From Ignavibacteriaceae bacterium (lineage in GTDB: Bacteria; Bacteroidota; Ignavibacteria; Ignavibacteriales; Ignavibacteriaceae), in NCBI GenBank assembly GCA_013360295.1, contig JABWCL010000026.1:1-64000 (forward strand): 64,000 bases of DNA, given 5' to 3'. Positions 1 through 64,000 of the stretch are shown here, in pieces (position 1 is the stretch's first letter; every line of letters begins with the position of its first letter). Below the pieces are notes generated by a model. The model made no database searches. It worked only from the letters and a program-made list of their open reading frames with translations, and was not told where the DNA came from. The translations under genes were made by a program, and so were the position numbers.

Positions 1-70
1 GGAACCAGGCGAAGCTAAGTCATAATGCTTTGAGGTTGTATTTGTTTTAATCGAACTATAGTAGTATTGG

Positions 71-86
71 TCCCGATGCATCGGGA
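71..86. repeat. 16-bp perfect palindrome TCCCGATGCATCGGGA
   Basis: This perfect inverted repeat joins the truncated right end of one CRISPR-type repeat to the truncated left end of the next, replacing the expected spacer. A related palindrome (TCCCGA, two bases, TCGGGA) occurs at 33985-33998, so it belongs to a dispersed family. Confidence 0.75.
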
Positions 87-98
87 TTAATCGAACTA

Positions 99-117
99 TC
101 CCAGTGAGCGGGACGGG
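99..117. repeat. 19-bp unit inserted in CRISPR repeat
   Basis: TCCCAGTGAGCGGGACGGG sits exactly between the two halves of the repeat, ACTA and TAGT, which form the 8-bp palindrome ACTATAGT when rejoined. No target duplication is seen. Confidence 0.75.
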
Positions 118-186
118 TAGTAGTATTGGAACTACTTAACATTTTATTTCCCTTTATGTTAAGTTATTTATGTCTTATTCGAACTA

Positions 187-224
187 TCCCACAGAGCGGG
201 ACAGGTCCCACAGAGCGGGACAGG
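187..224. repeat. Two tandem 19-bp units inserted in CRISPR repeat
   Basis: TCCCACAGAGCGGGACAGG occurs twice head to tail (187-205 and 206-224) at the same dyad-centre position as the unit at 99-117. Each can fold through TCCC and GGGA. Confidence 0.8.
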
Positions 225-239
225 TAGTAGTATTGGAAC

Positions 240-380
240 TTGCTACTCAAGTACGTTTTTGATGCACCAAAGGTGCGTGCTTCAGACTTCGTGTCAATTA
301 AAAAGAAATTAAGCAACGATGGGCGCTTGCCTGTCAATTTTCAACTACAATCGAAAGCTACATTAAATGATAAACGATGA
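240..380 (+). pseudogene. 3' fragment of an unrecognised gene, cut by a CRISPR repeat
   Basis: An open frame reads from the edge of the repeat at 239 to the TGA at 378-380. It encodes about 46 residues with ordinary protein composition (Leu-Leu-Lys-Tyr-Val-Phe-Asp-Ala-Pro at the start, Leu-Asn-Asp-Lys-Arg at the end). Upstream in the same frame there is only repeat sequence with a stop at 228. Its stop overlaps the start of the next ORF by 14 bases, as in a compact operon. The coding part therefore appears to begin at the repeat border: this looks like the tail of a larger gene whose 5' part is missing. The family is not recognised. Confidence 0.5.
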
Positions 381-1005
381 TTTATTAAAGTTCGGGGTTA
401 TTGAAGACCCCTCATTGAACATCCAAGCGGAAAGTAATTTCCAAAATTTCCAGCATTCTGGTGAGTATGTTGGAATTATTGGTAATCTGAAGCGCTACTA
501 TCAAGACGCTGAAGGAAAATTAAAGGGGAAGGATGGCGTACATTACACCGAATCAACTCCGGGAGTTAAACTCGGTTTTATGCAGCTCCAAATTTTCTTC
601 GTAAGACGTCCGGATGGAAGTCCACTCATTATGCAGAGTAATGGTGAATACATTGTAGTTCCGGGCACTGATTACGGCGAGATTGTTTACTCGCAGTACA
701 TTGATATTGCCCCCGAGAAACAGTTCGCCAACAGGAGCTTGTTCCTCGAGTTTGTTACTAAAGTTGGCAATGAAGAGGTCGCCGTAGTAACAGGCGATGA
801 GCGAGATTTCAAAGTGAACCTTGGTGTATTGCCCCACTTCTTAGGGATGCAGGTAAAGGTACTCTTCGAGAAGTCGGCAAAAGGCAATTCTTTAGTCAAG
901 AGAATCACCTTGATTGACAATACTTATGACCTAGCGAAATATATGGCAAGAAAAGTCCTCGTCGAATCCTTAGAAAAAGTTGCCGAGAATTACCTGAACA
1001 GTTGA
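367..1005 (+). CDS. Hypothetical protein, 212 residues, in the inter-repeat operon fragment
   Basis: The protein is soluble, acidic to neutral, with no signal peptide or membrane segment. Its start overlaps the preceding gene fragment, so the two were probably translated together. The family is not recognised; phage or plasmid origin is only inferred from the compact gene packing and the position between CRISPR-type repeats. The 3' end is suspect. An alternative frame (codons in register with 963) stays open to a TAA at 1083-1085 and encodes a plausible tail (PEQLIEARRAKNEK and onward). That stop lies one base before the next start codon. A -1 shift near the A-run at 973-977 would join them and give roughly 238 residues. 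Confidence 0.6.
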   Translation: MINDDLLKFGVIEDPSLNIQAESNFQNFQHSGEYVGIIGNLKRYYQDAEGKLKGKDGVHYTESTPGVKLGFMQLQIFFVRRPDGSPLIMQSNGEYIVVPGTDYGEIVYSQYIDIAPEKQFANRSLFLEFVTKVGNEEVAVVTGDERDFKVNLGVLPHFLGMQVKVLFEKSAKGNSLVKRITLIDNTYDLAKYMARKVLVESLEKVAENYLNS

Positions 1006-1086
1006 TTGAAGCACGGAGGGCTAAAAACGAGAAAGCACCGGCTGTCAATCCCGTTGATGCTGCAAACGCTTTAGGAGGAATATAAA

Positions 1087-1149
1087 TTGGCTAATCTCTC
1101 GAAGTTAAAGTTGCCTCGCTTCGAGTGGGATGGGACTTGGGGGTTTTAA
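1087..1149 (+). pseudogene. 5' fragment of an unrecognised gene, cut by a CRISPR repeat
   Basis: A strong ribosome-binding site (AGGAGG, 1073-1078) precedes a TTG start at 1087. The frame encodes about 20 residues (MANLSKLKLPRFEWDGTWGF) and stops at 1147-1149, inside the repeat that begins at 1143. This has the look of a real gene start truncated by the repeat border. It mirrors the truncated gene at 240-380. Confidence 0.5.
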
Positions 1150-1208
1150 TCGAACTATCCCTTGGGGGACGGTTCCCACAGAGCGGGACGGGGGGTAGTG
1201 TTGGAAAC
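1143..1208. CRISPR. Isolated CRISPR-type repeat with inserted units
   Basis: Left half GTTTTAATCGAACTA (1143-1157) and right half TAGTGTTGGAAAC (1196-1208) flank an insertion at 1158-1195. The insertion holds two TCCC..GGGAC units, one shorter (16 bp) and one longer (22 bp) than the 19-bp form. No further repeat follows within spacer distance, so this is a solitary copy about 0.9 kb from the others. Confidence 0.55.
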
Positions 1209-1381
1209 GGGAGGAGTTACGAGTGGTTAGGGAGGTGGCGCGTGTTGTTCTTAGTAATTGTGTCGCGGAATGTTAATTCGCTCATAGAACTTTACGGAGT
1301 TTAATTCAAGAGTATAACTCTGAACTATCCACTCGCCACTCGCCGCTATGTTTGAATTGATACAACTTAAGGAGAGGATAA

Positions 1382-1483
1382 ATGGATTTTGATGAGTTCT
1401 TTGCGAGATCAGTCTTTTGGCTGATGAAGCTGATTGCGCTGGCTATATTTTTGTTTGCTATCAGTGTGGAGTTTAAATGCTGA
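1382..1483 (+). CDS. Small single-span membrane protein, 33 residues
   Basis: The sequence AAGGAGAGG lies 5-13 bases before an ATG, a strong ribosome-binding site. The product begins MDFDEFFARSVFWLMKLI and continues as one hydrophobic helix (about residues 13-29) ending EFKC. It is too short for family recognition. The strong translation signal and the clean membrane helix are the support; there is no conserved partner nearby. It could be the remnant of a larger gene. Confidence 0.4.
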   Translation: MDFDEFFARSVFWLMKLIALAIFLFAISVEFKC

Positions 1484-1556
1484 AATATTTTTTGCGGGGG
1501 TGAGTTGTATTGTGAAAAGTAATTACTGTGAGCATAGCTTCCGAACCCTCCCCTGC

Positions 1557-1629
1557 CCCTCCCTTTGGCAAAGGGAGGGAATGGTTTTTGATGTTTCGTT
1601 TGGTAAAGGGAGGGAGGGGTTTGTGATGG
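1557..1629. repeat. Dispersed GGGAGG palindrome with a repeated right arm
   Basis: CCCTCCCTTT, GGC, AAAGGGAGGG (1557-1579) is followed by AATGG. The right arm is repeated at 1602-1620 (GGTAAAGGGAGGGAGGGG). The same design, palindrome plus AATGG, recurs at 26773-26801. The 78-codon open frame through this stretch is not a gene. Confidence 0.6.
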
Positions 1630-1658
1630 TGGATTTGGAGGATCGGGATAAATTAAAA

Positions 1659-1681
1659 AGAGCCGCTTAAAAAGCGGCTCT
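1659..1681 (-). terminator. Rho-independent terminator of the GHL10 gene
   Basis: AGAGCCGCTT and AAGCGGCTCT pair with a 3-base loop. On the minus strand the hairpin is followed by TTTTAATTT, about 90 bases after the stop of the gene ending at 1770. Confidence 0.8.
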
Positions 1682-1769
1682 ACGATGTTTTTTGTATCTA
1701 AAAATGAACTTTATGATGGCTTTGTTCTATTTCCCTCTCTGCTCGCCACTAACCACTCGCCCCTATCAA

Positions 1770-3599
1770 TTATTTAACCACCATCATCTTCCGCACGGCT
1801 TTATCCCTGCCCGCGGTTAATTCGAGATAGTAGACTCCGCTGGTCAATCCTGACGCGTTGAATTCTTTCTCATACCATCCCGGCACCTGTTCTTCATCAA
1901 CCAGTACTGCGACTTCCCGTCCGAGTATGTCATAAACCGCAAGCCTCACCCAATTATCTGATCTCTGATCCCTGCTCCCTGTTTTGCCCTGAGCCCCGTC
2001 GAAGGGTCCCTGTTCTCCGTTCCCTGTTCTCTGATCTCTGTTCCCTGACAATTGGTATTTGATGGTTGACAGGTGTGAAAAGGGATTCGGGTAATTCTGT
2101 TCCAGGCGGAATGATGAAGCGTAACTCTCGTCAATGCCGGAGATTCCGACGTGGACGGTATTACTTGGGTCGCTTTCGTTGTAGCCTTTATCATAAGCGG
2201 TGACGGCGTAATAGATGGCATCGGTGGGCGGTGTGGTGAAAGTAAGGTTGAATGTGGTATCACCCACAACCCTGAACCCAATTACTTTTTTGATGTCAGT
2301 AAAGTCAATATTCGGATTAACGTCCCTGTAAACATTATAGTAATCAGCCGTATCACCGTCAGAGGCGGCGGCGGGTTTTGTCCAGACAAGTTTATAATTC
2401 AGTGAGTCAACACTGACTATTTGCAGGCTGCCGGGACTGTTTGGCTTTATGTTATCTTTCCACGCCATCGGGGGAATATTGGCAGGATACTTATACTGAT
2501 TAGCCTTAATTAATGTAGTGATGCTTTTTTCATTATTAAGGAAACTTGCCGTTCTGAAATATGTTTGTCCCTTCGCGCCGAACTTGCGTGATGAGTCGAG
2601 CTGGGCAAGTATCTCGCTGGCGGGCCAGTTACCGTCATTGGAAGCCATACGGTACGCGGCGATGCCGGCGTAGATGTGCCTTCCGCCCACGTTATTTATC
2701 CAGTCAATTAAAAGAGTGTCAAATCTCGGACAGGTGTTAATGTCCCAGTAAACCTGAGGTGAGAGGTAATCGTGTTTGCGCAGCAGCATCCAGCGGCGGC
2801 TATCCTGGAAAACCTGCGTATAGGCATCCCATCCTGAGTTGCAGGTAGAAAGATCGCGGAAGATACCGATGGGGGCGCTTCCGACTTTCATTTTCGGGCG
2901 TATCTTTTGAACTGAATCATAGACCGCGGATACGAAGTTCGTTATATTATTCCGTCGCCAGTTGGATTTATCCTGCCCCTGTCCGTAGAGTGCGTAACTG
3001 GCTTCGTCATTAAAGTCGGGATTCGGGTATCTGATAAAGTCAAAATGGATTCCGTCGAGGTCATACTTCCTCACCATTTCCACGGCGAGGTTTGTAAGGT
3101 AAGTCCTGGTATCAGGGTAGCCCATATCCATCCACCATTCGTTGGCGTAGAGTTTGCAAAGGTCAGGGCGCCTCAGAACAATGTGCTGTGGGTTTGTTGA
3201 AGGCGGATTACCGGTTCCGTAAACTTTAACCACATTCCACCAGGCGTGAACTTCAATTCCTCTTTTACGTGCTTCTGTGATGGTAAAGGCAATAGGGTCA
3301 TATCCGGGGTCGCCGCCGAGGAAACCGGTGAGGGCAGTCGCCCAGGGTTCGTATGCTGATTGATATAAAAGATCACCGCGCGCGCGTACCTGGAGCATTA
3401 TTGTATTAAAATTAGCATCTTTTAGTTTATTGAGGAGGTTGATCATTTCATTCTTCTGGTTATTGGCGCCGGTTGATCTTGGCCAGTCCAGGTTGAAGAC
3501 TGTTGTCACCCAGACAGAGCGCACTTCTTCTTTTGGCTGGGGGAGTGTTATTCCGGCAAAAAGGAACAGAATCAGAGCCAGTGAAACGAAAAACTTCAT
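1770..3599 (-). CDS. Secreted GHL10/DUF187-family glycoside hydrolase-like protein with T9SS sorting domain
   Basis: A signal peptide (residues 1-20) is followed by a GHL10-type (PF02638, YngK-like) TIM-barrel domain at about 25-370. Typical strings are EVRSVWVTTVFNLDW, MLQVRARGDLLY, GIEVHAWWNV and DGIHFDFIRYP; the acidic residues of the last are likely active-site positions. A fibronectin-type domain follows at about 385-490 and a T9SS type A sorting domain at 500-609 (EQNYPNPF...VRKMMVVK). The protein is expected at the cell surface or outside, acting on glycans; the substrate is unknown. Start: AGGAT lies 5 bases before the ATG. Odd point: residues about 520-549 are a Gln/Arg/Gly-rich insertion encoded by tandem heptamers, splitting the sorting domain between its first two strands. 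A terminator follows at 1659-1681. Confidence 0.88.
   Translation of the reverse strand: MKFFVSLALILFLFAGITLPQPKEEVRSVWVTTVFNLDWPRSTGANNQKNEMINLLNKLKDANFNTIMLQVRARGDLLYQSAYEPWATALTGFLGGDPGYDPIAFTITEARKRGIEVHAWWNVVKVYGTGNPPSTNPQHIVLRRPDLCKLYANEWWMDMGYPDTRTYLTNLAVEMVRKYDLDGIHFDFIRYPNPDFNDEASYALYGQGQDKSNWRRNNITNFVSAVYDSVQKIRPKMKVGSAPIGIFRDLSTCNSGWDAYTQVFQDSRRWMLLRKHDYLSPQVYWDINTCPRFDTLLIDWINNVGGRHIYAGIAAYRMASNDGNWPASEILAQLDSSRKFGAKGQTYFRTASFLNNEKSITTLIKANQYKYPANIPPMAWKDNIKPNSPGSLQIVSVDSLNYKLVWTKPAAASDGDTADYYNVYRDVNPNIDFTDIKKVIGFRVVGDTTFNLTFTTPPTDAIYYAVTAYDKGYNESDPSNTVHVGISGIDESYASSFRLEQNYPNPFSHLSTIKYQLSGNRDQRTGNGEQGPFDGAQGKTGSRDQRSDNWVRLAVYDILGREVAVLVDEEQVPGWYEKEFNASGLTSGVYYLELTAGRDKAVRKMMVVK
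1958..2044. repeat. Tandem heptamer array inside a coding region
   Basis: The run is CTGATCT, CTGATCC, CTGCTCC, CTGTTTT, then a 22-bp GCCCTGAGCCCCGTCGAAGGGT-type element (1986-2007), CC, then CTGTTCT, CCGTTCC, CTGTTCT, CTGATCT, CTGTTCC. It is 87 bp long (29 codons), so the frame of the host gene is kept although the unit is 7 bp. Shorter heptamer runs of the form CCACTCG occur near 1330-1350 and 1741-1765. Confidence 0.8.
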
Positions 3600-3705
3600 T
3601 AATTATCCTGAGAATTAGTTTTTGATTATGAGTAAAGTTCGATATTAAACCGATAATTTAAACAAATAGGGTGTAGAATAAAACCCCTCAAAACAGTATT
3701 TTTAG

Positions 3706-6084
3706 GTGATAAAAGATATTGATTACGAGAAAGATATGGCTGAAAGTCCGAACCGCGAAATGATCTTTGAAGCTGAAGAACGCTTCAAGACAATGATACA
3801 GAATGTAAACGGATATATATATAGTGTGCAGTATGAAGAAGGGCACGTTGTCTCATCCTACCACAGCCCGCAGTGTTTTAACCTGACGGGGTACACCCGC
3901 GAAGAATATGCGGCGGATCCGGGTTTGTGGGCGAAGATGATACATAAAGATGACCGGGAGAGGGTATTCATTTTTTTCAGCACGCTTGAGAATCATCCTG
4001 AAAGCAACGAGATAGAGCACAGGATAATTGATAAGTCAGGGAAACTTAAATGGGTGGTAAACAGTTTCTCGCTTAAGTTCGACAGCGAAAACCGTCTGAG
4101 CCGTATGGATGGATTTATTTACGACGTAACGGCGCATAAAAACGCCGAAGCAGCCCTAAATGAACAAAATTCATTTCTCCAGAACCTCATTGACACCATC
4201 ATCAATCCCATTTTTTATAAAGACATAAACGGTGTATACACGGGGTGCAACCGTGCGTTCGAGGATTTTCTCGGGAAGAAAAAATCGGAAATAATCGGTA
4301 AGACCATTTTTGACCTCTCCTCCCCGAATTTCGCCGAAATATACCATCAGAAAGATCTTCAGCTATTCAAGCAGAATGGCGCGCAGGCATATACAACGAA
4401 GGTGAAACGGGGTGATGGTTCCGTGAGGGATATAGTATTTAACAAAGCCGCCTACTCCACCGCGGAGGGAGTTGCGGGCCTCGTGGGAGTGATGCTCGAT
4501 ATCACTGAGATCAAGGAGGCGGAAAGCAATCTGAGCCAGGCTTTGCATCGTCTGCAGGAACTGGAACTTATCATTAATAAAGGAAGCGCGGTTGTTTTTT
4601 CGTGGAAAGCGCAGGAGGACTGGCCGGTTGAATTTGTATCGGCAAATATTGTCCAGTTCGGTTACTCGGTGGAGGAACTGCTCTCCGGCAAGGTAGCCTA
4701 CCTGAACCTTATCCATCCGGAAGACCGGTCCCGCGTGCTTGATGAGATTGAAAGCTTCAAAAGCGCGGGTATAAGCGAGTTCTACCAGAATTACCGTTTG
4801 ATGAATTCGATTGGCGACTACCGCTGGGTGGACGCACATACCTGGATAAAGTATAATGACAAAGGAGTCCTGACAAATTACCAGGGATTGATAATTGATG
4901 TTACCCGCAGAAAGAAAGCGGAACTTCAGCTGCAGGACAGCGAAAGCCGCTACCGAACCCTAGCGGAGAACTCTTATGATCTCATTTTTGAACTTGACCA
5001 GGAAGCCAAAGTGCTCTACGTCAGCCCCAATCTTCACGAACTCCTGGGCTACAGTGTCTACGAAATGCTGATGCGGGATATCAAGGAATTTATACATAAG
5101 AATGACCTGCCTGAAGTTGCCCGCACCTTAAGGAAGGAGGAGGGGCGGCTTGTCGTGAGATTCAGGCACAAGGAAGGGGACTATATGTGGTTTGAAAGCG
5201 CGGGGAAGCGGTACAGGACTTCCAAGGGGGAGATAAGGGGAGTAATCGTTTCACGTGATGTTACCGAGAGGAAGTCTATGGAACAGCGGCTGATTCATAC
5301 TGAAAAGCTGATAGCTATCGGAGAGATGGCGGGAATGATCGCGCACGAGTTTCGTAATTCTCTGACTTCCATCAAAATGATCCTGCAGTTAAAAAGCGAA
5401 GAGGCGAAACTGACGCCGGGTGAGAAAAAATCATTTGGCATCGCGATCAACTCCATTTACCATATGGAATCTGTGATACAGAGAATGCTGAACTACGCGA
5501 ATCCCGGCTCGCTTGAATTCAAAAACCTGGAACTTAACACGCTTGTAACGGAGTGCATCCCTTTTATTGAAATGCAGGCGGCGAAAAAACAAATACACCT
5601 TCAGGTACATCTTGATGAAAAACTTCCTCAGATGCTGCTAAATCCGGTGACAATAAAAGATGCCGTGATTAACCTCGTGCTGAACGCGACACAGGCTTTC
5701 GAAAAAAATCCTCTTGCCGAACGGAAGCTTATCAACGTAAAAACTCACTTTGTGGAAGCGGACAGGGTGCTCGAAGATATGGCTTTCAGTGTTAAGACGG
5801 AATATTTCCGTTCAAAGCACCGCACGGAAGGGAGGCAGGAAATTATTATCAGCGAGGGAACAGAATGCGCGCTTCTTGAAGTAAGCGATAATGCCGGCGG
5901 GATTGATGATGAGCATCTCGCGCGTGTTTTTGATCCTTTTTTTACTACAAAAGAGAAAGGAACCGGGCTGGGGCTGCCGATTGTAAAGCGAACTGTTAAT
6001 TCACACGGCGGAGTTGTGATTGTTGAAAGTACTCCCGGCGCGGGAACAATATTTAAACTATATATCCCTGTGGTTACAAAATAA
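3706..6084 (+). CDS. Multi-PAS sensor histidine kinase
   Basis: This is a cytoplasmic kinase with no membrane segment or signal peptide. It has four PAS/PAC sensor domains at about residues 25-145, 150-270, 285-405 and 410-525. A HisKA domain follows with H547 in the H-box (AHEFRNSLTSIK; the usual Pro after Asn is Ser here). The HATPase domain shows an N-box (NLVLNATQ), a G1 box (DNAGGID), an F-box (FDPFFTTKEKGTGLGL) and a G2 box. It should autophosphorylate on H547 and pass phosphate to a separate response regulator, which is not adjacent. The ligand of the PAS domains cannot be read. Start: GTG at 3706 is weakly supported; ATG at 3736 with upstream GAGAAAG is a good alternative. The gene is monocistronic, followed by a GC-rich hairpin at 6095-6110 with no T-run. 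Confidence 0.9.
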   Translation: MIKDIDYEKDMAESPNREMIFEAEERFKTMIQNVNGYIYSVQYEEGHVVSSYHSPQCFNLTGYTREEYAADPGLWAKMIHKDDRERVFIFFSTLENHPESNEIEHRIIDKSGKLKWVVNSFSLKFDSENRLSRMDGFIYDVTAHKNAEAALNEQNSFLQNLIDTIINPIFYKDINGVYTGCNRAFEDFLGKKKSEIIGKTIFDLSSPNFAEIYHQKDLQLFKQNGAQAYTTKVKRGDGSVRDIVFNKAAYSTAEGVAGLVGVMLDITEIKEAESNLSQALHRLQELELIINKGSAVVFSWKAQEDWPVEFVSANIVQFGYSVEELLSGKVAYLNLIHPEDRSRVLDEIESFKSAGISEFYQNYRLMNSIGDYRWVDAHTWIKYNDKGVLTNYQGLIIDVTRRKKAELQLQDSESRYRTLAENSYDLIFELDQEAKVLYVSPNLHELLGYSVYEMLMRDIKEFIHKNDLPEVARTLRKEEGRLVVRFRHKEGDYMWFESAGKRYRTSKGEIRGVIVSRDVTERKSMEQRLIHTEKLIAIGEMAGMIAHEFRNSLTSIKMILQLKSEEAKLTPGEKKSFGIAINSIYHMESVIQRMLNYANPGSLEFKNLELNTLVTECIPFIEMQAAKKQIHLQVHLDEKLPQMLLNPVTIKDAVINLVLNATQAFEKNPLAERKLINVKTHFVEADRVLEDMAFSVKTEYFRSKHRTEGRQEIIISEGTECALLEVSDNAGGIDDEHLARVFDPFFTTKEKGTGLGLPIVKRTVNSHGGVVIVESTPGAGTIFKLYIPVVTK

Positions 6085-6278
6085 GCCAGTGTGACCCCGG
6101 CCTCCCGGGGTGAGAAATTCCGGGAAATGTGACCAGTGCAACAGGGAGAAATATAGGATATCTTTAACTTGAGGGTATTATATTTAGATAGTGTAATTGC
6201 GGGATTCTGACGGCAGTTGCATTTTATGTGTGTTCGAAAAGATACTAACGAAATAATCATTTTTCCAGGAATAATGCT

Positions 6279-9200
6279 TTGAAAAGATATACAACTTTTT
6301 TCCTCCTCATTCTTTTTCTGACCGGTGCAGGTTTTGCACCCGCTCAAACCGCCGGGAACAGGCCGCCAAAAGCAAATAATTTAGATAATGCCCCCATTAT
6401 CTCCGGGATTCCGGATCAAAAGGCAGCGATCGGACAGGCTTTCCGCAAAATACCTCTTTGGGATTACACCCAGGAACTGGACGGGGATGAGGTGGATTTC
6501 TCCGTTTCGGGTATGGTGAATCTGACTGCGGTTATTAACAGTAATGATGAACTTGTGGTTACTTCTTCAAACCCAAACTGGTTAGGTACCGAAGAATTAA
6601 TTGTTACAGTCAGGGACGTGACTACTAATCAGTATTTTGACACTGATGAAGTTCTGTTCACCGTGCGTGAAGAAGACAACGCGCCGATGCTTGGAGATAT
6701 TCCGGGGCAGTCTATCGGCAGTGACGGATCTTTTTTTGATATTGACCTGAATGATTACTACTACGAAGTGGACGGTGACCAGGTAGCCTGGAAAATAAGA
6801 ATACTCCCTTCAGGTGAAGCTGAGCCGCCCCCATACTGGAACTTCCAGCCGGGAAATTTTATCAAGTTTATGACAATCAGCGCTGAGGTTTTCAGTAATG
6901 GAAGACTGGCAGATGATGAATCCGGAGTCCTGGCTGCCTTCATTAACGGCGAATTACGCGGGGTGGCTTATCCTCAGATGGTAGGCGATAGAATGACCTA
7001 TGAGATCAATGTTTACAGCAATACAGACGGAGATACCATCCGCTTCCGTTATTTTGACGGAGTGATAGAGAAGAATCTTCCGGTGCTCCAGTATATTCTT
7101 TTTGCGGGGCAGATTCAGCCTACTTTCCCGGGAATGACCACAAGGCTCGACGCCGGAAACATTGTACTTCAAAAGGATAATAATCTCATTAAAGTCTTTC
7201 ACCCTGACCCAACCTGGGCCGGAACTGAAACCGCGGAGATACGCGTGGAGGATCTCGAAACCGCTGCGCAGTTATTCGATTCAGTGCTTGTGGAGTTCAT
7301 CGTGCAGGAAGGTGTTGTTGCTTCTGTAGCCGCTCCCTCAGATCTGAATGTGGCTGCTGTTGGGGCTACGATGGAAGTGACCTGGGGAGATAATTCAAAT
7401 AATGAAACGGGTTTTGTAATCCAGCGCAAAAAAGGACAGGTGATTTCAGATTATGCTTATACTACAGTAGGCAGAACAGGCGCTGACACGGCCTCTTTTG
7501 TAGATAGTGATATAGAAGAGCTTACACCTTATGTTTACCGGGTTTACGCGATCAGTGACCAAACGCAGTCCGGTTACTCCTCTCCGAATGTGGCAATAAG
7601 CAATAATTTTATACCGCCGGCTGTCCCAACCGGACTAGCAGGGGAACCCTTTAATATGCGCGTGGATCTTAGCTGGAACGCAAACAGTGAGAGCGACCTT
7701 GCAGGGTACATTCTTTATAAGACTACTGCTGCCGAGCAGACGGATTCGTTCGCCGCGGTTAGCAAGGAGTTTACAAGTTATTCCGCAACCGGCCTTACTA
7801 ATGATATGCCATACTCATTCAGAATTGCCGGATATGATACCGCCGGAAATATCAGTGAGGAGAGCGAACCGATATTTGTTAGCCCTGTCAACCACGCGCC
7901 TCAGTCGGAAGGATCATTTGAATCGTGGTATGCAGATGAAGATGCTCCCGCTGATACTCTTTATGGTGTATCGGAATACTTTTTTGATGAAGACGGAGAT
8001 ACACTTCACTATACTGTCATTTCATCAGATTCTTCAAAAGTAATCCCTGCATTCGCGGATGATAAAATCGCACTCAATTATCAGCAGGATGCTTTCGGAG
8101 AGGCGCTAATAACCATCATCGGGACTGATCTTGCCGATACAGCCTACTCTTCATTTGATGTAACAATAAACCCGGTGGATGATCCGACCATAATTGCGGG
8201 AATTCCCGATCAGGAGTTTGACGAGGACAGCAGTACTGTTATCTTCCTTAACCAGTATGTCACTGACGTTGATACCGATACCACCGAAATGAATTTTTAT
8301 TACTACTTCCCTAACTGGGGAAAGGCCAATAGAATTGTAAACGGAAAGCGGCTTGACGGAACTGTTCCACCGAAGGAAGAAGGTTTAGGAATAGACATCT
8401 CGATAGATGAGGTGACGCACGCGGCAACGATTACCGGCCAGCCTGACGTGAACGGGACATTCGATGTTGTCTTTGGTGTTGAAGGGGGAGGCGCAGAGTC
8501 AACGAATGAGGACAGCATATTAGTTACCATCAGGCCGGTTAACGACGCTCCTTACTTGTCTGAACCGCTGCCCGACCTTTCGATGACGGAAGATGACGAA
8601 GAAATCGTTCATATTTCCAACCTGTACGAATACTTTGCTGATATTGAAGACAACGAGCTTACATTTTCAGTTAACGCGCTTGGTAGGTCCGCTGCAGGAA
8701 GAGTCAGCGGCGATACGCTGTATGTGAGTACGGTTCCCGATCAGAGCGGTACCACGCAGCTTATTGTCACCGCGTCTGACGGTGAAGCGAGCATCCGGGA
8801 TACATTTGATGTTGAAGTAGATTTTGTTAACGACGCGCCCGTTGTTGCGGGTATCCCCGAACAGGTGTTTAATGAAGACGACAGTGTAAAAATCTTCCTT
8901 AACCAGTATGTAACAGATTCAGATAACGATACAACCGAAATCAGTTTTTATGCTTATCTGCCTGAAGAGGAAAGCCGTCCGCAGAAAATAATAAGTAAAA
9001 AAGTAAACGGTAATCAGGTCATTGAGGATAACGGTTACGGACTCTCCGTGGAGATAGACGGCGAGACAAATGTTGCCACTCTTAAAGGCGACCCCGACTT
9101 TTTTGGTGAGAAAGCGGTGGTTTTTGTCGCTTATGATCCTTATGAAGCAAGTTCAGACCAGTACGTAAATGTAACTATTAATCCTGTTAATGACGCCCCG

Positions 9201-12200
9201 TTTGTCAGGCATCAGATCGACGATGTTTCAACTGATGAGGATGAAGGTGAAATTGTTGTTACGGAAGAATTAAGTTATTACTTCGGGGATATAGATCTGA
9301 ATGAGGATGAGCTGACATTTTCCTCCGGTGTGATAGGAACCGTGATAACCAGCAGAGTCAGCGGTGATACACTCCTTATAAGCACTGTTAAAGATCAGTT
9401 CGGGGAGGCACAGGTTGTGGTAACCGCGAGCGACGGTGAATACAGCATTTCCGATACTCTCAATGTTACAGTGAATCCGGTGAATGATGCGCCTGTATTA
9501 TCGGGCATACCAGACCTGGAATTTGATGAGGACAGCAGCGCAACAATATTCCTTAACCAGTATGTAACTGATATTGATAACGATACGACGGATATCTTTT
9601 TCGATGCGTATATACAAGGGGGATTTCTTGTCGGCAATAATCCTGCCGGAGGCAGTAAGGAAATAATCCGCGGAAAGAAAGAAAACGGAAATTTAGTAAT
9701 CGAAGACAACGGGCTGGGAATTTCGCTTGAGATAGATGGCGAGACGAACGTCGCCACGATCACCGGTGACCCGGATATGTTCGGGGAATACAATGTTGTT
9801 TTTATTGCCTATGACAGTAACGAAGCATATTCACGCGATACAATAGGTGTTACCGTAAATCCTGTAAATGACGCGCCTGTTGTTGCTGAGAAATTTGGCG
9901 ATATTGAATATAATGAAGACGAAGGCGATTATGTCATAACAGCTGATATTGCTTCGTATTTCAGCGATGTGGATGAAGATGAGCTTACATTTTCTGCTAA
10001 TGTGCTCGGCACGAGTGTGACGAGCCGTATAAGCGGAGACTCGCTGATCGTTTCCACAGTTCAGGATCTCTTCGGAGAGAATCAGGTGATTGTAACTGCA
10101 AGTGATGGCAGCCTCAGCGTTTCCGACACACTGAATGTAACAGTTACCCCGATAAACGATCCGCCGGTGCTGAGTGACATCCCCGACATCTTTTTTAACG
10201 AAGATGACAGCGTAAAAATATTCCTTAACCAGTATGTTACCGACATTGACAATGATACTACGGATATTAACTTCTTCGTGGAGGTTATAGGCCTGCAGGG
10301 AGTAATCGGAGATAAACCCGCAAGAATCCCGATAGGGAAAGGCGGGATTGAGTCAGGACCTGAAGACCTGATTGTTAGCCTCGACCAGGAGACGAATGTT
10401 GTTACATTTAAGGCTACACAGGATTCCAGCGGATTATTCCAGGTGAGATTTGTTGCCTGGGATCCTTCCGAAGGCTGGGATGAGGACAGCAGTAATGTTA
10501 CGGTTCTTCCTGTTAACGACGCTCCGGTTGTCTTACAGGCGATAGCGGATACTACGTTTGATGAAGATCACGGCGAAGCAATGATTCATCCGGATCTGAA
10601 GGAAGTTTTCTTTGATATTGACCGCGACGCTCTTACGTTTACTGCTAACGCCCCCGGCGGAATAGTTAATGCCCGTGTGAGCGGAGATTCCCTCTACATT
10701 GAGACGATAGCCGATAAGTTCGGCGAAGCGGAGGTAATTGTAACCGCATCAGACGCTGAACTGAATGTCAGCGATACATTTTACGTAACGATCAACCCGG
10801 TAAATGATCCGCCGGTTCTTTCAAACGTGCCGGATGTAATATTCAATGAAGACGATTCGACCTCGATAAACCTGAACAGTTACGTGTATGACGTTGACAA
10901 CGACACAACTCAAATATCGTTCGACGCTGATGTGCTATGGGTGGATTTGGGAATAACCGTGGAGAATGTTAAAAAGAGCAGGGATGAAAAAGGTAATACA
11001 AATATTGAAGTCGGTACGGGAGATCTGATTATCAATATTAACGGCGAAACCAATGTCGCTACATTCTCGGCAAGTTCTGATTCCAGCGGGATGTTCAGAG
11101 TTCAATTTACCGCCTATGATCCTGGTGAGGAATACGATAAGGATTCCATCAACGTAACAGTCAATCCTGTTAACGACGCGCCGTATAAGATTAAAGATAT
11201 TGCTGATGTTAACATAAATGAAGACGATGGTAAAGTCCTCGTTATTTCTGATCTTTATTCGGTTTTTGGTGACATTGACAGTGAAGTACTTGCTTTCAAT
11301 GCGCAGTCGGATGGGACAGTAATTACCTCGCTCGTCAGCGGAGACTCGCTGTTTGTTAAAACGGCTGCCGATAAAAACGGAATAAACAATGTTGTCGTTA
11401 CGGCATTCGACGGAGAGTTTACGGTCAGTGATACCTTCGCTGTTAATGTTGCTCCTGTTAATGATCCGCCTTATCTTGCCGCGCCGGTTGCCGATAAGAA
11501 CTATGCCGAGGACGCGGGAACAGTCACGGTTGTGAATGACCTTAAAATACACTTTATGGATATAGACGGCGATACGCTTGAATATATGGTCACTTCAACC
11601 GGCCGGAATTCAACAGCGGAGATAGATGACGACGCGCTTATTATTTCGACTCACCAGGACAAGTTTGGCTCCGATACGCTTATTGTCACCGCTTATGATG
11701 ATCAGTATGAAGTTAAGGATACGCTGATAGTTACCATTCTTCCTGTTAATGACGCGCCGGTGCTAAGCGGCATTCCCGATATTGAGTTTGGTGAGGATGA
11801 CAGTACCTCAATCCTGCTTAATGATTTTGTAAGCGATGTTGATAATGATACAACGCAGATCAGGTTCTCTGCCTCTGTCTTAAGCGCTTCCAATTCAGAA
11901 CTGCTCAAAGATGTGAAGAAGTATACTGATGGAAACGGAAATGAAGTAATTGAAGTCGGAACCGGTGACCTGAAGATAACGATTGATAATGTTAATAATA
12001 TCGCGCTTGTAAAAGTATCCCCGGATTCAAGCGGATTATTCACAGTTCAGTTTACAGCAAAGGATGACAGTAACGCGACGGACACTGATACAATAGATAT
12101 CCGTGTTCACAAGGTTAATGATCCTCCTTATCTGGCCCTGCCTCTGAAGGATGCCGTACTGACTGAGGATGCAGGTACGGTTGGACTGGTCTCAGACCTG

Positions 12201-15200
12201 AAAGCAAACTTTAAGGATGTTGATTTTGATGTGCTTACTTATACGGTAACTTCGGGTGAGGGCCCGGTAAGCGCGTTTATCAGCGGAGACAGTTTGTATG
12301 TAACAACCGCGGAGGATATGTTTGGTACAGATACACTTATTGTGACTGCATACGACAGCGAGTATAGTGTAAATGACACAATGCTTGTGACCCTTCTCCC
12401 GGTCAACGATGCTCCGGTATTATCAGGAGTTCCCGACATAGCATTCAATGAAGATGACAGCACAATGCTTCCACTGAACCCGTATGTATTTGATGTGGAT
12501 AATGATACTACTCAGATCAGGTTTACCGCGAATGTTCTGAGCGCCTCGAACCTCAGTATAACTGACAACATACGCAGGTATACCGATGAAAAAGGAAATC
12601 CGGTCATTGAAGTTGGTACCGGAGATCTTATAATCACAATTGATAACGAAACGAATACGGCATATTTTAAGGCATCTGCGGATTCGAACGGATTATTTAC
12701 GGTTCAGTTTACAGCCAAAGATGACAGCAATGCAACATCAAGCGATACGATGGACGTTCGTGTACAGACAGTTAACGATCCGCCTTATGTAGCCGTACCG
12801 TTGCAGGACGCGATTTTCCCTGAAGATGCCGGCACAATGCTTGTAAATCTAGATCTTAAAGTAAACTTCAGGGATGTGGATTTTGACCTGCTTGCGTTTT
12901 CGGTTTCTTCGAGTCAGGGCCCGGTTGATGCTTTCATAAGCGGAGACAGCCTGTATGTTTCGACAATTCAGGATCTTTATGGCACCGATACGCTCATTGT
13001 AACCGCTTCTGATGAAGATTATTATGTAAGCGATACGTTGCTTGTGAGCATACTGCCGTTAAATGACGCGCCGGTGCTCTCAGGAATTCCTGACATTACT
13101 TTCGATGAAGATGACAGCACAATGCTTCCTCTTAATCCTTATGTATTTGACGTTGATAATGATACCTCGCAGATCAGTTTTACGGCTAATGTTTTTGATG
13201 CTTCAGGATGGAATATTCAAAGTAGCGTAAAACGGTATAAAGACGCGAAAGGGAATAGTGTCATTGAAGTCGGGACGGGTGACCTGATGATCACCATTGA
13301 CCCCGTAATGAATATTGCATACTTAAAAGCAAGCGCTGATTCAAACGGTATCTTCAATGTTGAGTTTACCGCTACGGATGACAGCAGCGCTTCGGGTAAA
13401 GATACAATGGAGGTGAAAGTCTTTAAGGTAAACGATCCTCCGTTTGTACAGCTTGCTATCGCGGATACAACTTTCCTTGAGGACGCGGGAAGTTTTGTTA
13501 TAGTCAACGACCTCAAGCAGCACTTTAAAGACGTTGACTTCGATGTGCTGAGTTTCTCTGTTACGGGCACAGGAGTAGTTGAAGCCATCACCACCGGAGA
13601 CAGTCTTTCGATCAGTACCATAACCGATCTCTTTGGCATTGATACTCTGATTGTAACCGCTTATGACGGTGAGTACCAGGTAAATGATACACTGCTGGTT
13701 AATATACTAGCGGTTAATGACGCTCCGGTACTTGCGGGTCTGCCTGATATCAGTTTCAATGAGGATGACAGCACTACCATCACCCTGAATGATTACGTGG
13801 CTGACGTGGATAACGACACCACACAGCTCCACTTCACGGCTAATGTTTTCAGCGCGTTTAATCCGGCAATGATGAAAACTGTAAGGAAATATAAAGACGC
13901 AAAGGGTTATAACGTTACTGAAGTTGGTACCGGCGATTTGATAATAAGGATTGATTCAGAGACTAACATCGCTTACATCAGTTCGAGCCCGGACTCTAAC
14001 GGTGTCTTTGGTGTTGAATTCACCGCGACTGACGACAGCCTCGCCTTCAGTAAGGACTCTATCGAAGTGAATCTTAACGCGGTCAATGACCCGCCATATA
14101 TTTTCACTGAGATACCTGATACGGCATTCCTTGAAGACGCCGGCGAACATCTTATTTCCGCTGATCTGAAGAATAACTTTAAGGATGTGGACTTTGATGT
14201 TCTTTCGTTCAATGTGACCGTGCTTGATACGATTATAAACGCGGAAATCCGGAACGACAGCCTCTTCATTTTCACAAAGCAGGATCTGTTCGGATTAAGC
14301 AGTATAGAAGTAACAGCTTCTGATACTCAGTACTCGGTTATTGATACGATCTTTGTAAATATCCTCGCAGTGAACGATCCGCCGTTGCTGGCGGAAATAC
14401 CGGACGTTACATTCGATGAAGATGAAAGCACTTCGCTCTACCTGAATGATTATCTGTTTGATATAGATAATGACACTACACAGCTATACTTTAGTTATAC
14501 GATCGAACGGATTGACACAACCCCTGTCAGAGCAGGCAAGCCTGCAGTAAGGGCGGTGCTGGATGAAGAAATAATTCCGGTAAGCGCGGCGCAGAAGCAG
14601 ACGCTATCAGGCGCGCTTATAATCACTATAGACAGCCTCACGCACCAAGCTGTTTTCAGCAGCGGGCCTGATTCGAACGGCGTTTTTAAAGTAATGTTTA
14701 CCGTTACAGATGACAGCGGCGCGACTGCGACAGACAGTATTACAGTAAATCTTAATCCTGTCAATGATTCCCCGGTAAGGTATGCCACAATACGTGATAC
14801 AACTTTCCTCGAGGATCCGGGTCCGATCGTAATGGCTCCGAGCATCTATAACATCTTCAACGATATTGACAACGATTCGCTTGAATTTGTTGTGACTTTT
14901 TCAGAACCGGGACTTCAGTACAGCATCATTGACAGCGTATTCACCATAGAACCGGACTCTCACTTTAACGGTACAAGGACGGCATTTGTGTATGCGTCAG
15001 ACGGTCAGTATACTGTATCGGATACATTCACTGTGCTTGTCAGGGCAGTCAATGATCAGCCGAGGGTAGCGGATATCCCGGCGATCGTAATGCCTGAGGA
15101 TACTATCTATCGCTTTGATCTTGACCAGTATGCTTATGACCCGGACCACGATACGACTGAACTCGTTTGGATGGCTGAGATCATAAGGAACACTCAACTG

Positions 15201-16355
15201 GAAAACAGTATAAGGAAACTGAGCAAGAAAGCGCTTGTCGCCGATGAAGGTGAGTTCGCAATCTACCGCTCAGAGAATAAGTCGGTCCTGAAAACAGCGG
15301 CAGACAGTCTGATCATTACGATCAACACAACGACACACGTAGCGACTATCGTAGCGACATTCAACTTCAGCGGGCTTGATATTCCGGTCGTCTTTACCGC
15401 GCGCGATCCGCTTTCACTTGCCGGTAATGATACCACGGCCATATCAGTGATTGAGCGGAATGATCCGCCTGTAATCACAGGTTCCGTGCCTCAGCTTACG
15501 ATGAATGAGGATGATTCGCTGCAGGTTCTTTATACCAGCTTCTATCCTTATATAAGCGATCCGGAGACACCGGACAGCCTGCTCGGCATATTTGTTTCTT
15601 ACGGAGGAAATAACTTTATCATTAATTATACTCCTCTATCAATTCAGCTTAAACCTCAGCCGAACTGGTTTGGCATAGATACGGTATATCTGAGCGTTAC
15701 CGATTATATTGATACGGTAAGCACGCCTGTGAGAGTACGCGTTAACGGTGTAAACGACCTGCCATACTTTATTAATCTGCCGGATTCCGTCCGGTTCAGA
15801 GGTGATAGCTCCGTAACAATTCCGTTGTGGGATTATGTTGAAGATCTGGAAACTCCTGACTCACTGATGCTCTTCTCATTCAACAGGAACAACGATTCGC
15901 TGCTGATCTCATACACTGCATCTACCGGAAACCTGCGCCTCTCAAGCCTCTGGAATTTTGGCGGTGTTGTAAGGCTGATAATAACTGCCAGGGACCAGGG
16001 TAACGCGCTCGTCCGTGACAGTATCTTTATATATATAGATAAATTCGTAGGCATTGATGATGAGAATGTTATTCCGGAAGTTTACTCGTTATCGCAGAAC
16101 TACCCGAATCCGTTCAACCCGTCCACTATGATCAAATTCGGATTACCGAAGGATGATAATATCGAAATAACGGTATTCAATATCGCGGGTGAACAGGTGA
16201 GGGCGCTTGTTACAGGAGAGCGGAAAGCCGGAATTCATACCGTCAGCTGGGACGGCAGGAACGATTACGGAAATCAGCTGCCTTCAGGTATTTACTTCTA
16301 CAGGATGAGGACGTCTTCGTTTAATGAAGTGAAGAAGCTGATAATGATTAAATAA
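6279..16355 (+). CDS. Giant secreted cadherin-like repeat protein (3358 residues) with T9SS sorting domain
   Basis: A signal peptide (1-23) is followed by beta-sandwich segments (about 36-345), two fibronectin type III domains (about 350-445 and 446-540) and one cadherin-like unit. From residue 638 to 3061 there is a long tandem array of two alternating Ig/cadherin-like repeat types joined by VNDAPV/VNDPPY linkers. Two looser repeats and a T9SS type A sorting domain (about 3268-3358, SQNYPNPFNPS...KKLIMIK) end it. Frequent DxDNDTT and DEDDS strings suggest calcium binding. It is likely a surface-anchored or released adhesin or matrix protein; no enzymatic domain is seen. Start: TTG at 6279 with AGGAA about 10 bases upstream, placing the start right at a typical signal peptide. 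A terminator follows at 16372. Confidence 0.9.
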   Translation: MKRYTTFFLLILFLTGAGFAPAQTAGNRPPKANNLDNAPIISGIPDQKAAIGQAFRKIPLWDYTQELDGDEVDFSVSGMVNLTAVINSNDELVVTSSNPNWLGTEELIVTVRDVTTNQYFDTDEVLFTVREEDNAPMLGDIPGQSIGSDGSFFDIDLNDYYYEVDGDQVAWKIRILPSGEAEPPPYWNFQPGNFIKFMTISAEVFSNGRLADDESGVLAAFINGELRGVAYPQMVGDRMTYEINVYSNTDGDTIRFRYFDGVIEKNLPVLQYILFAGQIQPTFPGMTTRLDAGNIVLQKDNNLIKVFHPDPTWAGTETAEIRVEDLETAAQLFDSVLVEFIVQEGVVASVAAPSDLNVAAVGATMEVTWGDNSNNETGFVIQRKKGQVISDYAYTTVGRTGADTASFVDSDIEELTPYVYRVYAISDQTQSGYSSPNVAISNNFIPPAVPTGLAGEPFNMRVDLSWNANSESDLAGYILYKTTAAEQTDSFAAVSKEFTSYSATGLTNDMPYSFRIAGYDTAGNISEESEPIFVSPVNHAPQSEGSFESWYADEDAPADTLYGVSEYFFDEDGDTLHYTVISSDSSKVIPAFADDKIALNYQQDAFGEALITIIGTDLADTAYSSFDVTINPVDDPTIIAGIPDQEFDEDSSTVIFLNQYVTDVDTDTTEMNFYYYFPNWGKANRIVNGKRLDGTVPPKEEGLGIDISIDEVTHAATITGQPDVNGTFDVVFGVEGGGAESTNEDSILVTIRPVNDAPYLSEPLPDLSMTEDDEEIVHISNLYEYFADIEDNELTFSVNALGRSAAGRVSGDTLYVSTVPDQSGTTQLIVTASDGEASIRDTFDVEVDFVNDAPVVAGIPEQVFNEDDSVKIFLNQYVTDSDNDTTEISFYAYLPEEESRPQKIISKKVNGNQVIEDNGYGLSVEIDGETNVATLKGDPDFFGEKAVVFVAYDPYEASSDQYVNVTINPVNDAPFVRHQIDDVSTDEDEGEIVVTEELSYYFGDIDLNEDELTFSSGVIGTVITSRVSGDTLLISTVKDQFGEAQVVVTASDGEYSISDTLNVTVNPVNDAPVLSGIPDLEFDEDSSATIFLNQYVTDIDNDTTDIFFDAYIQGGFLVGNNPAGGSKEIIRGKKENGNLVIEDNGLGISLEIDGETNVATITGDPDMFGEYNVVFIAYDSNEAYSRDTIGVTVNPVNDAPVVAEKFGDIEYNEDEGDYVITADIASYFSDVDEDELTFSANVLGTSVTSRISGDSLIVSTVQDLFGENQVIVTASDGSLSVSDTLNVTVTPINDPPVLSDIPDIFFNEDDSVKIFLNQYVTDIDNDTTDINFFVEVIGLQGVIGDKPARIPIGKGGIESGPEDLIVSLDQETNVVTFKATQDSSGLFQVRFVAWDPSEGWDEDSSNVTVLPVNDAPVVLQAIADTTFDEDHGEAMIHPDLKEVFFDIDRDALTFTANAPGGIVNARVSGDSLYIETIADKFGEAEVIVTASDAELNVSDTFYVTINPVNDPPVLSNVPDVIFNEDDSTSINLNSYVYDVDNDTTQISFDADVLWVDLGITVENVKKSRDEKGNTNIEVGTGDLIININGETNVATFSASSDSSGMFRVQFTAYDPGEEYDKDSINVTVNPVNDAPYKIKDIADVNINEDDGKVLVISDLYSVFGDIDSEVLAFNAQSDGTVITSLVSGDSLFVKTAADKNGINNVVVTAFDGEFTVSDTFAVNVAPVNDPPYLAAPVADKNYAEDAGTVTVVNDLKIHFMDIDGDTLEYMVTSTGRNSTAEIDDDALIISTHQDKFGSDTLIVTAYDDQYEVKDTLIVTILPVNDAPVLSGIPDIEFGEDDSTSILLNDFVSDVDNDTTQIRFSASVLSASNSELLKDVKKYTDGNGNEVIEVGTGDLKITIDNVNNIALVKVSPDSSGLFTVQFTAKDDSNATDTDTIDIRVHKVNDPPYLALPLKDAVLTEDAGTVGLVSDLKANFKDVDFDVLTYTVTSGEGPVSAFISGDSLYVTTAEDMFGTDTLIVTAYDSEYSVNDTMLVTLLPVNDAPVLSGVPDIAFNEDDSTMLPLNPYVFDVDNDTTQIRFTANVLSASNLSITDNIRRYTDEKGNPVIEVGTGDLIITIDNETNTAYFKASADSNGLFTVQFTAKDDSNATSSDTMDVRVQTVNDPPYVAVPLQDAIFPEDAGTMLVNLDLKVNFRDVDFDLLAFSVSSSQGPVDAFISGDSLYVSTIQDLYGTDTLIVTASDEDYYVSDTLLVSILPLNDAPVLSGIPDITFDEDDSTMLPLNPYVFDVDNDTSQISFTANVFDASGWNIQSSVKRYKDAKGNSVIEVGTGDLMITIDPVMNIAYLKASADSNGIFNVEFTATDDSSASGKDTMEVKVFKVNDPPFVQLAIADTTFLEDAGSFVIVNDLKQHFKDVDFDVLSFSVTGTGVVEAITTGDSLSISTITDLFGIDTLIVTAYDGEYQVNDTLLVNILAVNDAPVLAGLPDISFNEDDSTTITLNDYVADVDNDTTQLHFTANVFSAFNPAMMKTVRKYKDAKGYNVTEVGTGDLIIRIDSETNIAYISSSPDSNGVFGVEFTATDDSLAFSKDSIEVNLNAVNDPPYIFTEIPDTAFLEDAGEHLISADLKNNFKDVDFDVLSFNVTVLDTIINAEIRNDSLFIFTKQDLFGLSSIEVTASDTQYSVIDTIFVNILAVNDPPLLAEIPDVTFDEDESTSLYLNDYLFDIDNDTTQLYFSYTIERIDTTPVRAGKPAVRAVLDEEIIPVSAAQKQTLSGALIITIDSLTHQAVFSSGPDSNGVFKVMFTVTDDSGATATDSITVNLNPVNDSPVRYATIRDTTFLEDPGPIVMAPSIYNIFNDIDNDSLEFVVTFSEPGLQYSIIDSVFTIEPDSHFNGTRTAFVYASDGQYTVSDTFTVLVRAVNDQPRVADIPAIVMPEDTIYRFDLDQYAYDPDHDTTELVWMAEIIRNTQLENSIRKLSKKALVADEGEFAIYRSENKSVLKTAADSLIITINTTTHVATIVATFNFSGLDIPVVFTARDPLSLAGNDTTAISVIERNDPPVITGSVPQLTMNEDDSLQVLYTSFYPYISDPETPDSLLGIFVSYGGNNFIINYTPLSIQLKPQPNWFGIDTVYLSVTDYIDTVSTPVRVRVNGVNDLPYFINLPDSVRFRGDSSVTIPLWDYVEDLETPDSLMLFSFNRNNDSLLISYTASTGNLRLSSLWNFGGVVRLIITARDQGNALVRDSIFIYIDKFVGIDDENVIPEVYSLSQNYPNPFNPSTMIKFGLPKDDNIEITVFNIAGEQVRALVTGERKAGIHTVSWDGRNDYGNQLPSGIYFYRMRTSSFNEVKKLIMIK
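8190..15465 (+). repeat. Alternating A/B tandem repeats within the giant adhesin gene
   Basis: Eleven A units (about 120-130 residues; start VLSGIPDIxFxEDDS, then LNxYVxDVDNDTTQI and often IEVGTGDL) alternate with eleven B units (about 95-100 residues; start PxxDxxFxEDAG, then FxDVDFDxL, ISGDSLYV and DTLIVTA). The mean pair length is about 660 bp. Alternation is perfect except for one place near 11460, where two B units lie side by side. Units 6-9 are more alike than the outer ones. Confidence 0.85.
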
Positions 16356-16371
16356 AACATAACCACTAAAG

Positions 16372-16409
16372 AAAAAACCTCCTTCCGGTTATCCGGGGGA
16401 GGTTTTTTT
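16372..16409 (+). terminator. Rho-independent terminator of the giant adhesin gene
   Basis: AAAAAACCTCC pairs with GGAGGTTTTTTT around a GC-containing loop, ending in seven T residues, 17 bases after the stop codon. Confidence 0.9.
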
Positions 16410-16470
16410 ATGTGCTCGAATTATATTCTTTCCCACACCGATACTTCCTTTGACCTAACTTCTGACCCCA

Positions 16471-16524
16471 ATTTGCAATGCCATTGCAAATAAACTGCCA
16501 TTAATTTGCAATACGGCTGCAAAT
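16471..16524. repeat. Two ATTTGCA palindromes in front of the S51-like gene
   Basis: ATTTGCAATG, C, CATTGCAAAT (16471-16491) is a 21-bp near-perfect palindrome. ATTTGCA, ATACGGC, TGCAAAT (16504-16524) follows 33 bp further on. They lie in the promoter region of the next gene and could be operators or a dispersed repeat; CTGCAAATGG is shared with the repeat at 26465. Confidence 0.55.
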
Positions 16525-16607
16525 GGATTTATTGCCTGATCAAAAGCTGCCCGGATTATCCCTATTTTGGTTTTGAAATGATGGATTTGCTTCTGATATT
16601 GCACCAT

Positions 16608-18641
16608 ATGAAACTGCTATATACTTACTTTTTAATTCTAATCATCTCTTTTCATCTCTACCCGCAGGGCTACATCTGCGCCATTGGCGGTGGATCGGAG
16701 AATTATAACTCTTGGAGCGATGAACCGTACAGGTGGATCGTTCAGAAATCCGACAGCGGCAAGATCATCGTTCTTTCGGTTAATTCGGAAACCAACTGGA
16801 TACCCGACTATTTTATTTCCTTTGGCGCTTCACAGGCAGTTAACCTGCGCATCAATTCAAGGTCTATCGCAGACCAGCAATCGATTTATGATCAGCTTAT
16901 TACTGCCAGGGCGATATTTATCAAGGGGGGCGATCAGTGGAATTATATCAATTACTGGAAAGGGACTAAGACTGAAGAGGGAATTAAGTATGTGTTTAAT
17001 AACGGCGGCGTTGTCGCGGGAACCAGCGCGGGGCTTGCCGTACTGGGTGATATTGACTATACAGCTAGGTATGGCTCCGCTGTTTCGAAAGAATCCTTCC
17101 TGAATCCCTTCGGCTCAATAATTGATTATGAAGATAATTTCCTCAACTTTGTACCGGATGTGCTGTTCGATTCTCACTTTATTGAACGGGGGAGGTTTGG
17201 CAGGCTCATAGCGATGGTCTTTAAGTTCCATTTCACCTCGGGGCGCAATATAATGGGAGTCGGAGTGGATGACAGGACTGCTGTTTGTATTGAACCAGAC
17301 GGTATCGGGACGGTGATGGGGAGCGCAGCGGTCACCATCTTTCAGAAAGATTCGCTTACAACATATTCTCGTAATGGGAACAGCTACACGATTAACGGTA
17401 TGAAGTGTGACCAGCTCACAAAAGGATGGAAGTATGATTTTAGTAACAGAAGAATACATTATATCCCGCCGACAGCAAAGACGATGGATCCCGCGAGAAA
17501 CTGGGAGTATCCGGCTACGAACATATGGCTGAGCGGACAAAATAATATTCAGAATCAGACCGGTTCCGCGCTTACTAATTTTCTCTCTTCGGTAAATACA
17601 CAGAAGATCGGAGTAATTTACAATCAGGGATACCAGGCCTCTGTATCAACCTTAACCGCATTCCTTACTTCAGGCGGTTATTCTTTTTTTACGTTGCCAT
17701 TGAATTCAGCTTCACTCAATTTACAATCATCGGCTGATTCTATACTAACTGCTACATCTTTCATACTCCTCGGAGATTCACTGAATGTGATTAGCGGGCT
17801 TAATGACATTACAAAGCCGGCAGGTAATTCTTTCATCCAAAAAGCAGTAAACGAAAAAACGCCCGTATATTTTATCGGTAATACCGGTAAAACCGCCGGG
17901 GGAAATTACGTTGACAGAGTCGAGGTAAATACATATATGTCTTACCGCGGCCTGATGACCAATAATCAGGGCATAGGTTTATTCAGAGATATGATTTTTC
18001 AGCCTCTGCTCTTTGATGACGCTGATTATTATGAGAACCGGACTTCCGCGCTCCTGTGGGGAATGATGGTTAACAGGAAAAGGATCGGGCTGTATCTCGA
18101 TAACAGCGATTACCTCAGGATCAGCAGCGCCGGGAGAAGCATTACCTCAGCCGGGCCAATGCCGGTGATGGTGGTCGATGCGCGGAATACAACGTATGTT
18201 GATTCATCAACTTATATCGCCGGTGCGGGATACAAAGCAAGACAAGTTGTCGCGATGAATGAGCTGAGATATTTTATTTCGAATATCAGCCGGACTTACT
18301 CTCTGGATTCGAATTCGATACTGACCGGGATGAAGGGAGAAGAATCAGGAGAGGATGAAAAAAAATCGTACATAAGATCTCAGAATTATCCTAATCCTTT
18401 TAAGGAGGCAACAACAATCCATTACCGTTTGTCCGAACCGGGTGAGGTTAAAATTTCAATTTATAATATTAATGGTGAAAGCGTGAAAGAACTACGTGCA
18501 GGATTTCTGATGCCGGGGATACACCAGGTTACCTGGGATGGCAGAAACGAATCCGGGGATAATCTTTCTTCGGGGGTCTATGCTTATCTCATTCATACTC
18601 CAGCGCTGATTGATTCGGGAAAGTTTCTGATCGTTAGATGA
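16608..18641 (+). CDS. Secreted cyanophycinase-like (peptidase S51) protein with T9SS sorting domain
   Basis: The N-terminal domain (about residues 20-300) resembles cyanophycinase/peptidase S51 of the class I glutamine-amidotransferase fold. It opens YICAIGGGSE, has the nucleophile elbow AGTSAGLAVLG with S140, and a downstream FDSHFIERGRFGRL string whose H190 is the likely catalytic His. The middle region (about 330-590) has no recognised domain. The last 85 residues are a T9SS type A sorting domain (QNYPNPFKE...KFLIVR). A secreted hydrolase cutting acidic or beta-linked peptides is likely; the true substrate is unknown. Start: the ATG at 16608 gives a clean signal peptide MKLLYTYFLILIISFHLYPQ. 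Upstream in-frame starts at 16506 and 16578 would bury it and are not preferred; no strong ribosome-binding site helps. Confidence 0.8.
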   Translation: MKLLYTYFLILIISFHLYPQGYICAIGGGSENYNSWSDEPYRWIVQKSDSGKIIVLSVNSETNWIPDYFISFGASQAVNLRINSRSIADQQSIYDQLITARAIFIKGGDQWNYINYWKGTKTEEGIKYVFNNGGVVAGTSAGLAVLGDIDYTARYGSAVSKESFLNPFGSIIDYEDNFLNFVPDVLFDSHFIERGRFGRLIAMVFKFHFTSGRNIMGVGVDDRTAVCIEPDGIGTVMGSAAVTIFQKDSLTTYSRNGNSYTINGMKCDQLTKGWKYDFSNRRIHYIPPTAKTMDPARNWEYPATNIWLSGQNNIQNQTGSALTNFLSSVNTQKIGVIYNQGYQASVSTLTAFLTSGGYSFFTLPLNSASLNLQSSADSILTATSFILLGDSLNVISGLNDITKPAGNSFIQKAVNEKTPVYFIGNTGKTAGGNYVDRVEVNTYMSYRGLMTNNQGIGLFRDMIFQPLLFDDADYYENRTSALLWGMMVNRKRIGLYLDNSDYLRISSAGRSITSAGPMPVMVVDARNTTYVDSSTYIAGAGYKARQVVAMNELRYFISNISRTYSLDSNSILTGMKGEESGEDEKKSYIRSQNYPNPFKEATTIHYRLSEPGEVKISIYNINGESVKELRAGFLMPGIHQVTWDGRNESGDNLSSGVYAYLIHTPALIDSGKFLIVR

Positions 18642-18662
18642 AGTCTATTCCCGGCGGGAAAT

Positions 18663-18690
18663 AAAAAACCCCGTTTAATACGGGGCTTTT
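18663..18690. terminator. Bidirectional terminator between convergent genes
   Basis: AAAAAACCCCG, a 7-base loop, CGGGGCTTTT. It lies between the stop of the S51-like gene (18641, plus) and the stop of the small gene at 18724 (minus) and can serve both. Confidence 0.85.
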
Positions 18691-18723
18691 CAAAACTGTG
18701 GTTAGAGTTAAACGAAACTCTGA

Positions 18724-18888
18724 TTACTTAATTTCGCTTACTTTCGCGATATCGTCAATACGGACGAACTTTTCAGTGAACTTGAACGTTCCTTTATCGG
18801 TTTTCATCCCTCTTACAACTTTAACGTTAATACCGCTCTCTGTTCTTTTCTTTTTTGCCTTATCAGCAAATGATTGTTGTTTTGCCAT
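18724..18888 (-). CDS. Small basic conserved-looking protein, 54 residues
   Basis: The product is MAKQQSFADKAKKKRTESG, then INVKVVRGMKTDKG, then TFKFTEKFVRIDDIAKVSEIK. It is strongly basic at the N-terminus, with no membrane segment or Cys. GGAGAT lies 5 bases before the ATG, a good ribosome-binding site, and a terminator follows the stop. The size and the Lys-rich start followed by a short beta-rich tail recall small ribosome- or nucleic-acid-associated proteins of Bacteroidota. That is a guess from composition only. Confidence 0.7.
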   Translation of the reverse strand: MAKQQSFADKAKKKRTESGINVKVVRGMKTDKGTFKFTEKFVRIDDIAKVSEIK

Positions 18889-18991
18889 TTATATCTCCGA
18901 ATTATCTAAACCTTAAATATAAGTAAAAGAAACTAAAAATTAAAACAAAAAATCACTCCTCTAACTTATTGTTTTTTAATAACTTACGGAA

Positions 18992-19375
18992 TCAGCCTGC
19001 CGAGTGAAGGTGGATGATGTTCCCTTCGGTATCAGAAAAGGAGGCATAAAAGCCGTACTCAGGAGTAATAGGGGTTTTCGCCAAGACGATCTTTCCGCCG
19101 GCAGATTCAACCCGGTTCAGTACTACGTTCAGGTCAGCGCCTCCGTTAAGATATAATTTCACGCCATCGTGAGAAGGAGAAAAACCTTCTCCGGCAACAA
19201 TAGCGCATCCTACACCGTCATTCTGCTGATCATAGAGAAGAAAGCCCATCCGGTGGGGGCCCATCATCATCTCGGGCATCTCAAAATCGTAAATAGTACT
19301 GTAGAATTTTTTCGCACGGTCGAAATCAGTTACTGGAATCTCAGCCCAGCTAACCGCGTTTTTTAACATTTCCAT
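18992..19375 (-). CDS. VOC-superfamily (glyoxalase/bleomycin-resistance-like) protein
   Basis: The 127 residues match the standard length of single-unit VOC proteins with two beta-alpha-beta-beta-beta modules. The first module contains WAEIPVTDFDRAKKFYSTIYDFEM; the second contains GGKIVLAKTPITPEYGFYASFSDTEGNIIHLHS. The FSDTEGN(I/x) string with its C-terminal acidic/His metal position is typical of the family. It is a cytoplasmic dimer by family precedent, and the substrate is unknown. It is monocistronic; a minus-strand promoter would lie after 19375. A start two codons later (MLKNAV) is also possible. Confidence 0.88.
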   Translation of the reverse strand: MEMLKNAVSWAEIPVTDFDRAKKFYSTIYDFEMPEMMMGPHRMGFLLYDQQNDGVGCAIVAGEGFSPSHDGVKLYLNGGADLNVVLNRVESAGGKIVLAKTPITPEYGFYASFSDTEGNIIHLHSAG

Positions 19376-19688
19376 ATAAGAAAGCTCTCTTTTTTAATTA
19401 AAATAACCCGGCTGTTCTGCCGGTGGTGAGTTGGAATTAGAATAACACACAGTTGCAAATGTAAAATATTTTATCGAAATAATGATAAAAATTTTCGTTC
19501 GATACGGATAGTGGTAAACATTTATAGCACGGCATATAATCTGTATTCCGGGAAAGTCATTTTATATTAATTTGTGGTACTCCGCCAAAATGCCTAAAGT
19601 TGAAGGGAGGAAAAAATTCTCCCTGCATTTTTAATTCAAATATAAATTTTGACTTGACATAAATACTCTGTTGTTATATCTTGCGCTT
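19376..19688. promoter_or_regulatory. Intergenic region with candidate promoter for the trp leader
   Basis: No gene is seen here. A TTGACA box (19654-19659) and a TATATC box (19675-19680) lie just before the leader peptide, but the spacing of 15 is short. A TTTG (19648-19651) is also present, as in Bacteroidota promoters. A weak GGGAG/CTCCC hairpin lies near 19605-19625. Two genes diverge from this region. Confidence 0.3.
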
Positions 19689-19760
19689 GTGATTACAATT
19701 AATAAAAATACCTTTAATTCCTTCTCCGCTTTCTCCTGGTGGCCTCCCCGAGGCCTGTAA
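19689..19760 (+). CDS. Putative tryptophan leader peptide, 23 residues
   Basis: A GTG-initiated frame encodes MITINKNTFNSFSAFSWWPP followed by RGL and a TAA. The two adjacent Trp codons (19737-19742) sit at the edge of a perfect GGCCTC/GAGGCC hairpin, and the gene downstream is a tryptophan synthase beta chain. This is the arrangement expected of ribosome-mediated attenuation: ribosomes stalling on Trp codons when tryptophan is short alter RNA folding. No ribosome-binding site is visible, so translation may be leaderless. Confidence 0.55.
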   Translation: MITINKNTFNSFSAFSWWPPRGL

Positions 19761-19780
19761 TATTCTATTGCCCGCAGGGC
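19741..19780 (+). promoter_or_regulatory. Candidate trp attenuator hairpins
   Basis: GGCCTC, CCC, GAGGCC (19741-19755) overlaps the last leader codons and includes part of the second Trp codon. GCCC, GCA, GGGC (19770-19780) follows. No T-run follows either hairpin, so a classical intrinsic terminator is not shown; the control step could be Rho-dependent or act on translation of trpB. Confidence 0.4.
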
Positions 19781-19847
19781 GACCCGCGTTTATATAATCA
19801 ATTTATTTACAAAAATTAATCACTAAAATGATTTACAGGAGATAACT

Positions 19848-21200
19848 ATGTCCAAAAAGTTTTATCTGCACGAAGACAGAATGCCGAAAAGCTATTATAA
19901 TATACTTGCGGATCTTCCGGTTCCGCTGCCGCCGGTATTGCATCCGGGTACTCGTCAGCCGGTCGGGCCCGCTGATCTTGAGCCGCTCTTTCCGATGGAT
20001 CTGATAATGCAGGAAGTAAGCACGGAAAGATATATCGAGATTCCGGAACGCGTCAGGGAAGCATACAGAATATTCCGTCCAAGCCCGCTCATCAGGGCGA
20101 CAGGACTTGAAAAAGCGCTCGGCACACCGGCGAAAATATATTATAAATATGAGGGGGTAAGCCCGACAGGAAGCCACAAACCAAATACAGCCATTCCGCA
20201 GGCATACTACAACGCGCTTGCCGGGGTGAAGAAACTTACAACAGAAACCGGAGCAGGGCAGTGGGGCTCCGCGCTTTCGTTTGCAGGTGCAATGTTCGGG
20301 CTTGAAGTTGATGTTTTTATGGTCAGAGTGAGCTATGAACAGAAGCCATACAGAAAAGCTATGATCGAGACCTTTGGCGGAAGTGTCACACCAAGCCCAA
20401 GTACAAGAACAAAGGCCGGAAGAAAGATTCTCGCGGAGGATCCTGACAGTCCCGGCAGCCTTGGCATTGCGATCAGTGAAGCAGTGGAAGCAGCAGTTCA
20501 GAGTCCTGATACAAAATACAGCCTCGGGAGCGTATTAAATCACGTGCTGATGCACCAGACAATAATAGGGAATGAAGCGCTTCTGCAGTTCGATGATGCG
20601 GGAGATTATCCGGAGATAGTAATCGGATGCACAGGAGGCGGAAGTAATTTCGCGGGATTTATTTTCCCTTTCCTTGGTGAACGGCTGCGCGGCGGCAGGA
20701 GTGTGAGGGTTATTGCCGTTGAACCTGCAGCCTGTCCCAGTCTCACCAAGGGGGTTTATGCTTACGACTTTGGTGATACCGTTCAACTGACACCGTTAGT
20801 AAAGATGCACACTCTCGGGAGTTCCTTCATTCCACCCGCAATACATTCAGGCGGATTAAGATATCACGGAATGGCACCAATTGTAAGCCACCTTAAGGAG
20901 CTGAATCTCCTGGAAGCGCGCGCGGAACAGCAGCTTGATTGTTTCGCGGCTGGCGTGCAGTTCTCAAGAACTGAAGGAATCATACCCGCGCCGGAGGCCA
21001 CGCACGCGATTAAAGCGGCAATAGATGAGGCGCTTGTTTGCAAAGAAACGGGTGAAAGTAAAGTTATTGCGTTTAATCTCTGCGGCCACGGATATTTTGA
21101 TATGCAGTCGTATATGAATTATTTTGCTGGGAAAATTGATAACATGGATTATCCTGAGGAACTAATTAACAAAGCACTTGTTGATATTCCAGCCGTGTAA
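19848..21200 (+). CDS. trpB: Tryptophan synthase beta chain, TrpB2 type
   Basis: A PLP enzyme joining indole and serine to give tryptophan. The 450-residue length, the long N-terminus before the PLP site, and the string TGSHKPNTA with the Schiff-base Lys at K111 mark the TrpB2 class rather than the roughly 400-residue TrpB1. The phosphate-binding loop [11 protein letters not shown] and the C-terminal [10 protein letters not shown] are also present. No trpA lies nearby; TrpB2 often stands alone and may salvage indole. AGGAG lies 6 bases before the ATG. The leader peptide at 19689 suggests regulation by tryptophan. The last ~170 bp are duplicated at 22833-23009. Confidence 0.95.
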
Positions 21201-21220
21201 AACTATCAGGTTTGAGAGGG

Positions 21221-21284
21221 TAATTAAGATTTTAATTGGCGAAGATGTTAAAATTGCACTTCGCCAATTAGTTATCTTAAATTA
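21221..21284. repeat. Long imperfect inverted repeat downstream of trpB2
   Basis: TAATTGGCGAAG (21233-21244) and CTTCGCCAATTA (21259-21270) pair perfectly. Outer arms TAATTAAGAT and ATCTTAAATTA extend the stem with a few mismatches. No T-run follows. It lies at the left edge of the AT-rich inserted segment and may be a terminator for trpB or an element end. Confidence 0.55.
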
Positions 21285-21475
21285 TTCGCGTAAGATTCTC
21301 AGAGTTCCAAAAGTATGAAATTGATAAAATATAAATATAAAATCTTCCCTGCGTTGAGCTCCTCTGGACTCTTTCACGGAACCATTTTGGATAGCAAATA
21401 ATGGTCTTAACTGATTCACAGAGAACAAATTTTACAATATTTAGATTTAGGCTCTAACCTCTCTGTCAGAGATTA

Positions 21476-22693
21476 TTAAAGTTTTGAAAATATTTTCATT
21501 GAAAAGCTGCTAAGGCTTTTGTTCTTAGCCCAGGTATCAATTTTATGATACGAAACAGAAAGCACATAAAGAGATAGAAATAATATACCCATAACATATG
21601 TTATCAAACTAGCCGCGGTTGAAATTATCAATACAAAAATGAAAAGGGCGATTATCCTTATCCTATTCATATAATTTATGATACTGCCCAACTGTTTTAT
21701 TAGAGCCATAGATGATGTCAGAATTTTATTTATCTCATCATTTAAAGTTCTAATCCTTGTGTCCACTGTATCAGAAGAACCTTGAGAAGCGAGTAAAGAA
21801 TATTCTTCTTCTTTATTATTAAATTCCCTTGCGACCCTTACCTCATATTCCGCATAACGAAGTACATCGTGAAAGCGTATCCTTGCGACAATTACGAGTA
21901 AATAGAGCAAAGAGCACACTAAAGATTCAATAGCCAGCAATGCCATAACAGTGGTAAAATTGAGATGTAAATCAGAAATAAATGTTATGATGGCGGTGAA
22001 ATTAAAGGCAATAATGTTATTTGCTATTATTGATAGAGAGTTAAGGATAGGTGGAATGTTGTTTATTACACTTCTATCAATCTGAAGTATTGACAGGAAA
22101 CAGGTAAACGCTAATGCTCCCAGAAGGGCACTTTCTATCGTATAAGTATCCACCTTTTGTGAATAATTCATCAGCAATATCTCTTGCTTAACTAGTTCTT
22201 TATCATTACCATCGACTGTTAGATGGTCAAGAGGAAGAGTTAACGCTGAATCTTTTTCTAAGGTTACACTCTTCAACGGGGAGAATGATACCAAGAACAA
22301 AACTATATTATAGAAACCGTATAATAGGAAGGTTAATGTTGTTAAGATAGTTTGCCAAACGAAATTAAGTGGTGTAAGAAGTGAAAAAGCAATAAAAGTA
22401 CCAATTCCCACAATAAAAACAACGAATAAGGCCGAAAAAGCGCTTCCCTCGACATCTAAATGAATTTTCATATTTTCAGGAAGATTGTGTTTTTTCCTGA
22501 AGTGCTCAATCCATTTATTCTTTGTATTGGTTTGTACCATAATAACTGAAGATAAAAGGGGAATCATAAGTAATTGGCTCAACCAGAAAAACCATACATG
22601 CATTACGTCAATTGAATACATCCATAATGCGATAGTACGCATTGCGAAGTCTGTAGAAATGAGACGATAAGAAAAAGGTACTTTGTATTTCAT
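21476..22693 (-). CDS. Polytopic membrane protein of unknown function
   Basis: The protein has 405 residues with about six to eight hydrophobic segments (near residues 30-52, 86-108, 112-138, 190-206, 222-242, 250-272 and 340-385). A hydrophilic stretch with a short coiled coil (about 285-335, rich in Glu, Arg and Asn) lies before the last pair. No signal peptide and no recognised family. The gene is clearly richer in A+T than its neighbours, reads against trpB2, and is bracketed by the trpB2 gene and a second trpB2 3' end. This points to horizontal acquisition of a one-gene segment. Start: the ATG at 22693 lacks a strong ribosome-binding site. Confidence 0.75.
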   Translation of the reverse strand: MKYKVPFSYRLISTDFAMRTIALWMYSIDVMHVWFFWLSQLLMIPLLSSVIMVQTNTKNKWIEHFRKKHNLPENMKIHLDVEGSAFSALFVVFIVGIGTFIAFSLLTPLNFVWQTILTTLTFLLYGFYNIVLFLVSFSPLKSVTLEKDSALTLPLDHLTVDGNDKELVKQEILLMNYSQKVDTYTIESALLGALAFTCFLSILQIDRSVINNIPPILNSLSIIANNIIAFNFTAIITFISDLHLNFTTVMALLAIESLVCSLLYLLVIVARIRFHDVLRYAEYEVRVAREFNNKEEEYSLLASQGSSDTVDTRIRTLNDEINKILTSSMALIKQLGSIINYMNRIRIIALFIFVLIISTAASLITYVMGILFLSLYVLSVSYHKIDTWAKNKSLSSFSMKIFSKL

Positions 22694-22832
22694 TTAATAA
22701 AATCCTTGGTTAATAAAAGAACCAGCCATCGAAAGGTTAATTACAAGACGAAAGGCATTTTTCATTAATTTTTATTGAATTCATCCCTAATATTGATAAA
22801 ATTAATGTATTATTTGATAAAAATCGACAAAT

Positions 22833-23009
22833 GAAGCTATGGTATGTAAAGAAACGTGTGAAAGTAAAGTTATTGCGTTTAATCTTTGCGGCCACGGATA
22901 TTTTGATATGCAGTCGTATATTAATTATTTCAATGGTAAGATACAGAATCTGGATTACTCTAAGGAAGATCTGCAGAAGGCATTGGAGAATGTTCCGGTG
23001 GTGGTTTAA
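22833..23009 (+). pseudogene. Duplicated 3' end of a trpB2 gene
   Basis: In frame with a TAA at 23007-23009 the sequence reads [20 protein letters not shown], then [20 protein letters not shown], and ends ENVPVVV. It corresponds to the last 59 codons of the trpB2 gene ending at 21200. The core of about 80 bp (from AAAGAAACG to TATTT) differs at only a few bases; the last 70 bp have diverged more. A stop at 22818 and the loss of similarity upstream of 22833 show that only the tail is present. It is best read as the displaced or imported 3' end of a trpB2 gene. Confidence 0.85.
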
Positions 23010-23040
23010 TCGGCGGAATTTCGGCTGACTTTATTGCAAA

Positions 23041-23069
23041 AGTAAAAGGGGCTGAGCGCCCCTTTTACT
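23041..23069 (-). terminator. Terminator of the outer-membrane protein gene
   Basis: AGTAAAAGGGGC, TGAGC, GCCCCTTTTACT form a 12-bp stem just after the stop of the minus-strand gene at 23080; on the plus side it also follows the trpB fragment. Confidence 0.8.
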
Positions 23070-23079
23070 ATAATTAAAA

Positions 23080-23721
23080 TCAGTTATAAAATCTTACGCC
23101 TATGCGGAATAAAAATCCGCTCATATCGAAACGGCGAATGAATGTTCTTTTCTTTCCGGAAGTGTTATCTGTTACCTCATAATCCCAACTTGGTTCTGAA
23201 GAATGGTAGGCTAACTCAGCGAGCAGTTCAGAGCGCCTGCCAAGTTCGTGCCTGATGCCTGCGCCCACACGGTAACTGAAATCGAGGGCGGCTTTAAGTT
23301 CATCATCATTAGGTTTTTCGAAGTTACGGTAGAAGATTATAAGAGTTTCGAATCCGACTGAACCCTTTATATATGCCGTGATTTTCTTGTCGATAGGTAT
23401 GTTGGCATTCATATTGAACAGGATTGGAAAGTCGTGAAGATTCGTTTTTGCCCTTAATTCGTTCTCGGTACCAAGTCCGCCGAAATTTTCCGTGATTTCC
23501 ATTACAAGTTTCTGGTCTATATAGTTTTTATTATACCAGTCAACACTCCAGCCGACGTCGAAGTGCTCATCAATAAACTTGTTACTTTCGTAGCCGATAA
23601 TAAAACCGCCATTTGTGACCTGGGGATTATAGAAACCGAGCTTCACCGTAGTAGCCTGAAACTGGGCGAAAGAGCCCGTATATAATAAAGCAGCAAGGAA
23701 GAGAATTTCAATCGTTTTCAT
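23080..23721 (-). CDS. Outer-membrane beta-barrel-like protein
   Basis: The 213 residues begin with a signal peptide (MKTIEILFLAALLYTGSFAQ) and continue as alternating amphipathic strands typical of small eight- to ten-strand barrels: VKLGFYNPQ, GGFIIGYES, FDVGWSVDWY, ITAYIKGSVGFETL, LDFSYRVGAGIRHEL, SELLAELAYHSS. The last strand FLFRIGVRFYN carries the aromatic near-C-terminal residue expected by the BAM machinery. No enzymatic motif is seen. It is monocistronic with its own terminator. The exact family is not recognised. Confidence 0.72.
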   Translation of the reverse strand: MKTIEILFLAALLYTGSFAQFQATTVKLGFYNPQVTNGGFIIGYESNKFIDEHFDVGWSVDWYNKNYIDQKLVMEITENFGGLGTENELRAKTNLHDFPILFNMNANIPIDKKITAYIKGSVGFETLIIFYRNFEKPNDDELKAALDFSYRVGAGIRHELGRRSELLAELAYHSSEPSWDYEVTDNTSGKKRTFIRRFDMSGFLFRIGVRFYN

Positions 23722-23990
23722 AAATATGCCTTTTTGTTTTTAACTTACCAGCAAATATTGTACCTTAAAAAATGGGACAAAAACGCCGTAATTGTATCAT
23801 TTCTGAATAATATACTGGACAATAACGTATACTTTTTAGTCCGGCAGAATTTACAACCACAAATTTAAGTAAATAAAAGCGATTAATTAACCGCTGATAA
23901 ACTTATTTTACCATTTACCCAGAAACAGCGTAAATTGGGGGATGTAATTGTTAGTTTTCCCTGAATTAATTTATAAATAGGATATATGCA

Positions 23991-26387
23991 ATGAAGAAAT
24001 CTTTTTCTGTGCTTTTAGTTGTAGTGTTAACGGCGCTCTCATTTCCGCAGGGGAATCCTGCAAGGTATTACAATAATACTCTTTTTTCATTCACTTCACC
24101 GGGTGCGATGAAGTACGGGTTATACGGATATGATAATCCTGCCGTTTTGGGAACCCTGACCCAGCCGGATCTTTTCCTTACCTGGACAAATCAGAATGGT
24201 AACTGGAATGATACCAGGAGGATCGGGGTATTTGCAGCTGCTCCCACACTCGGATTTTCAATGAACCAGGAATACTTATTTGGCTCGAAGATCAATGATT
24301 ATGGTTTTTCTTTCGGAACGGAATCACGCTCAAACTCCGTAGGGTTTGGTTATCACTGGTCAACGGGCGATAAAGCAGCGTTCGGCAGGGTAAATTACTG
24401 GACACTCGGAACACTTACCCGTCCATTTAAATACCTTTCTGTGGGCGCGGTGGCACTGCTGCCTGAACAGGGTGATGCAGAAGCGGTTGTTGAAGTTGCC
24501 GGCAGACCGCTGGGAAATGAAAAGGTTTCTCTGTTTGCAGACTATCTTTATAAAAAGAATAGTATCGATGCCGATAATATCTGGAGCGCAGGAGTCGCGG
24601 TTGAGGCTCTTCCGGGTATAAGGGTAACGGGAAGATATTTTGAAAACAAAAATTTTACAGTTGGCGTACAGCTTGAGTTCGGTCACTTTGGTATTTCCTC
24701 TCAGAGCTACTTTGATAAAGACAGTAAATACGGATATAATTCATACGGTGTAAGAGTCGGGGCATACGACAGAAATGTGGTCAGGAATTTCCTCCCACAA
24801 AACTCTTATGTCACGATGAACATGATCAACGGAGTTAAGTACAATAAATTCAGGCTTTTTGATAATTCCTCAACCCTCCTTGAGATCATCGATAATATTG
24901 ACGCGGCAAAAGTTGATCCGACAGTAAAAGGAATATACCTTAATCTTTCGGGAATGTACGTGAACAAAACAATGCTCTGGGAGATCAGAGAGAAACTGAA
25001 AGACTTTAAGGGTACCGGGAAAGAGGTTGTCGTATTTATGGATATGGGCGGATTAAATGAATACCATTTTGCATCGGTTGCTGATAAGATCTATATGGAT
25101 CCTATGGCGCTTGTAACATTCGAAGGTTATATGCTTGGCAGAAGTTACCTGAAAGGAACACTTGCGAAACTCGGACTTGGATATGACGAGTGGAGATTCT
25201 TCAAGTATAAATCAGCCGCCGAAACTTTATCGAGAGATAAGATGAGCGATGCGGACAGGGAGCAGAGGCAGGCGATCGTGGATGACTGGTATGATATAGC
25301 GAAGAGTGAGATAACACAATCGAGGAGTATCACCGGTGAAAAGTTTGACGATCTGGTAAATAATAAGTTTATTGTTACGGCAAAAGAAGCACTTGAAATG
25401 AACCTGATTGACGGTATTGCCCGCTGGGATTCTGTTGAAAGCGCGCTCAAAAAAGATGACAATAAACTCGTCGGTAAAAATGCTCTCGTAAGAAACAAAA
25501 TGCCGGAAGACAACCGCTGGGGAGACAAGCCGAAAGTAGCGGTTATATACGCGTTAGGCGCGTGCGCTATGGATGAAGGAATTAAAGCACGCACACTTAT
25601 CAAAGATGTAAATAAAGCAGTTGAAGACGATGATGTAAAAGCGATCGTGTTCAGGGTTGACTCACCCGGCGGAGACGCTTACGCGTCGGATATTATTGCC
25701 GAAGGTTTGAAAAAAGCCAAGGGGAAAAAACCAGTTATAGTAACTCAGGGCGCCGTTGCGGGATCTGGTGGCTACTGGCTCTCAATGTACGGCGATACGA
25801 TCATCGCTACTCCGGGAACGATTACCGGTTCAATCGGCGTTATCGGCGGATTCCTTTACAATAAGGGGCTTCTCGACAGCGCAGGCATAACCGTAGATCA
25901 CGTTAAGAAAGGTGACCACGCTGATCTCGGATTCGGATTTGTCATTCCGTTATTAAATATGCCTATTCCTGAAAGGAATATGAGAAGCGAGGAAAAAGAG
26001 AAGGTCGCGACGATGATCAAAGGAATGTACAAGGAATTTGTTACCAAGGTATCCGTCGGCCGAAACAGAAGCTACGACGAAATTGAGAATGTTGCGCAGG
26101 GACGTGTTTTCAGCGGACAGGACGGGCTTAATAACGGGCTCGTGGATGTTCTGGGCGGACTTGAAACCGCGATAAATCTTGCTGCTGATAAAGCGGGACT
26201 GAAGAAGGATGAATACGATATCGTTTCTTATCCTGACGCGGGCTTGTTTGATATATCGCAGTTTATGCCGTCACTGATCTCCACAAAACAGATTACTGAT
26301 AATCCAACTTTTCAGAGCGTGAAGGTACGCCTGGATAATAACGGCAAACCATTACTTATGATGCCGATTGATCTTGGAATAGAATAA
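23991..26387 (+). CDS. sppA: Signal peptide peptidase SppA-like protease with beta-rich N-terminal domain
   Basis: A signal peptide (1-20) is followed by about 235 residues of repeated amphipathic beta strands resembling an outer-membrane or surface beta domain. Two SppA/S49 ClpP-like halves then run from about residue 280 to 798. The Ser/Lys dyad is visible: K407 in FKYKSAAETL and S592 in AVAGSGGYW. Length (798) exceeds the ~620 residues of E. coli SppA because of the extra N-terminal domain, which replaces the usual membrane anchor. Family role: cleavage of signal peptides or other envelope peptides. Location in the periplasm or at the outer membrane is inferred. AGGAT lies 10 bases before the ATG. 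A terminator follows at 26410. Confidence 0.9.
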   Translation: MKKSFSVLLVVVLTALSFPQGNPARYYNNTLFSFTSPGAMKYGLYGYDNPAVLGTLTQPDLFLTWTNQNGNWNDTRRIGVFAAAPTLGFSMNQEYLFGSKINDYGFSFGTESRSNSVGFGYHWSTGDKAAFGRVNYWTLGTLTRPFKYLSVGAVALLPEQGDAEAVVEVAGRPLGNEKVSLFADYLYKKNSIDADNIWSAGVAVEALPGIRVTGRYFENKNFTVGVQLEFGHFGISSQSYFDKDSKYGYNSYGVRVGAYDRNVVRNFLPQNSYVTMNMINGVKYNKFRLFDNSSTLLEIIDNIDAAKVDPTVKGIYLNLSGMYVNKTMLWEIREKLKDFKGTGKEVVVFMDMGGLNEYHFASVADKIYMDPMALVTFEGYMLGRSYLKGTLAKLGLGYDEWRFFKYKSAAETLSRDKMSDADREQRQAIVDDWYDIAKSEITQSRSITGEKFDDLVNNKFIVTAKEALEMNLIDGIARWDSVESALKKDDNKLVGKNALVRNKMPEDNRWGDKPKVAVIYALGACAMDEGIKARTLIKDVNKAVEDDDVKAIVFRVDSPGGDAYASDIIAEGLKKAKGKKPVIVTQGAVAGSGGYWLSMYGDTIIATPGTITGSIGVIGGFLYNKGLLDSAGITVDHVKKGDHADLGFGFVIPLLNMPIPERNMRSEEKEKVATMIKGMYKEFVTKVSVGRNRSYDEIENVAQGRVFSGQDGLNNGLVDVLGGLETAINLAADKAGLKKDEYDIVSYPDAGLFDISQFMPSLISTKQITDNPTFQSVKVRLDNNGKPLLMMPIDLGIE

Positions 26388-26409
26388 TCACGGTTTTATT
26401 CTAACGAAA

Positions 26410-26440
26410 AGCCTCCGGTGAGAAATTGCCGGAGGTTTTT
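26410..26440 (+). terminator. Terminator of sppA
   Basis: The stem CCTCCGG / CCGGAGG (26412-26418 and 26429-26435) is followed by TTTTTATTTTT, 22 bases after the sppA stop. Confidence 0.9.
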
Positions 26441-26450
26441 ATTTTTATGG

Positions 26451-26649
26451 GGTTGGGGTGTGCCTGCAAATGGCTGAAGCCATCAAGCTGCGATGTGGAG
26501 TTCTTTTGGTGGAGGTGAATCACGTCAGTGATTTCCTTGAGGATAAGGGAAATGTGTCTTCGAAGGTTGCGGGTGTGATCGCAAATGGCTGAAGCCATTA
26601 TGCCGCAATCTGGAATTATTTTGGGGGGATGTGAATAAGTCAGATATTT
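26451..26649. repeat. Two ~85-bp direct repeats 115 bp apart
   Basis: Copies at 26451-26534 and 26565-26649 share GGTTGsGGTGTG, GCAAATGGCTGAAGCCAT (26466-26483 and 26581-26598, containing the palindrome ATGGCTGAAGCCAT), then TGG(A/G)(A/G)TTnTTTTGG and GTCAG(T/A)(G/T)ATTT, with scattered differences. No open frame of note is present. Region 26388-26883 otherwise has no gene. Confidence 0.65.
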
Positions 26650-26772
26650 ATGTGGAACCGGAGGGTTGTTTGTTTTGGTGGGAGTTGAAATGATAATTTG
26701 TATGTAGTGTTTAAAGAATGAATAAATTACCCCTCACTTCGATACATCAAAGGCTGTCAGCGCCATGCCCGG

Positions 26773-26801
26773 CCTCCCCTTCGATAAGGGGAGGGGAATG
26801 G
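26773..26801. repeat. Dispersed GGGAGG palindrome, second copy
   Basis: CCTCCCCTT, CGAT, AAGGGGAGG followed by GGAATGG. It has the same design as 1557-1584 (palindromic CCTCCC/GGGAGG then AATGG), indicating a dispersed intergenic family in this genome. Confidence 0.6.
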
Positions 26802-26883
26802 TATCAAATTGGAATATTAACTTTTATCCCCTAAGGGATTAACTTTTAACTACAAAAGTAATTCTTAATTCTTAATTCAAGCA

Positions 26884-28374
26884 CTATTCTGTGCGGATAA
26901 TTTTTACGCGACGGTTCTTGGCTCTGCCGGTTTCAGTCGAGTTGTCTGCGATCGGGTCATCGGCGCCAACTCCGCGGACTTTAAATCGGAGGCGGCTGAT
27001 GCCTCTTTCAGCGAAGTAATCGAGCACTGCATTCGCGCGTTTAAGTGATAACTGGCGGTTCTTCTCCGGGTTTCCAGTGGCGTCAGTATGTCCTTCGATC
27101 ATCCATTTAGAACGGGGATCAGCGCTCATTACAAGCACAAGTTTGTCAAGTTCAGTATATGCGGAAGGTAATATATCGCTTCTTCCAGGGGCGAATGTTG
27201 CCCCGCCTGACAGAATAAACTCCCTTCCAGAAGGAGTGACTGGTGTTACCGGCGGAGTTTCAAACTGCGGAATATTTTCGACTTCTTTTCTGAGTTCACA
27301 GCCGGCGGAATCAACCTGTACTCCGCGCGGAGTGTTCGGGCATTTGTCAATGTAATCGGGAACGCCGTCATTGTCGGAATCCATCGGGCAACCGCGTTTA
27401 TCAACAGGTATTCCTTTTGCCGTATTCGGACACTCATCAAGATAATCGGGAACGCCGTCATCATCTTTGTCTCTGGGGCAGCCGTATTCATCCACCGGCA
27501 CGGATGAAGGCGTCCCCGGGCAGATATCCATATAATCCGGAACTCCGTCCCTGTCAGTATCCACAGGGCAGCCAAGGCTGTTTACTTTCACTCCTTCAGG
27601 TGTGCCGCTGCATTCATCTATATAATCCGGAATCCCGTCACGGTCTGAATCCTGCGGGCAGCCTCTTTTGTCAACACGGATACCGCGTTTTGTATTCGGG
27701 CATTCATCTTCGGAATCAATGACTCCGTCGCCGTCACTATCGTCTTCACCCAGAAAAGCGTAGGAAAAGCCTGCCATCGCGTTTAGAAAAAAGTCATTAT
27801 CAGTACCGCGGACTTTATTATCGAGGTTATCTTTTGGACTTATCTGGATGCCGCCGGACATATTGAATATCAAACCTGAAGTAATTGGTATCCTGAATCC
27901 GAAATCAACATTATAATTAATTTCGTTTCTGGTAACATCCGGTGCCGCGGGAAGCGCGACGCCGTCGTCGCCTTTTGGTGTGTAAAAATTATAAGATGCT
28001 CCAACTGAAAGCTGCGGGAAGATAACTTCACCGAGTGAAAGGTTATAGATCAAGGCTCCGCCTAATGAAGTTATCTCAGTCCTGACGTGGTTCGGAGTGT
28101 ATCGCGCGTCGCTGTTATTCAGGAACAGGAATGTTCCGAATGCTTTCAGTCCGAGAGATGATTTTGAATAAGTCGGGAGGAAATATTCCAGTGCTGCCTG
28201 TCCCTGGTAATCAATTGCAAAATCCTTGTAATCGGTTCTTGCCAGCGTCGTGCCGCCGTTTACTGAAAAAAGCAGTGTCCCTGTGAAAGGGTGGTAAATT
28301 TTCTGAACAGCCTGCTGTGCCATTAGCAGATTTGCTATTAGTAACAGTGGTAAAATTCTGATGACTGTTTTCAA
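26884..28374 (-). CDS. OmpA-family outer-membrane protein with thrombospondin type 3 repeats
   Basis: A signal peptide (1-19, ending AQQ) is followed by a beta-barrel-like region (about 28-205). Five calcium-binding TSP3 repeats (about 210-365; DSDGDGVIDSEDECPNT and relatives, each with paired Cys spacing) come next. An OmpA C-terminal peptidoglycan-binding domain (about 385-496; MIEGHTDATGNPEKNRQLS, RGVGADDP, NRRVKI) ends it. It should tie the outer membrane to the cell wall. Start: TTG at 28374 with GGAG five bases upstream fits the signal peptide. It is monocistronic; ~130 bp separate it from the next gene on the same strand. Confidence 0.93.
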   Translation of the reverse strand: MKTVIRILPLLLIANLLMAQQAVQKIYHPFTGTLLFSVNGGTTLARTDYKDFAIDYQGQAALEYFLPTYSKSSLGLKAFGTFLFLNNSDARYTPNHVRTEITSLGGALIYNLSLGEVIFPQLSVGASYNFYTPKGDDGVALPAAPDVTRNEINYNVDFGFRIPITSGLIFNMSGGIQISPKDNLDNKVRGTDNDFFLNAMAGFSYAFLGEDDSDGDGVIDSEDECPNTKRGIRVDKRGCPQDSDRDGIPDYIDECSGTPEGVKVNSLGCPVDTDRDGVPDYMDICPGTPSSVPVDEYGCPRDKDDDGVPDYLDECPNTAKGIPVDKRGCPMDSDNDGVPDYIDKCPNTPRGVQVDSAGCELRKEVENIPQFETPPVTPVTPSGREFILSGGATFAPGRSDILPSAYTELDKLVLVMSADPRSKWMIEGHTDATGNPEKNRQLSLKRANAVLDYFAERGISRLRFKVRGVGADDPIADNSTETGRAKNRRVKIIRTE

Positions 28375-28513
28375 AAGGTCTCCGGTTATAGCGTAATAAT
28401 AAGTTAAACTTAAATTTAAGGAGACTTTTCGAGAAAACTAAATGAATTCCTTCCACTTAAAGTTTAACAAGGAATACACTTAGCACCCGGTCAGGCAAGA
28501 TATCCCGCGGAAA

Positions 28514-31219
28514 TTACCTGATCAGGAGCATCTTTCTAACGGATCTGAAGCTGCCGCTCGTAAGTTCAAAATAATAAATCCCGCTTGGCAGCGTGTGGCT
28601 CTCAAAGGAGGCATCATATTCACCCGCGGGAAGTTGAGTATTCACGATCGTTTCGATCTCTCTTCCGAGAATATCGAATATTTTCAGGGTGACATTATTC
28701 ATTGCTTCACGGCTGACTTTCTCTTTTCCGTGCTCAGGCACGACAGTGTATTTAATCGTAGTAGCTGAACTAAAAGGATTGGGATAATTCTGATAAAGTC
28801 TGTTAAGGGAAACCCGGTCAGCCTCCGTGTCGACTGAAGTAAACGGGGAGGAAAAATAGGTATCGGCGTTACGAATGACCTGATTGAATGAGGAATCATT
28901 CGCGGTAGTTTCAAGCGGGAAACCAAAATAAATTACTTTGCCGATCTGCGGGGAACTGCCGAAAGTTCCGGCATACTGTATTCCGGCACCCAGATTGTTG
29001 GAATACTTCAAACAAACCTTACTGCCGCCGTACTCTCCTATCACATCGGGGAAGTCTTCTTCATAAGTCTGGCCAAAGTAGAAAAATGCTCCCTGCATTG
29101 ATGTGGAGTCCTGCCCTTTGACAAAAAGAGCACCCGCGTCATCGGCAAGAAATGAAGCTTTAAGATAGTCGTTGTAAAATAGTTTATCGGCAGCGTTACC
29201 GCGGGAGAAAAGGTCCCAGCCTATTTCACTTCCTGATACAAAGAAGTTCCCGCCAGTTTCAAGATAGTTCTTAATCAGTGACTGTTCCGAGGCTGAGAAT
29301 GATTCTTCCGTTGTGCTTTCATCGCCGGCTATCCAGAGGATACCGAAGTAATCAGCAAGGTTAATTGAAAGTGCTTCAAGGTAAGAAGACTTAATAAAGT
29401 CGTAAGACGCGTTTACAGCTGATAATGCTTTTGCATAATTCACCGCGAAATTATGTCCCGGGCCCTGCCAGCTTCCGATCTCTCTTGAGAAGCCGTCAAT
29501 GATAAGATATTTTTTCGCTGCGTTCGCGGTGAAAGCGCTTACTGCATTTGACCAGTTGGATTCGGGAGCTGATGTTCTGTTGAGTACACGTGCCACTCGG
29601 TAAAAGGCAGGATTGTTGTCTTTCGCTATTACTATATTATCATTCTTGAGAACGGACTCATCCATAAGCAGAGCGAAATTCACACCGTCGAAGGACTTGT
29701 ATAAACGGTAGCCTGAAATTCCTGTTGTATCAGCGCTCCAGGATAATTCGATTTGTCCGCCCGGAAGCATAATTGCGGAAATTATATCCGGGCTTCCGTT
29801 TGCAAAGTCATCCTCCATTGCGTTATAAAAACGGGGAGTGTAGGTCGTAAGGTCGGAAGCGAGAAACGACCAGAATGAAACATCCCAGTTTCGTCCTGCG
29901 GATTCAACTACTTTAAAACTCCCGTTTGTATTTCTCTCAAGATAGAGCCTGACGTGGCCGACTTTATGAATAGCGTCTCCCGGTTTAATAGAATCCCACG
30001 ATGCGTATTGAGTTGTGATATTCGGCATATAACTGGTTGACGCGTGGTAAGTAAGCTGCCAGCAACGGCTAACAAATCCGGAACAGTCAACTCCGACGGC
30101 ATAAGAAGTAACTCCGTCGGTATGTATGTCTCCAGCGAATTTATTAGCCAGCAGCCCGTCGTAAATCTGGGCGAGTGTATTAAATCCGCCCCACTTATAA
30201 GGGATGCGGGCGTTTCTTCCTGTTATGAGCCAGGGGGGTGTTCTTACGAGATCACCATCCGGTGCAGTGGTGTTGTTTACTGCAAGATTTGCCGGCGCAA
30301 TATTGTATTTGTAGTAGACATAAGTTTCACCGGTTCTGATCGCTTTTACCCTGCTTGTAGCAATGAGAGGTGAATTTACCGGGGGAGTACCCGCGGCTTC
30401 TTTTGTTGATGTGTAATTATTATAATGACAGATGAAATTATATTCTGAGGGATAACTGTTAATACTGTTGTCAACAGTTAGGCCGCTCCACTTAATGATC
30501 TGTAATCCGTTTTCGGCAGTCAGGAGATGGTAAAAGTTTCCGTCTTCATCAATCCTGAATTCATTGACAAGAGAGATATACTTTATGGCGGGGAGGCGCA
30601 GTAGAGGCCTGCTTTCTCCGCGGCTGTTTATTAAATAAATATACCGGTCTATGACCAGAGGGATGTCCGTTACGTACTTTTCGATCAGAATGAAAGTATT
30701 CCCGTTTTTATCAATACCGATGAAATCAGCGCAGGCAAGATCTCCGGGGAAACTTAGAGTAGTCGTTCTCTCTATCCCCTGTAGAGTACTATGGATATCG
30801 AGATGTGATCTGTTTTTGTACTGAACCGATACAGAACCATCGCTTCCTTTCAGAATTCCGCCTTCATCAGTGAATGCCTCTTTTTTACCATTAAGGTATA
30901 TAGTCTTAAGCGAAGGGTAATAGTGATCATTTCCCTGTGGTAATTCAGTATCAAAAAGAAAATCAGTTTCGCCGCTGCCAAGATTCTTCCGGCTCATTAT
31001 TCCGGGGCTAAGTGTCAGTACTTCATTTCCATCAAGTGTAAATGAGACGCGGGAATCTGCTACGTCAAAAGACCTTATACCAATAATTCCGTCATTTTCT
31101 ATTCTTGGGACAATTCCCAAATCACGGTATGATGATTCAAAAATGACTGAGTGGCTAACCTGCGCCTTTAGTCCGGAGACGAAAAGCAGTATGAGAAAGA
31201 AACCGATATTCCTAAGCAT
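28514..31219 (-). CDS. Secreted NlpC/P60-like protein with amidotransferase-like domain and T9SS sorting domain
   Basis: A signal peptide (1-20) is followed by a beta-rich N-terminal region (to about 270). A cysteine-peptidase domain follows (about 335-470) with GVDCSGFVSRCW (C379) and GHVRLYL (H422), the NlpC/P60 pattern. A fibronectin-like domain (about 475-560) and a class I glutamine-amidotransferase-like domain (about 570-780; LIIDGFSRE, GILWIAGDES, NFFVSGSEIGWDL) lacking an obvious catalytic Cys come next. A T9SS sorting domain (about 805-901, QNYPNPF) ends it. Peptide cleavage, perhaps in cell-wall-derived material outside the cell, is inferred. It lies 11 bp after the carboxypeptidase gene and is probably cotranscribed with it. 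Confidence 0.8.
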   Translation of the reverse strand: MLRNIGFFLILLFVSGLKAQVSHSVIFESSYRDLGIVPRIENDGIIGIRSFDVADSRVSFTLDGNEVLTLSPGIMSRKNLGSGETDFLFDTELPQGNDHYYPSLKTIYLNGKKEAFTDEGGILKGSDGSVSVQYKNRSHLDIHSTLQGIERTTTLSFPGDLACADFIGIDKNGNTFILIEKYVTDIPLVIDRYIYLINSRGESRPLLRLPAIKYISLVNEFRIDEDGNFYHLLTAENGLQIIKWSGLTVDNSINSYPSEYNFICHYNNYTSTKEAAGTPPVNSPLIATSRVKAIRTGETYVYYKYNIAPANLAVNNTTAPDGDLVRTPPWLITGRNARIPYKWGGFNTLAQIYDGLLANKFAGDIHTDGVTSYAVGVDCSGFVSRCWQLTYHASTSYMPNITTQYASWDSIKPGDAIHKVGHVRLYLERNTNGSFKVVESAGRNWDVSFWSFLASDLTTYTPRFYNAMEDDFANGSPDIISAIMLPGGQIELSWSADTTGISGYRLYKSFDGVNFALLMDESVLKNDNIVIAKDNNPAFYRVARVLNRTSAPESNWSNAVSAFTANAAKKYLIIDGFSREIGSWQGPGHNFAVNYAKALSAVNASYDFIKSSYLEALSINLADYFGILWIAGDESTTEESFSASEQSLIKNYLETGGNFFVSGSEIGWDLFSRGNAADKLFYNDYLKASFLADDAGALFVKGQDSTSMQGAFFYFGQTYEEDFPDVIGEYGGSKVCLKYSNNLGAGIQYAGTFGSSPQIGKVIYFGFPLETTANDSSFNQVIRNADTYFSSPFTSVDTEADRVSLNRLYQNYPNPFSSATTIKYTVVPEHGKEKVSREAMNNVTLKIFDILGREIETIVNTQLPAGEYDASFESHTLPSGIYYFELTSGSFRSVRKMLLIR

Positions 31220-31230
31220 TAATAAAAATT

Positions 31231-33924
31231 CTACCTTGTGATGATTAATTTCCTCGAAGCGCTGTACTCTCCGCAGGATAATTTATAAATATATACTCCG
31301 CTCGGAAGCGCGGAAACATCAAACTGAGCCTCGTATTCTCCGGGCAATTTCTGTTCGTTAACCTGCGAGCTGATTTCTTTACCGAGAATATCGTAGATCA
31401 CCAGAGATGTGCTTTGCGCGATATTCTTTTTACCCGATGATGGTACTCCGAATTTTATTTTTGCTGTTTTGGAAACAGGATTGGGATAACTCTGACTTAG
31501 ATAAAAATTATAAATCTTCTCAAAGTTAACTTTAACAGGCTGATAAGATTTGCTTGTACCGTCATAGTCCAATTGTGTGAGCCTGTAGTAACTTTCTCCG
31601 GAGTAAGGGGATTTATCCGTAAAGTTATATGAGCGTGTACTATTGTATGTTCCGGCGCCGGCAATAAAGGAAAGATTTTCCCAAGTAATTCCGTCTGCTG
31701 AGCGGTCAATATTAAAACCTTTGTTATTCAATTCGCTGGCGGTTGTCCAGTCGAGAATTACATTATCATTGGAAACTGTCGCGCTGAAACTGATAAGTTC
31801 CACCGGCACGATCCCGAGTTCATAAATACCGATGTCATCAATATACCAACCATCTTTTTGCTGACTGACATCAGTTCTTAATTCAAATTTAATTTTAACA
31901 TTCATTCCGATATACTGAGCAAGGCTGATCTCCTCCTTCACCCAGTTAGACTGAAGTGACTGATAGACAGGCATACCGGCGGGAACCTGTTTCCCTTGTC
32001 CGGATGCGGGTACGGTGTAAGCGCCCTGCAGGGCAGTCCAGGTACTGCCATTGTTAGTTGAGATCATAACAACGCCGCAGTCCCAGCTTGCTTCCATATC
32101 ATATTTTGTCCAGAAAGTAAGTTTTGGAGCGTTGAGCCCTGCCAGGTTAATATTGTCCTTTGAAATCAGAGACACGGTCGCATTGTTCGCGTAGACTCCT
32201 GTCCGGCTGTCAGTATAACTGTTTGGAGCCGAATAAAAACTTGCTGTTGTTGCTTCCCACGCGGGAGTTGATGGGGAAGCGGTGATAGTCCACAGTGTTG
32301 TTGGAATGTTCGTGGTATCCTTAAAAACATAGATTGGGACACCGACAGAGAAGCGGATCGTATCAACAGAAAAAATAACATTGCTGTTCTGAATGGTAAG
32401 AAGCATTGTGACCTGTCTACCGACCGGGGTATTGGGCGCAACGGAAAACGAAACAGGTGTAACTGAATTAACCACGGTTCTCGCCGGAACGGAGTCAACA
32501 ACCACCAGGTTCGGAAGAACAGTTATGTAGGGATCACTTGTACTTAGTACAGCGCTTACGTTGTAAGCTGTTTCGAGTCCTTTATTCTTCAGGGAAAAGG
32601 AGATGCTTGGATTTTCTCCCGGAGAAATATACGGCTGATTAAAACTGTAATTATTCAAGCCCACATACTCACCCGCCATCCAGGCCTGGAACAGATTTGG
32701 GCGGAGGTTCGCCTGTGCCAGGGGAAAGATACGTGCCTGCGGCGGCCAGAAGCCATCTGAAGAACCGCCGATCTCAAATACGTAACTGTAGATTTTATTT
32801 TTTTCTACCTGCTCCCCGTACATATAATCTCTCGCCGTACCGTTCGAGACGTATCCCAGCGTCTGGTAACTAGTGCCATAATCATAACCGTTGAACCTGC
32901 TCATATAACTCGCGAACTCGATAAATTCTAGGGAGTCAGGTGTTAGCGTGTTAATGTAGCCCCACGGATAGATAATGGAATTATTATAGGAGTGATAATT
33001 GATGTACGTTCTGAAACGTTTTTCAATTGCGAGATTCCTGATAGCCTGTGCTTCCGGTTCAGAAAAGGCGGAAGGTCCGCGGTATGTTACGCTTGAAGGT
33101 GTTGAACTTGACCCGTTATTGTCATAACCCCATTTATATCCAAAGTTTCTGTTGAGGTCTACACCGTCACTATTACTGTTATTGCGTCTGTTCTTTCTCC
33201 AGCTACCCCCTCCGTTGGGAGCAGTTGAGCGGTTGTGCTCATATCCGTCCGGATTAAGGCACGGTACAAAATAAAATTCCCGGTTATTCACGAGATAAGT
33301 GACTTCAGGATTTATGCCGTAGTTTTCGAGAAGGTAGTACATAAAATACATTACAGTCGCCATTGACTGAGGTTCGCGGGCGTGAATAAGTCCGTCGAAA
33401 AGAGTCTGAGGTTCGTTCTCATTAACGTTTGGATTGTCGGAAATCTTTGCCGCCCATATTGTCCTCCCGAGTTGTGAAGTCCCGATTGAATACTTCTGAG
33501 TAATTAAGTTCGGGTAACGGTTGTACATAGAGTCGAGGTGGTTTACCACTTCCTGGAAAGTATAATATCCGCCCATAGAACCATACCCAAAACCCTCGAC
33601 GTTATAGAGTTCTTTGCTTTCAGATAGTGCGGCCAGCTTTTCGCTTTCGCTTAATTTCGGCAAAGACTGATAATAAGCCATCCAGTCCTCAATGAGAATC
33701 TCATATGTGTAGGGAAGCATATTAAGTCTTTCAAACTCAGATTCACTCATAAAAACTTCCACAGAATTATCTTTCGTGCGCGCGGCATCTTCGAGATTAA
33801 TTCCGAGTTTATTAAGCTCAACGAGGCTTTCGTGGGAATCAATATTGATTTTTACAAGACGGAATGTCTGCGAGAAGGAGATAACCGGGACGAAGAGCAG
33901 GGCTAACAGTATAATTCTTTTCAT
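31231..33924 (-). CDS. Secreted zinc carboxypeptidase (M14) with T9SS sorting domain
   Basis: A signal peptide (1-19) is followed by a pro-region-like segment (20-115) and an M14 catalytic domain (about 118-420). Zinc ligands H181 and E184 (HAREP) and H311 (NYHSY) are visible, the NPDGYE and DLNRNFG substrate strings are present, and E384 (VFEIGG) is the general base. A CARDB-like segment (about 430-530), a jelly-roll/MAM-like domain (about 540-700), a fibronectin-like segment (about 705-800) and a T9SS sorting domain (SQSYPNP...RKLIITR) follow. It removes C-terminal residues from peptides outside the cell. It is the first gene of a two-gene unit with the NlpC/P60-like gene. A start ATG at 33924 with AAAGGA upstream is well placed. 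Confidence 0.93.
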   Translation of the reverse strand: MKRIILLALLFVPVISFSQTFRLVKINIDSHESLVELNKLGINLEDAARTKDNSVEVFMSESEFERLNMLPYTYEILIEDWMAYYQSLPKLSESEKLAALSESKELYNVEGFGYGSMGGYYTFQEVVNHLDSMYNRYPNLITQKYSIGTSQLGRTIWAAKISDNPNVNENEPQTLFDGLIHAREPQSMATVMYFMYYLLENYGINPEVTYLVNNREFYFVPCLNPDGYEHNRSTAPNGGGSWRKNRRNNSNSDGVDLNRNFGYKWGYDNNGSSSTPSSVTYRGPSAFSEPEAQAIRNLAIEKRFRTYINYHSYNNSIIYPWGYINTLTPDSLEFIEFASYMSRFNGYDYGTSYQTLGYVSNGTARDYMYGEQVEKNKIYSYVFEIGGSSDGFWPPQARIFPLAQANLRPNLFQAWMAGEYVGLNNYSFNQPYISPGENPSISFSLKNKGLETAYNVSAVLSTSDPYITVLPNLVVVDSVPARTVVNSVTPVSFSVAPNTPVGRQVTMLLTIQNSNVIFSVDTIRFSVGVPIYVFKDTTNIPTTLWTITASPSTPAWEATTASFYSAPNSYTDSRTGVYANNATVSLISKDNINLAGLNAPKLTFWTKYDMEASWDCGVVMISTNNGSTWTALQGAYTVPASGQGKQVPAGMPVYQSLQSNWVKEEISLAQYIGMNVKIKFELRTDVSQQKDGWYIDDIGIYELGIVPVELISFSATVSNDNVILDWTTASELNNKGFNIDRSADGITWENLSFIAGAGTYNSTRSYNFTDKSPYSGESYYRLTQLDYDGTSKSYQPVKVNFEKIYNFYLSQSYPNPVSKTAKIKFGVPSSGKKNIAQSTSLVIYDILGKEISSQVNEQKLPGEYEAQFDVSALPSGVYIYKLSCGEYSASRKLIITR

Positions 33925-33984
33925 AAAGGAACAGGATTAGTTATTAAAATAAGTGTTCATAAACTCACAAAATTTAGGCAATTC

Positions 33985-33998
33985 TCCCGAAATCGGGA
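33985..33998. repeat. Palindrome TCCCGA-AA-TCGGGA
   Basis: It lies in the 177-bp gap between the carboxypeptidase start and the receiver-kinase stop, followed by TTTTTACC. It is related to the 16-bp palindrome at 71-86. Confidence 0.5.
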
Positions 33999-34101
33999 AA
34001 TGTTTTTACCTGAACGGCAGGATGCAACATAGTCGCGGGTGAATGGTGAGCCCGGGGACTGAATGAGAAGGGGGAGATTCCACCCGCTGGCTGACCGGGA
34101 A

Positions 34102-35379
34102 TTATGTCTCGATAGGGAGGTATACTTTAAATACAGATCCCTCGCCTACTGTACTCTCCGCGGTAATTTTACCGTTATGTGCTTCGATGATCTTCTTTAC
34201 GATTGATAGTCCCAGACCGGTACTTTTTTCTCCAGCAGTGCCTCCGGGGCTTCTCTTAGCGAAAGGCTGGAATAATTTAGGCATATCTTCAGGAGGAATT
34301 CCCTGTCCGCGGTCAGTTATTGTAATTGTTGCGTCTTTCTCCTCACGGGAGAGTGAGATATTAATATTGCTTTCCGGGAATGAGTATTTAATTGCGTTCG
34401 AGATAAGGTTATTAAGTATCTGCTCGATTTTTATCCTGTCAACTATTAGGTTTAATTCATCCATAGTTGTGGAAAAATCAAGATTTATTTTCTTTTTACC
34501 TGCTATAACACGGTTCAGGCTGACGTTATCCGCGATAACTTTTACGAGATCGTGAGTCTCGGTATTGAGTATAAGGTTGCCCGATTCAATTACCGCTATA
34601 TCAAGAAGTTCATTAAGCAGCTGAAGCATAAACTCACTTGACTGGCGAATGATCTCAAGGAATTCTTTTTGTTCACCCTGCATTTTCACGCTAACATCGT
34701 CAATAAGCATGGTGCTGAAAGAGAGGATGGCGCTTATCGGGTTGCGCAGGTCGTGAGCGGCGATACGCAAAAATTTATTTTTATCCTCATTCAGTTTTTC
34801 AAGCAGGAGGTTTTTCTTCGCGATTTCACGGTGCATATTCATTAGCTGTTTGTTCGCTTCAGCTAGCTCGCCATTCTTATGGATCGCGTTTTCGTATGTT
34901 GAAAGAAGAAGGTCAATTATCTGCATCTTATCGGAATTGATAAAATACTTCTGGCCACCGAAGAAAACATCAATTCCCGCGTCGGAAATATGAGAGGTTC
35001 TTCTGATCTCTTTATTGAGAAGAATGTAACTTATTCGTGATATTAGAAAATGTTCGTTATAGGGTTTCGTCAGAAAGTTGTCTGCACCGGCTTGCAGTCC
35101 CCTGATAACATCCTTTGGGTCTGAAAGGGATGTCAGGAGCATGACGGCAGTTTCTTTTAAGTCCTGATTGGATTTAATCCAGTTGCAAAGTTCATAACCG
35201 TCCATCTCGGGCATCAGGATATCTGAGATTACCAAATCAACAGCTTCTCTTTGTAATATCTCCTGGGCAAGCAGGCCGTTACTAGCGGTCTTCACAAGGT
35301 AATTGTTCTGCTCAAGGATATACTTAAGCTGCTCCAACTGAGTGAGGCTGTCCTCCACGACTAAAATTTGTTTAGACAT
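34102..35379 (-). CDS. Response regulator receiver-histidine kinase fusion
   Basis: The N-terminal receiver domain has the acidic pocket VVEDS and phospho-acceptor D53 (VISDILMPEMDG), with a KPY switch Lys at about 106. A linker and coiled coil (about 125-200) lead to HisKA with H209 (AAHDLRNPISAI) and HATPase with N-box (NLISNAIKY), DRGQGIP and STGLGLSIVK. It is cytoplasmic. It lies 107 bp downstream of cheB on the same strand, so it is a likely output or adaptor partner of the chemosensory operon. It could receive phosphate from CheA at D53 and modulate its own kinase domain. No DNA-binding domain is present. Confidence 0.9.
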   Translation of the reverse strand: MSKQILVVEDSLTQLEQLKYILEQNNYLVKTASNGLLAQEILQREAVDLVISDILMPEMDGYELCNWIKSNQDLKETAVMLLTSLSDPKDVIRGLQAGADNFLTKPYNEHFLISRISYILLNKEIRRTSHISDAGIDVFFGGQKYFINSDKMQIIDLLLSTYENAIHKNGELAEANKQLMNMHREIAKKNLLLEKLNEDKNKFLRIAAHDLRNPISAILSFSTMLIDDVSVKMQGEQKEFLEIIRQSSEFMLQLLNELLDIAVIESGNLILNTETHDLVKVIADNVSLNRVIAGKKKINLDFSTTMDELNLIVDRIKIEQILNNLISNAIKYSFPESNINISLSREEKDATITITDRGQGIPPEDMPKLFQPFAKRSPGGTAGEKSTGLGLSIVKKIIEAHNGKITAESTVGEGSVFKVYLPIET

Positions 35380-35486
35380 AACTTTCCGGGTTTGCGAACA
35401 TATTATAAATATAATACAAAATACTAACTGTTACATAATGAAAAAACATAAAAAAATCAGATGAGACCTGCGTCATACTGATTAAT

Positions 35487-36542
35487 TCAGCCTTTTCCCC
35501 TCAGCTTTATCAGATTGAGGTAATTGCTGATGTCATCGGGGGCCAGGATAAGCGACGCAGCTCCAATGTTTACGGCTTCAGCAGGCATTCCGTAAACCAC
35601 GCAGGATGCTTTGTTCTGGGCGATTGTCAGTCCTCCCGCATCCTTGATCTCTTTTAGCTCTGCCGCGCCATCCTTTCCCATACCTGATAAAAGAATTCCT
35701 ATTGCTTTTCTTCCATACACGGAAGCGACACTATTAAAGAAAACCGATACTGAAGGAACTGAATTATTAACGGCTTCTCCGGAAGAAAAAGCAAAGTTTC
35801 CGTCACGTGAGAAAACAAGATGTTTATCAGGCGGCGCTATATAGCAGTGCCTGGGGCGAGGCACTTCGTGGTCCTCCGCGAATTTTACCGTATAACGGGT
35901 AGTACTTCTAAGCCAGTCAACAAAACCCTGCGCAAAAGCCGGTACTATATGCTGCACTATTACGATTGGAATATAAAATGATTCCTTAATTGAAGCAAGT
36001 ACCTTCTCAATTACTACCGGCCCTCCGGTGGAGGCTCCTATCGCAACGATCTGGTAATCTTTTTCATCCTGAGCGGGAACCGCACGGGTGATCGGAGAGA
36101 ATCCTTCAAGGTTCAGACCGGACGCGGCTGATCTTCTCACGACTTTTATTTCGGACATTAACCGGATAGTCTGCCTTAACTTCGCTGAAGAAATTTCAAA
36201 CGCCTCACTGCCGAAAGAATGTGGCTTTTCAGCCACAGCTACCGCTCCTGCCTCCAGCGCTTTGAATGTGTCATTGACATTTTTCGGATCAAATTCGGAA
36301 CTGACAATTATGATCGGTACGGGCTTCTTTTCCATAATTATCTTCGTGGCATCCAGCCCGTTCAGTACCGGCATATTAACGTCCATGGTTATAACATCCG
36401 GATTCAGTTTTTCATTAAGCATTATTGCTTCCTTGCCATTTGAGGCAATACCCGCGACTTCCAGCAGAGGATCCGCTGAAAGGCATTTCATCATCAGGGT
36501 CTTGAAAACCGGTGAATCATCAACGACGAGTACACGTATCAT
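35487..36542 (-). CDS. cheB: Chemotaxis response regulator protein-glutamate methylesterase CheB
   Basis: The receiver domain (1-120) has D54 (VITMDVNMP). A linker leads to the CheB catalytic domain (about 162-348) with the triad S171 (AIGASTGGP), H198 (IVQHIVP) and D291 (LLSGMGKDGA). It removes methyl groups from (or deamidates) glutamyl residues of the chemoreceptor when phosphorylated by CheA. Length of 351 is normal. Its ATG lies two bases after the cheA stop, so translation is coupled. Confidence 0.96.
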   Translation of the reverse strand: MIRVLVVDDSPVFKTLMMKCLSADPLLEVAGIASNGKEAIMLNEKLNPDVITMDVNMPVLNGLDATKIIMEKKPVPIIIVSSEFDPKNVNDTFKALEAGAVAVAEKPHSFGSEAFEISSAKLRQTIRLMSEIKVVRRSAASGLNLEGFSPITRAVPAQDEKDYQIVAIGASTGGPVVIEKVLASIKESFYIPIVIVQHIVPAFAQGFVDWLRSTTRYTVKFAEDHEVPRPRHCYIAPPDKHLVFSRDGNFAFSSGEAVNNSVPSVSVFFNSVASVYGRKAIGILLSGMGKDGAAELKEIKDAGGLTIAQNKASCVVYGMPAEAVNIGAASLILAPDDISNYLNLIKLRGKG

Positions 36543-36544
36543 AA

Positions 36545-38890
36545 TCAGATCAGCCTGGTAATTGTATCTAAAAGATTTGACTGTTCAAAACTGCCCTTAA
36601 CGATATAAGCGCTCGCGCCGCAGTCGATCCCTTTTTCCCTGTCTTCCTTGCGCGAAAGGCTGGTTACCAGTATAACAGGAAGTGACGTAAGCCTGGGGTC
36701 TTTCCTTATCTCTGATGTAAGTGCGAAACCGCTCATCCTGGGCATTTCCACATCGCTCACGACCAGATCGAAATTACTTCCTCTCAGGATTGACAGAGCT
36801 TCGGCACCGTCAACAGCCGTGCGGACTACATAACCGTTAGTCTCGAGTATATCCTTCAGCAGCATCCTCGAGGTCAATGAGTCATCGGCGACCAGAACAT
36901 TTTTCTCACGCCTCCTGACGTCAGGCGAAGAATATGTCTTCAGTATTCCGCCGGATTTTTCCATTGAGATACCAATATCCTGCGGATTAATCACCGGGAC
37001 GAGTTTACCGTTACCTAAAACAGCGGTACCTAAAAGGTTCTTGATTTTTTTGACGGGAGGCGCGAATGGTTTAAGAAGTATTTCTGTTTCATCAAGGATC
37101 TTTTCTATTCCGACTGCGCTCAGTCTTCCCGCGGAGGAAAAGACCAGGCAAGTTTTATATTTCCCGTCGGACTGGTTATTGAAGGGGAGTTCCAGGAGCC
37201 GGCTTAATTCCGTATAGGCAATAGGAAGCCCGTTAAAAATTATTGTCTCCCTGTTCTCGACTGTTTTAATCTCCTCCGGATTAATGCGCATTACCCTTTC
37301 AACTTTTGAAGTCGGGATAGCGAATTCCCTCCCCGAGGCGGAAACGATAATACCGCGAAGGGTGGAAACGTAAACCGGCAGGGATAGTGTTATTGTCGTC
37401 CCATTTCCCACGGTTGTATCAACAATTATTTCACCGTCGAGGTTTTCGACTTTTTCCTTGACAATAGCCATACCGAGCCCTCGTCCGGAGAGGTCGGTTA
37501 TTACCTGAGCGGTGGATACATCCGACGCGAAAATGAGATCGAGAGCCTGTCTGCGGTTGAGTTTCGAGGCGGCTTCCCTTGAAAGCAGGTTCCGTTTGAT
37601 GGCGGCATTTTTTACTTTTTCGTGGTCAATACCCTGGCCGTCATCCCGCACAGATATCTGGACAGTATTTCCTTCACCTGAACTGATGATCAGTTCCACT
37701 TTCCCTTCACGCGGTTTGCCGGCGGCGGCCCTTGTTTCAGGAGATTCTATGCCGTGATCAATAGAATTGCGGAGAAGGTGAACTAACGGGTCTTTAATTT
37801 CATCAAGAATTCTTTTGTCAATCTCCAGTTCAGTTCCGGTCATTCTGAAGGATATCTCTTTTCCGAGATCGCGGCTGATATCCCTGATCATTTTCGGGAA
37901 TACATTAAGCCTGTTGGAGAAGGGGGTGAGGAGGATTTCTTTTACGTCTTCCATCAGCCTGAAGAGATCACCGCTTAACTTATTTGTATTGGTTGAAGCC
38001 TCACCCGATATCTGTTTAATCTGCCTGCCGAGTTCAGTAAGCATTGATACTGTCTGTTCGAGCCTGCCGTAAATTGTGTCGGTGAGTTCGGGCGTATCGA
38101 CGGCTGAAACTACATCCGGGGCTGCCAGATCTGATTTCAATTTCCCTAATTCAATTGAGTTTTTCTTAAGTTCGTGCAGTAACTCTGATGCTTCGCCGAT
38201 CTCCTTGTTGATTGATTCAAAAGCCAGTTTTGAAAATATCAGTTCCTGTATCTGGCTGAAGAGCATATCCAGACGGCTTCCCGGTACCCTGAAAACATCC
38301 AGCTGGGAAGGCGGAGGCACCTCTGCGAGCGTCTCTCTTTCCTGAATTATCTCCTCTTTCTGCGCTATTCCGTCAGGAATGCCACCTTCAGAAGTTAGAT
38401 CAGTAAAAGCAGGTACGGTTTCGGCAGCTTCTTCTTCCGGGATGCGCGGCTGAATAAAAGGAAAATCGGAAGGGGTTATGGGGGTATCGACTGTATGAAG
38501 AAATGCTGTCAGTTTTTCAGCGTCTTCATCCAGCTCAATTACTACTTCAAGCCGCTGTTTTTCATTTGTAGCGCTGAGGTAGTCAGAGAGGCTGTCAAAC
38601 ATTTTCAGCAGCGTGGAGTTAACCGTTTTATCAGGCATTTTCTCTCCTCGTTTATACGCCGAAAAAACGTTTTCGATATTCTGACAAGCGGTTTCTATAT
38701 CGCTCAAGCCCACCGCCCTAGCAGCTCCTTTGAGGCTGTGAGCCTGACGGTAAATATCCTCTATCTGAGGAAGTATCTTTTCCGGTTCATCAAGGCTGAA
38801 TTCCGCGAGCGTAAGTGAGATATTTTGTATGTACTCAGTTGCCTCAGCCTTGAAGGTTTCAATCAGTTTATTTAAAAACTCTTTGTCCAA
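36545..38890 (-). CDS. cheA: Hybrid chemotaxis histidine kinase CheA with C-terminal receiver
   Basis: The HPt domain (about 1-110) has H51 (RQAHSLKGAARAVG). A variable region is followed by a helical dimerisation part (about 210-330), the ATPase domain (LVHLLRNSIDHGIE, DDGQGID, GRGLGMAIVK), a CheW-like domain (about 505-640) and a C-terminal receiver (about 660-781) with D713 (VVSDVEMPRMSG). No separate CheY lies in the operon. The receiver fusion is typical of Wsp/Frz/ACF-type systems rather than flagellar CheA. Start: the frame is open back to 38995, but the extra residues are a shadow of the chemoreceptor gene. TTG at 38890, seven bases after the receptor stop, gives the canonical MDKEFLNKLIETFK start and is preferred. 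Confidence 0.93.
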   Translation of the reverse strand: MDKEFLNKLIETFKAEATEYIQNISLTLAEFSLDEPEKILPQIEDIYRQAHSLKGAARAVGLSDIETACQNIENVFSAYKRGEKMPDKTVNSTLLKMFDSLSDYLSATNEKQRLEVVIELDEDAEKLTAFLHTVDTPITPSDFPFIQPRIPEEEAAETVPAFTDLTSEGGIPDGIAQKEEIIQERETLAEVPPPSQLDVFRVPGSRLDMLFSQIQELIFSKLAFESINKEIGEASELLHELKKNSIELGKLKSDLAAPDVVSAVDTPELTDTIYGRLEQTVSMLTELGRQIKQISGEASTNTNKLSGDLFRLMEDVKEILLTPFSNRLNVFPKMIRDISRDLGKEISFRMTGTELEIDKRILDEIKDPLVHLLRNSIDHGIESPETRAAAGKPREGKVELIISSGEGNTVQISVRDDGQGIDHEKVKNAAIKRNLLSREAASKLNRRQALDLIFASDVSTAQVITDLSGRGLGMAIVKEKVENLDGEIIVDTTVGNGTTITLSLPVYVSTLRGIIVSASGREFAIPTSKVERVMRINPEEIKTVENRETIIFNGLPIAYTELSRLLELPFNNQSDGKYKTCLVFSSAGRLSAVGIEKILDETEILLKPFAPPVKKIKNLLGTAVLGNGKLVPVINPQDIGISMEKSGGILKTYSSPDVRRREKNVLVADDSLTSRMLLKDILETNGYVVRTAVDGAEALSILRGSNFDLVVSDVEMPRMSGFALTSEIRKDPRLTSLPVILVTSLSRKEDREKGIDCGASAYIVKGSFEQSNLLDTITRLI

Positions 38891-38897
38891 TCCCGGT

Positions 38898-40670
38898 TCA
38901 GGAAATATTGAAGATGGAAATAGAGTCTTTAAGCTTCGAACTAATGGTCTGCAGGTCGCGTGCTGACTGCTCAAGCTCCCTTGATGTTGAAGCATTATGC
39001 GCGCTTGCCTGTTTAATATTGTCCATGGCTATCGCGATCTGGTCCATGCCGATAAACTGTTCCTGGCTGGAAACACTTGTCTGCATCGCCACATCGGTGA
39101 ATGTATTAATTGTACCGGCAAGCATCAGAATCGATTCCTCAGCTTCCTTGGAGAGTTCCATTCCGCTCCGCACTATCTTTTCCCCCTGCTCAGCGGCAAG
39201 CGCGGTTAAATTGATCGCGTTCTGTATGTCGTTCAGTACATTTTTAACCTGCGACGTAGCCTGTTTTGATTGTTCGGAGAGGTTTTTAATTTCCTGCGCG
39301 ATCACAACGAATATTTTACCCTGCTCTCCCGCGCGCGCCGCTTCAATTGCGGCGTTAACCGCGAGAAGGTTCGACTGTTCGGCAAGGTCGTTAACGGTGG
39401 CTATTATCTCACCTATCGCGCGGCTCTGTTCAGTGAGTTTTACGATACTGCCGGCTATGGTGTTCATCTGTCCGCTGATCTTGTTCATCGCTGCGAGATT
39501 CTCTTCAGTTGCTTTAATTCCTTTATCTGAAATTTCAGCTGCGCGCTGCGCTGCGGCGGAGACCTCACGAGATTTTTTATTGGAGATCTCCGAGGTTTTT
39601 TTGACCTGTTCCACCGTTGTCGTTGTTTCACTTATGGCGGTCGCGGTTTCATTTGCGTTCACCGCTAATTTTGTAGTCGCTGAGAATATCTGCGAAGTGG
39701 AAGAGGAGAGGATATCGGTACTCTCCTTAATATCATTGATTATTATTCCAAGATTTCCCACCATCATGTTAAGTGATTTCACCAGAACATCATTTTCGGA
39801 TTTAGGGACCATATTTGATGACAGGTCGCCGGAAGCCATCTTTTCCGAAAGCTTTCCAACTTCTTTGAGTGAATCAAGCATTCCGTCGAATGATTTGTAA
39901 AGGCGTCCGATCTCATCATTCCTTTCAATGACAGGAGTTTCTACCTTCAGGTTTCCGCCGGCTATATCATCAGCAAGCGAAGTGAGTTGTTTAAGCGGCC
40001 TGCTGATTATCAGATTTATCTGTACTGATAACACTACGAGGACTATTATCACCATTCCCGCCAGGATATAAAAGAGGAGGTAATTCAGGAATAAGTCCTG
40101 GCTGCTCCTGCGTGTAAGAGCGGTGAGGTCCCTTTTCATAATGAAGTCAAGTTCATCGAGTACCATTAACATGGATTCATATGAAGAGATTGCTGAACCA
40201 TATTGTGATTCCACGAAATTCCTGGGAAAAGCCAGGCCGTCAAGTTTCTTCTCATAAAGAGCGGCGATATCTTTTTCAGCTTCTTCCTTGTACAGTTTAT
40301 AACTGGCTTCAAGCCCGTCGAAATTTTCCTTGTACCTGAGGCTGACTCCGAGGCTTTTCATTTTGGTAAGAATCGCGTTATCGGTCTCTATTATATGGCT
40401 GTTAAATTCCTTACCGATATTTTCCAACTTTGCTGAATCAGGAAGGGTGATCGCTGAGATATACCTCAACCGGTAATCAATCAATGAACGCCTGATCGTA
40501 ACGATTTCATTATTAGGTTTGATAAACCTGTCTTCAATATCCTTCTGGTTATTCTCGAGCGTGGTGAGATTATCGTATGTTACGTAAAGGCTGACGAAAA
40601 TCGCCACCGCAAGCGTACTGAAGAGGATAATCACTTTGTTCTTGATTTCAAGATTCATAAACCAGTTCAT
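38898..40670 (-). CDS. Methyl-accepting chemotaxis protein
   Basis: Transmembrane helix 1 (about 13-33) is followed by a periplasmic four-helix-bundle domain (about 35-190), transmembrane helix 2 (about 196-218), HAMP (about 218-270) and a coiled-coil signalling domain (about 300-590). The hairpin tip has NLLAVNAAIEAARAGEQGK then FVVIAQEI, close to the canonical tip but with GKIFVVIAQE in place of the usual GRGFAVVADE. It senses an unknown signal through the periplasmic bundle and controls CheA through CheW. No C-terminal NWETF-like pentapeptide is present. It lies between cheW and cheA in the operon. Confidence 0.94.
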   Translation of the reverse strand: MNWFMNLEIKNKVIILFSTLAVAIFVSLYVTYDNLTTLENNQKDIEDRFIKPNNEIVTIRRSLIDYRLRYISAITLPDSAKLENIGKEFNSHIIETDNAILTKMKSLGVSLRYKENFDGLEASYKLYKEEAEKDIAALYEKKLDGLAFPRNFVESQYGSAISSYESMLMVLDELDFIMKRDLTALTRRSSQDLFLNYLLFYILAGMVIIVLVVLSVQINLIISRPLKQLTSLADDIAGGNLKVETPVIERNDEIGRLYKSFDGMLDSLKEVGKLSEKMASGDLSSNMVPKSENDVLVKSLNMMVGNLGIIINDIKESTDILSSSTSQIFSATTKLAVNANETATAISETTTTVEQVKKTSEISNKKSREVSAAAQRAAEISDKGIKATEENLAAMNKISGQMNTIAGSIVKLTEQSRAIGEIIATVNDLAEQSNLLAVNAAIEAARAGEQGKIFVVIAQEIKNLSEQSKQATSQVKNVLNDIQNAINLTALAAEQGEKIVRSGMELSKEAEESILMLAGTINTFTDVAMQTSVSSQEQFIGMDQIAIAMDNIKQASAHNASTSRELEQSARDLQTISSKLKDSISIFNIS

Positions 40671-40687
40671 AGAATCGGCTCCGGTTA

Positions 40688-41245
40688 TTAAACTGTAATA
40701 TTGATTATAAGTTTTTTAGATCGCAAAAGTTTGATCGCGTCAAGCACGATCAGCCTGCCGGAAGTTACGCCGACAGTAAAGTCATCACGGAAATCACCGC
40801 CGCCAAGAAGCGACCGGTGAATATCCGCCCTGTGTATACGTTGTATTTCGTAAATTCTGTCCGCCATTACCCCTATACCCGATGCCCCGTCGGAAATAAT
40901 GATTATCCGGTTCAGGTCTGAGATCGGAGTGCCGGGCAGTTCAAAAAACTTTCTTATGTCTATCAGAGGCACTGCATCACCTCTAAGTTTAAATATCCCC
41001 ATAAAAAAGTCGGGACAATAAGGGAGCTGTATGTAATTGCGCAGATAAGTTACTTCCTTTATTCCTTCAAGTTCAAATCCGTAACGTTCACCCGCGAGTT
41101 CAAATTCCAGGACGTCGGCGTAATCGGTTGTGGTGACGGATTCATCTTCTCTGAGCGCAAGAATTGCGGCCCTGCGGGATAACTCCTCATAATCTTCCTT
41201 TTTGTTTATAGGGAACTGGCTGCCGAATAATTCTTCAGGCGTCAC
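40688..41245 (-). CDS. cheW: CheW-type coupling protein (operon copy 2)
   Basis: The 185 residues contain a CheW-like SH3-pair domain at about 45-180 (EFELAGERYGFELEGIKEVTYL, MGIFKLRGDAVPLIDIRKFFELP, GIGVMADRIYEIQRI). The ~40-residue N-terminal extension (LFGSQFPINKKEDYEELSRR) is unusual. It links the chemoreceptor to CheA. A GTG start overlaps the cheR stop by four bases (GTGA), and the gene lies 17 bp before the receptor gene. Confidence 0.92.
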   Translation of the reverse strand: MTPEELFGSQFPINKKEDYEELSRRAAILALREDESVTTTDYADVLEFELAGERYGFELEGIKEVTYLRNYIQLPYCPDFFMGIFKLRGDAVPLIDIRKFFELPGTPISDLNRIIIISDGASGIGVMADRIYEIQRIHRADIHRSLLGGGDFRDDFTVGVTSGRLIVLDAIKLLRSKKLIINITV

Positions 41246-42708
41246 TTCACGTCCAGAATAAAATAAATATCCATTACTGACATCCCGTCGAGCCCCTCAA
41301 CCGGGGAATCGGGTGATTTCCCGTCAAGCATCTTTTTCGTCAGCGTTCGGTACTTTTCAGCTTCACTCATCCTGTTTAATTTCTTATTAACAACGTACAT
41401 CAAAAAATATGAGGCTATAAATTCCGGATTAATGAATAATGACTTTTGAAGCATCTCAAAGGCTTTTTCGGAATAGCCCTGCTCAAATAAAATTTTACTG
41501 TACACAAAATAACTAATATGATCTAATTTATCGACTTCAATTATCCGTTCGCACTCCCTTGCGGCGGCATCGGGAGACCCGCTGTTTACGAGGGCATTTA
41601 TGTACAAAAGCCGTACGTGTCTGTAGCCGGCATCACTTTTTTCCAGGAGAGGCTTAGACCCCAGCGCCCTGAAATTTTCAATGACCCCGCTATAGTCACC
41701 GTTATTGTAAAGTTCGCTGATTAGTGAATACTGCGACTCCGTTTTCCTTTCTGTATGCCCGGGTGCCGGTTCGATCCGGAGCCTGGGCGGTTGAGGAGCA
41801 GGCGCGGCGGGTTTTTTAACTTCTCTGACAAGCGGTTTTTTGGGTGTATCCTTGCGGCGCTCAGTTCCTTTTGTGAAGAAGATACCGTTCTTAAAGACCC
41901 GCTGCCTTAAACGGGGATCGGACTGATACGGAAGTTCTGTTAGTCCGAGGAAAAGAGAGCCGTCTTCATTAAGACAGTTATAAAAGTTCCTGATGATTTT
42001 CGCCCGGAGTTCGTCATTGAAATAAATAAAAACATTCCTGCAGAAAATAATGTCAAGGTTGTTAGTCCCGTTCATTATTGAGGGGAAGTCGTCGGTTTTC
42101 AGGTTTATGGTTTCGAAGCGGATATATTTTTTAAGAACTCCTTTGATCCTGATAATGTCTTTGAAGCGGGTCATCCATTTTTCGTGCTCGGAAGGAGAAG
42201 TTGTGTTACGGAAAGACCAGGCGGAGTATTCACCTTTTTGAGCGGCAGCAATGAAAGCGGGGTTAACGTCGCTGGCGAGTATCTCAATTCTCCAGTCATT
42301 CGCAGCAGACCCGAAAAAATTGAGTACGGTGATCGCGATGGAATAAACCTCTTCTCCCGTACAGCAGGCAGCAGACCAGATTCTGAGCCTCTTGTCTTCC
42401 CCCTTCTTCTCCACCAGTTCAGGCAGGACAACATTTGCCAGGGCATTAAATGAAGCGGGTTCCCTGAAGAAGTACGTTTCTCCGATCGTGAGCTGTTTAG
42501 TAATATTGTTGATCAGATCCCTTGACGGTGAATTCAGATCTATCGAAAGAAGAAATGAGTAATATGAGTCAAATCCCAGTTCTTTTGATACAATTGTGAG
42601 CCCCCGCTCCAGTTCATCGAATTTGTCTTCGGCGTAATGGAGGCCGGTGTTCCGTTCGATAAATTCAGCGATCTCTGCCTGGGAAGGAATGCTGTAAGAA
42701 TTAACCAT
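41242..42708 (-). CDS. cheR: Chemotaxis methyltransferase CheR with C-terminal TPR region
   Basis: The CheR all-alpha N-terminal domain (about 8-75) and SAM-binding methyltransferase domain (about 80-275) show TIGETYFFREP, RIWSAACCTGEEVYSIAI (SAM motif I), DIIFCRNVFIYF and LFLGLTE. A Pro-rich linker (about 285-325) is followed by tetratricopeptide-like repeats (about 330-470). It methylates receptor glutamates; the TPR part suggests a protein partner, as in WspC and FrzF. It overlaps the upstream cheW by eight bases (ATGGTTAA) and the downstream cheW by four. Confidence 0.94.
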   Translation of the reverse strand: MVNSYSIPSQAEIAEFIERNTGLHYAEDKFDELERGLTIVSKELGFDSYYSFLLSIDLNSPSRDLINNITKQLTIGETYFFREPASFNALANVVLPELVEKKGEDKRLRIWSAACCTGEEVYSIAITVLNFFGSAANDWRIEILASDVNPAFIAAAQKGEYSAWSFRNTTSPSEHEKWMTRFKDIIRIKGVLKKYIRFETINLKTDDFPSIMNGTNNLDIIFCRNVFIYFNDELRAKIIRNFYNCLNEDGSLFLGLTELPYQSDPRLRQRVFKNGIFFTKGTERRKDTPKKPLVREVKKPAAPAPQPPRLRIEPAPGHTERKTESQYSLISELYNNGDYSGVIENFRALGSKPLLEKSDAGYRHVRLLYINALVNSGSPDAAARECERIIEVDKLDHISYFVYSKILFEQGYSEKAFEMLQKSLFINPEFIASYFLMYVVNKKLNRMSEAEKYRTLTKKMLDGKSPDSPVEGLDGMSVMDIYFILDVK

Positions 42709-43168
42709 CAGGCGAGGCAGTTGAAATGTTTCTCAGGATAAAATCGTTATCATCGTCTCGGAGTATCTTTTCATCATCTATTACCATAACGGATTTAGCC
42801 CCTGCGCGGTAGACTCCGGTGAGGTAAGTCAGTCCCGACCAGATAGAATCCGCGGAAACAATTTTTGATGTATCGGCATTCATAGTCTCTCCGACTGAAT
42901 CCACGATCATAGCGAAACGGGTTACAGAATTTTTTACGATTATCAGTTTGTCTGAGAGAGCGACAGGTTTAAACGGTACACCGCACTTTTTTCTTATGTT
43001 CAGCACCGGCAGGAAATCTCCCCTGAAATTAATCATACCAAGGAGTGAGGGCGGCGCCGCCGGCAGGGGTGTTACGGCAACGGAGTAGGTGATCTTTTCA
43101 AGATGATCAACATTCAGGCCATATAAATAGTCGTCAAGTGAAAATTCAATAAGATTTATGGTTTTCAT
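42701..43168 (-). CDS. cheW: CheW-type coupling protein (operon copy 1, first gene)
   Basis: A single 155-residue CheW domain: NLIEFSLDDYLYGLNVDHLEK, MINFRGDFLPVLNIRKKCGVP, RFAMIVDSVGETMN, GVYRAGAKSVMVIDDEKIL. It is the first gene of the chemosensory operon; the promoter should lie in the 279-bp gap 43169-43447, where no gene is seen. Two CheW proteins flanking cheR is the Wsp arrangement (WspB and WspD around WspC). Confidence 0.93.
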   Translation of the reverse strand: MKTINLIEFSLDDYLYGLNVDHLEKITYSVAVTPLPAAPPSLLGMINFRGDFLPVLNIRKKCGVPFKPVALSDKLIIVKNSVTRFAMIVDSVGETMNADTSKIVSADSIWSGLTYLTGVYRAGAKSVMVIDDEKILRDDDNDFILRNISTASPDG

Positions 43169-43447
43169 TATTAGTCGTTATTCCTGGGTTCAAACTTCGA
43201 TTACCTTGACCGGTCAAATCCTGAGCCGGGGAAGAAAATATTGATAATTTCTATAACAGAATTTAACCAAATCTTTCGTTTCTGGCTATCAGAAATTAAC
43301 TTTATACCGATCGTAAAAGTACCCGGAATTAACAGGGCATTTTATGGCTGTACTTTTTACTCGAAAGCTGTCCGCGGATTACTTTCATTGTGAATGGTTT
43401 CGCGGGTTCATCTTCAGTTCCAGTCAGTAAAAACAATGATTTGGTTG

Positions 43448-44806
43448 TTATTTAAACTGTCTGTCAGTGAAATGTATGCCATTAGCAATCAATTCCGGTA
43501 ATAGGCTTGTGTAGATCGTAGGATGAAAAGGTAAAACGCATCCTCTTACTCCGATCTTATCCTGAAGTATAAGATCTGCCATCAGCGCTATGGGGAGCCC
43601 CACGGTCTTTGAGATAGCAGTAAATCCGGGAGGTTCTCCGTAATCAATCATCGTCCGCACTGTCTTGTATTTCTTTTTCCTGTTCTCCTTAAAGTGGTAA
43701 CTGATCTCGATAAGAAGGATGGCGACATCATTAATTCCGGGGGGGAGTTTAAGTTTTTTGAGCAGCAGGTTGATCATTGCCTGAGCTGCTGTCTTAGCAT
43801 TAAAACCAATTTCATCCTCCGAGAGAAGCCCGAGCCATTCTAGGTTTGACATAATTCGTCCTGTCGGATTGATGTTGAGAAAGGAAGCAAGCGCCTGGGC
43901 GGTGTCATCACTTTTTACGCTAGCAGGAAGGAATAATTCTGTGAACTTCCTGTAAGTCATATTTTTAAGGTTAGGAATAACGATCGTTTCATTAGTTAAA
44001 CCGAGCTGAACCACTTTACTCCACGTTTCTCCCCAGCCCGGATAACGCAGCGTACCTCTGATGAGTGTTGAAGCTTTTTCAACTCCGAGAATATTTCCGT
44101 AGATAAGCGCGTCCCTGTTGGGGTAAGCTTCAAGCAAACCAAATCCCTTAATATCAACGTGCCAGGTATGTTCAAATATTGAATGAAAAGGAACGACCTG
44201 AACATGATTATTCTCTTTATAAATCGCGCCATCTTCTCCCGCGAGAAGGATATTCCTGGGATTCCAGATCACGGCGTAATTCAGCGGATTGTCCGGTATT
44301 GCGGTTGAAGGAAGGCTTCCTCCATATGAGCGGAATTCGTCAATCCTTCCTCCCTTTTCTTCTATACTCTTTATCAGGTCCACGGAGAGAACATGATCTA
44401 TGCCGGGGTCAAGTCCGAGTTCATTTACAATGATTATATCATTTTCGATTGCGCTCTTATTAAGTTCTCTGACTTTGGGGTCCTCGTAGGAAGCGGAAAG
44501 CATAGGGATCTTACTGCGGATACAGTCATACGCGATCGCATACTGAAAAGGGCGTGTAAGCATATTTATGACCATATCTGACTGCTTGATCAGTGAGTAA
44601 CGCGCGGTTGCATCGGTAGCATTAAGCTGTACCGCCTGCCCGTGTGAACTGTTGCCAATTAGTTTTTCCGCGTTGGCTTTATCTATATCGCAAAGTGTAA
44701 TAAAATAATTCCGTTCGGGCGCGATTTTCAGCAGGTAGTGCACCAGGTATACTGAACTTTTTCCCGCGCCGAGTATTAATATTTTCTTCTTCATATTACA
44801 TGTCAC
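43448..44806 (-). CDS. Saccharopine dehydrogenase (saccharopine reductase-like domain protein)
   Basis: The N-terminal Rossmann fold has ILGAGKSSVYLVHYLLK (NAD(P)-binding GxGxxS/A). The body matches saccharopine dehydrogenases of the LYS9/AASS C-terminal type (NELGLDPGIDHVLSVDLI, FRSYGGSLPS, ATRYSLIKQSDMVINML, RGTLRYPGWGETW). Length of 452 is typical. In the lysine-catabolic direction it splits saccharopine to glutamate and aminoadipate semialdehyde. Start: GTG at 44806 overlaps the upstream stop by four bases and has AGGA at the right distance; ATG at 44794 is the alternative. It is coupled with the LKR gene before it. Confidence 0.9.
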   Translation of the reverse strand: MTCNMKKKILILGAGKSSVYLVHYLLKIAPERNYFITLCDIDKANAEKLIGNSSHGQAVQLNATDATARYSLIKQSDMVINMLTRPFQYAIAYDCIRSKIPMLSASYEDPKVRELNKSAIENDIIIVNELGLDPGIDHVLSVDLIKSIEEKGGRIDEFRSYGGSLPSTAIPDNPLNYAVIWNPRNILLAGEDGAIYKENNHVQVVPFHSIFEHTWHVDIKGFGLLEAYPNRDALIYGNILGVEKASTLIRGTLRYPGWGETWSKVVQLGLTNETIVIPNLKNMTYRKFTELFLPASVKSDDTAQALASFLNINPTGRIMSNLEWLGLLSEDEIGFNAKTAAQAMINLLLKKLKLPPGINDVAILLIEISYHFKENRKKKYKTVRTMIDYGEPPGFTAISKTVGLPIALMADLILQDKIGVRGCVLPFHPTIYTSLLPELIANGIHFTDRQFK

Positions 44807-46113
44807 ATATGTTTCCTGAGATACTCAAATTCCTTTACGAACTTTCCCCGTTTTACGATAATTGCCTTTTTCATCTCTTCGGAAAGGCGGGAGTTCTTGA
44901 CAGGCCTGGAGAAATCAAATGCTGCCAGTTCCGGAACAAAAGGAAGGAGTGAGTCTCCGAAGCTAAGCGAAGCCTCATAAGGAAGTTCCGTAGGAAGTTT
45001 GTCAACAGCCATTATCAGTGGTCCCTTCCCGGTGAATCCGTCAGATACTTCCCCATTAACCGGGTTGAATGTGAAGACCGGGTTTTCCATATTTGTTTCT
45101 TTAACGGTGAGTTCGACCGAGCCGTTAATATCGCAACTGATATCGCCGATCACTTTCAGTTTATGCTTACGGGATTTTTTGTAAAGCTGAAACATATACT
45201 TCCTGGTAACCAGCCTCGGGTACCTCTCATCCCAGTAGATCCCATTTACAAGCACCGAGAGGTGGGGAATTAAATCTTCAATTCCTGAGACGAACTTTTC
45301 CGGATGATTGTTCAGCAACTCCGTTGAAAATTTTATCTTGCTGCTTTTGGGTTTATAGAGGTCGCTTTTTTTGAACAGAATTTGATATACGGCCTTATTT
45401 GTAAGCCTCCCCCTGTTGTAAAGTTCTATGTAATCTTCAGCAGATATCGTAATTGTTGGTAGGATATCAAAAAGCCTTAATGCTCCTTTAGTTACATTTC
45501 CGTATCCTGTGAATCCGAAGACAAGCGGCACGATTTCGGGAGGCAGCCCTTTTGTGAGAATCTCAAGCCCGACACGATAAAAATCCTCTTTTGCCTCGTT
45601 CAGTTCTTTGTACTCTGTGGCATACCGTATCTTTTCAAACGGATTCCTGATTCCTTCGTGACGGAGCCTTTTACCAAGCGCCCATAGTGTATCAATTATA
45701 CCGGCGAGTCCGGCATACTCACCAAAAAAGATTAGCCTCTTACCTTGTGGATTTTTAACCAACTCATAATCCAGCAGCGAGGACCGGTCATTTACTATTT
45801 TTCGCAGCATTCCCATATTGTATGGCTGTTCTTTTACAGTATGAGAGAAAAAACAGTAGGTCATTCCGGGAAGAAGATAGTCAACTCCGATTTCCTTGAC
45901 GCCGAAAATAATATTAGCCTCAGTAAGGTCGCGGGTGAGGATCGCTCCCGCTTTTTTGTAATCGAGGTCAGGGAATATCCTGTTTGGCCACGGCTCCACA
46001 AGTACTTTGATTCCGTGTCTCCGTACCAGATCTCTGACGTGGACAGGCGCAAGCGGGGCTCTGCGCTGGGTTTTGTCTTTTGTTTCCGCTCTTATTCCAA
46101 TAACATTTAGCAT
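44803..46113 (-). CDS. Lysine-ketoglutarate reductase-like protein (saccharopine-forming)
   Basis: The protein belongs to the alanine dehydrogenase/PNT N-terminal superfamily. The start MLNVIGIRAETKDKTQRRAP, LAPVHVRDLV, IIFGVKEIG, YCFFSHTVKEQPYN and SLLDYELVKNPQGKRLIFFG matches the LKR half of the animal/plant bifunctional lysine-degradation enzyme (AASS). It condenses lysine and 2-oxoglutarate to saccharopine. Length of 436 equals the LKR half alone. The C-terminal third contains GDISCDINGSVELT, also typical. AAAGGA precedes the ATG. With the next gene it forms a split LKR/SDH pair. Confidence 0.88.
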   Translation of the reverse strand: MLNVIGIRAETKDKTQRRAPLAPVHVRDLVRRHGIKVLVEPWPNRIFPDLDYKKAGAILTRDLTEANIIFGVKEIGVDYLLPGMTYCFFSHTVKEQPYNMGMLRKIVNDRSSLLDYELVKNPQGKRLIFFGEYAGLAGIIDTLWALGKRLRHEGIRNPFEKIRYATEYKELNEAKEDFYRVGLEILTKGLPPEIVPLVFGFTGYGNVTKGALRLFDILPTITISAEDYIELYNRGRLTNKAVYQILFKKSDLYKPKSSKIKFSTELLNNHPEKFVSGIEDLIPHLSVLVNGIYWDERYPRLVTRKYMFQLYKKSRKHKLKVIGDISCDINGSVELTVKETNMENPVFTFNPVNGEVSDGFTGKGPLIMAVDKLPTELPYEASLSFGDSLLPFVPELAAFDFSRPVKNSRLSEEMKKAIIVKRGKFVKEFEYLRKHM

Positions 46114-46355
46114 CGGTAATCCTTTCCTGAATGATTTGATACGGACAATATAAAAGAATAATCCTTAAAGTCAAGTTATTAACCCGATACTGAGGCAGAC
46201 CCCCTGAAGGAAAGGATTTTATTTTTCTATCCCCGGAACATAACAGTTTCTGAAACCTTATATTTACGGTGTCATCTTATTGTTGTGTTTTATTTTCTGC
46301 GTGAGATCGCGAAACAGATAAACTCACATATTTTTTACTTTATCGGATTCAATCT

Positions 46356-47813
46356 ATGGCAAGAATCTTAATACTTGGCGCGGGAATTTCCGGGCACACT
46401 GCCGCGGGTATACTGCAAAAGAAAATCGGAAAATCACACGAAGTTGTAGTGGTTTCCCCAAACAGTAAATGGAACTGGATACCTTCCAATATCTGGGTGG
46501 GAGTCGGGGTTATGAAGCCCGAAGACGTGACATTTGATCTGCGTGAAGTCTATAAACGACACGGGATTCAGTTCCACCAGGCGAAGGCAACCGCAATCTT
46601 CCCGGAAGGAGGAAACGGACCATCTTCACCGTTTGTCCGGATTGAATATACTGATCCCTCGAAGAAGGGGATAACGGAAGACATTACTTACGACTACCTG
46701 ATAAACGCTACAGGGCCGAAGTTAAATTTCAACGCGACTCCCGGCCTGGGCCCTGATGGCTATACCGAATCAGTCTGCACATACGGACACGCTGAAGAAG
46801 CAAACAAAAAACTTCAGGATTTGATAAAAGAAATGAAAAACGGCGCGCGAAAAACGATACTGATCGGCACGGGGCACGGAACCTGCACCTGCCAGGGCGC
46901 TGCATTTGAGTATATATTTAATGTTGAATACGAACTGAGGAGGGCGGGGGTAAGAGATAACGCTGAGATCATCTGGATATCTAATGAGTACACGCTTGGT
47001 GATCTTGGCATCGGCGGGCTTCACCTGAAGCGGGGAGGATACATAACCCACAGCCAGATATTCACCGAATCTCTTTATACGGAGAGAGGCATTAAATGGA
47101 TTACGGGCGCCGCACCGACAAAGATAGAAGAAGGAAAAGTTGTATATAAAACACTTTCAGGCGAGGAGAAAACGCTCGGATTCGACTTCGCGATGCTGCT
47201 TCCTCCTTTCACCGGTGTTGAAATGAAGGCTTATGATAAAGACGGCGCGGATATTACAGAAAAGCTTTTTATGAAGAATGCTTTTATGAAAGTTGACGGC
47301 GACTACTCCCCCAAAAAGTACGAAGACTGGAAAGCATCCGACTGGCCTTCAACGTACCAGAATCCGCTGTATCCGAATATCTTCGCCGCGGGAATTGCAT
47401 TCGCGCCGCCGCACCAGATCTCGAAACCGATGTCCGCCCCTGACGGCACAGTTATCACTCCCGCACCCCCGAGAACCGGAATGCCTTCAGGAATGATCGC
47501 ACGGGCAGTGGCAATGAGTATAATAGATATGATTAAAACAGGTAACACCAAAGCAACACACGAGGCAAGCCTCGCGGAGATGGGTGCTGCCTGTGTTGCA
47601 TCAGCGGGAGCCAGTCTCACGAAGGGAACAGCCGCAGCGATCACGCTTTATCCGATCGTACCCGACTTTGATAAATACCCCGTTTACGGCAGGGATATTA
47701 ACTATACTTTTGGTGAGATCGGACTCGGAGCGCACTGGATCAAACATATACTTCACTATATGTTTATCTACAAAGCGAAAATGAATCCCGGCTATACATT
47801 AATTCCGGAATAG
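46356..47813 (+). CDS. Sulfide:quinone oxidoreductase-like FAD-dependent oxidoreductase
   Basis: The FAD-binding motif ILGAGISGHTAAG lies at 5-17, followed by SPNSKWNWIPSNIWVGVG, typical of the SQR branch of pyridine-nucleotide-disulfide oxidoreductases. Cysteines at 141 (ESVCTYGH), 177 and 179 (GTCTCQG) and 413 (AACVASAG) are candidates for the redox-active set. The C-terminus (HWIKHILHYMFIYKAKMNPG) is amphipathic and may dip into the membrane near the quinone site. It oxidises sulfide or a related donor and reduces quinone by family inference. A closely spaced 58-residue gene follows. The divergent promoter region 46114-46355 separates it from the lysine genes. Confidence 0.82.
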   Translation: MARILILGAGISGHTAAGILQKKIGKSHEVVVVSPNSKWNWIPSNIWVGVGVMKPEDVTFDLREVYKRHGIQFHQAKATAIFPEGGNGPSSPFVRIEYTDPSKKGITEDITYDYLINATGPKLNFNATPGLGPDGYTESVCTYGHAEEANKKLQDLIKEMKNGARKTILIGTGHGTCTCQGAAFEYIFNVEYELRRAGVRDNAEIIWISNEYTLGDLGIGGLHLKRGGYITHSQIFTESLYTERGIKWITGAAPTKIEEGKVVYKTLSGEEKTLGFDFAMLLPPFTGVEMKAYDKDGADITEKLFMKNAFMKVDGDYSPKKYEDWKASDWPSTYQNPLYPNIFAAGIAFAPPHQISKPMSAPDGTVITPAPPRTGMPSGMIARAVAMSIIDMIKTGNTKATHEASLAEMGAACVASAGASLTKGTAAAITLYPIVPDFDKYPVYGRDINYTFGEIGLGAHWIKHILHYMFIYKAKMNPGYTLIPE

Positions 47814-47823
47814 AGAGGTGAAT

Positions 47824-48000
47824 ATGAACACTAATAATGAAGACAGATTGCAAGCACTCAAACCTTATGATGACGGCTTTTTCGCGTCTTACCCGACGGG
47901 ATTTACTAAGTTTTTAAGGACTTTCATCCCATACCAGTTTATGAGGTTTGTGGTTATTAACCTTAAGATGCTGAGAATGATAAGCAAGTCGCATAAATAA
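47824..48000 (+). CDS. Small protein downstream of the SQR-like gene, 58 residues
   Basis: ATG at 47824 with GAGAGG eight bases upstream; the gap to the SQR-like stop is 10 bp, so the two are an operon. The product starts MNTNNEDRLQALKPYDDGFF and ends in a basic amphipathic or hydrophobic helix (FIPYQFMRFVVINLKMLRMISKSHK). This suggests a peripheral membrane partner or small subunit of the oxidoreductase. The family is not recognised. A terminator follows at 48075. Confidence 0.7.
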   Translation: MNTNNEDRLQALKPYDDGFFASYPTGFTKFLRTFIPYQFMRFVVINLKMLRMISKSHK

Positions 48001-48074
48001 TCGCGGAATTCCGCGGATTATTTTTATTAAGCTGACCGAAAATATTCTGTGCTGATATTAAAGCGCCAAAAAAT

Positions 48075-48098
48075 AAAAGCCCCTCAGGGAGGGGCTTT
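48075..48098. terminator. Bidirectional terminator
   Basis: AAGCCCCTC, AGG, GAGGGGCTT with A-run before and T-run after, between the stop of the small gene (48000, plus) and the stop of the ricin-domain gene (48114, minus). Confidence 0.88.
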
Positions 48099-48113
48099 GT
48101 TATAAACTGCCTT

Positions 48114-50261
48114 TCAACCGGCAAGTTTCTTATCTATACTTTCCATAGACCGGTTGATATTCTCTATTACCTTATCCAGCCCCTCGCTGTTTTCTCTCGC
48201 TTTTTTAGTGAAGTCAAGACTGTTATCCAGCGCTTTCTTGAATTCCTCAATCCCCTCAATCGCGGGTAACTTAACGTCAAACTTTTTCAGAACCGGCTTA
48301 AGCAGGTCCTGCGCCCAGTCGTTAACGTATTTATCAAAGACTTTACCAACTTTGCCTCCTTCAACCACATCACGCAGGCTTATATTTACTTTAACGCCGG
48401 CAATTTTCTCCTTAAACCTTTTATCAAGAACATCATTCACATCATCAGCGATGCGGCTGACCCTTTTAAAGTGTTTTTCAAAATTGTCAATACCTTTATT
48501 TACTTTATTGATAGGCTTTTCAAACTTTGTTATTTCCGAACCAATCTTGTCAATCTTATCAATGTGCTTCTCGGCTTTTACTAATTCCGCCGAGATCTGA
48601 GTGACCGATTGCCTGATCTCGGAATAGGCTGTTTCCGAATCCGCTCCTTGCGGACTGGCAGATAAACCGGTTAGTTTTGATTTCAGTTCGACTAAGCGTG
48701 TCTGTAGCAAACGGAGTTGTGAATTAAGGATAATATTCTTTGTAAGAGCAAAGTTCATATTATTGTCGGCAGGTTGAATGACCGGAGCTTTCAGCGCGGA
48801 GACACCGGTTTTAACTTTCTCCAACTGGTTTAGTGAAAAATCGAGAGAAATACTGAACGGTTTGATAGCCGTGCCAATTGTGGGTATTCTCGTCATTGGA
48901 TTCAGCGCGCTGCTGGTGCTGCTTACCTTCGCGGTCAATCCCTCAAGATTTTCTGTTAAGTAAAAGGCTCCGCCCATAGCTGACTGTCCCTTAATGAGGT
49001 GAACAATTACTTTATCCGACTTATTGAGCAGTTCCCCGGTTTTACCATACAGTCCGTCAATTTCTCCGGCAGTTTCAGCTGCGGCAGGATTTGCTCCTGC
49101 ACTGAGCGCCGGCATTGATGATGCGGGATCCATCGCATTTTTGGGAATGAAGGGACGGTTTGTTTCAGCGTCGAGCAGATACCATTCCGTCCACGCACCG
49201 CTATCATCATCGCCAAGCATAACATTACTTCCGTTCTGCGAACTCTTCTGGCCGAGGCATATAACTTTTTCTTCGTGATTATAAATTTTAAATTTGCCCC
49301 CTCCCAGATGACGGAAAGTAAAATTCTGAGCCGGAATATTTTTCATTTCTGTCAGTCCGATATCGTCAAGAGTCTGAGTAGCCGGCTTGCGATTCGTCAT
49401 AATATCTCTCATACTCTTTTGGGACGCACTACGGGAAGTTACCAGAAGAGTGTTATCGCATGAAGGAGCAATGCTGTAATGGGCAAAGCTGGAATTCGAC
49501 TGGAAGATATCGTATTTTCTGTCTGGGTCAAAATCTGAGAGTTCATAGACCTGGATATTATTTCCGTGCTGGGGATTTTTTCTTCCTGGAATATCAAAAT
49601 AACCTCTCGAGTCCCTGCCGAAATTTATTGCTGATTGAATATAGACTGTTTTAATCCCAGACATATCATCACCAATGCTTAACTTTTTCTTATTGATAGC
49701 ATCATCAAGCAGTAATGGTTTATTCGTCTTTACGGAAACCAGTACCCACTCCGTCCACGGACCATCGTGATCGTCCCACATAACAATTGCCTTCCCGTTC
49801 TGAGAGGATCTTCCTTCCAGTGCAATTAATTTTCCATTTCCCCCGAAGATCTTAAACTTCCCGTTTCCTAAATATTTAAAAGTAAAATTCTGATTGTCCT
49901 TATCATTCGGTCCGTAAATAATCAGATCCGCCCCATTTTTATTGGAACCGCCCTGAATATCAAGATATCCGGCAACACCGTCAATATGAATTCTCACGAA
50001 TGCTTTATTCACGGAGTTGTCAATAATGTATCTTCTGTCTTTTTCAGATTTTTCCAATTGCCAGACCTGGATCTTTGCTTTTTCACGAATTTTGTCTTCA
50101 CCTCCGCTGATATCCCAATAGCCTTTATTATCAATGCCGAAATTCTGAGCTGATTGTATGAAGAAGGGTTCATTGCGGGGGAGCAGGTCGTTCACGCTTT
50201 GCGCGGTTAATGAGATGTAACTCATAAATAGAACTGAGAAAATAAATTTGAAGTGTGTCAA
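48114..50261 (-). CDS. Secreted protein with two ricin-type beta-trefoil domains and helical tail
   Basis: A signal peptide is followed by two related beta-trefoil-like domains (about 30-155 and 180-325). Each starts FIQSAxNFGxDxxGYWDI/YFDI and contains QNFTFxxLGxGKFKI, then SSQNGxxVMxxDDxGxWTEW, matching RICIN-like lectin repeats. A low-complexity linker (about 340-370) leads to a long helical region (about 480-715) with heptad-like leucines and many KxxDKI/INK strings, probably coiled coil. Carbohydrate or surface binding is inferred for the trefoils. No T9SS domain is present. Start: the frame is open to 50459, but TTG at 50261 preceded by AAAGGAT gives a proper signal peptide (MTHFKFIFSVLFMSYISLTA) and is preferred, for 715 residues. 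Confidence 0.7.
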   Translation of the reverse strand: MTHFKFIFSVLFMSYISLTAQSVNDLLPRNEPFFIQSAQNFGIDNKGYWDISGGEDKIREKAKIQVWQLEKSEKDRRYIIDNSVNKAFVRIHIDGVAGYLDIQGGSNKNGADLIIYGPNDKDNQNFTFKYLGNGKFKIFGGNGKLIALEGRSSQNGKAIVMWDDHDGPWTEWVLVSVKTNKPLLLDDAINKKKLSIGDDMSGIKTVYIQSAINFGRDSRGYFDIPGRKNPQHGNNIQVYELSDFDPDRKYDIFQSNSSFAHYSIAPSCDNTLLVTSRSASQKSMRDIMTNRKPATQTLDDIGLTEMKNIPAQNFTFRHLGGGKFKIYNHEEKVICLGQKSSQNGSNVMLGDDDSGAWTEWYLLDAETNRPFIPKNAMDPASSMPALSAGANPAAAETAGEIDGLYGKTGELLNKSDKVIVHLIKGQSAMGGAFYLTENLEGLTAKVSSTSSALNPMTRIPTIGTAIKPFSISLDFSLNQLEKVKTGVSALKAPVIQPADNNMNFALTKNIILNSQLRLLQTRLVELKSKLTGLSASPQGADSETAYSEIRQSVTQISAELVKAEKHIDKIDKIGSEITKFEKPINKVNKGIDNFEKHFKRVSRIADDVNDVLDKRFKEKIAGVKVNISLRDVVEGGKVGKVFDKYVNDWAQDLLKPVLKKFDVKLPAIEGIEEFKKALDNSLDFTKKARENSEGLDKVIENINRSMESIDKKLAG

Positions 50262-50656
50262 CGCTAACGTTATCCTTTCTGATAGATTTAAATGATACTT
50301 GTATTTAATGGCGGGCTCTGGACCAGTGTGAATCGTAAGCCGCGGAAAAATGTCCAATTGACATATGTAAAATAACAGAGATGTGTTTCTCGGGCAAGTT
50401 TGGTTTACAAAGGGCAATAGTTGACAAAAGGCAATAATTGACTGGACAGATAGATGCAAATTATTTGTATATACAAAATAAGCTGCCTCAATTTAATAGC
50501 AGGTGATTTTTTATTTGTATTAGCGGAGGGGAATTCCGGAACTAATCCGCGAGTGCGAAATGCCTCCCCCGCAGTTGAGGGAGGCAGAAGAACGGTTATT
50601 AAAAAGTTATACGGCAATCATAGCCGTGAAGAATCGTCGGTTTTATTGTTCCAGGA
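50262..50656. other. Intergenic region with one inverted repeat
   Basis: No gene is seen. TGCCTCCC and GGGAGGCA (50561-50586) form a hairpin that could end transcription of the EamA gene (minus strand; short T-run TTT follows). GCGGAGGGGAATTCCGG at 50523-50539 resembles part of the structured element at 58423-58440. Confidence 0.4.
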
Positions 50657-51835
50657 TTATTTGAATTTTTTTTCAATCTCAACTACTTTATTTCGTTTAT
50701 AATCAGAGACGCCCACCATTAATCCCGCGGTAACGACAACAGCTCCGATTATCTGCGGAACCGTAACATCCTCTCCGAAGAGAAGCATAACGAAGGGGAG
50801 AATCGCCAGATATATATTCGTATAAGGAACCCAGAAGTGAGCCGCAAATTTTGAAAGCTTAAAGAAGCCAAAGCTGTAAATATATCCTGTGAGTCCGGCG
50901 GCAACAACAAAAAGTATAGGCCACCAGTTATCGGGAATAATACTTCCTTCAAAAAGAGAATAAAACCTGTGAAGATCTGTTTTCGCGTTTATGCTTTTAA
51001 TCATTTCCTGAGTCTCGACGGGGAGATTCTGAGTCAGGACATATTCTCCTTCAGTAAGAGTATAGTATTGCAGAAGATACGCTTTGTCCTGATCATTAAC
51101 CTTGGCAAGAACTTCTTTATTGAACCTTTCTTTTTCTACGGAATCCGGGATGTGAGCGTGTGTGATCTCGGCGATAAGAGGAAAAATAAAAATAGCAGCG
51201 GAAATAAAGAGCATTTTCCAGATTTCGCGCCAGACGACAAGCGCGTTGGGGCCTACATTCGGGAGCGCTGTCTGCACAGTTTTGTTATTTAATACCTGCT
51301 GAGAGAGAAGGCATCCGTTGATAATAACTATCCAGAGAATGGCTTCGAAATCGAGTTCCGAACCTGCGGTCACTTTGTAACGTGATATGGATATTCCGAT
51401 TATAACAAGAGCAATACCGATCCAGTGTTCTTTCCTGATCGGAGCGTTGAACAAAATCTTGCCGAAGAACGGAAGGAACGCGAGGTATATATTGATGAAT
51501 GGAGCATAAACGTGCGGGGAATAAAACCGCGGGAGGTAGAAGAAGCCAATATTCTCTATTACACCGGTGAAGGCACAGATCACAATTGTAGCCATTGATA
51601 AGCCCCCCGGCCACAGATATTTAACAGGCTTGCCCCGCATCAATTCAATGATTACCGCAATAACCGCCCAGGTCAATTTAGATAGCTCACGCCACCAGGT
51701 CATAACTCCCGGCGACACACCGATAAGTTTATCCCCAACAAACCTTGGCTGGTTCCCCATCCAATTCAATACATACTGTCCCCCTAAAGCTCCGTTGATT
51801 ATAGATAACCAAAGGATCAGAATTAACCATTCCAT
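50657..51835 (-). CDS. EamA/DMT-superfamily membrane transporter
   Basis: The protein has about ten hydrophobic helices arranged as two EamA-like halves. Each half ends with a similar string: FINIYLAFLPFFGKILF followed by HWIGIALVIIGISISRY, and TNIYLAILPFVMLLFGEDVT followed by IIGAVVVTAGLMVGVSD. A hydrophilic loop of roughly 80 residues (about 225-305, rich in Lys and Glu) separates helices in the second half; this is longer than usual for the family. It is an inner-membrane exporter or permease of small metabolites; the substrate is unknown. It is monocistronic. Confidence 0.8.
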   Translation of the reverse strand: MEWLILILWLSIINGALGGQYVLNWMGNQPRFVGDKLIGVSPGVMTWWRELSKLTWAVIAVIIELMRGKPVKYLWPGGLSMATIVICAFTGVIENIGFFYLPRFYSPHVYAPFINIYLAFLPFFGKILFNAPIRKEHWIGIALVIIGISISRYKVTAGSELDFEAILWIVIINGCLLSQQVLNNKTVQTALPNVGPNALVVWREIWKMLFISAAIFIFPLIAEITHAHIPDSVEKERFNKEVLAKVNDQDKAYLLQYYTLTEGEYVLTQNLPVETQEMIKSINAKTDLHRFYSLFEGSIIPDNWWPILFVVAAGLTGYIYSFGFFKLSKFAAHFWVPYTNIYLAILPFVMLLFGEDVTVPQIIGAVVVTAGLMVGVSDYKRNKVVEIEKKFK

Positions 51836-52183
51836 ATTAGACTCTCAGACTCCGACAATACGAAAACACCGGTCTGTGTGTTTCCGGTTAGAATTTATAA
51901 AAAACTTCGACCGGCTAACTTAGAGAATTAGGCCAAAAGAAAAAAGGCAATTGAAAGAAGAAAAATTAAAAACTGGGAATAAGAAAGCTCTGTCAATGGA
52001 AATAATGAGTCAAATATACCGAACAAAGAAAATGTTCACACCTGCAACCGGACTTTTATAAATTAATATAAATGAGCGGATAACAGATTAGAGCGGTTGA
52101 TCAGTTAATTCAGCCTGCGGGTTATTTTATTATAAATATCTCTATAAAAACATTAACCGAAAGATGTACCGGTTAACAGGGCG
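51836..52183. other. Intergenic region, A+T-rich, no feature recognised
   Basis: No gene-like frame, repeat or strong hairpin was seen. It should hold the promoter of the EamA gene and the 3' end of the glycosyltransferase transcript. Confidence 0.5.
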
Positions 52184-53464
52184 TTATTTTAATATCTTAA
52201 GCGAATCAATTATCCTTACAGCGGTTGCGGTACCGTCTTCTTCCCGCATTATTTTTCCCGCGGAGAATGCTTTTTGAGTCATTGCCGGATGAAGGAGTAT
52301 TTCTCTCAGGCCTCTTCCTATTTTTTTAGGAGTAACAGTATTCCGGTTTAAAACAAAGGGTGATACTCCGAGCCGGACAAGCTCAGCGCCAAACAAAAAC
52401 TGATCCTGTATGTGACCGATTATCAGTGAAGGTTTCCCTGACATAAGCGCCATTTGTGTAGTGCCCGCGCCTCCGTGATGTACAATTGCCGCGCATTTAG
52501 GAAATACCCGGCTGTATGGAGATGAATTGACACGGAAAATATTTTTATCCTCAGGAATATCCGTAACGTGTTCCCATCTGGATTGTATAATGGCTCTTAC
52601 ATTTGCGATTTTAGCAGCATCATACAAAAGCCTGGTTGTTTCATTAATAAGCAAAGAATTATTAGCAGTGCCGGTCATACTCCCGAGAGTCATATACACC
52701 GGCTCCATAATATGTCCCAGAAAGGAATCTAATCCTTCCGGCCAAACCCACTTTAATGAATCATCTTTAAGCTTGAAAAAGCCGCATACATGATGATTGC
52801 TTCCCCAATCCGGTTTTGGTTCGCAAAGAACGGGGCTGACCGCGATCAGATTGCAGAGGGGAGACTCCCAAACTTCGCGGTAGCTTTTTGCTGGCGTAAG
52901 TCCCTCGTTCTCGCGGAGAGAATTGATAAAGGGGAGGATGATTTTATTAAGGATGCGAAGACTGATTTTCCAGATTATGCTGTTGATAGTTTTTCCAAGG
53001 TCCGGCAGCGGTACAGGAGGAGCGTAGCGCGTTGGTAAAGCGCCGTGGTTAAGCGCAACCGTGATATGAGGAGTCCCCGATTTTTCAGCGGCTGCCTGAA
53101 GGGGGTGATGTATGAAATGGCCAATTACCAGATCATTTTCGGCGCACAGTTCACCGGAAATTTTGTACATTTTATTAACCCCGGGCTGGAACATTTCGGA
53201 GAAAATAAATTTTAATTGCTTCAGATGGTCAGGAGATTCGATCATTCGCTTTCCTATTTCGTTCAGTTTCTCTTCACTCTCCGCGATGAAATCAACAGAA
53301 TGGATTTTAAAGCCGTACTTTTGCGCGAAAGGGGAAAAATCCCTCCGGTCAGCGCTTGTAATTGCAAGTTTCACATCGTGACCCGCTTTTACGAGTTCCG
53401 CCGCGAGAGCGATGAAAGGATTAATATCCCCTTCGCTGCCCCAAGTCTGGATACCGATTTTCAT
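52184..53464 (-). CDS. GT1-family (UGT-like) glycosyltransferase
   Basis: The N-terminal Rossmann half starts MKIGIQTWGSEGDINPFIALA, with the GSxGDxxP string of GT1 sterol/macrolide glycosyltransferases. The C-terminal donor-binding half shows YMTLGSMTG, FPKCAAIVHHGGAGTTQMAL and GKPSLIIGHIQDQFLFGAELVRLGVSP, the expected UDP-sugar-binding signature. It transfers a sugar to a small hydrophobic acceptor by family precedent. It is cytoplasmic, 426 residues. Start: the frame is open to 53542, but ATG at 53464 begins exactly at the conserved first strand and is preferred. Confidence 0.9.
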   Translation of the reverse strand: MKIGIQTWGSEGDINPFIALAAELVKAGHDVKLAITSADRRDFSPFAQKYGFKIHSVDFIAESEEKLNEIGKRMIESPDHLKQLKFIFSEMFQPGVNKMYKISGELCAENDLVIGHFIHHPLQAAAEKSGTPHITVALNHGALPTRYAPPVPLPDLGKTINSIIWKISLRILNKIILPFINSLRENEGLTPAKSYREVWESPLCNLIAVSPVLCEPKPDWGSNHHVCGFFKLKDDSLKWVWPEGLDSFLGHIMEPVYMTLGSMTGTANNSLLINETTRLLYDAAKIANVRAIIQSRWEHVTDIPEDKNIFRVNSSPYSRVFPKCAAIVHHGGAGTTQMALMSGKPSLIIGHIQDQFLFGAELVRLGVSPFVLNRNTVTPKKIGRGLREILLHPAMTQKAFSAGKIMREEDGTATAVRIIDSLKILK

Positions 53465-53940
53465 AGTTGTCTCGGGAAATAGCTTTAAAAAATTAATTAA
53501 CTGAACTTGACACTTGAAACTTAGTGAAATTTCCGGAATCAATAATCCCGTGAACCGGGAATAATGTTACTGATATCTTTGTTCAGATCGCCTTTGAAAT
53601 TCCCACGGATAAGTTCTTCTCGGGGGCTGGTGCTGAAGACCATATGATCACTAATTCGTGTACAGGTGTGTGGAATTTTTATTCCTCTTATCAATAATTC
53701 AACAAAAAATAATTTATTAATAAAATATGATGAAGCGTTTTGGAGAGAGCCGAGCTGTGACCGCAAACGGTTGAAAGAGTTGTGTGACATTTCACTGAGG
53801 TGAGAAGATGGAGAGGAGTCATCTCAAGGATTTTTAAAAAATAATATCTGGTGTTGAAAATAGTAAAATGTTAACGATCAACTTATTTTAACTAAGTTAC
53901 ATCGGAAAATCTAATTTTATGTTTATCCAAAAGGTGTTTT
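53465..53940. other. Intergenic region without supported gene
   Basis: An 83-codon minus-strand frame (53539-53790) has no ribosome-binding site and no recognisable sequence. The rest is A+T-rich and should hold the promoters of the two divergent neighbours. Confidence 0.5.
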
Positions 53941-54273
53941 ATGAATCCGAATAACATTACGACCGCGTTTTCTATTGATGGAATGAAGGTTGTGAAAAGT
54001 CTTGGTGTTGTGCGCGGCGTTGTGGTAAGGTCGCGCTCCATTTTCGGAACGATTGGAGGGTCGCTGCAGACTATTTTTGGCGGCGATATTACTCTCTTCA
54101 CCGAGTTGTGTGAGAAAACAAGATTTGACGCGATGCAGCGTATGGTTGAGCACGCCAGACAGTTGGGTGCAAACGGCATAATAGGGATGCGTTATGAATC
54201 CAACGAAGTATTGAGCGGCGTTACTGAAGTGCTTGCCTATGGTACAGCGGTAGTTATGGAAAAGGAAAGTTAA
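53941..54273 (+). CDS. YbjQ/UPF0145-family protein
   Basis: The 110 residues match the family's usual length and pattern: an N-terminal strand (FSIDGMKVVKSLGVVRGVVVRS), a loop with FGTIGGSLQTIFGGDITLFTELCEK, then a helix RFDAMQRMVEHARQLGANGIIGMRY and a last strand LAYGTAVVME. The family (PF01906) has a pentameric beta/alpha fold with no proven activity. It is cytoplasmic and single-gene, with a terminator at 54311. Confidence 0.92.
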   Translation: MNPNNITTAFSIDGMKVVKSLGVVRGVVVRSRSIFGTIGGSLQTIFGGDITLFTELCEKTRFDAMQRMVEHARQLGANGIIGMRYESNEVLSGVTEVLAYGTAVVMEKES

Positions 54274-54310
54274 TCCGGTGTACTGCCGGGAACAGATTCC
54301 GGGAAAATAA

Positions 54311-54335
54311 AAAGCCCCGCGGAAAACGGGGCTTT
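54311..54335. terminator. Bidirectional terminator
   Basis: AAAGCCCCG, a 7-base loop, CGGGGCTTT, between the stops of the convergent YbjQ-like gene (54273) and the fibronectin-repeat gene (54360). Confidence 0.9.
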
Positions 54336-54359
54336 GAATTAATCTCTTAATTATAATAC

Positions 54360-57300
54360 TTATTTGATCAGCAGCATTTTACGTGATGCACGGAAGTCGC
54401 CGCCTGTGATCTTATAAATGTATATACCGCTGGGGATACCGGAGGCATCAAATTCAGATTCATATACTCCTGGAGCTTTATCTCCGTCAACCAGTACTGC
54501 AACTACGTTACCAAGAACATCATATACACTAAGATTGATGTATACCCTATCGTTGCTTCCCTTGACTGACGGTACCGAATACTTTATCCTTGTGGAAGGA
54601 TTAAAAGGATTTGGATAATTCTGCATCAGCGAGAACTCAGTCGGAATTTCCGCCGAAGAGGATTTGATGTCAGTTGTACCATCAATAACAAAGGAACCGG
54701 CGTTCGAGTAGGGTGAATTTACTCCCTGTCCGTCCTTTGATCTTACTCTCCAGTAATAAACATATCCGGACTGAAGGGAATTGAGCGCGATCTGTGACTG
54801 GCTTATTCCTTCAAGTCTCTGCGCGTTTTCGAATGACGGAGTTAAAGAATACTCTACATCATACGAATAACCGGCGTTCTGATTCGGGACGAACCAGGAT
54901 AATACCGGCGCGGATGTCGGCAACAAAACATTATTAACAGGATTTCCGGCAACAGGCGCGGCAGGTCCGTTTACGGCCGGTGTTACAAATGAATAAGCAT
55001 CAGACCACGCTGAATATGCATTTCCGTTATAAGTCCGAAGTTTATAATAATATGTGACTCCCGCGGTCAGATTCGTCAAGGTGGTTGAGTTCCCTGAAAG
55101 CGCGGAGACGGTTGCTGTTCCCGTGAAACTATTATCTGTGTTGTATTCTAATTCAAACGTAAGAGGCGCAACACTTGCTCCGTTTGTATACCAATTAATA
55201 TCAACATCAGTTGAAGCGGTTGTTACTCCTCCGACAGGCCAGGTAGCAACAGGTATAAGGCTTCCTGTGCTTCCGGCAGTCTGGAAAGAGGTAAAGGGAG
55301 ACCAGGCGCTGTTCGCTCCTACCTTTGATTTAACGCGCCAGAAATAAGTTTTACCTGCGAGCAATCCGGTGATTTCCTGAGAAGTGTTTGTTACACTTGT
55401 GAAAGTTCCGGTTGGGGTTGTGGTCGAGTCATCAGCGACATATTCGACGTCAAAACTGATGCCGGTAGTCCAGGTGCCGGTATACCAGTTAAGATAAACA
55501 GAAGAACCGTAAATCACCGCGCCGTTATTCGGGTAACTGGGGACAGGCATCGGGGCGCCGGTTACAATCTGTGTGCTTACAACAAATTCTCCCGTTGCCG
55601 ACCAGTCAGAAGTCTGTACTCCGTTTGTACCTCTGACCTTCCAGTAATACGTTCCGGAAGATAATCCGGATACGAGAGTATTCCAGCCGCTAATGCCGGT
55701 ATATGTCGGAGTGCCCGTGAAAGTATTTGTGGTATTAATTTCCAAGTCGTAAGTAAGTCCGGATGAATTACCCATCACCCACCAATAAAGAGTGGCATAA
55801 GGATTGTAAACCACCGTGGAATTTACCGGGTACGAAAGATTTGGAGCGGACATTGTGACCGAACCCTGAGTGCTGAATGTTTCCGTTACGGACCACGCTG
55901 AGGTGGAGGTACCGTTATTTGAACGGGTTCGCCATTCATAATCGGTGCCCGCTGCAAGTGCCGGTAATGTGTAAGAAGAAGTAGTAAGTCCTGTTACTGA
56001 AGTCCACGAAGAAGCACCTGACTCTCTATACTCCAGTTCATAAGTGAATAATCCGCTGCCGGAATTGACATACCAGTAGAGGGTAGGAGTAAGTGAAGAT
56101 ATCAGCGTTCCATTCACGGGGTATGACAGAACAGGTGTAACCGCGCTGCCGTAGGTAGTGAAACTGTCAAAGTCAGAATAACCGATCACCGTACTATCTA
56201 TGTAACTGGCTTTTACCCGCCAGAAGTACTGAGTGCCGGGTAAGAGCGCCGAAGTAGTGCAGTTGGTTGCGGTTACTTCCGCGATAAGCAAAGTTGAAAC
56301 TGACGGAAATGTGCTGTCAACAGATACCTCGACATCATATTTTAAATTAGAATGTGCGTTATGAGGATACCAGTTTAATTGCGGTGTAAAGGTATAAACA
56401 GTCGGGTTGTTTATCGGCCAGGAGAGATAGACGGTTACGTAAGGTACCGTTGTGAAACTTCCGGTTGAAGGAGCTCCCGCTCCGTTACTGTTCATCGAAA
56501 TGATCTGATAGTAATAAGTAGTGCCGTTGTTAAGAAGCCCCGAATATGAATATGAATTTGTTGTAACGGTATCGCTTACGACAAGCGGAGTAAAAGTTGG
56601 GTTTGTTGAAATTTGTATTACATACTGATCAGCGCCTGAAACAACCGGCCAGGTGAAGGATGGCTGAACAGAACTTCCGCCTCCGTATGCAGAAACCGCC
56701 GGGGGTGTTACAACCGGAGGCTGAACAGTGGTGGTAAATGAGAACGGTGCCGCCTGATAACCGCTGGAAGCGCTGCCGTCTGATGCACTGACACGCCAGT
56801 AGTATGTTGTATTGTATAAACCGTTAAAGAAGTCATAGCTGTCAGCACTGGTAACAGTATCCTTTAGGATAGCAGAGAAACCCGCATCGGTTGCAATTTG
56901 TACCTGGTAAGATACCGCGCCCGAGACGGCATCCCAGTCAAGAATTGTGGCAACCGGCTGATTAACTGCTCCGTCTGCCGGAGAATTTAAGTTTGGTATT
57001 GCAGGACCAGTAATCCCCGGGCCTATGGTGCCATCATTTTGTATTAGGGCAGCCATAATCTTTGTGGTGAAAACAGTCTGATCAAACGCATTATAAGCTG
57101 CAACCACAGAGTTGTTACCGGCGTAGGCTGCGATAGGTGGAAAGAATTCGTTCAACGTGGAGATGGATATTGGAATCCCGCCGGTAGTAAAACCAAAGGT
57201 ACCTTTCCCTATTTTTTGAAAATATACATCATAATCCGTTAAGGACCTCAAGTCTATCCATATTACCATTGCCTCGCCATTTCCGGCATAAGAGATTGCC

Positions 57301-58361
57301 GGTGAATTAATTCCTAAAGGTGCATTTAAAGAACCTGTAGCAGGAGTGAAATAGGTGTTCCCCAGGTTATCCATTGCCCGAACGTTACCGGTGTTGGTGC
57401 TTACACCGTGCGCAAGCAGGTATAGCCCACCGCTGCCGTCCGTACAAAAGTATGGATTATAGTAGTAAGGTGAGTAGTTGTTATGATCAAAGAGAAAAAC
57501 GTTATCAAGGGTTAATTGAAGATCCGAATCTAACTTCGAAGCGTAATAAGCGCTGTTAGTACCTTGATTTGAAGAATACAGAGCGATAGTGCCATAATCA
57601 TTACTCTCAATTAAGCCCAAATTTCTCCTTTCAACGCCTAGGTTATTAATGGTTACGGAACCCATTGACATAATATTCATAGAATATTTAGAAATTTCCG
57701 AAGAAGAGTTGGAACCAATAAAGGATTCTGTATTCAGAAAAAAGTGAGAACCTTCATAGAAAACCATACTATTTTTTTGGGAGACAGGCCTCTGCCCCCA
57801 GATTTGATTAGTGAAAATAGCAACGCCGGTAGTAATGTTAAATCGTGTTATTTGAGTATAAGAAGAATTATGAGTGGTTACAAGTATAAGTTCATCCAAA
57901 CCATTCATAGCAGCAGCGTGCAAATTAACATTACCGGTGTGGACAGTAAAAATCGGTGAAGCTGACCCCGAGGGTGAAATTTTACATGCTTGAATATTCG
58001 TACCGCCAGCAGAAGGATTTGATAATTGAGCTACTATAGCGGCGCCTCCGTCAGAAATAGGCGCGACAATAACGCTGCTAATCAGCCATCCACCTGTGGG
58101 GATAAGTGTTCCGTCATATCCCCAGGTTTTTTCACCACTCTGGTTCAATTTCATAACGCCGATTTGGCTGGTTTGCTGGTCGTTGTAAGCAAAAAAAGTT
58201 TCACCTGAAGAATTTACCTTGAGATCTAACACCATAGCGGTAGTATCCTTCAACAGGGATGGAGATGAAGTCCATTGCCCAAGAGCAGGTATGGATAGAT
58301 ATAAAACAAAAACCACCATTAAAGGCAGCGCGCGCAAAGATAAATTGCTGACAAATGTCAT
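54360..58361 (-). CDS. Secreted fibronectin type III repeat protein (1333 residues) with T9SS sorting domain
   Basis: A signal peptide (about 1-28) is followed by a beta-rich, propeller-like region (about 30-450). A tandem series of about eight fibronectin-like domains of 90-95 residues runs from about 455 to 1235. These carry recurring LxYPVNxxxV, LxWYxxxxxxxxxYDxEY and GxxYYWRVRxxxG strings. A T9SS type A sorting domain (about 1245-1333, MQNYPNPFNPS...SRKMLLIK) ends it. No catalytic motif is seen. Surface binding or scaffold function is inferred. Start: ATG at 58361 with AGAGA upstream. A structured element lies about 50-105 bases upstream of the start. Confidence 0.88.
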   Translation of the reverse strand: MTFVSNLSLRALPLMVVFVLYLSIPALGQWTSSPSLLKDTTAMVLDLKVNSSGETFFAYNDQQTSQIGVMKLNQSGEKTWGYDGTLIPTGGWLISSVIVAPISDGGAAIVAQLSNPSAGGTNIQACKISPSGSASPIFTVHTGNVNLHAAAMNGLDELILVTTHNSSYTQITRFNITTGVAIFTNQIWGQRPVSQKNSMVFYEGSHFFLNTESFIGSNSSSEISKYSMNIMSMGSVTINNLGVERRNLGLIESNDYGTIALYSSNQGTNSAYYASKLDSDLQLTLDNVFLFDHNNYSPYYYNPYFCTDGSGGLYLLAHGVSTNTGNVRAMDNLGNTYFTPATGSLNAPLGINSPAISYAGNGEAMVIWIDLRSLTDYDVYFQKIGKGTFGFTTGGIPISISTLNEFFPPIAAYAGNNSVVAAYNAFDQTVFTTKIMAALIQNDGTIGPGITGPAIPNLNSPADGAVNQPVATILDWDAVSGAVSYQVQIATDAGFSAILKDTVTSADSYDFFNGLYNTTYYWRVSASDGSASSGYQAAPFSFTTTVQPPVVTPPAVSAYGGGSSVQPSFTWPVVSGADQYVIQISTNPTFTPLVVSDTVTTNSYSYSGLLNNGTTYYYQIISMNSNGAGAPSTGSFTTVPYVTVYLSWPINNPTVYTFTPQLNWYPHNAHSNLKYDVEVSVDSTFPSVSTLLIAEVTATNCTTSALLPGTQYFWRVKASYIDSTVIGYSDFDSFTTYGSAVTPVLSYPVNGTLISSLTPTLYWYVNSGSGLFTYELEYRESGASSWTSVTGLTTSSYTLPALAAGTDYEWRTRSNNGTSTSAWSVTETFSTQGSVTMSAPNLSYPVNSTVVYNPYATLYWWVMGNSSGLTYDLEINTTNTFTGTPTYTGISGWNTLVSGLSSGTYYWKVRGTNGVQTSDWSATGEFVVSTQIVTGAPMPVPSYPNNGAVIYGSSVYLNWYTGTWTTGISFDVEYVADDSTTTPTGTFTSVTNTSQEITGLLAGKTYFWRVKSKVGANSAWSPFTSFQTAGSTGSLIPVATWPVGGVTTASTDVDINWYTNGASVAPLTFELEYNTDNSFTGTATVSALSGNSTTLTNLTAGVTYYYKLRTYNGNAYSAWSDAYSFVTPAVNGPAAPVAGNPVNNVLLPTSAPVLSWFVPNQNAGYSYDVEYSLTPSFENAQRLEGISQSQIALNSLQSGYVYYWRVRSKDGQGVNSPYSNAGSFVIDGTTDIKSSSAEIPTEFSLMQNYPNPFNPSTRIKYSVPSVKGSNDRVYINLSVYDVLGNVVAVLVDGDKAPGVYESEFDASGIPSGIYIYKITGGDFRASRKMLLIK

Positions 58362-58411
58362 ATGAATCTCTAATAATTTGAATAATTAGGAAAAAAGTAC
58401 ACACTTTGGAT

Positions 58412-58467
58412 GCATTAGCCGAACCGGAGGGGATTCCGGTGACCTCTTTTCTATGCGGCTAAAATGC
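58412..58467. promoter_or_regulatory. Structured element between divergent genes
   Basis: An outer stem GCATT-AGCCG / CGGCT-(AA)-AATGC (58412-58421 with 58456-58467) encloses a perfect inner hairpin ACCGGA / TCCGGT (58423-58428 with 58435-58440) and a 15-base single-stranded arm. On the minus strand it would be in the 5' leader of the fibronectin-repeat gene. It may be a cis-regulatory RNA or an operator. The rest of 58362-58682 is A+T-rich with no gene. Confidence 0.4.
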
Positions 58468-58682
58468 TTCCAAATATTAAAAATTAGTCTAAAAGTAGCA
58501 AGAGAAATCGTATAGAATTATTTTTTTTGCTAAGTCAGTGATTTAAATCACGCGGATTTTTTTAGGTAAACCTGATTATTACCCTCGAATGGGTTCATAG
58601 GAAAAAGGTCACTCTGATTATTAATTCTTAATTCTTATTTTTTAATTAATTTATAAGGTTTGGATATTTTTTTAAAGTTGGA

Positions 58683-61292
58683 ATGCAAACTCCCCTGATG
58701 ACGCAATATTATAAGATAAAAGCGTCCAATCCTGATACCATATTATTGTTCAGAATTGGCGACTTTTATGAGACTTTTGACGAGGATGCCAAAACCGCCT
58801 CAAAAGTTCTGGGGATAACTCTGACCAAACGTTCCAACGGAGCGGCGGGAGACGTCCCGCTTGCCGGATTCCCGCATCACGCCATTGATACCTATCTGCC
58901 AAAGCTGATCCGGTCCGGACACCGGGTGGCTATATGCGAACAGATGGAAGACCCCAAACACGCGAAGGGAATTGTTAAGAGAGAAGTTACTGAAATTGTC
59001 ACACCGGGGGTTGCATTCTCGGATAAGGTGTTGGACCATAAAAGGAACAACTACCTGATGTCGGTCGTGATCGGTGAGAGTATCTGGGGCATTTCTTTTT
59101 GTGATATTTCAACGGGGGAATACTACGCTTACGAGATCACCGCTGCTATGTTCAGGGATCAGCTTGAAACAATAAATCCGGCAGAGATACTTGTTACGCG
59201 GAAAGACCTTGAAAAACTTACTTACACCGTAAGGAATGTGAATGAAGGCACCAGGCTTACAAAAGTGGATGACTGGATCTTCAGTTATGACTACGCGAAT
59301 GAATTACTGACAAATCATTTCAAGACCGTGAACCTGAAGGGATTCGGGATCGAAAAGCTTCAGGCCGGATTGATAGCTGCCGGTGTTGTTTTCCACTATC
59401 TGCAGGAAAGCCAGAAGTCAAACCTCGCACATTTAAGCAAGATATCCCTTTATAATCCCTCTGATTATATGGCGCTTGATTTCGCGACTAAGCGCAATCT
59501 TGAGATAGTCCAGTCAATGCAGCAGGGGGGAAGGGAAGGGACGCTGATCTCGATCCTTGATAAGACCGAGACGCCTATGGGTGCAAGGCTGCTTAAAAAG
59601 TGGATCTCCGCTCCGCTTAAAAAGGCGGACGCAATTATTGCCCGCAGGGACTCAATCGAGGAATTGTTGATCAAAAAGGATTTACGAAAAAAATTAGCCA
59701 CTGAGCTGAAGGAGGTCGGTGATCTTGAGAGGCTTATCTCCAAGATATGTACCGGCAGGGCGAATCCGCGTGATGTGCTTGCGCTGAAAAACTCAATTAA
59801 AAAAATCCCTCAGATAAAGACCCTCTTATCCGAAGCGCAGTTCCATACTCTTGCAACACTTCGGGACAATTTTGTTGAAATGCAGAGTATCGTGGAGAAG
59901 ATCGAAAAGGCGATAGTTGAAAATCCTCCGCTCAGCATTGCTGATGGCGGAGTGATCAGAAGGAACTATAGCCCGGAACTGGATGAACTACGGGATATAT
60001 CCCTTAACGGGAAAGACTGGATTGCCAACCTCCAGCGGCAGGAACGTGAGCGTACAGGGATTGGTTCCCTGAAGGTTAATTATAACCGTGTCTTTGGTTA
60101 CTATATCGAAATAAGTAACGCGAATAAAGATAAAGTACCTGCTGATTACATTCGTAAACAGACACTAGTCAGTTCCGAACGATACATCACACCGGAACTG
60201 AAAACATATGAAGAGAAGGTACTTTCAGCGGAAGAGAAGATATACGATCTGGAATCCGAGCTCTTTAATCAGATCAGGCTTGAGGCTGCTTCATACGCAG
60301 AGCAGGTACAGCAGAACGCCAGGATGATCGCGATGCTCGATTGTTTTATATCATTTTCGCAATGTGCCGAAGAGTATAAATACATAAAGCCGGAAATTGA
60401 TGATTCAGACATTCTTGAACTTGATGAAGCCCGGCACCCTGTAGTGGAGCGTATACTTCCACCTGACGAAAAATTTACTCCTAATAACTGCCGGATGGAC
60501 AACGAGGATACTCAGATCATTCTCCTGACCGGCCCGAATATGGCAGGGAAGTCTGTGTATCTGAGGCAGATAGGATTGATTGTACTGCTTGCCCAGATCG
60601 GGTCATTTGTACCAGCCGCGAAAGCACGGATTGGGATAGTGGACAGAATATTTACGAGAGTCGGCGCGAGCGACAATATAACTGCCGGAGAGAGCACATT
60701 CCTGGTTGAGATGCAGGAGGCGGCAAACATATTAAATAATGCTTCATCCAAAAGTCTTATTCTTCTTGATGAAATCGGGAGAGGCACCAGCACTTTTGAC
60801 GGAATCTCAATTGCCTGGGCGATAACAGAATACCTGCACGAGAACCCTTACCTTAATGCCAAGACGCTCTTTGCCACCCATTATCACGAGCTGAACGAAA
60901 TGGCGGAATTATTTCCACGGATTAAAAACTATAAAGTTGAGGTCCGGGAATATGATGACAAGGTTGTCTTCCTTCATAAGGTGAATCCCGGGAAAGCTGA
61001 TCACAGTTACGGTATCCAGGTCGCGCAGATGGCAGGATTGCCGACATTTGTTACTGACCGCGCGAAGGAGATACTATTTAATCTCGAAGGGAAGGAATTA
61101 ACCCCGCACGAACTTAAAAAGCAGAGGCTCGCGAAGCTTCAGCAGCCTCCTATCGGAAGGCAGTTAAACCTCTTTGAAGTTAAGGATGACGCGCTCCGCG
61201 AGGAGATAAGCGGGATTCGTATAGATGAACTAACCCCGCTTGAGGCATTAAATAAACTCAGCGATCTTAAGAAAAAACTTGATGAAAAGTAA
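58683..61292 (+). CDS. mutS: DNA mismatch repair protein MutS
   Basis: The mismatch-binding N-terminal domain opens MTQYYKIKASNPDTILLFRI, then GDFYETFDEDA, with the mismatch-reading Phe-Tyr-Glu string. Connector, lever and clamp domains follow, then the ATPase with Walker A GPNMAGKS at 617-624, Walker B SLILLDEIGRGTST and the ATHYHEL switch. Length of 869 is normal for MutS1. The C-terminal tail (LTPLEALNKLSDLKKKL) is the MutS1 dimer/tetramer segment. No mutL lies nearby. It overlaps the next gene by about 11 bases. Confidence 0.98.
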   Translation: MQTPLMTQYYKIKASNPDTILLFRIGDFYETFDEDAKTASKVLGITLTKRSNGAAGDVPLAGFPHHAIDTYLPKLIRSGHRVAICEQMEDPKHAKGIVKREVTEIVTPGVAFSDKVLDHKRNNYLMSVVIGESIWGISFCDISTGEYYAYEITAAMFRDQLETINPAEILVTRKDLEKLTYTVRNVNEGTRLTKVDDWIFSYDYANELLTNHFKTVNLKGFGIEKLQAGLIAAGVVFHYLQESQKSNLAHLSKISLYNPSDYMALDFATKRNLEIVQSMQQGGREGTLISILDKTETPMGARLLKKWISAPLKKADAIIARRDSIEELLIKKDLRKKLATELKEVGDLERLISKICTGRANPRDVLALKNSIKKIPQIKTLLSEAQFHTLATLRDNFVEMQSIVEKIEKAIVENPPLSIADGGVIRRNYSPELDELRDISLNGKDWIANLQRQERERTGIGSLKVNYNRVFGYYIEISNANKDKVPADYIRKQTLVSSERYITPELKTYEEKVLSAEEKIYDLESELFNQIRLEAASYAEQVQQNARMIAMLDCFISFSQCAEEYKYIKPEIDDSDILELDEARHPVVERILPPDEKFTPNNCRMDNEDTQIILLTGPNMAGKSVYLRQIGLIVLLAQIGSFVPAAKARIGIVDRIFTRVGASDNITAGESTFLVEMQEAANILNNASSKSLILLDEIGRGTSTFDGISIAWAITEYLHENPYLNAKTLFATHYHELNEMAELFPRIKNYKVEVREYDDKVVFLHKVNPGKADHSYGIQVAQMAGLPTFVTDRAKEILFNLEGKELTPHELKKQRLAKLQQPPIGRQLNLFEVKDDALREEISGIRIDELTPLEALNKLSDLKKKLDEK

Positions 61293-61920
61293 TCTGATTA
61301 TGAAACACTTCTTTTTATTTGCAGCCGCGCTGCTTATCTCAGTTAACGCTTTCAACGGGTGTAAAAATTACACGGCTGAAGAAAAACAATATATTGATGG
61401 CATTGAAAAACAGCGCCTGGAGAAAAATGAGGAGTACAAAAGCTCCCCTGCTTCACCTTTCAACCAGGAACCAAAAGTTCATTTTGAACCCCTGAAATAT
61501 TACGATGTTGATCCCGCTTTTGTATTCAAGAGCAAACTGACGGAATACATACCTAAGGATACAATTACCATTTTCGGAACAAAAGGGGAGGCGAGAAGTG
61601 TTGTTAAGTCCGGATACCTTCAGTTCACCACTCACGGAAAAACTTTCCGGATGAATGTGTACGAGGGGGTCTCGAAAAGCGGGCAGAAGTATCACAGTCT
61701 CTGGTTTACTGACAAGACGACGAATAACGAGACCTACGGCGTAGGCAGGTATCTCGATTTTGAACTTGAACCCGATCCGGAATTTGTTTATACAATTGAT
61801 TTCAATCTCGCTTACAATCCGTACTGCGCTTACAGCCCCAGGTATTCCTGCGCGATTCCTTCAAAGGAGGATTACCTTGACCTTGCGGTAGAGGCGGGAG
61901 AGAAGAAGTTTCACGAATAA
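61282..61920 (+). CDS. DUF1684-family lipoprotein
   Basis: An N-terminal hydrophobic segment ends in a lipobox-like NAFNGC, so the protein is probably anchored by a lipidated Cys. The body matches DUF1684 (PF07920), with GVGRYLDFELEPDPEF, TIDFNLAYNPYCAYSPRYSC and IPSKEDYLDLAVEAGEKKF. The last string is the family's most conserved part. Function unknown. Start: ATG at 61282 overlaps the mutS stop; ATG at 61300 gives a tidier signal peptide and is an equal alternative. Confidence 0.85.
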   Translation: MKSNLIMKHFFLFAAALLISVNAFNGCKNYTAEEKQYIDGIEKQRLEKNEEYKSSPASPFNQEPKVHFEPLKYYDVDPAFVFKSKLTEYIPKDTITIFGTKGEARSVVKSGYLQFTTHGKTFRMNVYEGVSKSGQKYHSLWFTDKTTNNETYGVGRYLDFELEPDPEFVYTIDFNLAYNPYCAYSPRYSCAIPSKEDYLDLAVEAGEKKFHE

Positions 61921-61940
61921 GATGAAGTTTTGGAGTTGAT

Positions 61941-62957
61941 TTGATAGTCGTAATGAAAAAATCTGCCACGGAAAAGCAGGCAGAAGAAGTTATTAAACAA
62001 TTAGGGGAGTATGGTTTTTCCGCTCACGTATCTGCGGGCGCCGAGCAGACTGTAATCGGAGCGATAGGTGTCCGCCCCGATTTTGATATTCGCAAAATTA
62101 AAATTATGGATGGGGTAGGTGATGTCTTTAAAGTAACCGAACCGTTCAAACTCGCGAGCAGATCGTTCCGTAAAGAGAATACGCTGATTAAGGTGAAAGA
62201 TGTTACTTTTGGCGGCAATGAAGTAATTGCGATTTCGGGCCCTTGTGCCATTGAGAACGAAGAGCAGGTATTCGCGATCGCGGAGATAGTCAGCAGCGCC
62301 GGGGTGAGAGTTTTACGCGGAGGCGCTTTCAAGCCGCGCTCATCTCCTTATGCTTTCCAGGGGCTGGGAGAAGAAGGGCTGAAACTGATTCGCGCGGCAG
62401 CGGATAGATATGACCTGGTGGTTGTCACTGAAGTTTTAGAAAGCGCGCAGGTTGACCTTGTTAATACGTACACGGATATCTTCCAGGTTGGAGCCCGCAA
62501 TATGCAGAATTTTCCGCTCCTTAAAGAGCTGGGTAAATTCAAAAAGCCTGTATTGCTGAAGAGAGGTTTTTCCGCGACAATAGAGGAGTTGTTAATGAGC
62601 GCGGAGTACATTCTCGCGAGCGGCAATCCGGATGTTATATTATGCGAGCGAGGTATAAGGACTTTTGAAACTTATACACGCAACACTTTTGATCTTTCCG
62701 CGATACCTGTAGTACAGGGCAGAAGTCACCTGCCTATCATAGCCGACCCCTCACACGCAGTCGGATTACGCCAGCTTGTACCTGCAATGGCACGCGCCGC
62801 AGCAGCATCCGGCGCGGACGGGATTATGCTCGAAGTTCATCACGAACCGAAGAAAGCATTGTCGGACGGGCCGCAGGCGCTCCTACCAGGACAGTTTCGC
62901 GAACTGATGGAACAACTCAGAAGTATTGTGTCAGTACTCGGGAGAAGACTCGCCTGA
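61941..62957 (+). CDS. aroF: 3-deoxy-7-phosphoheptulonate (DAHP) synthase, type I-beta with N-terminal regulatory domain
   Basis: First enzyme of aromatic biosynthesis: phosphoenolpyruvate plus erythrose 4-phosphate to DAHP. The N-terminal ferredoxin-like regulatory domain (about 1-70; ERTVIGxxG-like QTVIGAIGV) and the catalytic barrel (SGPCAIEN, RGGAFKPRSSPYAFQGLG, QVGARNMQNF, KPVLLKRGF, LCERGIRTFE, DPSHAVG, EVHHEPKKALSDG) closely follow Thermotoga DAHP synthase. Regulation by Tyr or Phe through the N-terminal domain is known for that type. Start: TTG at 61941 with GGAG upstream gives MIVVMK, which matches the family start. The next gene begins one base after the stop. Confidence 0.96.
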   Translation: MIVVMKKSATEKQAEEVIKQLGEYGFSAHVSAGAEQTVIGAIGVRPDFDIRKIKIMDGVGDVFKVTEPFKLASRSFRKENTLIKVKDVTFGGNEVIAISGPCAIENEEQVFAIAEIVSSAGVRVLRGGAFKPRSSPYAFQGLGEEGLKLIRAAADRYDLVVVTEVLESAQVDLVNTYTDIFQVGARNMQNFPLLKELGKFKKPVLLKRGFSATIEELLMSAEYILASGNPDVILCERGIRTFETYTRNTFDLSAIPVVQGRSHLPIIADPSHAVGLRQLVPAMARAAAASGADGIMLEVHHEPKKALSDGPQALLPGQFRELMEQLRSIVSVLGRRLA

Positions 62958-62958
62958 T

Positions 62959-64000
62959 ATGATGAAGCGGTATCTTAATTTAGCTCTCCTTTTTTTAATC
63001 GCGGCTATCGCCATCCCAGCCCAGCAGCCTGAAGAAGTAAGGGAATTATATCCGAACGGAAAAGTAAAATCCTTGGGGACTTACGTTAACGGAAAACTGC
63101 ACGGAGAATATACCGAGTACTTTCAGAACGGGAAACTCTGGAAGAAATGGTATTTCGTTGACGGTAAAGAAGAGGGTATATCAACGTGGTATTTTGAAAA
63201 CGGCAAGGTTAGTATTGAATGGAACTATAAAGAAGGAGTAAGGGAGGGAGTTTCAAAGTGGTACTATGAAACAGGTGAACTCTGGTCGGAACAGAATTAT
63301 ATAAGCGGAAGCCTGCAGGGAATAACAAAGACATACTACAAGACCGGCGAACTTCAGGGTGAGTGGAATTATAAAGACGGGCTTCTGCACGGGATGTCCG
63401 TTACTTATTTTACTTCCGGAAAAAAGGAAGTTGAAAGAAATTTCTATAAAGGGAAATCGGAGGGAAAGACCTATGTGTACCACGAAAATGAGAATGTGGC
63501 AGTTGAGGCAACCTACGTTAACGATAAACTTGAAGGGGAACTGTATATATATGATTCTGCCAGAGGGCTTCGGGTAAAAGATACTTACCGTAACGGTCAG
63601 ATTATTACACGCGACCGTTACGATTATCTCGGCAAGTTCATTTCATTCGAGAAATACGACCGGGAGTTTTACGCGAACGGCGCGCTGAAATCAGAAACAT
63701 TTATTAAAGACGGGCTGAGACAGAACAGGTTAAAGAGATTCTTTGAATCCGGCTTCCTCTCAGAGAGCCTTCCATACACAAACGATACACTGACGGGAGT
63801 GGGCTTCTCATACTATGGAAATGGTATTTTGCTCTCCGAAACAGATTATAAAAACGGAATGAAGCACGGAACGGAAAAGGTATATCACGAAAACGGGATA
63901 GTTTCGCGTCAGAATTATTACCAGGCAGATACACTTGAAGGAATAGTCTTTGAATATGACACGCTCGGGAATATTATTACAAGCAGCCACGTTGAAAAAG
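62959..64000 (+). CDS. Secreted MORN-variant (YwqK-like) repeat protein, partial
   Basis: A signal peptide (MMKRYLNLALLFLIAAIAIPAQ) is followed by tandem MORN_2-type units of about 20-24 residues: ELYPNGKVKSLGTYVNGKLHGEY, YFENGKVSIEWNYKEGVREG, YYKTGELQGEWNYKDGLLHG and more. The open frame continues past 64000, so the C-terminus is missing. YwqK-type repeats are common in secreted Bacteroidota proteins and often act as surface or antitoxin-like binding modules; here the signal peptide favours export. The ATG lies one base after the aroF stop, suggesting coupled expression. Confidence 0.82.
   Translation, partial: MMKRYLNLALLFLIAAIAIPAQQPEEVRELYPNGKVKSLGTYVNGKLHGEYTEYFQNGKLWKKWYFVDGKEEGISTWYFENGKVSIEWNYKEGVREGVSKWYYETGELWSEQNYISGSLQGITKTYYKTGELQGEWNYKDGLLHGMSVTYFTSGKKEVERNFYKGKSEGKTYVYHENENVAVEATYVNDKLEGELYIYDSARGLRVKDTYRNGQIITRDRYDYLGKFISFEKYDREFYANGALKSETFIKDGLRQNRLKRFFESGFLSESLPYTNDTLTGVGFSYYGNGILLSETDYKNGMKHGTEKVYHENGIVSRQNYYQADTLEGIVFEYDTLGNIITSSHVEK

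Follow-up and report, generated by a model that had tools for sequence, protein, structure and literature searches.

Two repeats that exceed their neighbours by 18 bp and, in locus F of S. solfataricus, an 899-bp plasmid-like fragment lying between two repeats have been reported from CRISPR loci of the Sulfolobales, which are described as relatively intractable to transposition (PMC4390879), and single irregularities of CRISPR arrays are therefore already known. In the available part of that source the irregularities are rare, shorter spacers follow the longer repeats, and a recurrent hairpin at the dyad centre of the repeat is not described. REP elements located inside other palindromes are on record for three genomes in the available part of PMC3733652, so that the idea of a hairpin within a hairpin has a precedent, and REP palindromes have been presented as specific targets of insertion sequences (PMC1525189, in the part of that paper at hand).

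The locus described here resembles the first of these REP cases, where short tagged palindromes lie within larger ones, but the hosts in the corresponding part of PMC3733652 are repeated palindromes unrelated to CRISPR, whereas here they are CRISPR repeats, and the stems of the units found here are short, begin with TCCC and are present at low copy number. As in the available part of PMC1525189, a palindrome would be the specific target of insertion; there, however, the inserts are insertion sequences with transposases, and here they are units of 14-35 bp without a gene. A stretch at positions 240-1142 is much like the 899-bp fragment of S. solfataricus locus F, as far as the latter is presented in the available part of PMC4390879. 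At the level of titles and abstracts of the open-access literature, no description of split, interrupted or expanded CRISPR repeats of such a kind was found. Degenerate repeats at the trailer end of CRISPR arrays arise as older repeats decay; here, in contrast, the arms of the repeats are nearly intact and a hairpin stands at their centre.

The window analysed is the whole stretch of 64,000 nucleotides from the start of contig C42 (JABWCL010000026.1) of an Ignavibacteriaceae genome (GCA_013360295.1, referred to as G000). By direct reading, a 30-bp CRISPR-type repeat, GTTTTAATCGAACTA^TAGTAGTATTGGAAC, is present within positions 1-1208 in one intact and three split copies, and a fifth copy is represented by its last five bases only. 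The features are as follows:

1-5, + strand: R0, a repeat of which the contig start leaves only the final five bases, GGAAC
6-43, + strand: 38-bp spacer
44-70, + strand: R1, uninterrupted repeat without the final AAC
71-86, + strand: 16-bp palindrome TCCCGATGCATCGGGA where a spacer is expected, a Y-type insert after ATTGG (two further copies in about 0.55 Mb of G000 outside the array)
87-98, + strand: R2, 5' arm
99-117, + strand: X insert of R2, one 19-bp unit
118-132, + strand: R2, 3' arm
133-171, + strand: 39-bp spacer containing the inverted repeat ACTTAACAT/ATGTTAAGT
172-186, + strand: R3, 5' arm, with two mismatches
187-224, + strand: X insert of R3, two identical tandem 19-bp units (187-205 and 206-224)
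225-239, + strand: R3, 3' arm
240-1142, + strand: 903-bp stretch between R3 and R4, with the end of one open frame, a 212-aa ORF (367-1005) and the start of another open frame
1143-1157, + strand: R4, 5' arm
1158-1195, + strand: X insert of R4, two unequal units (1158-1173, 16 bp; 1174-1195, 22 bp)
1196-1208, + strand: R4, variant 3' arm TAGTGTTGGAAAC, probably of the last repeat before chromosomal genes

The split repeats in the window are real, and the coordinates of the inserts and the spacer lengths of 38 and 39 bp given in a preliminary description of the sequence hold on direct reading. The same is true of its claim that the insertion point is identical to the base and free of target duplication: in all three split copies on C42 the repeat is opened at A^T (ACTA^TAGT), R1 reads ACTATAGT whereas R2 and R3 read ACTA, one or more units and TAGT, and in this comparison of R1 with R2 and R3 no target bases are repeated, the target-site duplication that is the hallmark of MITEs and insertion sequences being absent. 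The spacing, which had been called normal for a CRISPR array, is so in the two gaps of 38 and 39 bp, but R1 and R2 are separated by the 16-bp palindrome and R3 and R4 by 903 bp. The pattern TCCCN7GGGAC has five matches in the 64 kb, all of them at 99-221 and 1174-1189, where 0.37 are expected, and at least five matches were obtained in none of 100 shuffles of the window. Within the 4.46-Mb genome the intact repeat (at up to three mismatches), the 5' arm (at up to one) and the exact 3' arm are unique to C42:1-1208. As position 1 of the window is the end of contig C42, the array extends beyond the assembly. A search of the window against Rfam gave no matches; a reading of the units as integron cassettes was dropped as no attC core was recognised by eye, and a reading as intrinsic terminators was dropped as the units in C42 are, again by eye, without a following T run.

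The repeat of C42 (GTTTTAATCGAACTATAGTAGTATTGGAAC) is similar to the array repeats of G026, G044, G005 and G212, and at the sequence level its membership of a true CRISPR repeat family, of I-B/III type, is supported, since this family forms ordinary arrays in relatives. The pattern of the intact form, at up to two mismatches, was matched in 44 of 245 relatives, a count that includes some single chance matches, and many of the matches belong to arrays that repeat regularly about every 66 bp. Arrays of the family were read in G026, G005, G040, G044, G046, G052, G417, G059, G023 and G048, and an ordinary array with the repeat ATTTGAATCGAACCATAGTGGAATTGAGAC is present in G212, which belongs to another family of the same class. 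The CRISPR identity proposed in the preliminary description is borne out by these matches and arrays, and the contrary finding that it had envisaged, relatives in which the sequence is unconnected to any cas locus and lacks regular spacing, was checked in G026, where both the cas link and the regular spacing are present.

C42:1-1208 is probably the trailer end of its array, because it ends in the variant repeat R4 followed by ordinary chromosomal genes and because its mixture of elements matches the ends of the arrays of C91, G080, G142 and G007. Cas1 was not found on C42, the five Cas1 matches of G000 all lying on C33, C91, C29 and C21, but cas genes beside the C42 array could be lost because the contig ends on the leader side. 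The four Cas1 loci comprise those on C33, C91 and C21, which have arrays with other repeats, and a fourth on C29, which is of type III-A, reaches the contig end beside cas1 and has no assembled array. We infer a pairing of the C42 array with this III-A locus on the basis of locus type and contig ends only, given that the Cas1 of C91 is equally close to that of G026 (42% identity, and 40% for C29). Directly behind the III-A cas1 (L109:1-205), tandem word-like repeats, TGATCATTGATCATTG.. and ..CCCTGTTCCCTG.., occupy the place where cas2 and an array would be expected, and word-like repeats resembling them (CTGATCTCTGATCCCTGTTCCCTG) are also present at window positions 1949-2047. T9SS sorting domains are present, which fit Bacteroidota in the wide sense.

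A type III-A array with intact and split repeats was read in G026, a genome of the same family as G000 that consists of a single contig of 3.67 Mb; it was picked owing to irregular repeat spacing in a scan of relatives, and genes matching Cas1b, Cas2, Csm4, Csm5, a Csm6-type ring nuclease and a CARF protein adjoin it. Its 30 full repeats comprise 17 that are intact at the centre and 13 (#4-6, 10, 15, 16, 20, 22, 23 and 27-30) split by CTTGTCCCGCCCTGGCGGGA or close variants, and a 31st, cut copy in the trailer is likewise split. The junction is exact (ACCA^) in five of the 13 and contains an extra base (ACCGA) in eight. The spacers are 35-38 bp long and, where read after an unbroken 3' end, 24 of 25 are distinct. 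A second palindrome follows ATTG in repeats #4, 14, 15, 28 and 29, with the same single spacer behind each, and repeats #5 and #30 have a spacer in common; because of these shared spacers, parts of the array are taken to have been duplicated. No copy of the G026 insert was found in 397 kb of this genome outside the array, even at five substitutions.

In a scan of 33 arrays with 1117 repeats, 28 repeats were called split, of which 10 were dropped as alignment artefacts (a second 5' arm within the insert, or a neighbouring repeat in L154) and 18 are real: 13 in G026, two each in C91 and G087 and one in G075. When the array ends were read, the count rose by one split repeat in C91, to three, and by six in G080, all at the end of the array. 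Among these five arrays, split copies are internal in G026 only. They are the last three of 53 repeats in C91, the other array of G000, where they follow 50 intact ones (P 4e-5), the last six of 28 in G080, a genome of one contig, where they follow 22 intact ones (P 3e-6), the last two of 19 in G087 (P 0.006) and the last alone, #73 of 73, in G075 (P 0.014), these probabilities assuming independent copies and serving as guides, as duplication makes repeat copies non-independent. The leader side is the cas1 side in C91, G026 and G075; in G080 and G087 it was assigned from the direction of the repeats and from an upstream CGACGA-like motif that is, by eye, common to several arrays. Thirteen arrays of the family in G000 and its class relatives have a visible trailer. 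Inserts at the dyad centre are present in five of them (L110, L209, L278, L279 and L281), one of which, that of G026, had been chosen for its irregularity; palindromes or inverted word repeats lie between truncated repeats in two (L277 and L294), and neither type of insert was found in the remaining six (L217, L220, L283, L284, L288 and L290). There were no split repeats in six I-C and I-E arrays with 126 repeats, two of these arrays being whole in the stretch fetched.

Inserts at the dyad centre were found, in both orientations, in nine genomes from eight genera and two families of one order, namely G000 (C42 and C91), G026, G029, G040, G041 (one isolated copy) and G044 in family f1 and G075, G080 and G087 in family f2. 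A first split-repeat pattern matched 5 of 391 genomes, three of them truly (G000, G040 and G044), and a second matched 10 of 393, again three truly (G026, G040 and G041); both patterns are narrow and missed, for example, G075 and G087, so that the counts are lower bounds. Outside the order, none of 40 matches in 84,980 named species was judged to be a hairpin-split repeat, with a pattern that does not fit the G026 form and in a collection that may lack records close to the genome of the window. Of these 40 matches, L143, L154 and L168 lie in or beside CRISPR arrays, the repeats of which are intact except for neighbouring ones in L154. In viral contigs six matches were obtained, none of them judged hairpin-split; one further pattern was unmatched there, and another had 18 matches, which lack CRISPR arms.

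The inserts range from 14 to 35 bp in length, and a TCCC..GGGA stem with a CAAG or CAGG tail is their commonest form. In a comparison of 18 inserts, two of which were reversed by hand and a few of which had their ends set by eye (16 were folded), 11 end in CAAG or CAGG in a single orientation. In one array of G044 the same site is occupied by two different inserts that face opposite ways, and in one of these insert forms the TA of TAGTGG is missing. The insert of G080 takes the place of some five bases in the middle of the repeat. CRISPR repeats thus appear to be places where small palindromes land or grow again and again, and the concentration of the split repeats at trailer ends and their recurrence in eight genera seem to be new. 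At the array ends L294 (G007), L277 (G142) and L071 (G044), tandem truncated or split repeats were seen, with inverted short words or palindromes as 'spacers'.

In the predicted RNA fold of the G026 repeat the outer pairs are the same with and without the unit, the energy falling from -1.9 to -18.6 kcal/mol, and the last three bases are unpaired in both folds. For R3 a longer hairpin was predicted (-17.3 against -3.4), with the outer pairs shifted; the fold of split R2 was no better than those of its own shuffles (z -0.10), and several inserts folded alone were likewise no better than shuffles. Cleavage by Cas6 in I-B and III systems gives the crRNA a handle made of the repeat's final 8 bases, and these bases are spared by the inserts at the dyad centre and broken by the G026 palindromes after ATTG. 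In a model of this kind, an intact handle together with a reduced need for old repeats can explain why the units are tolerated. Tolerance leaves the position of the inserts unexplained, and this position suggests that the tip of a DNA hairpin is targeted.

With the sequence, position, recurrence, orientation, trailer bias and predicted folds of the units established, C42:1-1208 is best read, at a probability of roughly 0.55, as the trailer end of a CRISPR array of the I-B/III-A family in which the dyad centre of the repeat is a hot spot for REP-like hairpin units. The leader side of the array would lie beyond the contig end, and hairpin units of 14-35 bp would enter the dyad centre of the repeat in one orientation or the other, as a rule precisely at the A^T step and with no target duplication, and could then duplicate in tandem, as in R3 and R4. 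Entry may occur as a REP-like element acting on a single-stranded or extruded repeat hairpin, and within the array a unit may spread through repeat copying, duplication or gene conversion. The units would be tolerated in that the terminal repeats are old and little needed and in that a hairpin in the loop does not touch the repeat's 3'-terminal bases, from which the 5' handle is later formed, although crRNA processing may, as the preliminary description proposed, be affected. A second hot spot would follow the ATTG close to the repeat's 3' end, where palindromes would replace spacers and could break the handle. Of the two origins offered in the preliminary description, the first, in which a short palindromic element would target the hairpin of the repeat, is the best fit, given two orientations, several different hairpins and one and the same place in arrays whose repeats differ.

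The dispersal of the units bears on this choice. Outside C42, the 4.46 Mb of G000 contain five relatives of the C42 unit (one with one mismatch, four with three), and about 0.55 Mb of this genome contain three relatives of the C91 insert (at up to two mismatches) and two copies of the palindrome at 71-86, the controls, reversed in the case of the C42 unit, giving 0 each time. The pattern CYTGTCCC..GGGA has 57 matches in the whole of G000 against 14 for the reversed control, overlapping matches being counted twice and two C42 copies included, and in samples the numbers are 12 against 5 in G000, 4 against 0 in G026 and 0 against 0 in G080. With the looser CYTGTCC..GGA no enrichment over the control was found in G000 (31 against 31) or G080 (6 against 11), and the numbers in G026 are 7 against 5. 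The insert of G080 has no copies in 400 kb of that genome at up to three mismatches, and an abundance typical of REP elements, with many dispersed copies, was encountered neither in the 4.46 Mb of G000 nor in the samples of G026 and G080. The hairpins of G000 lie inside other dyads in 52 of 389 cases, against a shuffled mean of 43, which is not significant. REP elements of the CGTC type have a stem of 8-9 bp starting with A/T pairs and a CCA-like tail (PMC3733652); the stems of the C42 units, TCCC/GGGA, are short, and a CCA tail is lacking. An unpaired tag at one end is a further trait of REP elements of the GTAG and CGTC superfamilies; on the minus strand the C42 units start with CCTGTCCC or CCCGTCCC, and a tag of this kind would have its final bases paired in the stem.

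The second origin offered in the preliminary description was expansion of the repeat's own loop, such that slippage or template switching at the repeat hairpin made the palindromes in place and no mobile unit was involved. This stays a serious rival, possible if doubtful, because the units are scarcely dispersed and hairpins are not generally found inside dyads. It would account for inserts at the symmetry centre, for differences specific to genera and possibly for the tandem in R3, as well as for junctions that vary by at least one base (the extra base in eight of the 13 G026 copies, the roughly five bases replaced in G080) and for the lack of insert copies in the G026 and G080 samples. It is countered by the recurrence of the TCCC..GGGA stem with its CAAG or CAGG tail across different repeats, two families and both orientations, and by the relatives of the C42 and C91 units elsewhere in G000.

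Acquisition could also provide the opening: Cas1-Cas2 would unfold the repeat, a unit active on single-stranded DNA would enter the loop of the single-stranded hairpin, and the array would come to alternate between intact and split repeats, as in G026, a course of events that we consider unlikely. A role for the split terminal repeats as functional end caps, which might for instance stop transcription or protect the last crRNA, appears more unlikely still. Such repeats are the very last ones in C91 of G000, G075, G087 and G080 and have lower predicted energies than intact repeats, but there is no T run directly after the units in C42, C91, G075 or G087, six comparable arrays are without them, and in G026 13 of 30 repeats are split at internal positions. 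It is very improbable that the long form is ancestral, the short repeat having arisen by loss near the leader and the trailer repeats being relics: many relatives, as well as G212 from another family, have short repeats, and the long forms vary between genera and in orientation, even though the older repeats are the long ones in four arrays. An assembly artefact at a repeat-rich contig end, to which the arrays of C42, G029:C22 and G044:C24, ending at contig ends, and of G040:C45, within 0.5 kb of one, might point, is hardly credible given the same structure inside the single contigs of G026 and G080 and inside contigs C91 and G087:C40.

Since spacers order an array in time, insertion of hairpins at the dyad centre offers a datable record of small palindromes arising or moving, and how they do so is an open question for REP-like elements. 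The split repeats are natural long-loop variants for testing Cas6 processing, and array finders that assume a constant repeat length may cut or miss the ends of such arrays.

PF01797, which is broader than RAYT, was matched in 54 of 59 genomes, with three matches in G000, one of which is placed on C83. Y1 transposase genes (PF01797) with arrays of short palindromes on both sides, like REP/RAYT loci, were seen at L083, L084, L088 and L090, and in three genomes a Y1 transposase gene is no more than about 1.6 kb away from cas1, at G026:C1:736031-738794, G071:C22:221201-223274 and G062:C52:16289-17717, the one in G026 being surrounded by GTCCC..GGGAC palindromes (L243).

The 903-bp stretch at 240-1142 sits exactly between two repeats like an oversized spacer and cuts open frames on both sides. 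Its 212-aa ORF had no match in PHROGs, in Pfam or, by tblastn, in 50,697 phage or 72,556 plasmid records, and none in IMG/VR by peptide patterns; the unaided predicted fold was uninformative (mean pLDDT 36.9). The ORF seems to run on in another frame (..LIEARRAKNEKAPAVNPVDAANALGGI, window positions about 960-1077), and a frameshift or a sequencing error near 966-1000 is possible. The array of G040 (L047, reverse strand) also borders a fragment in which an open frame is cut at the repeat.
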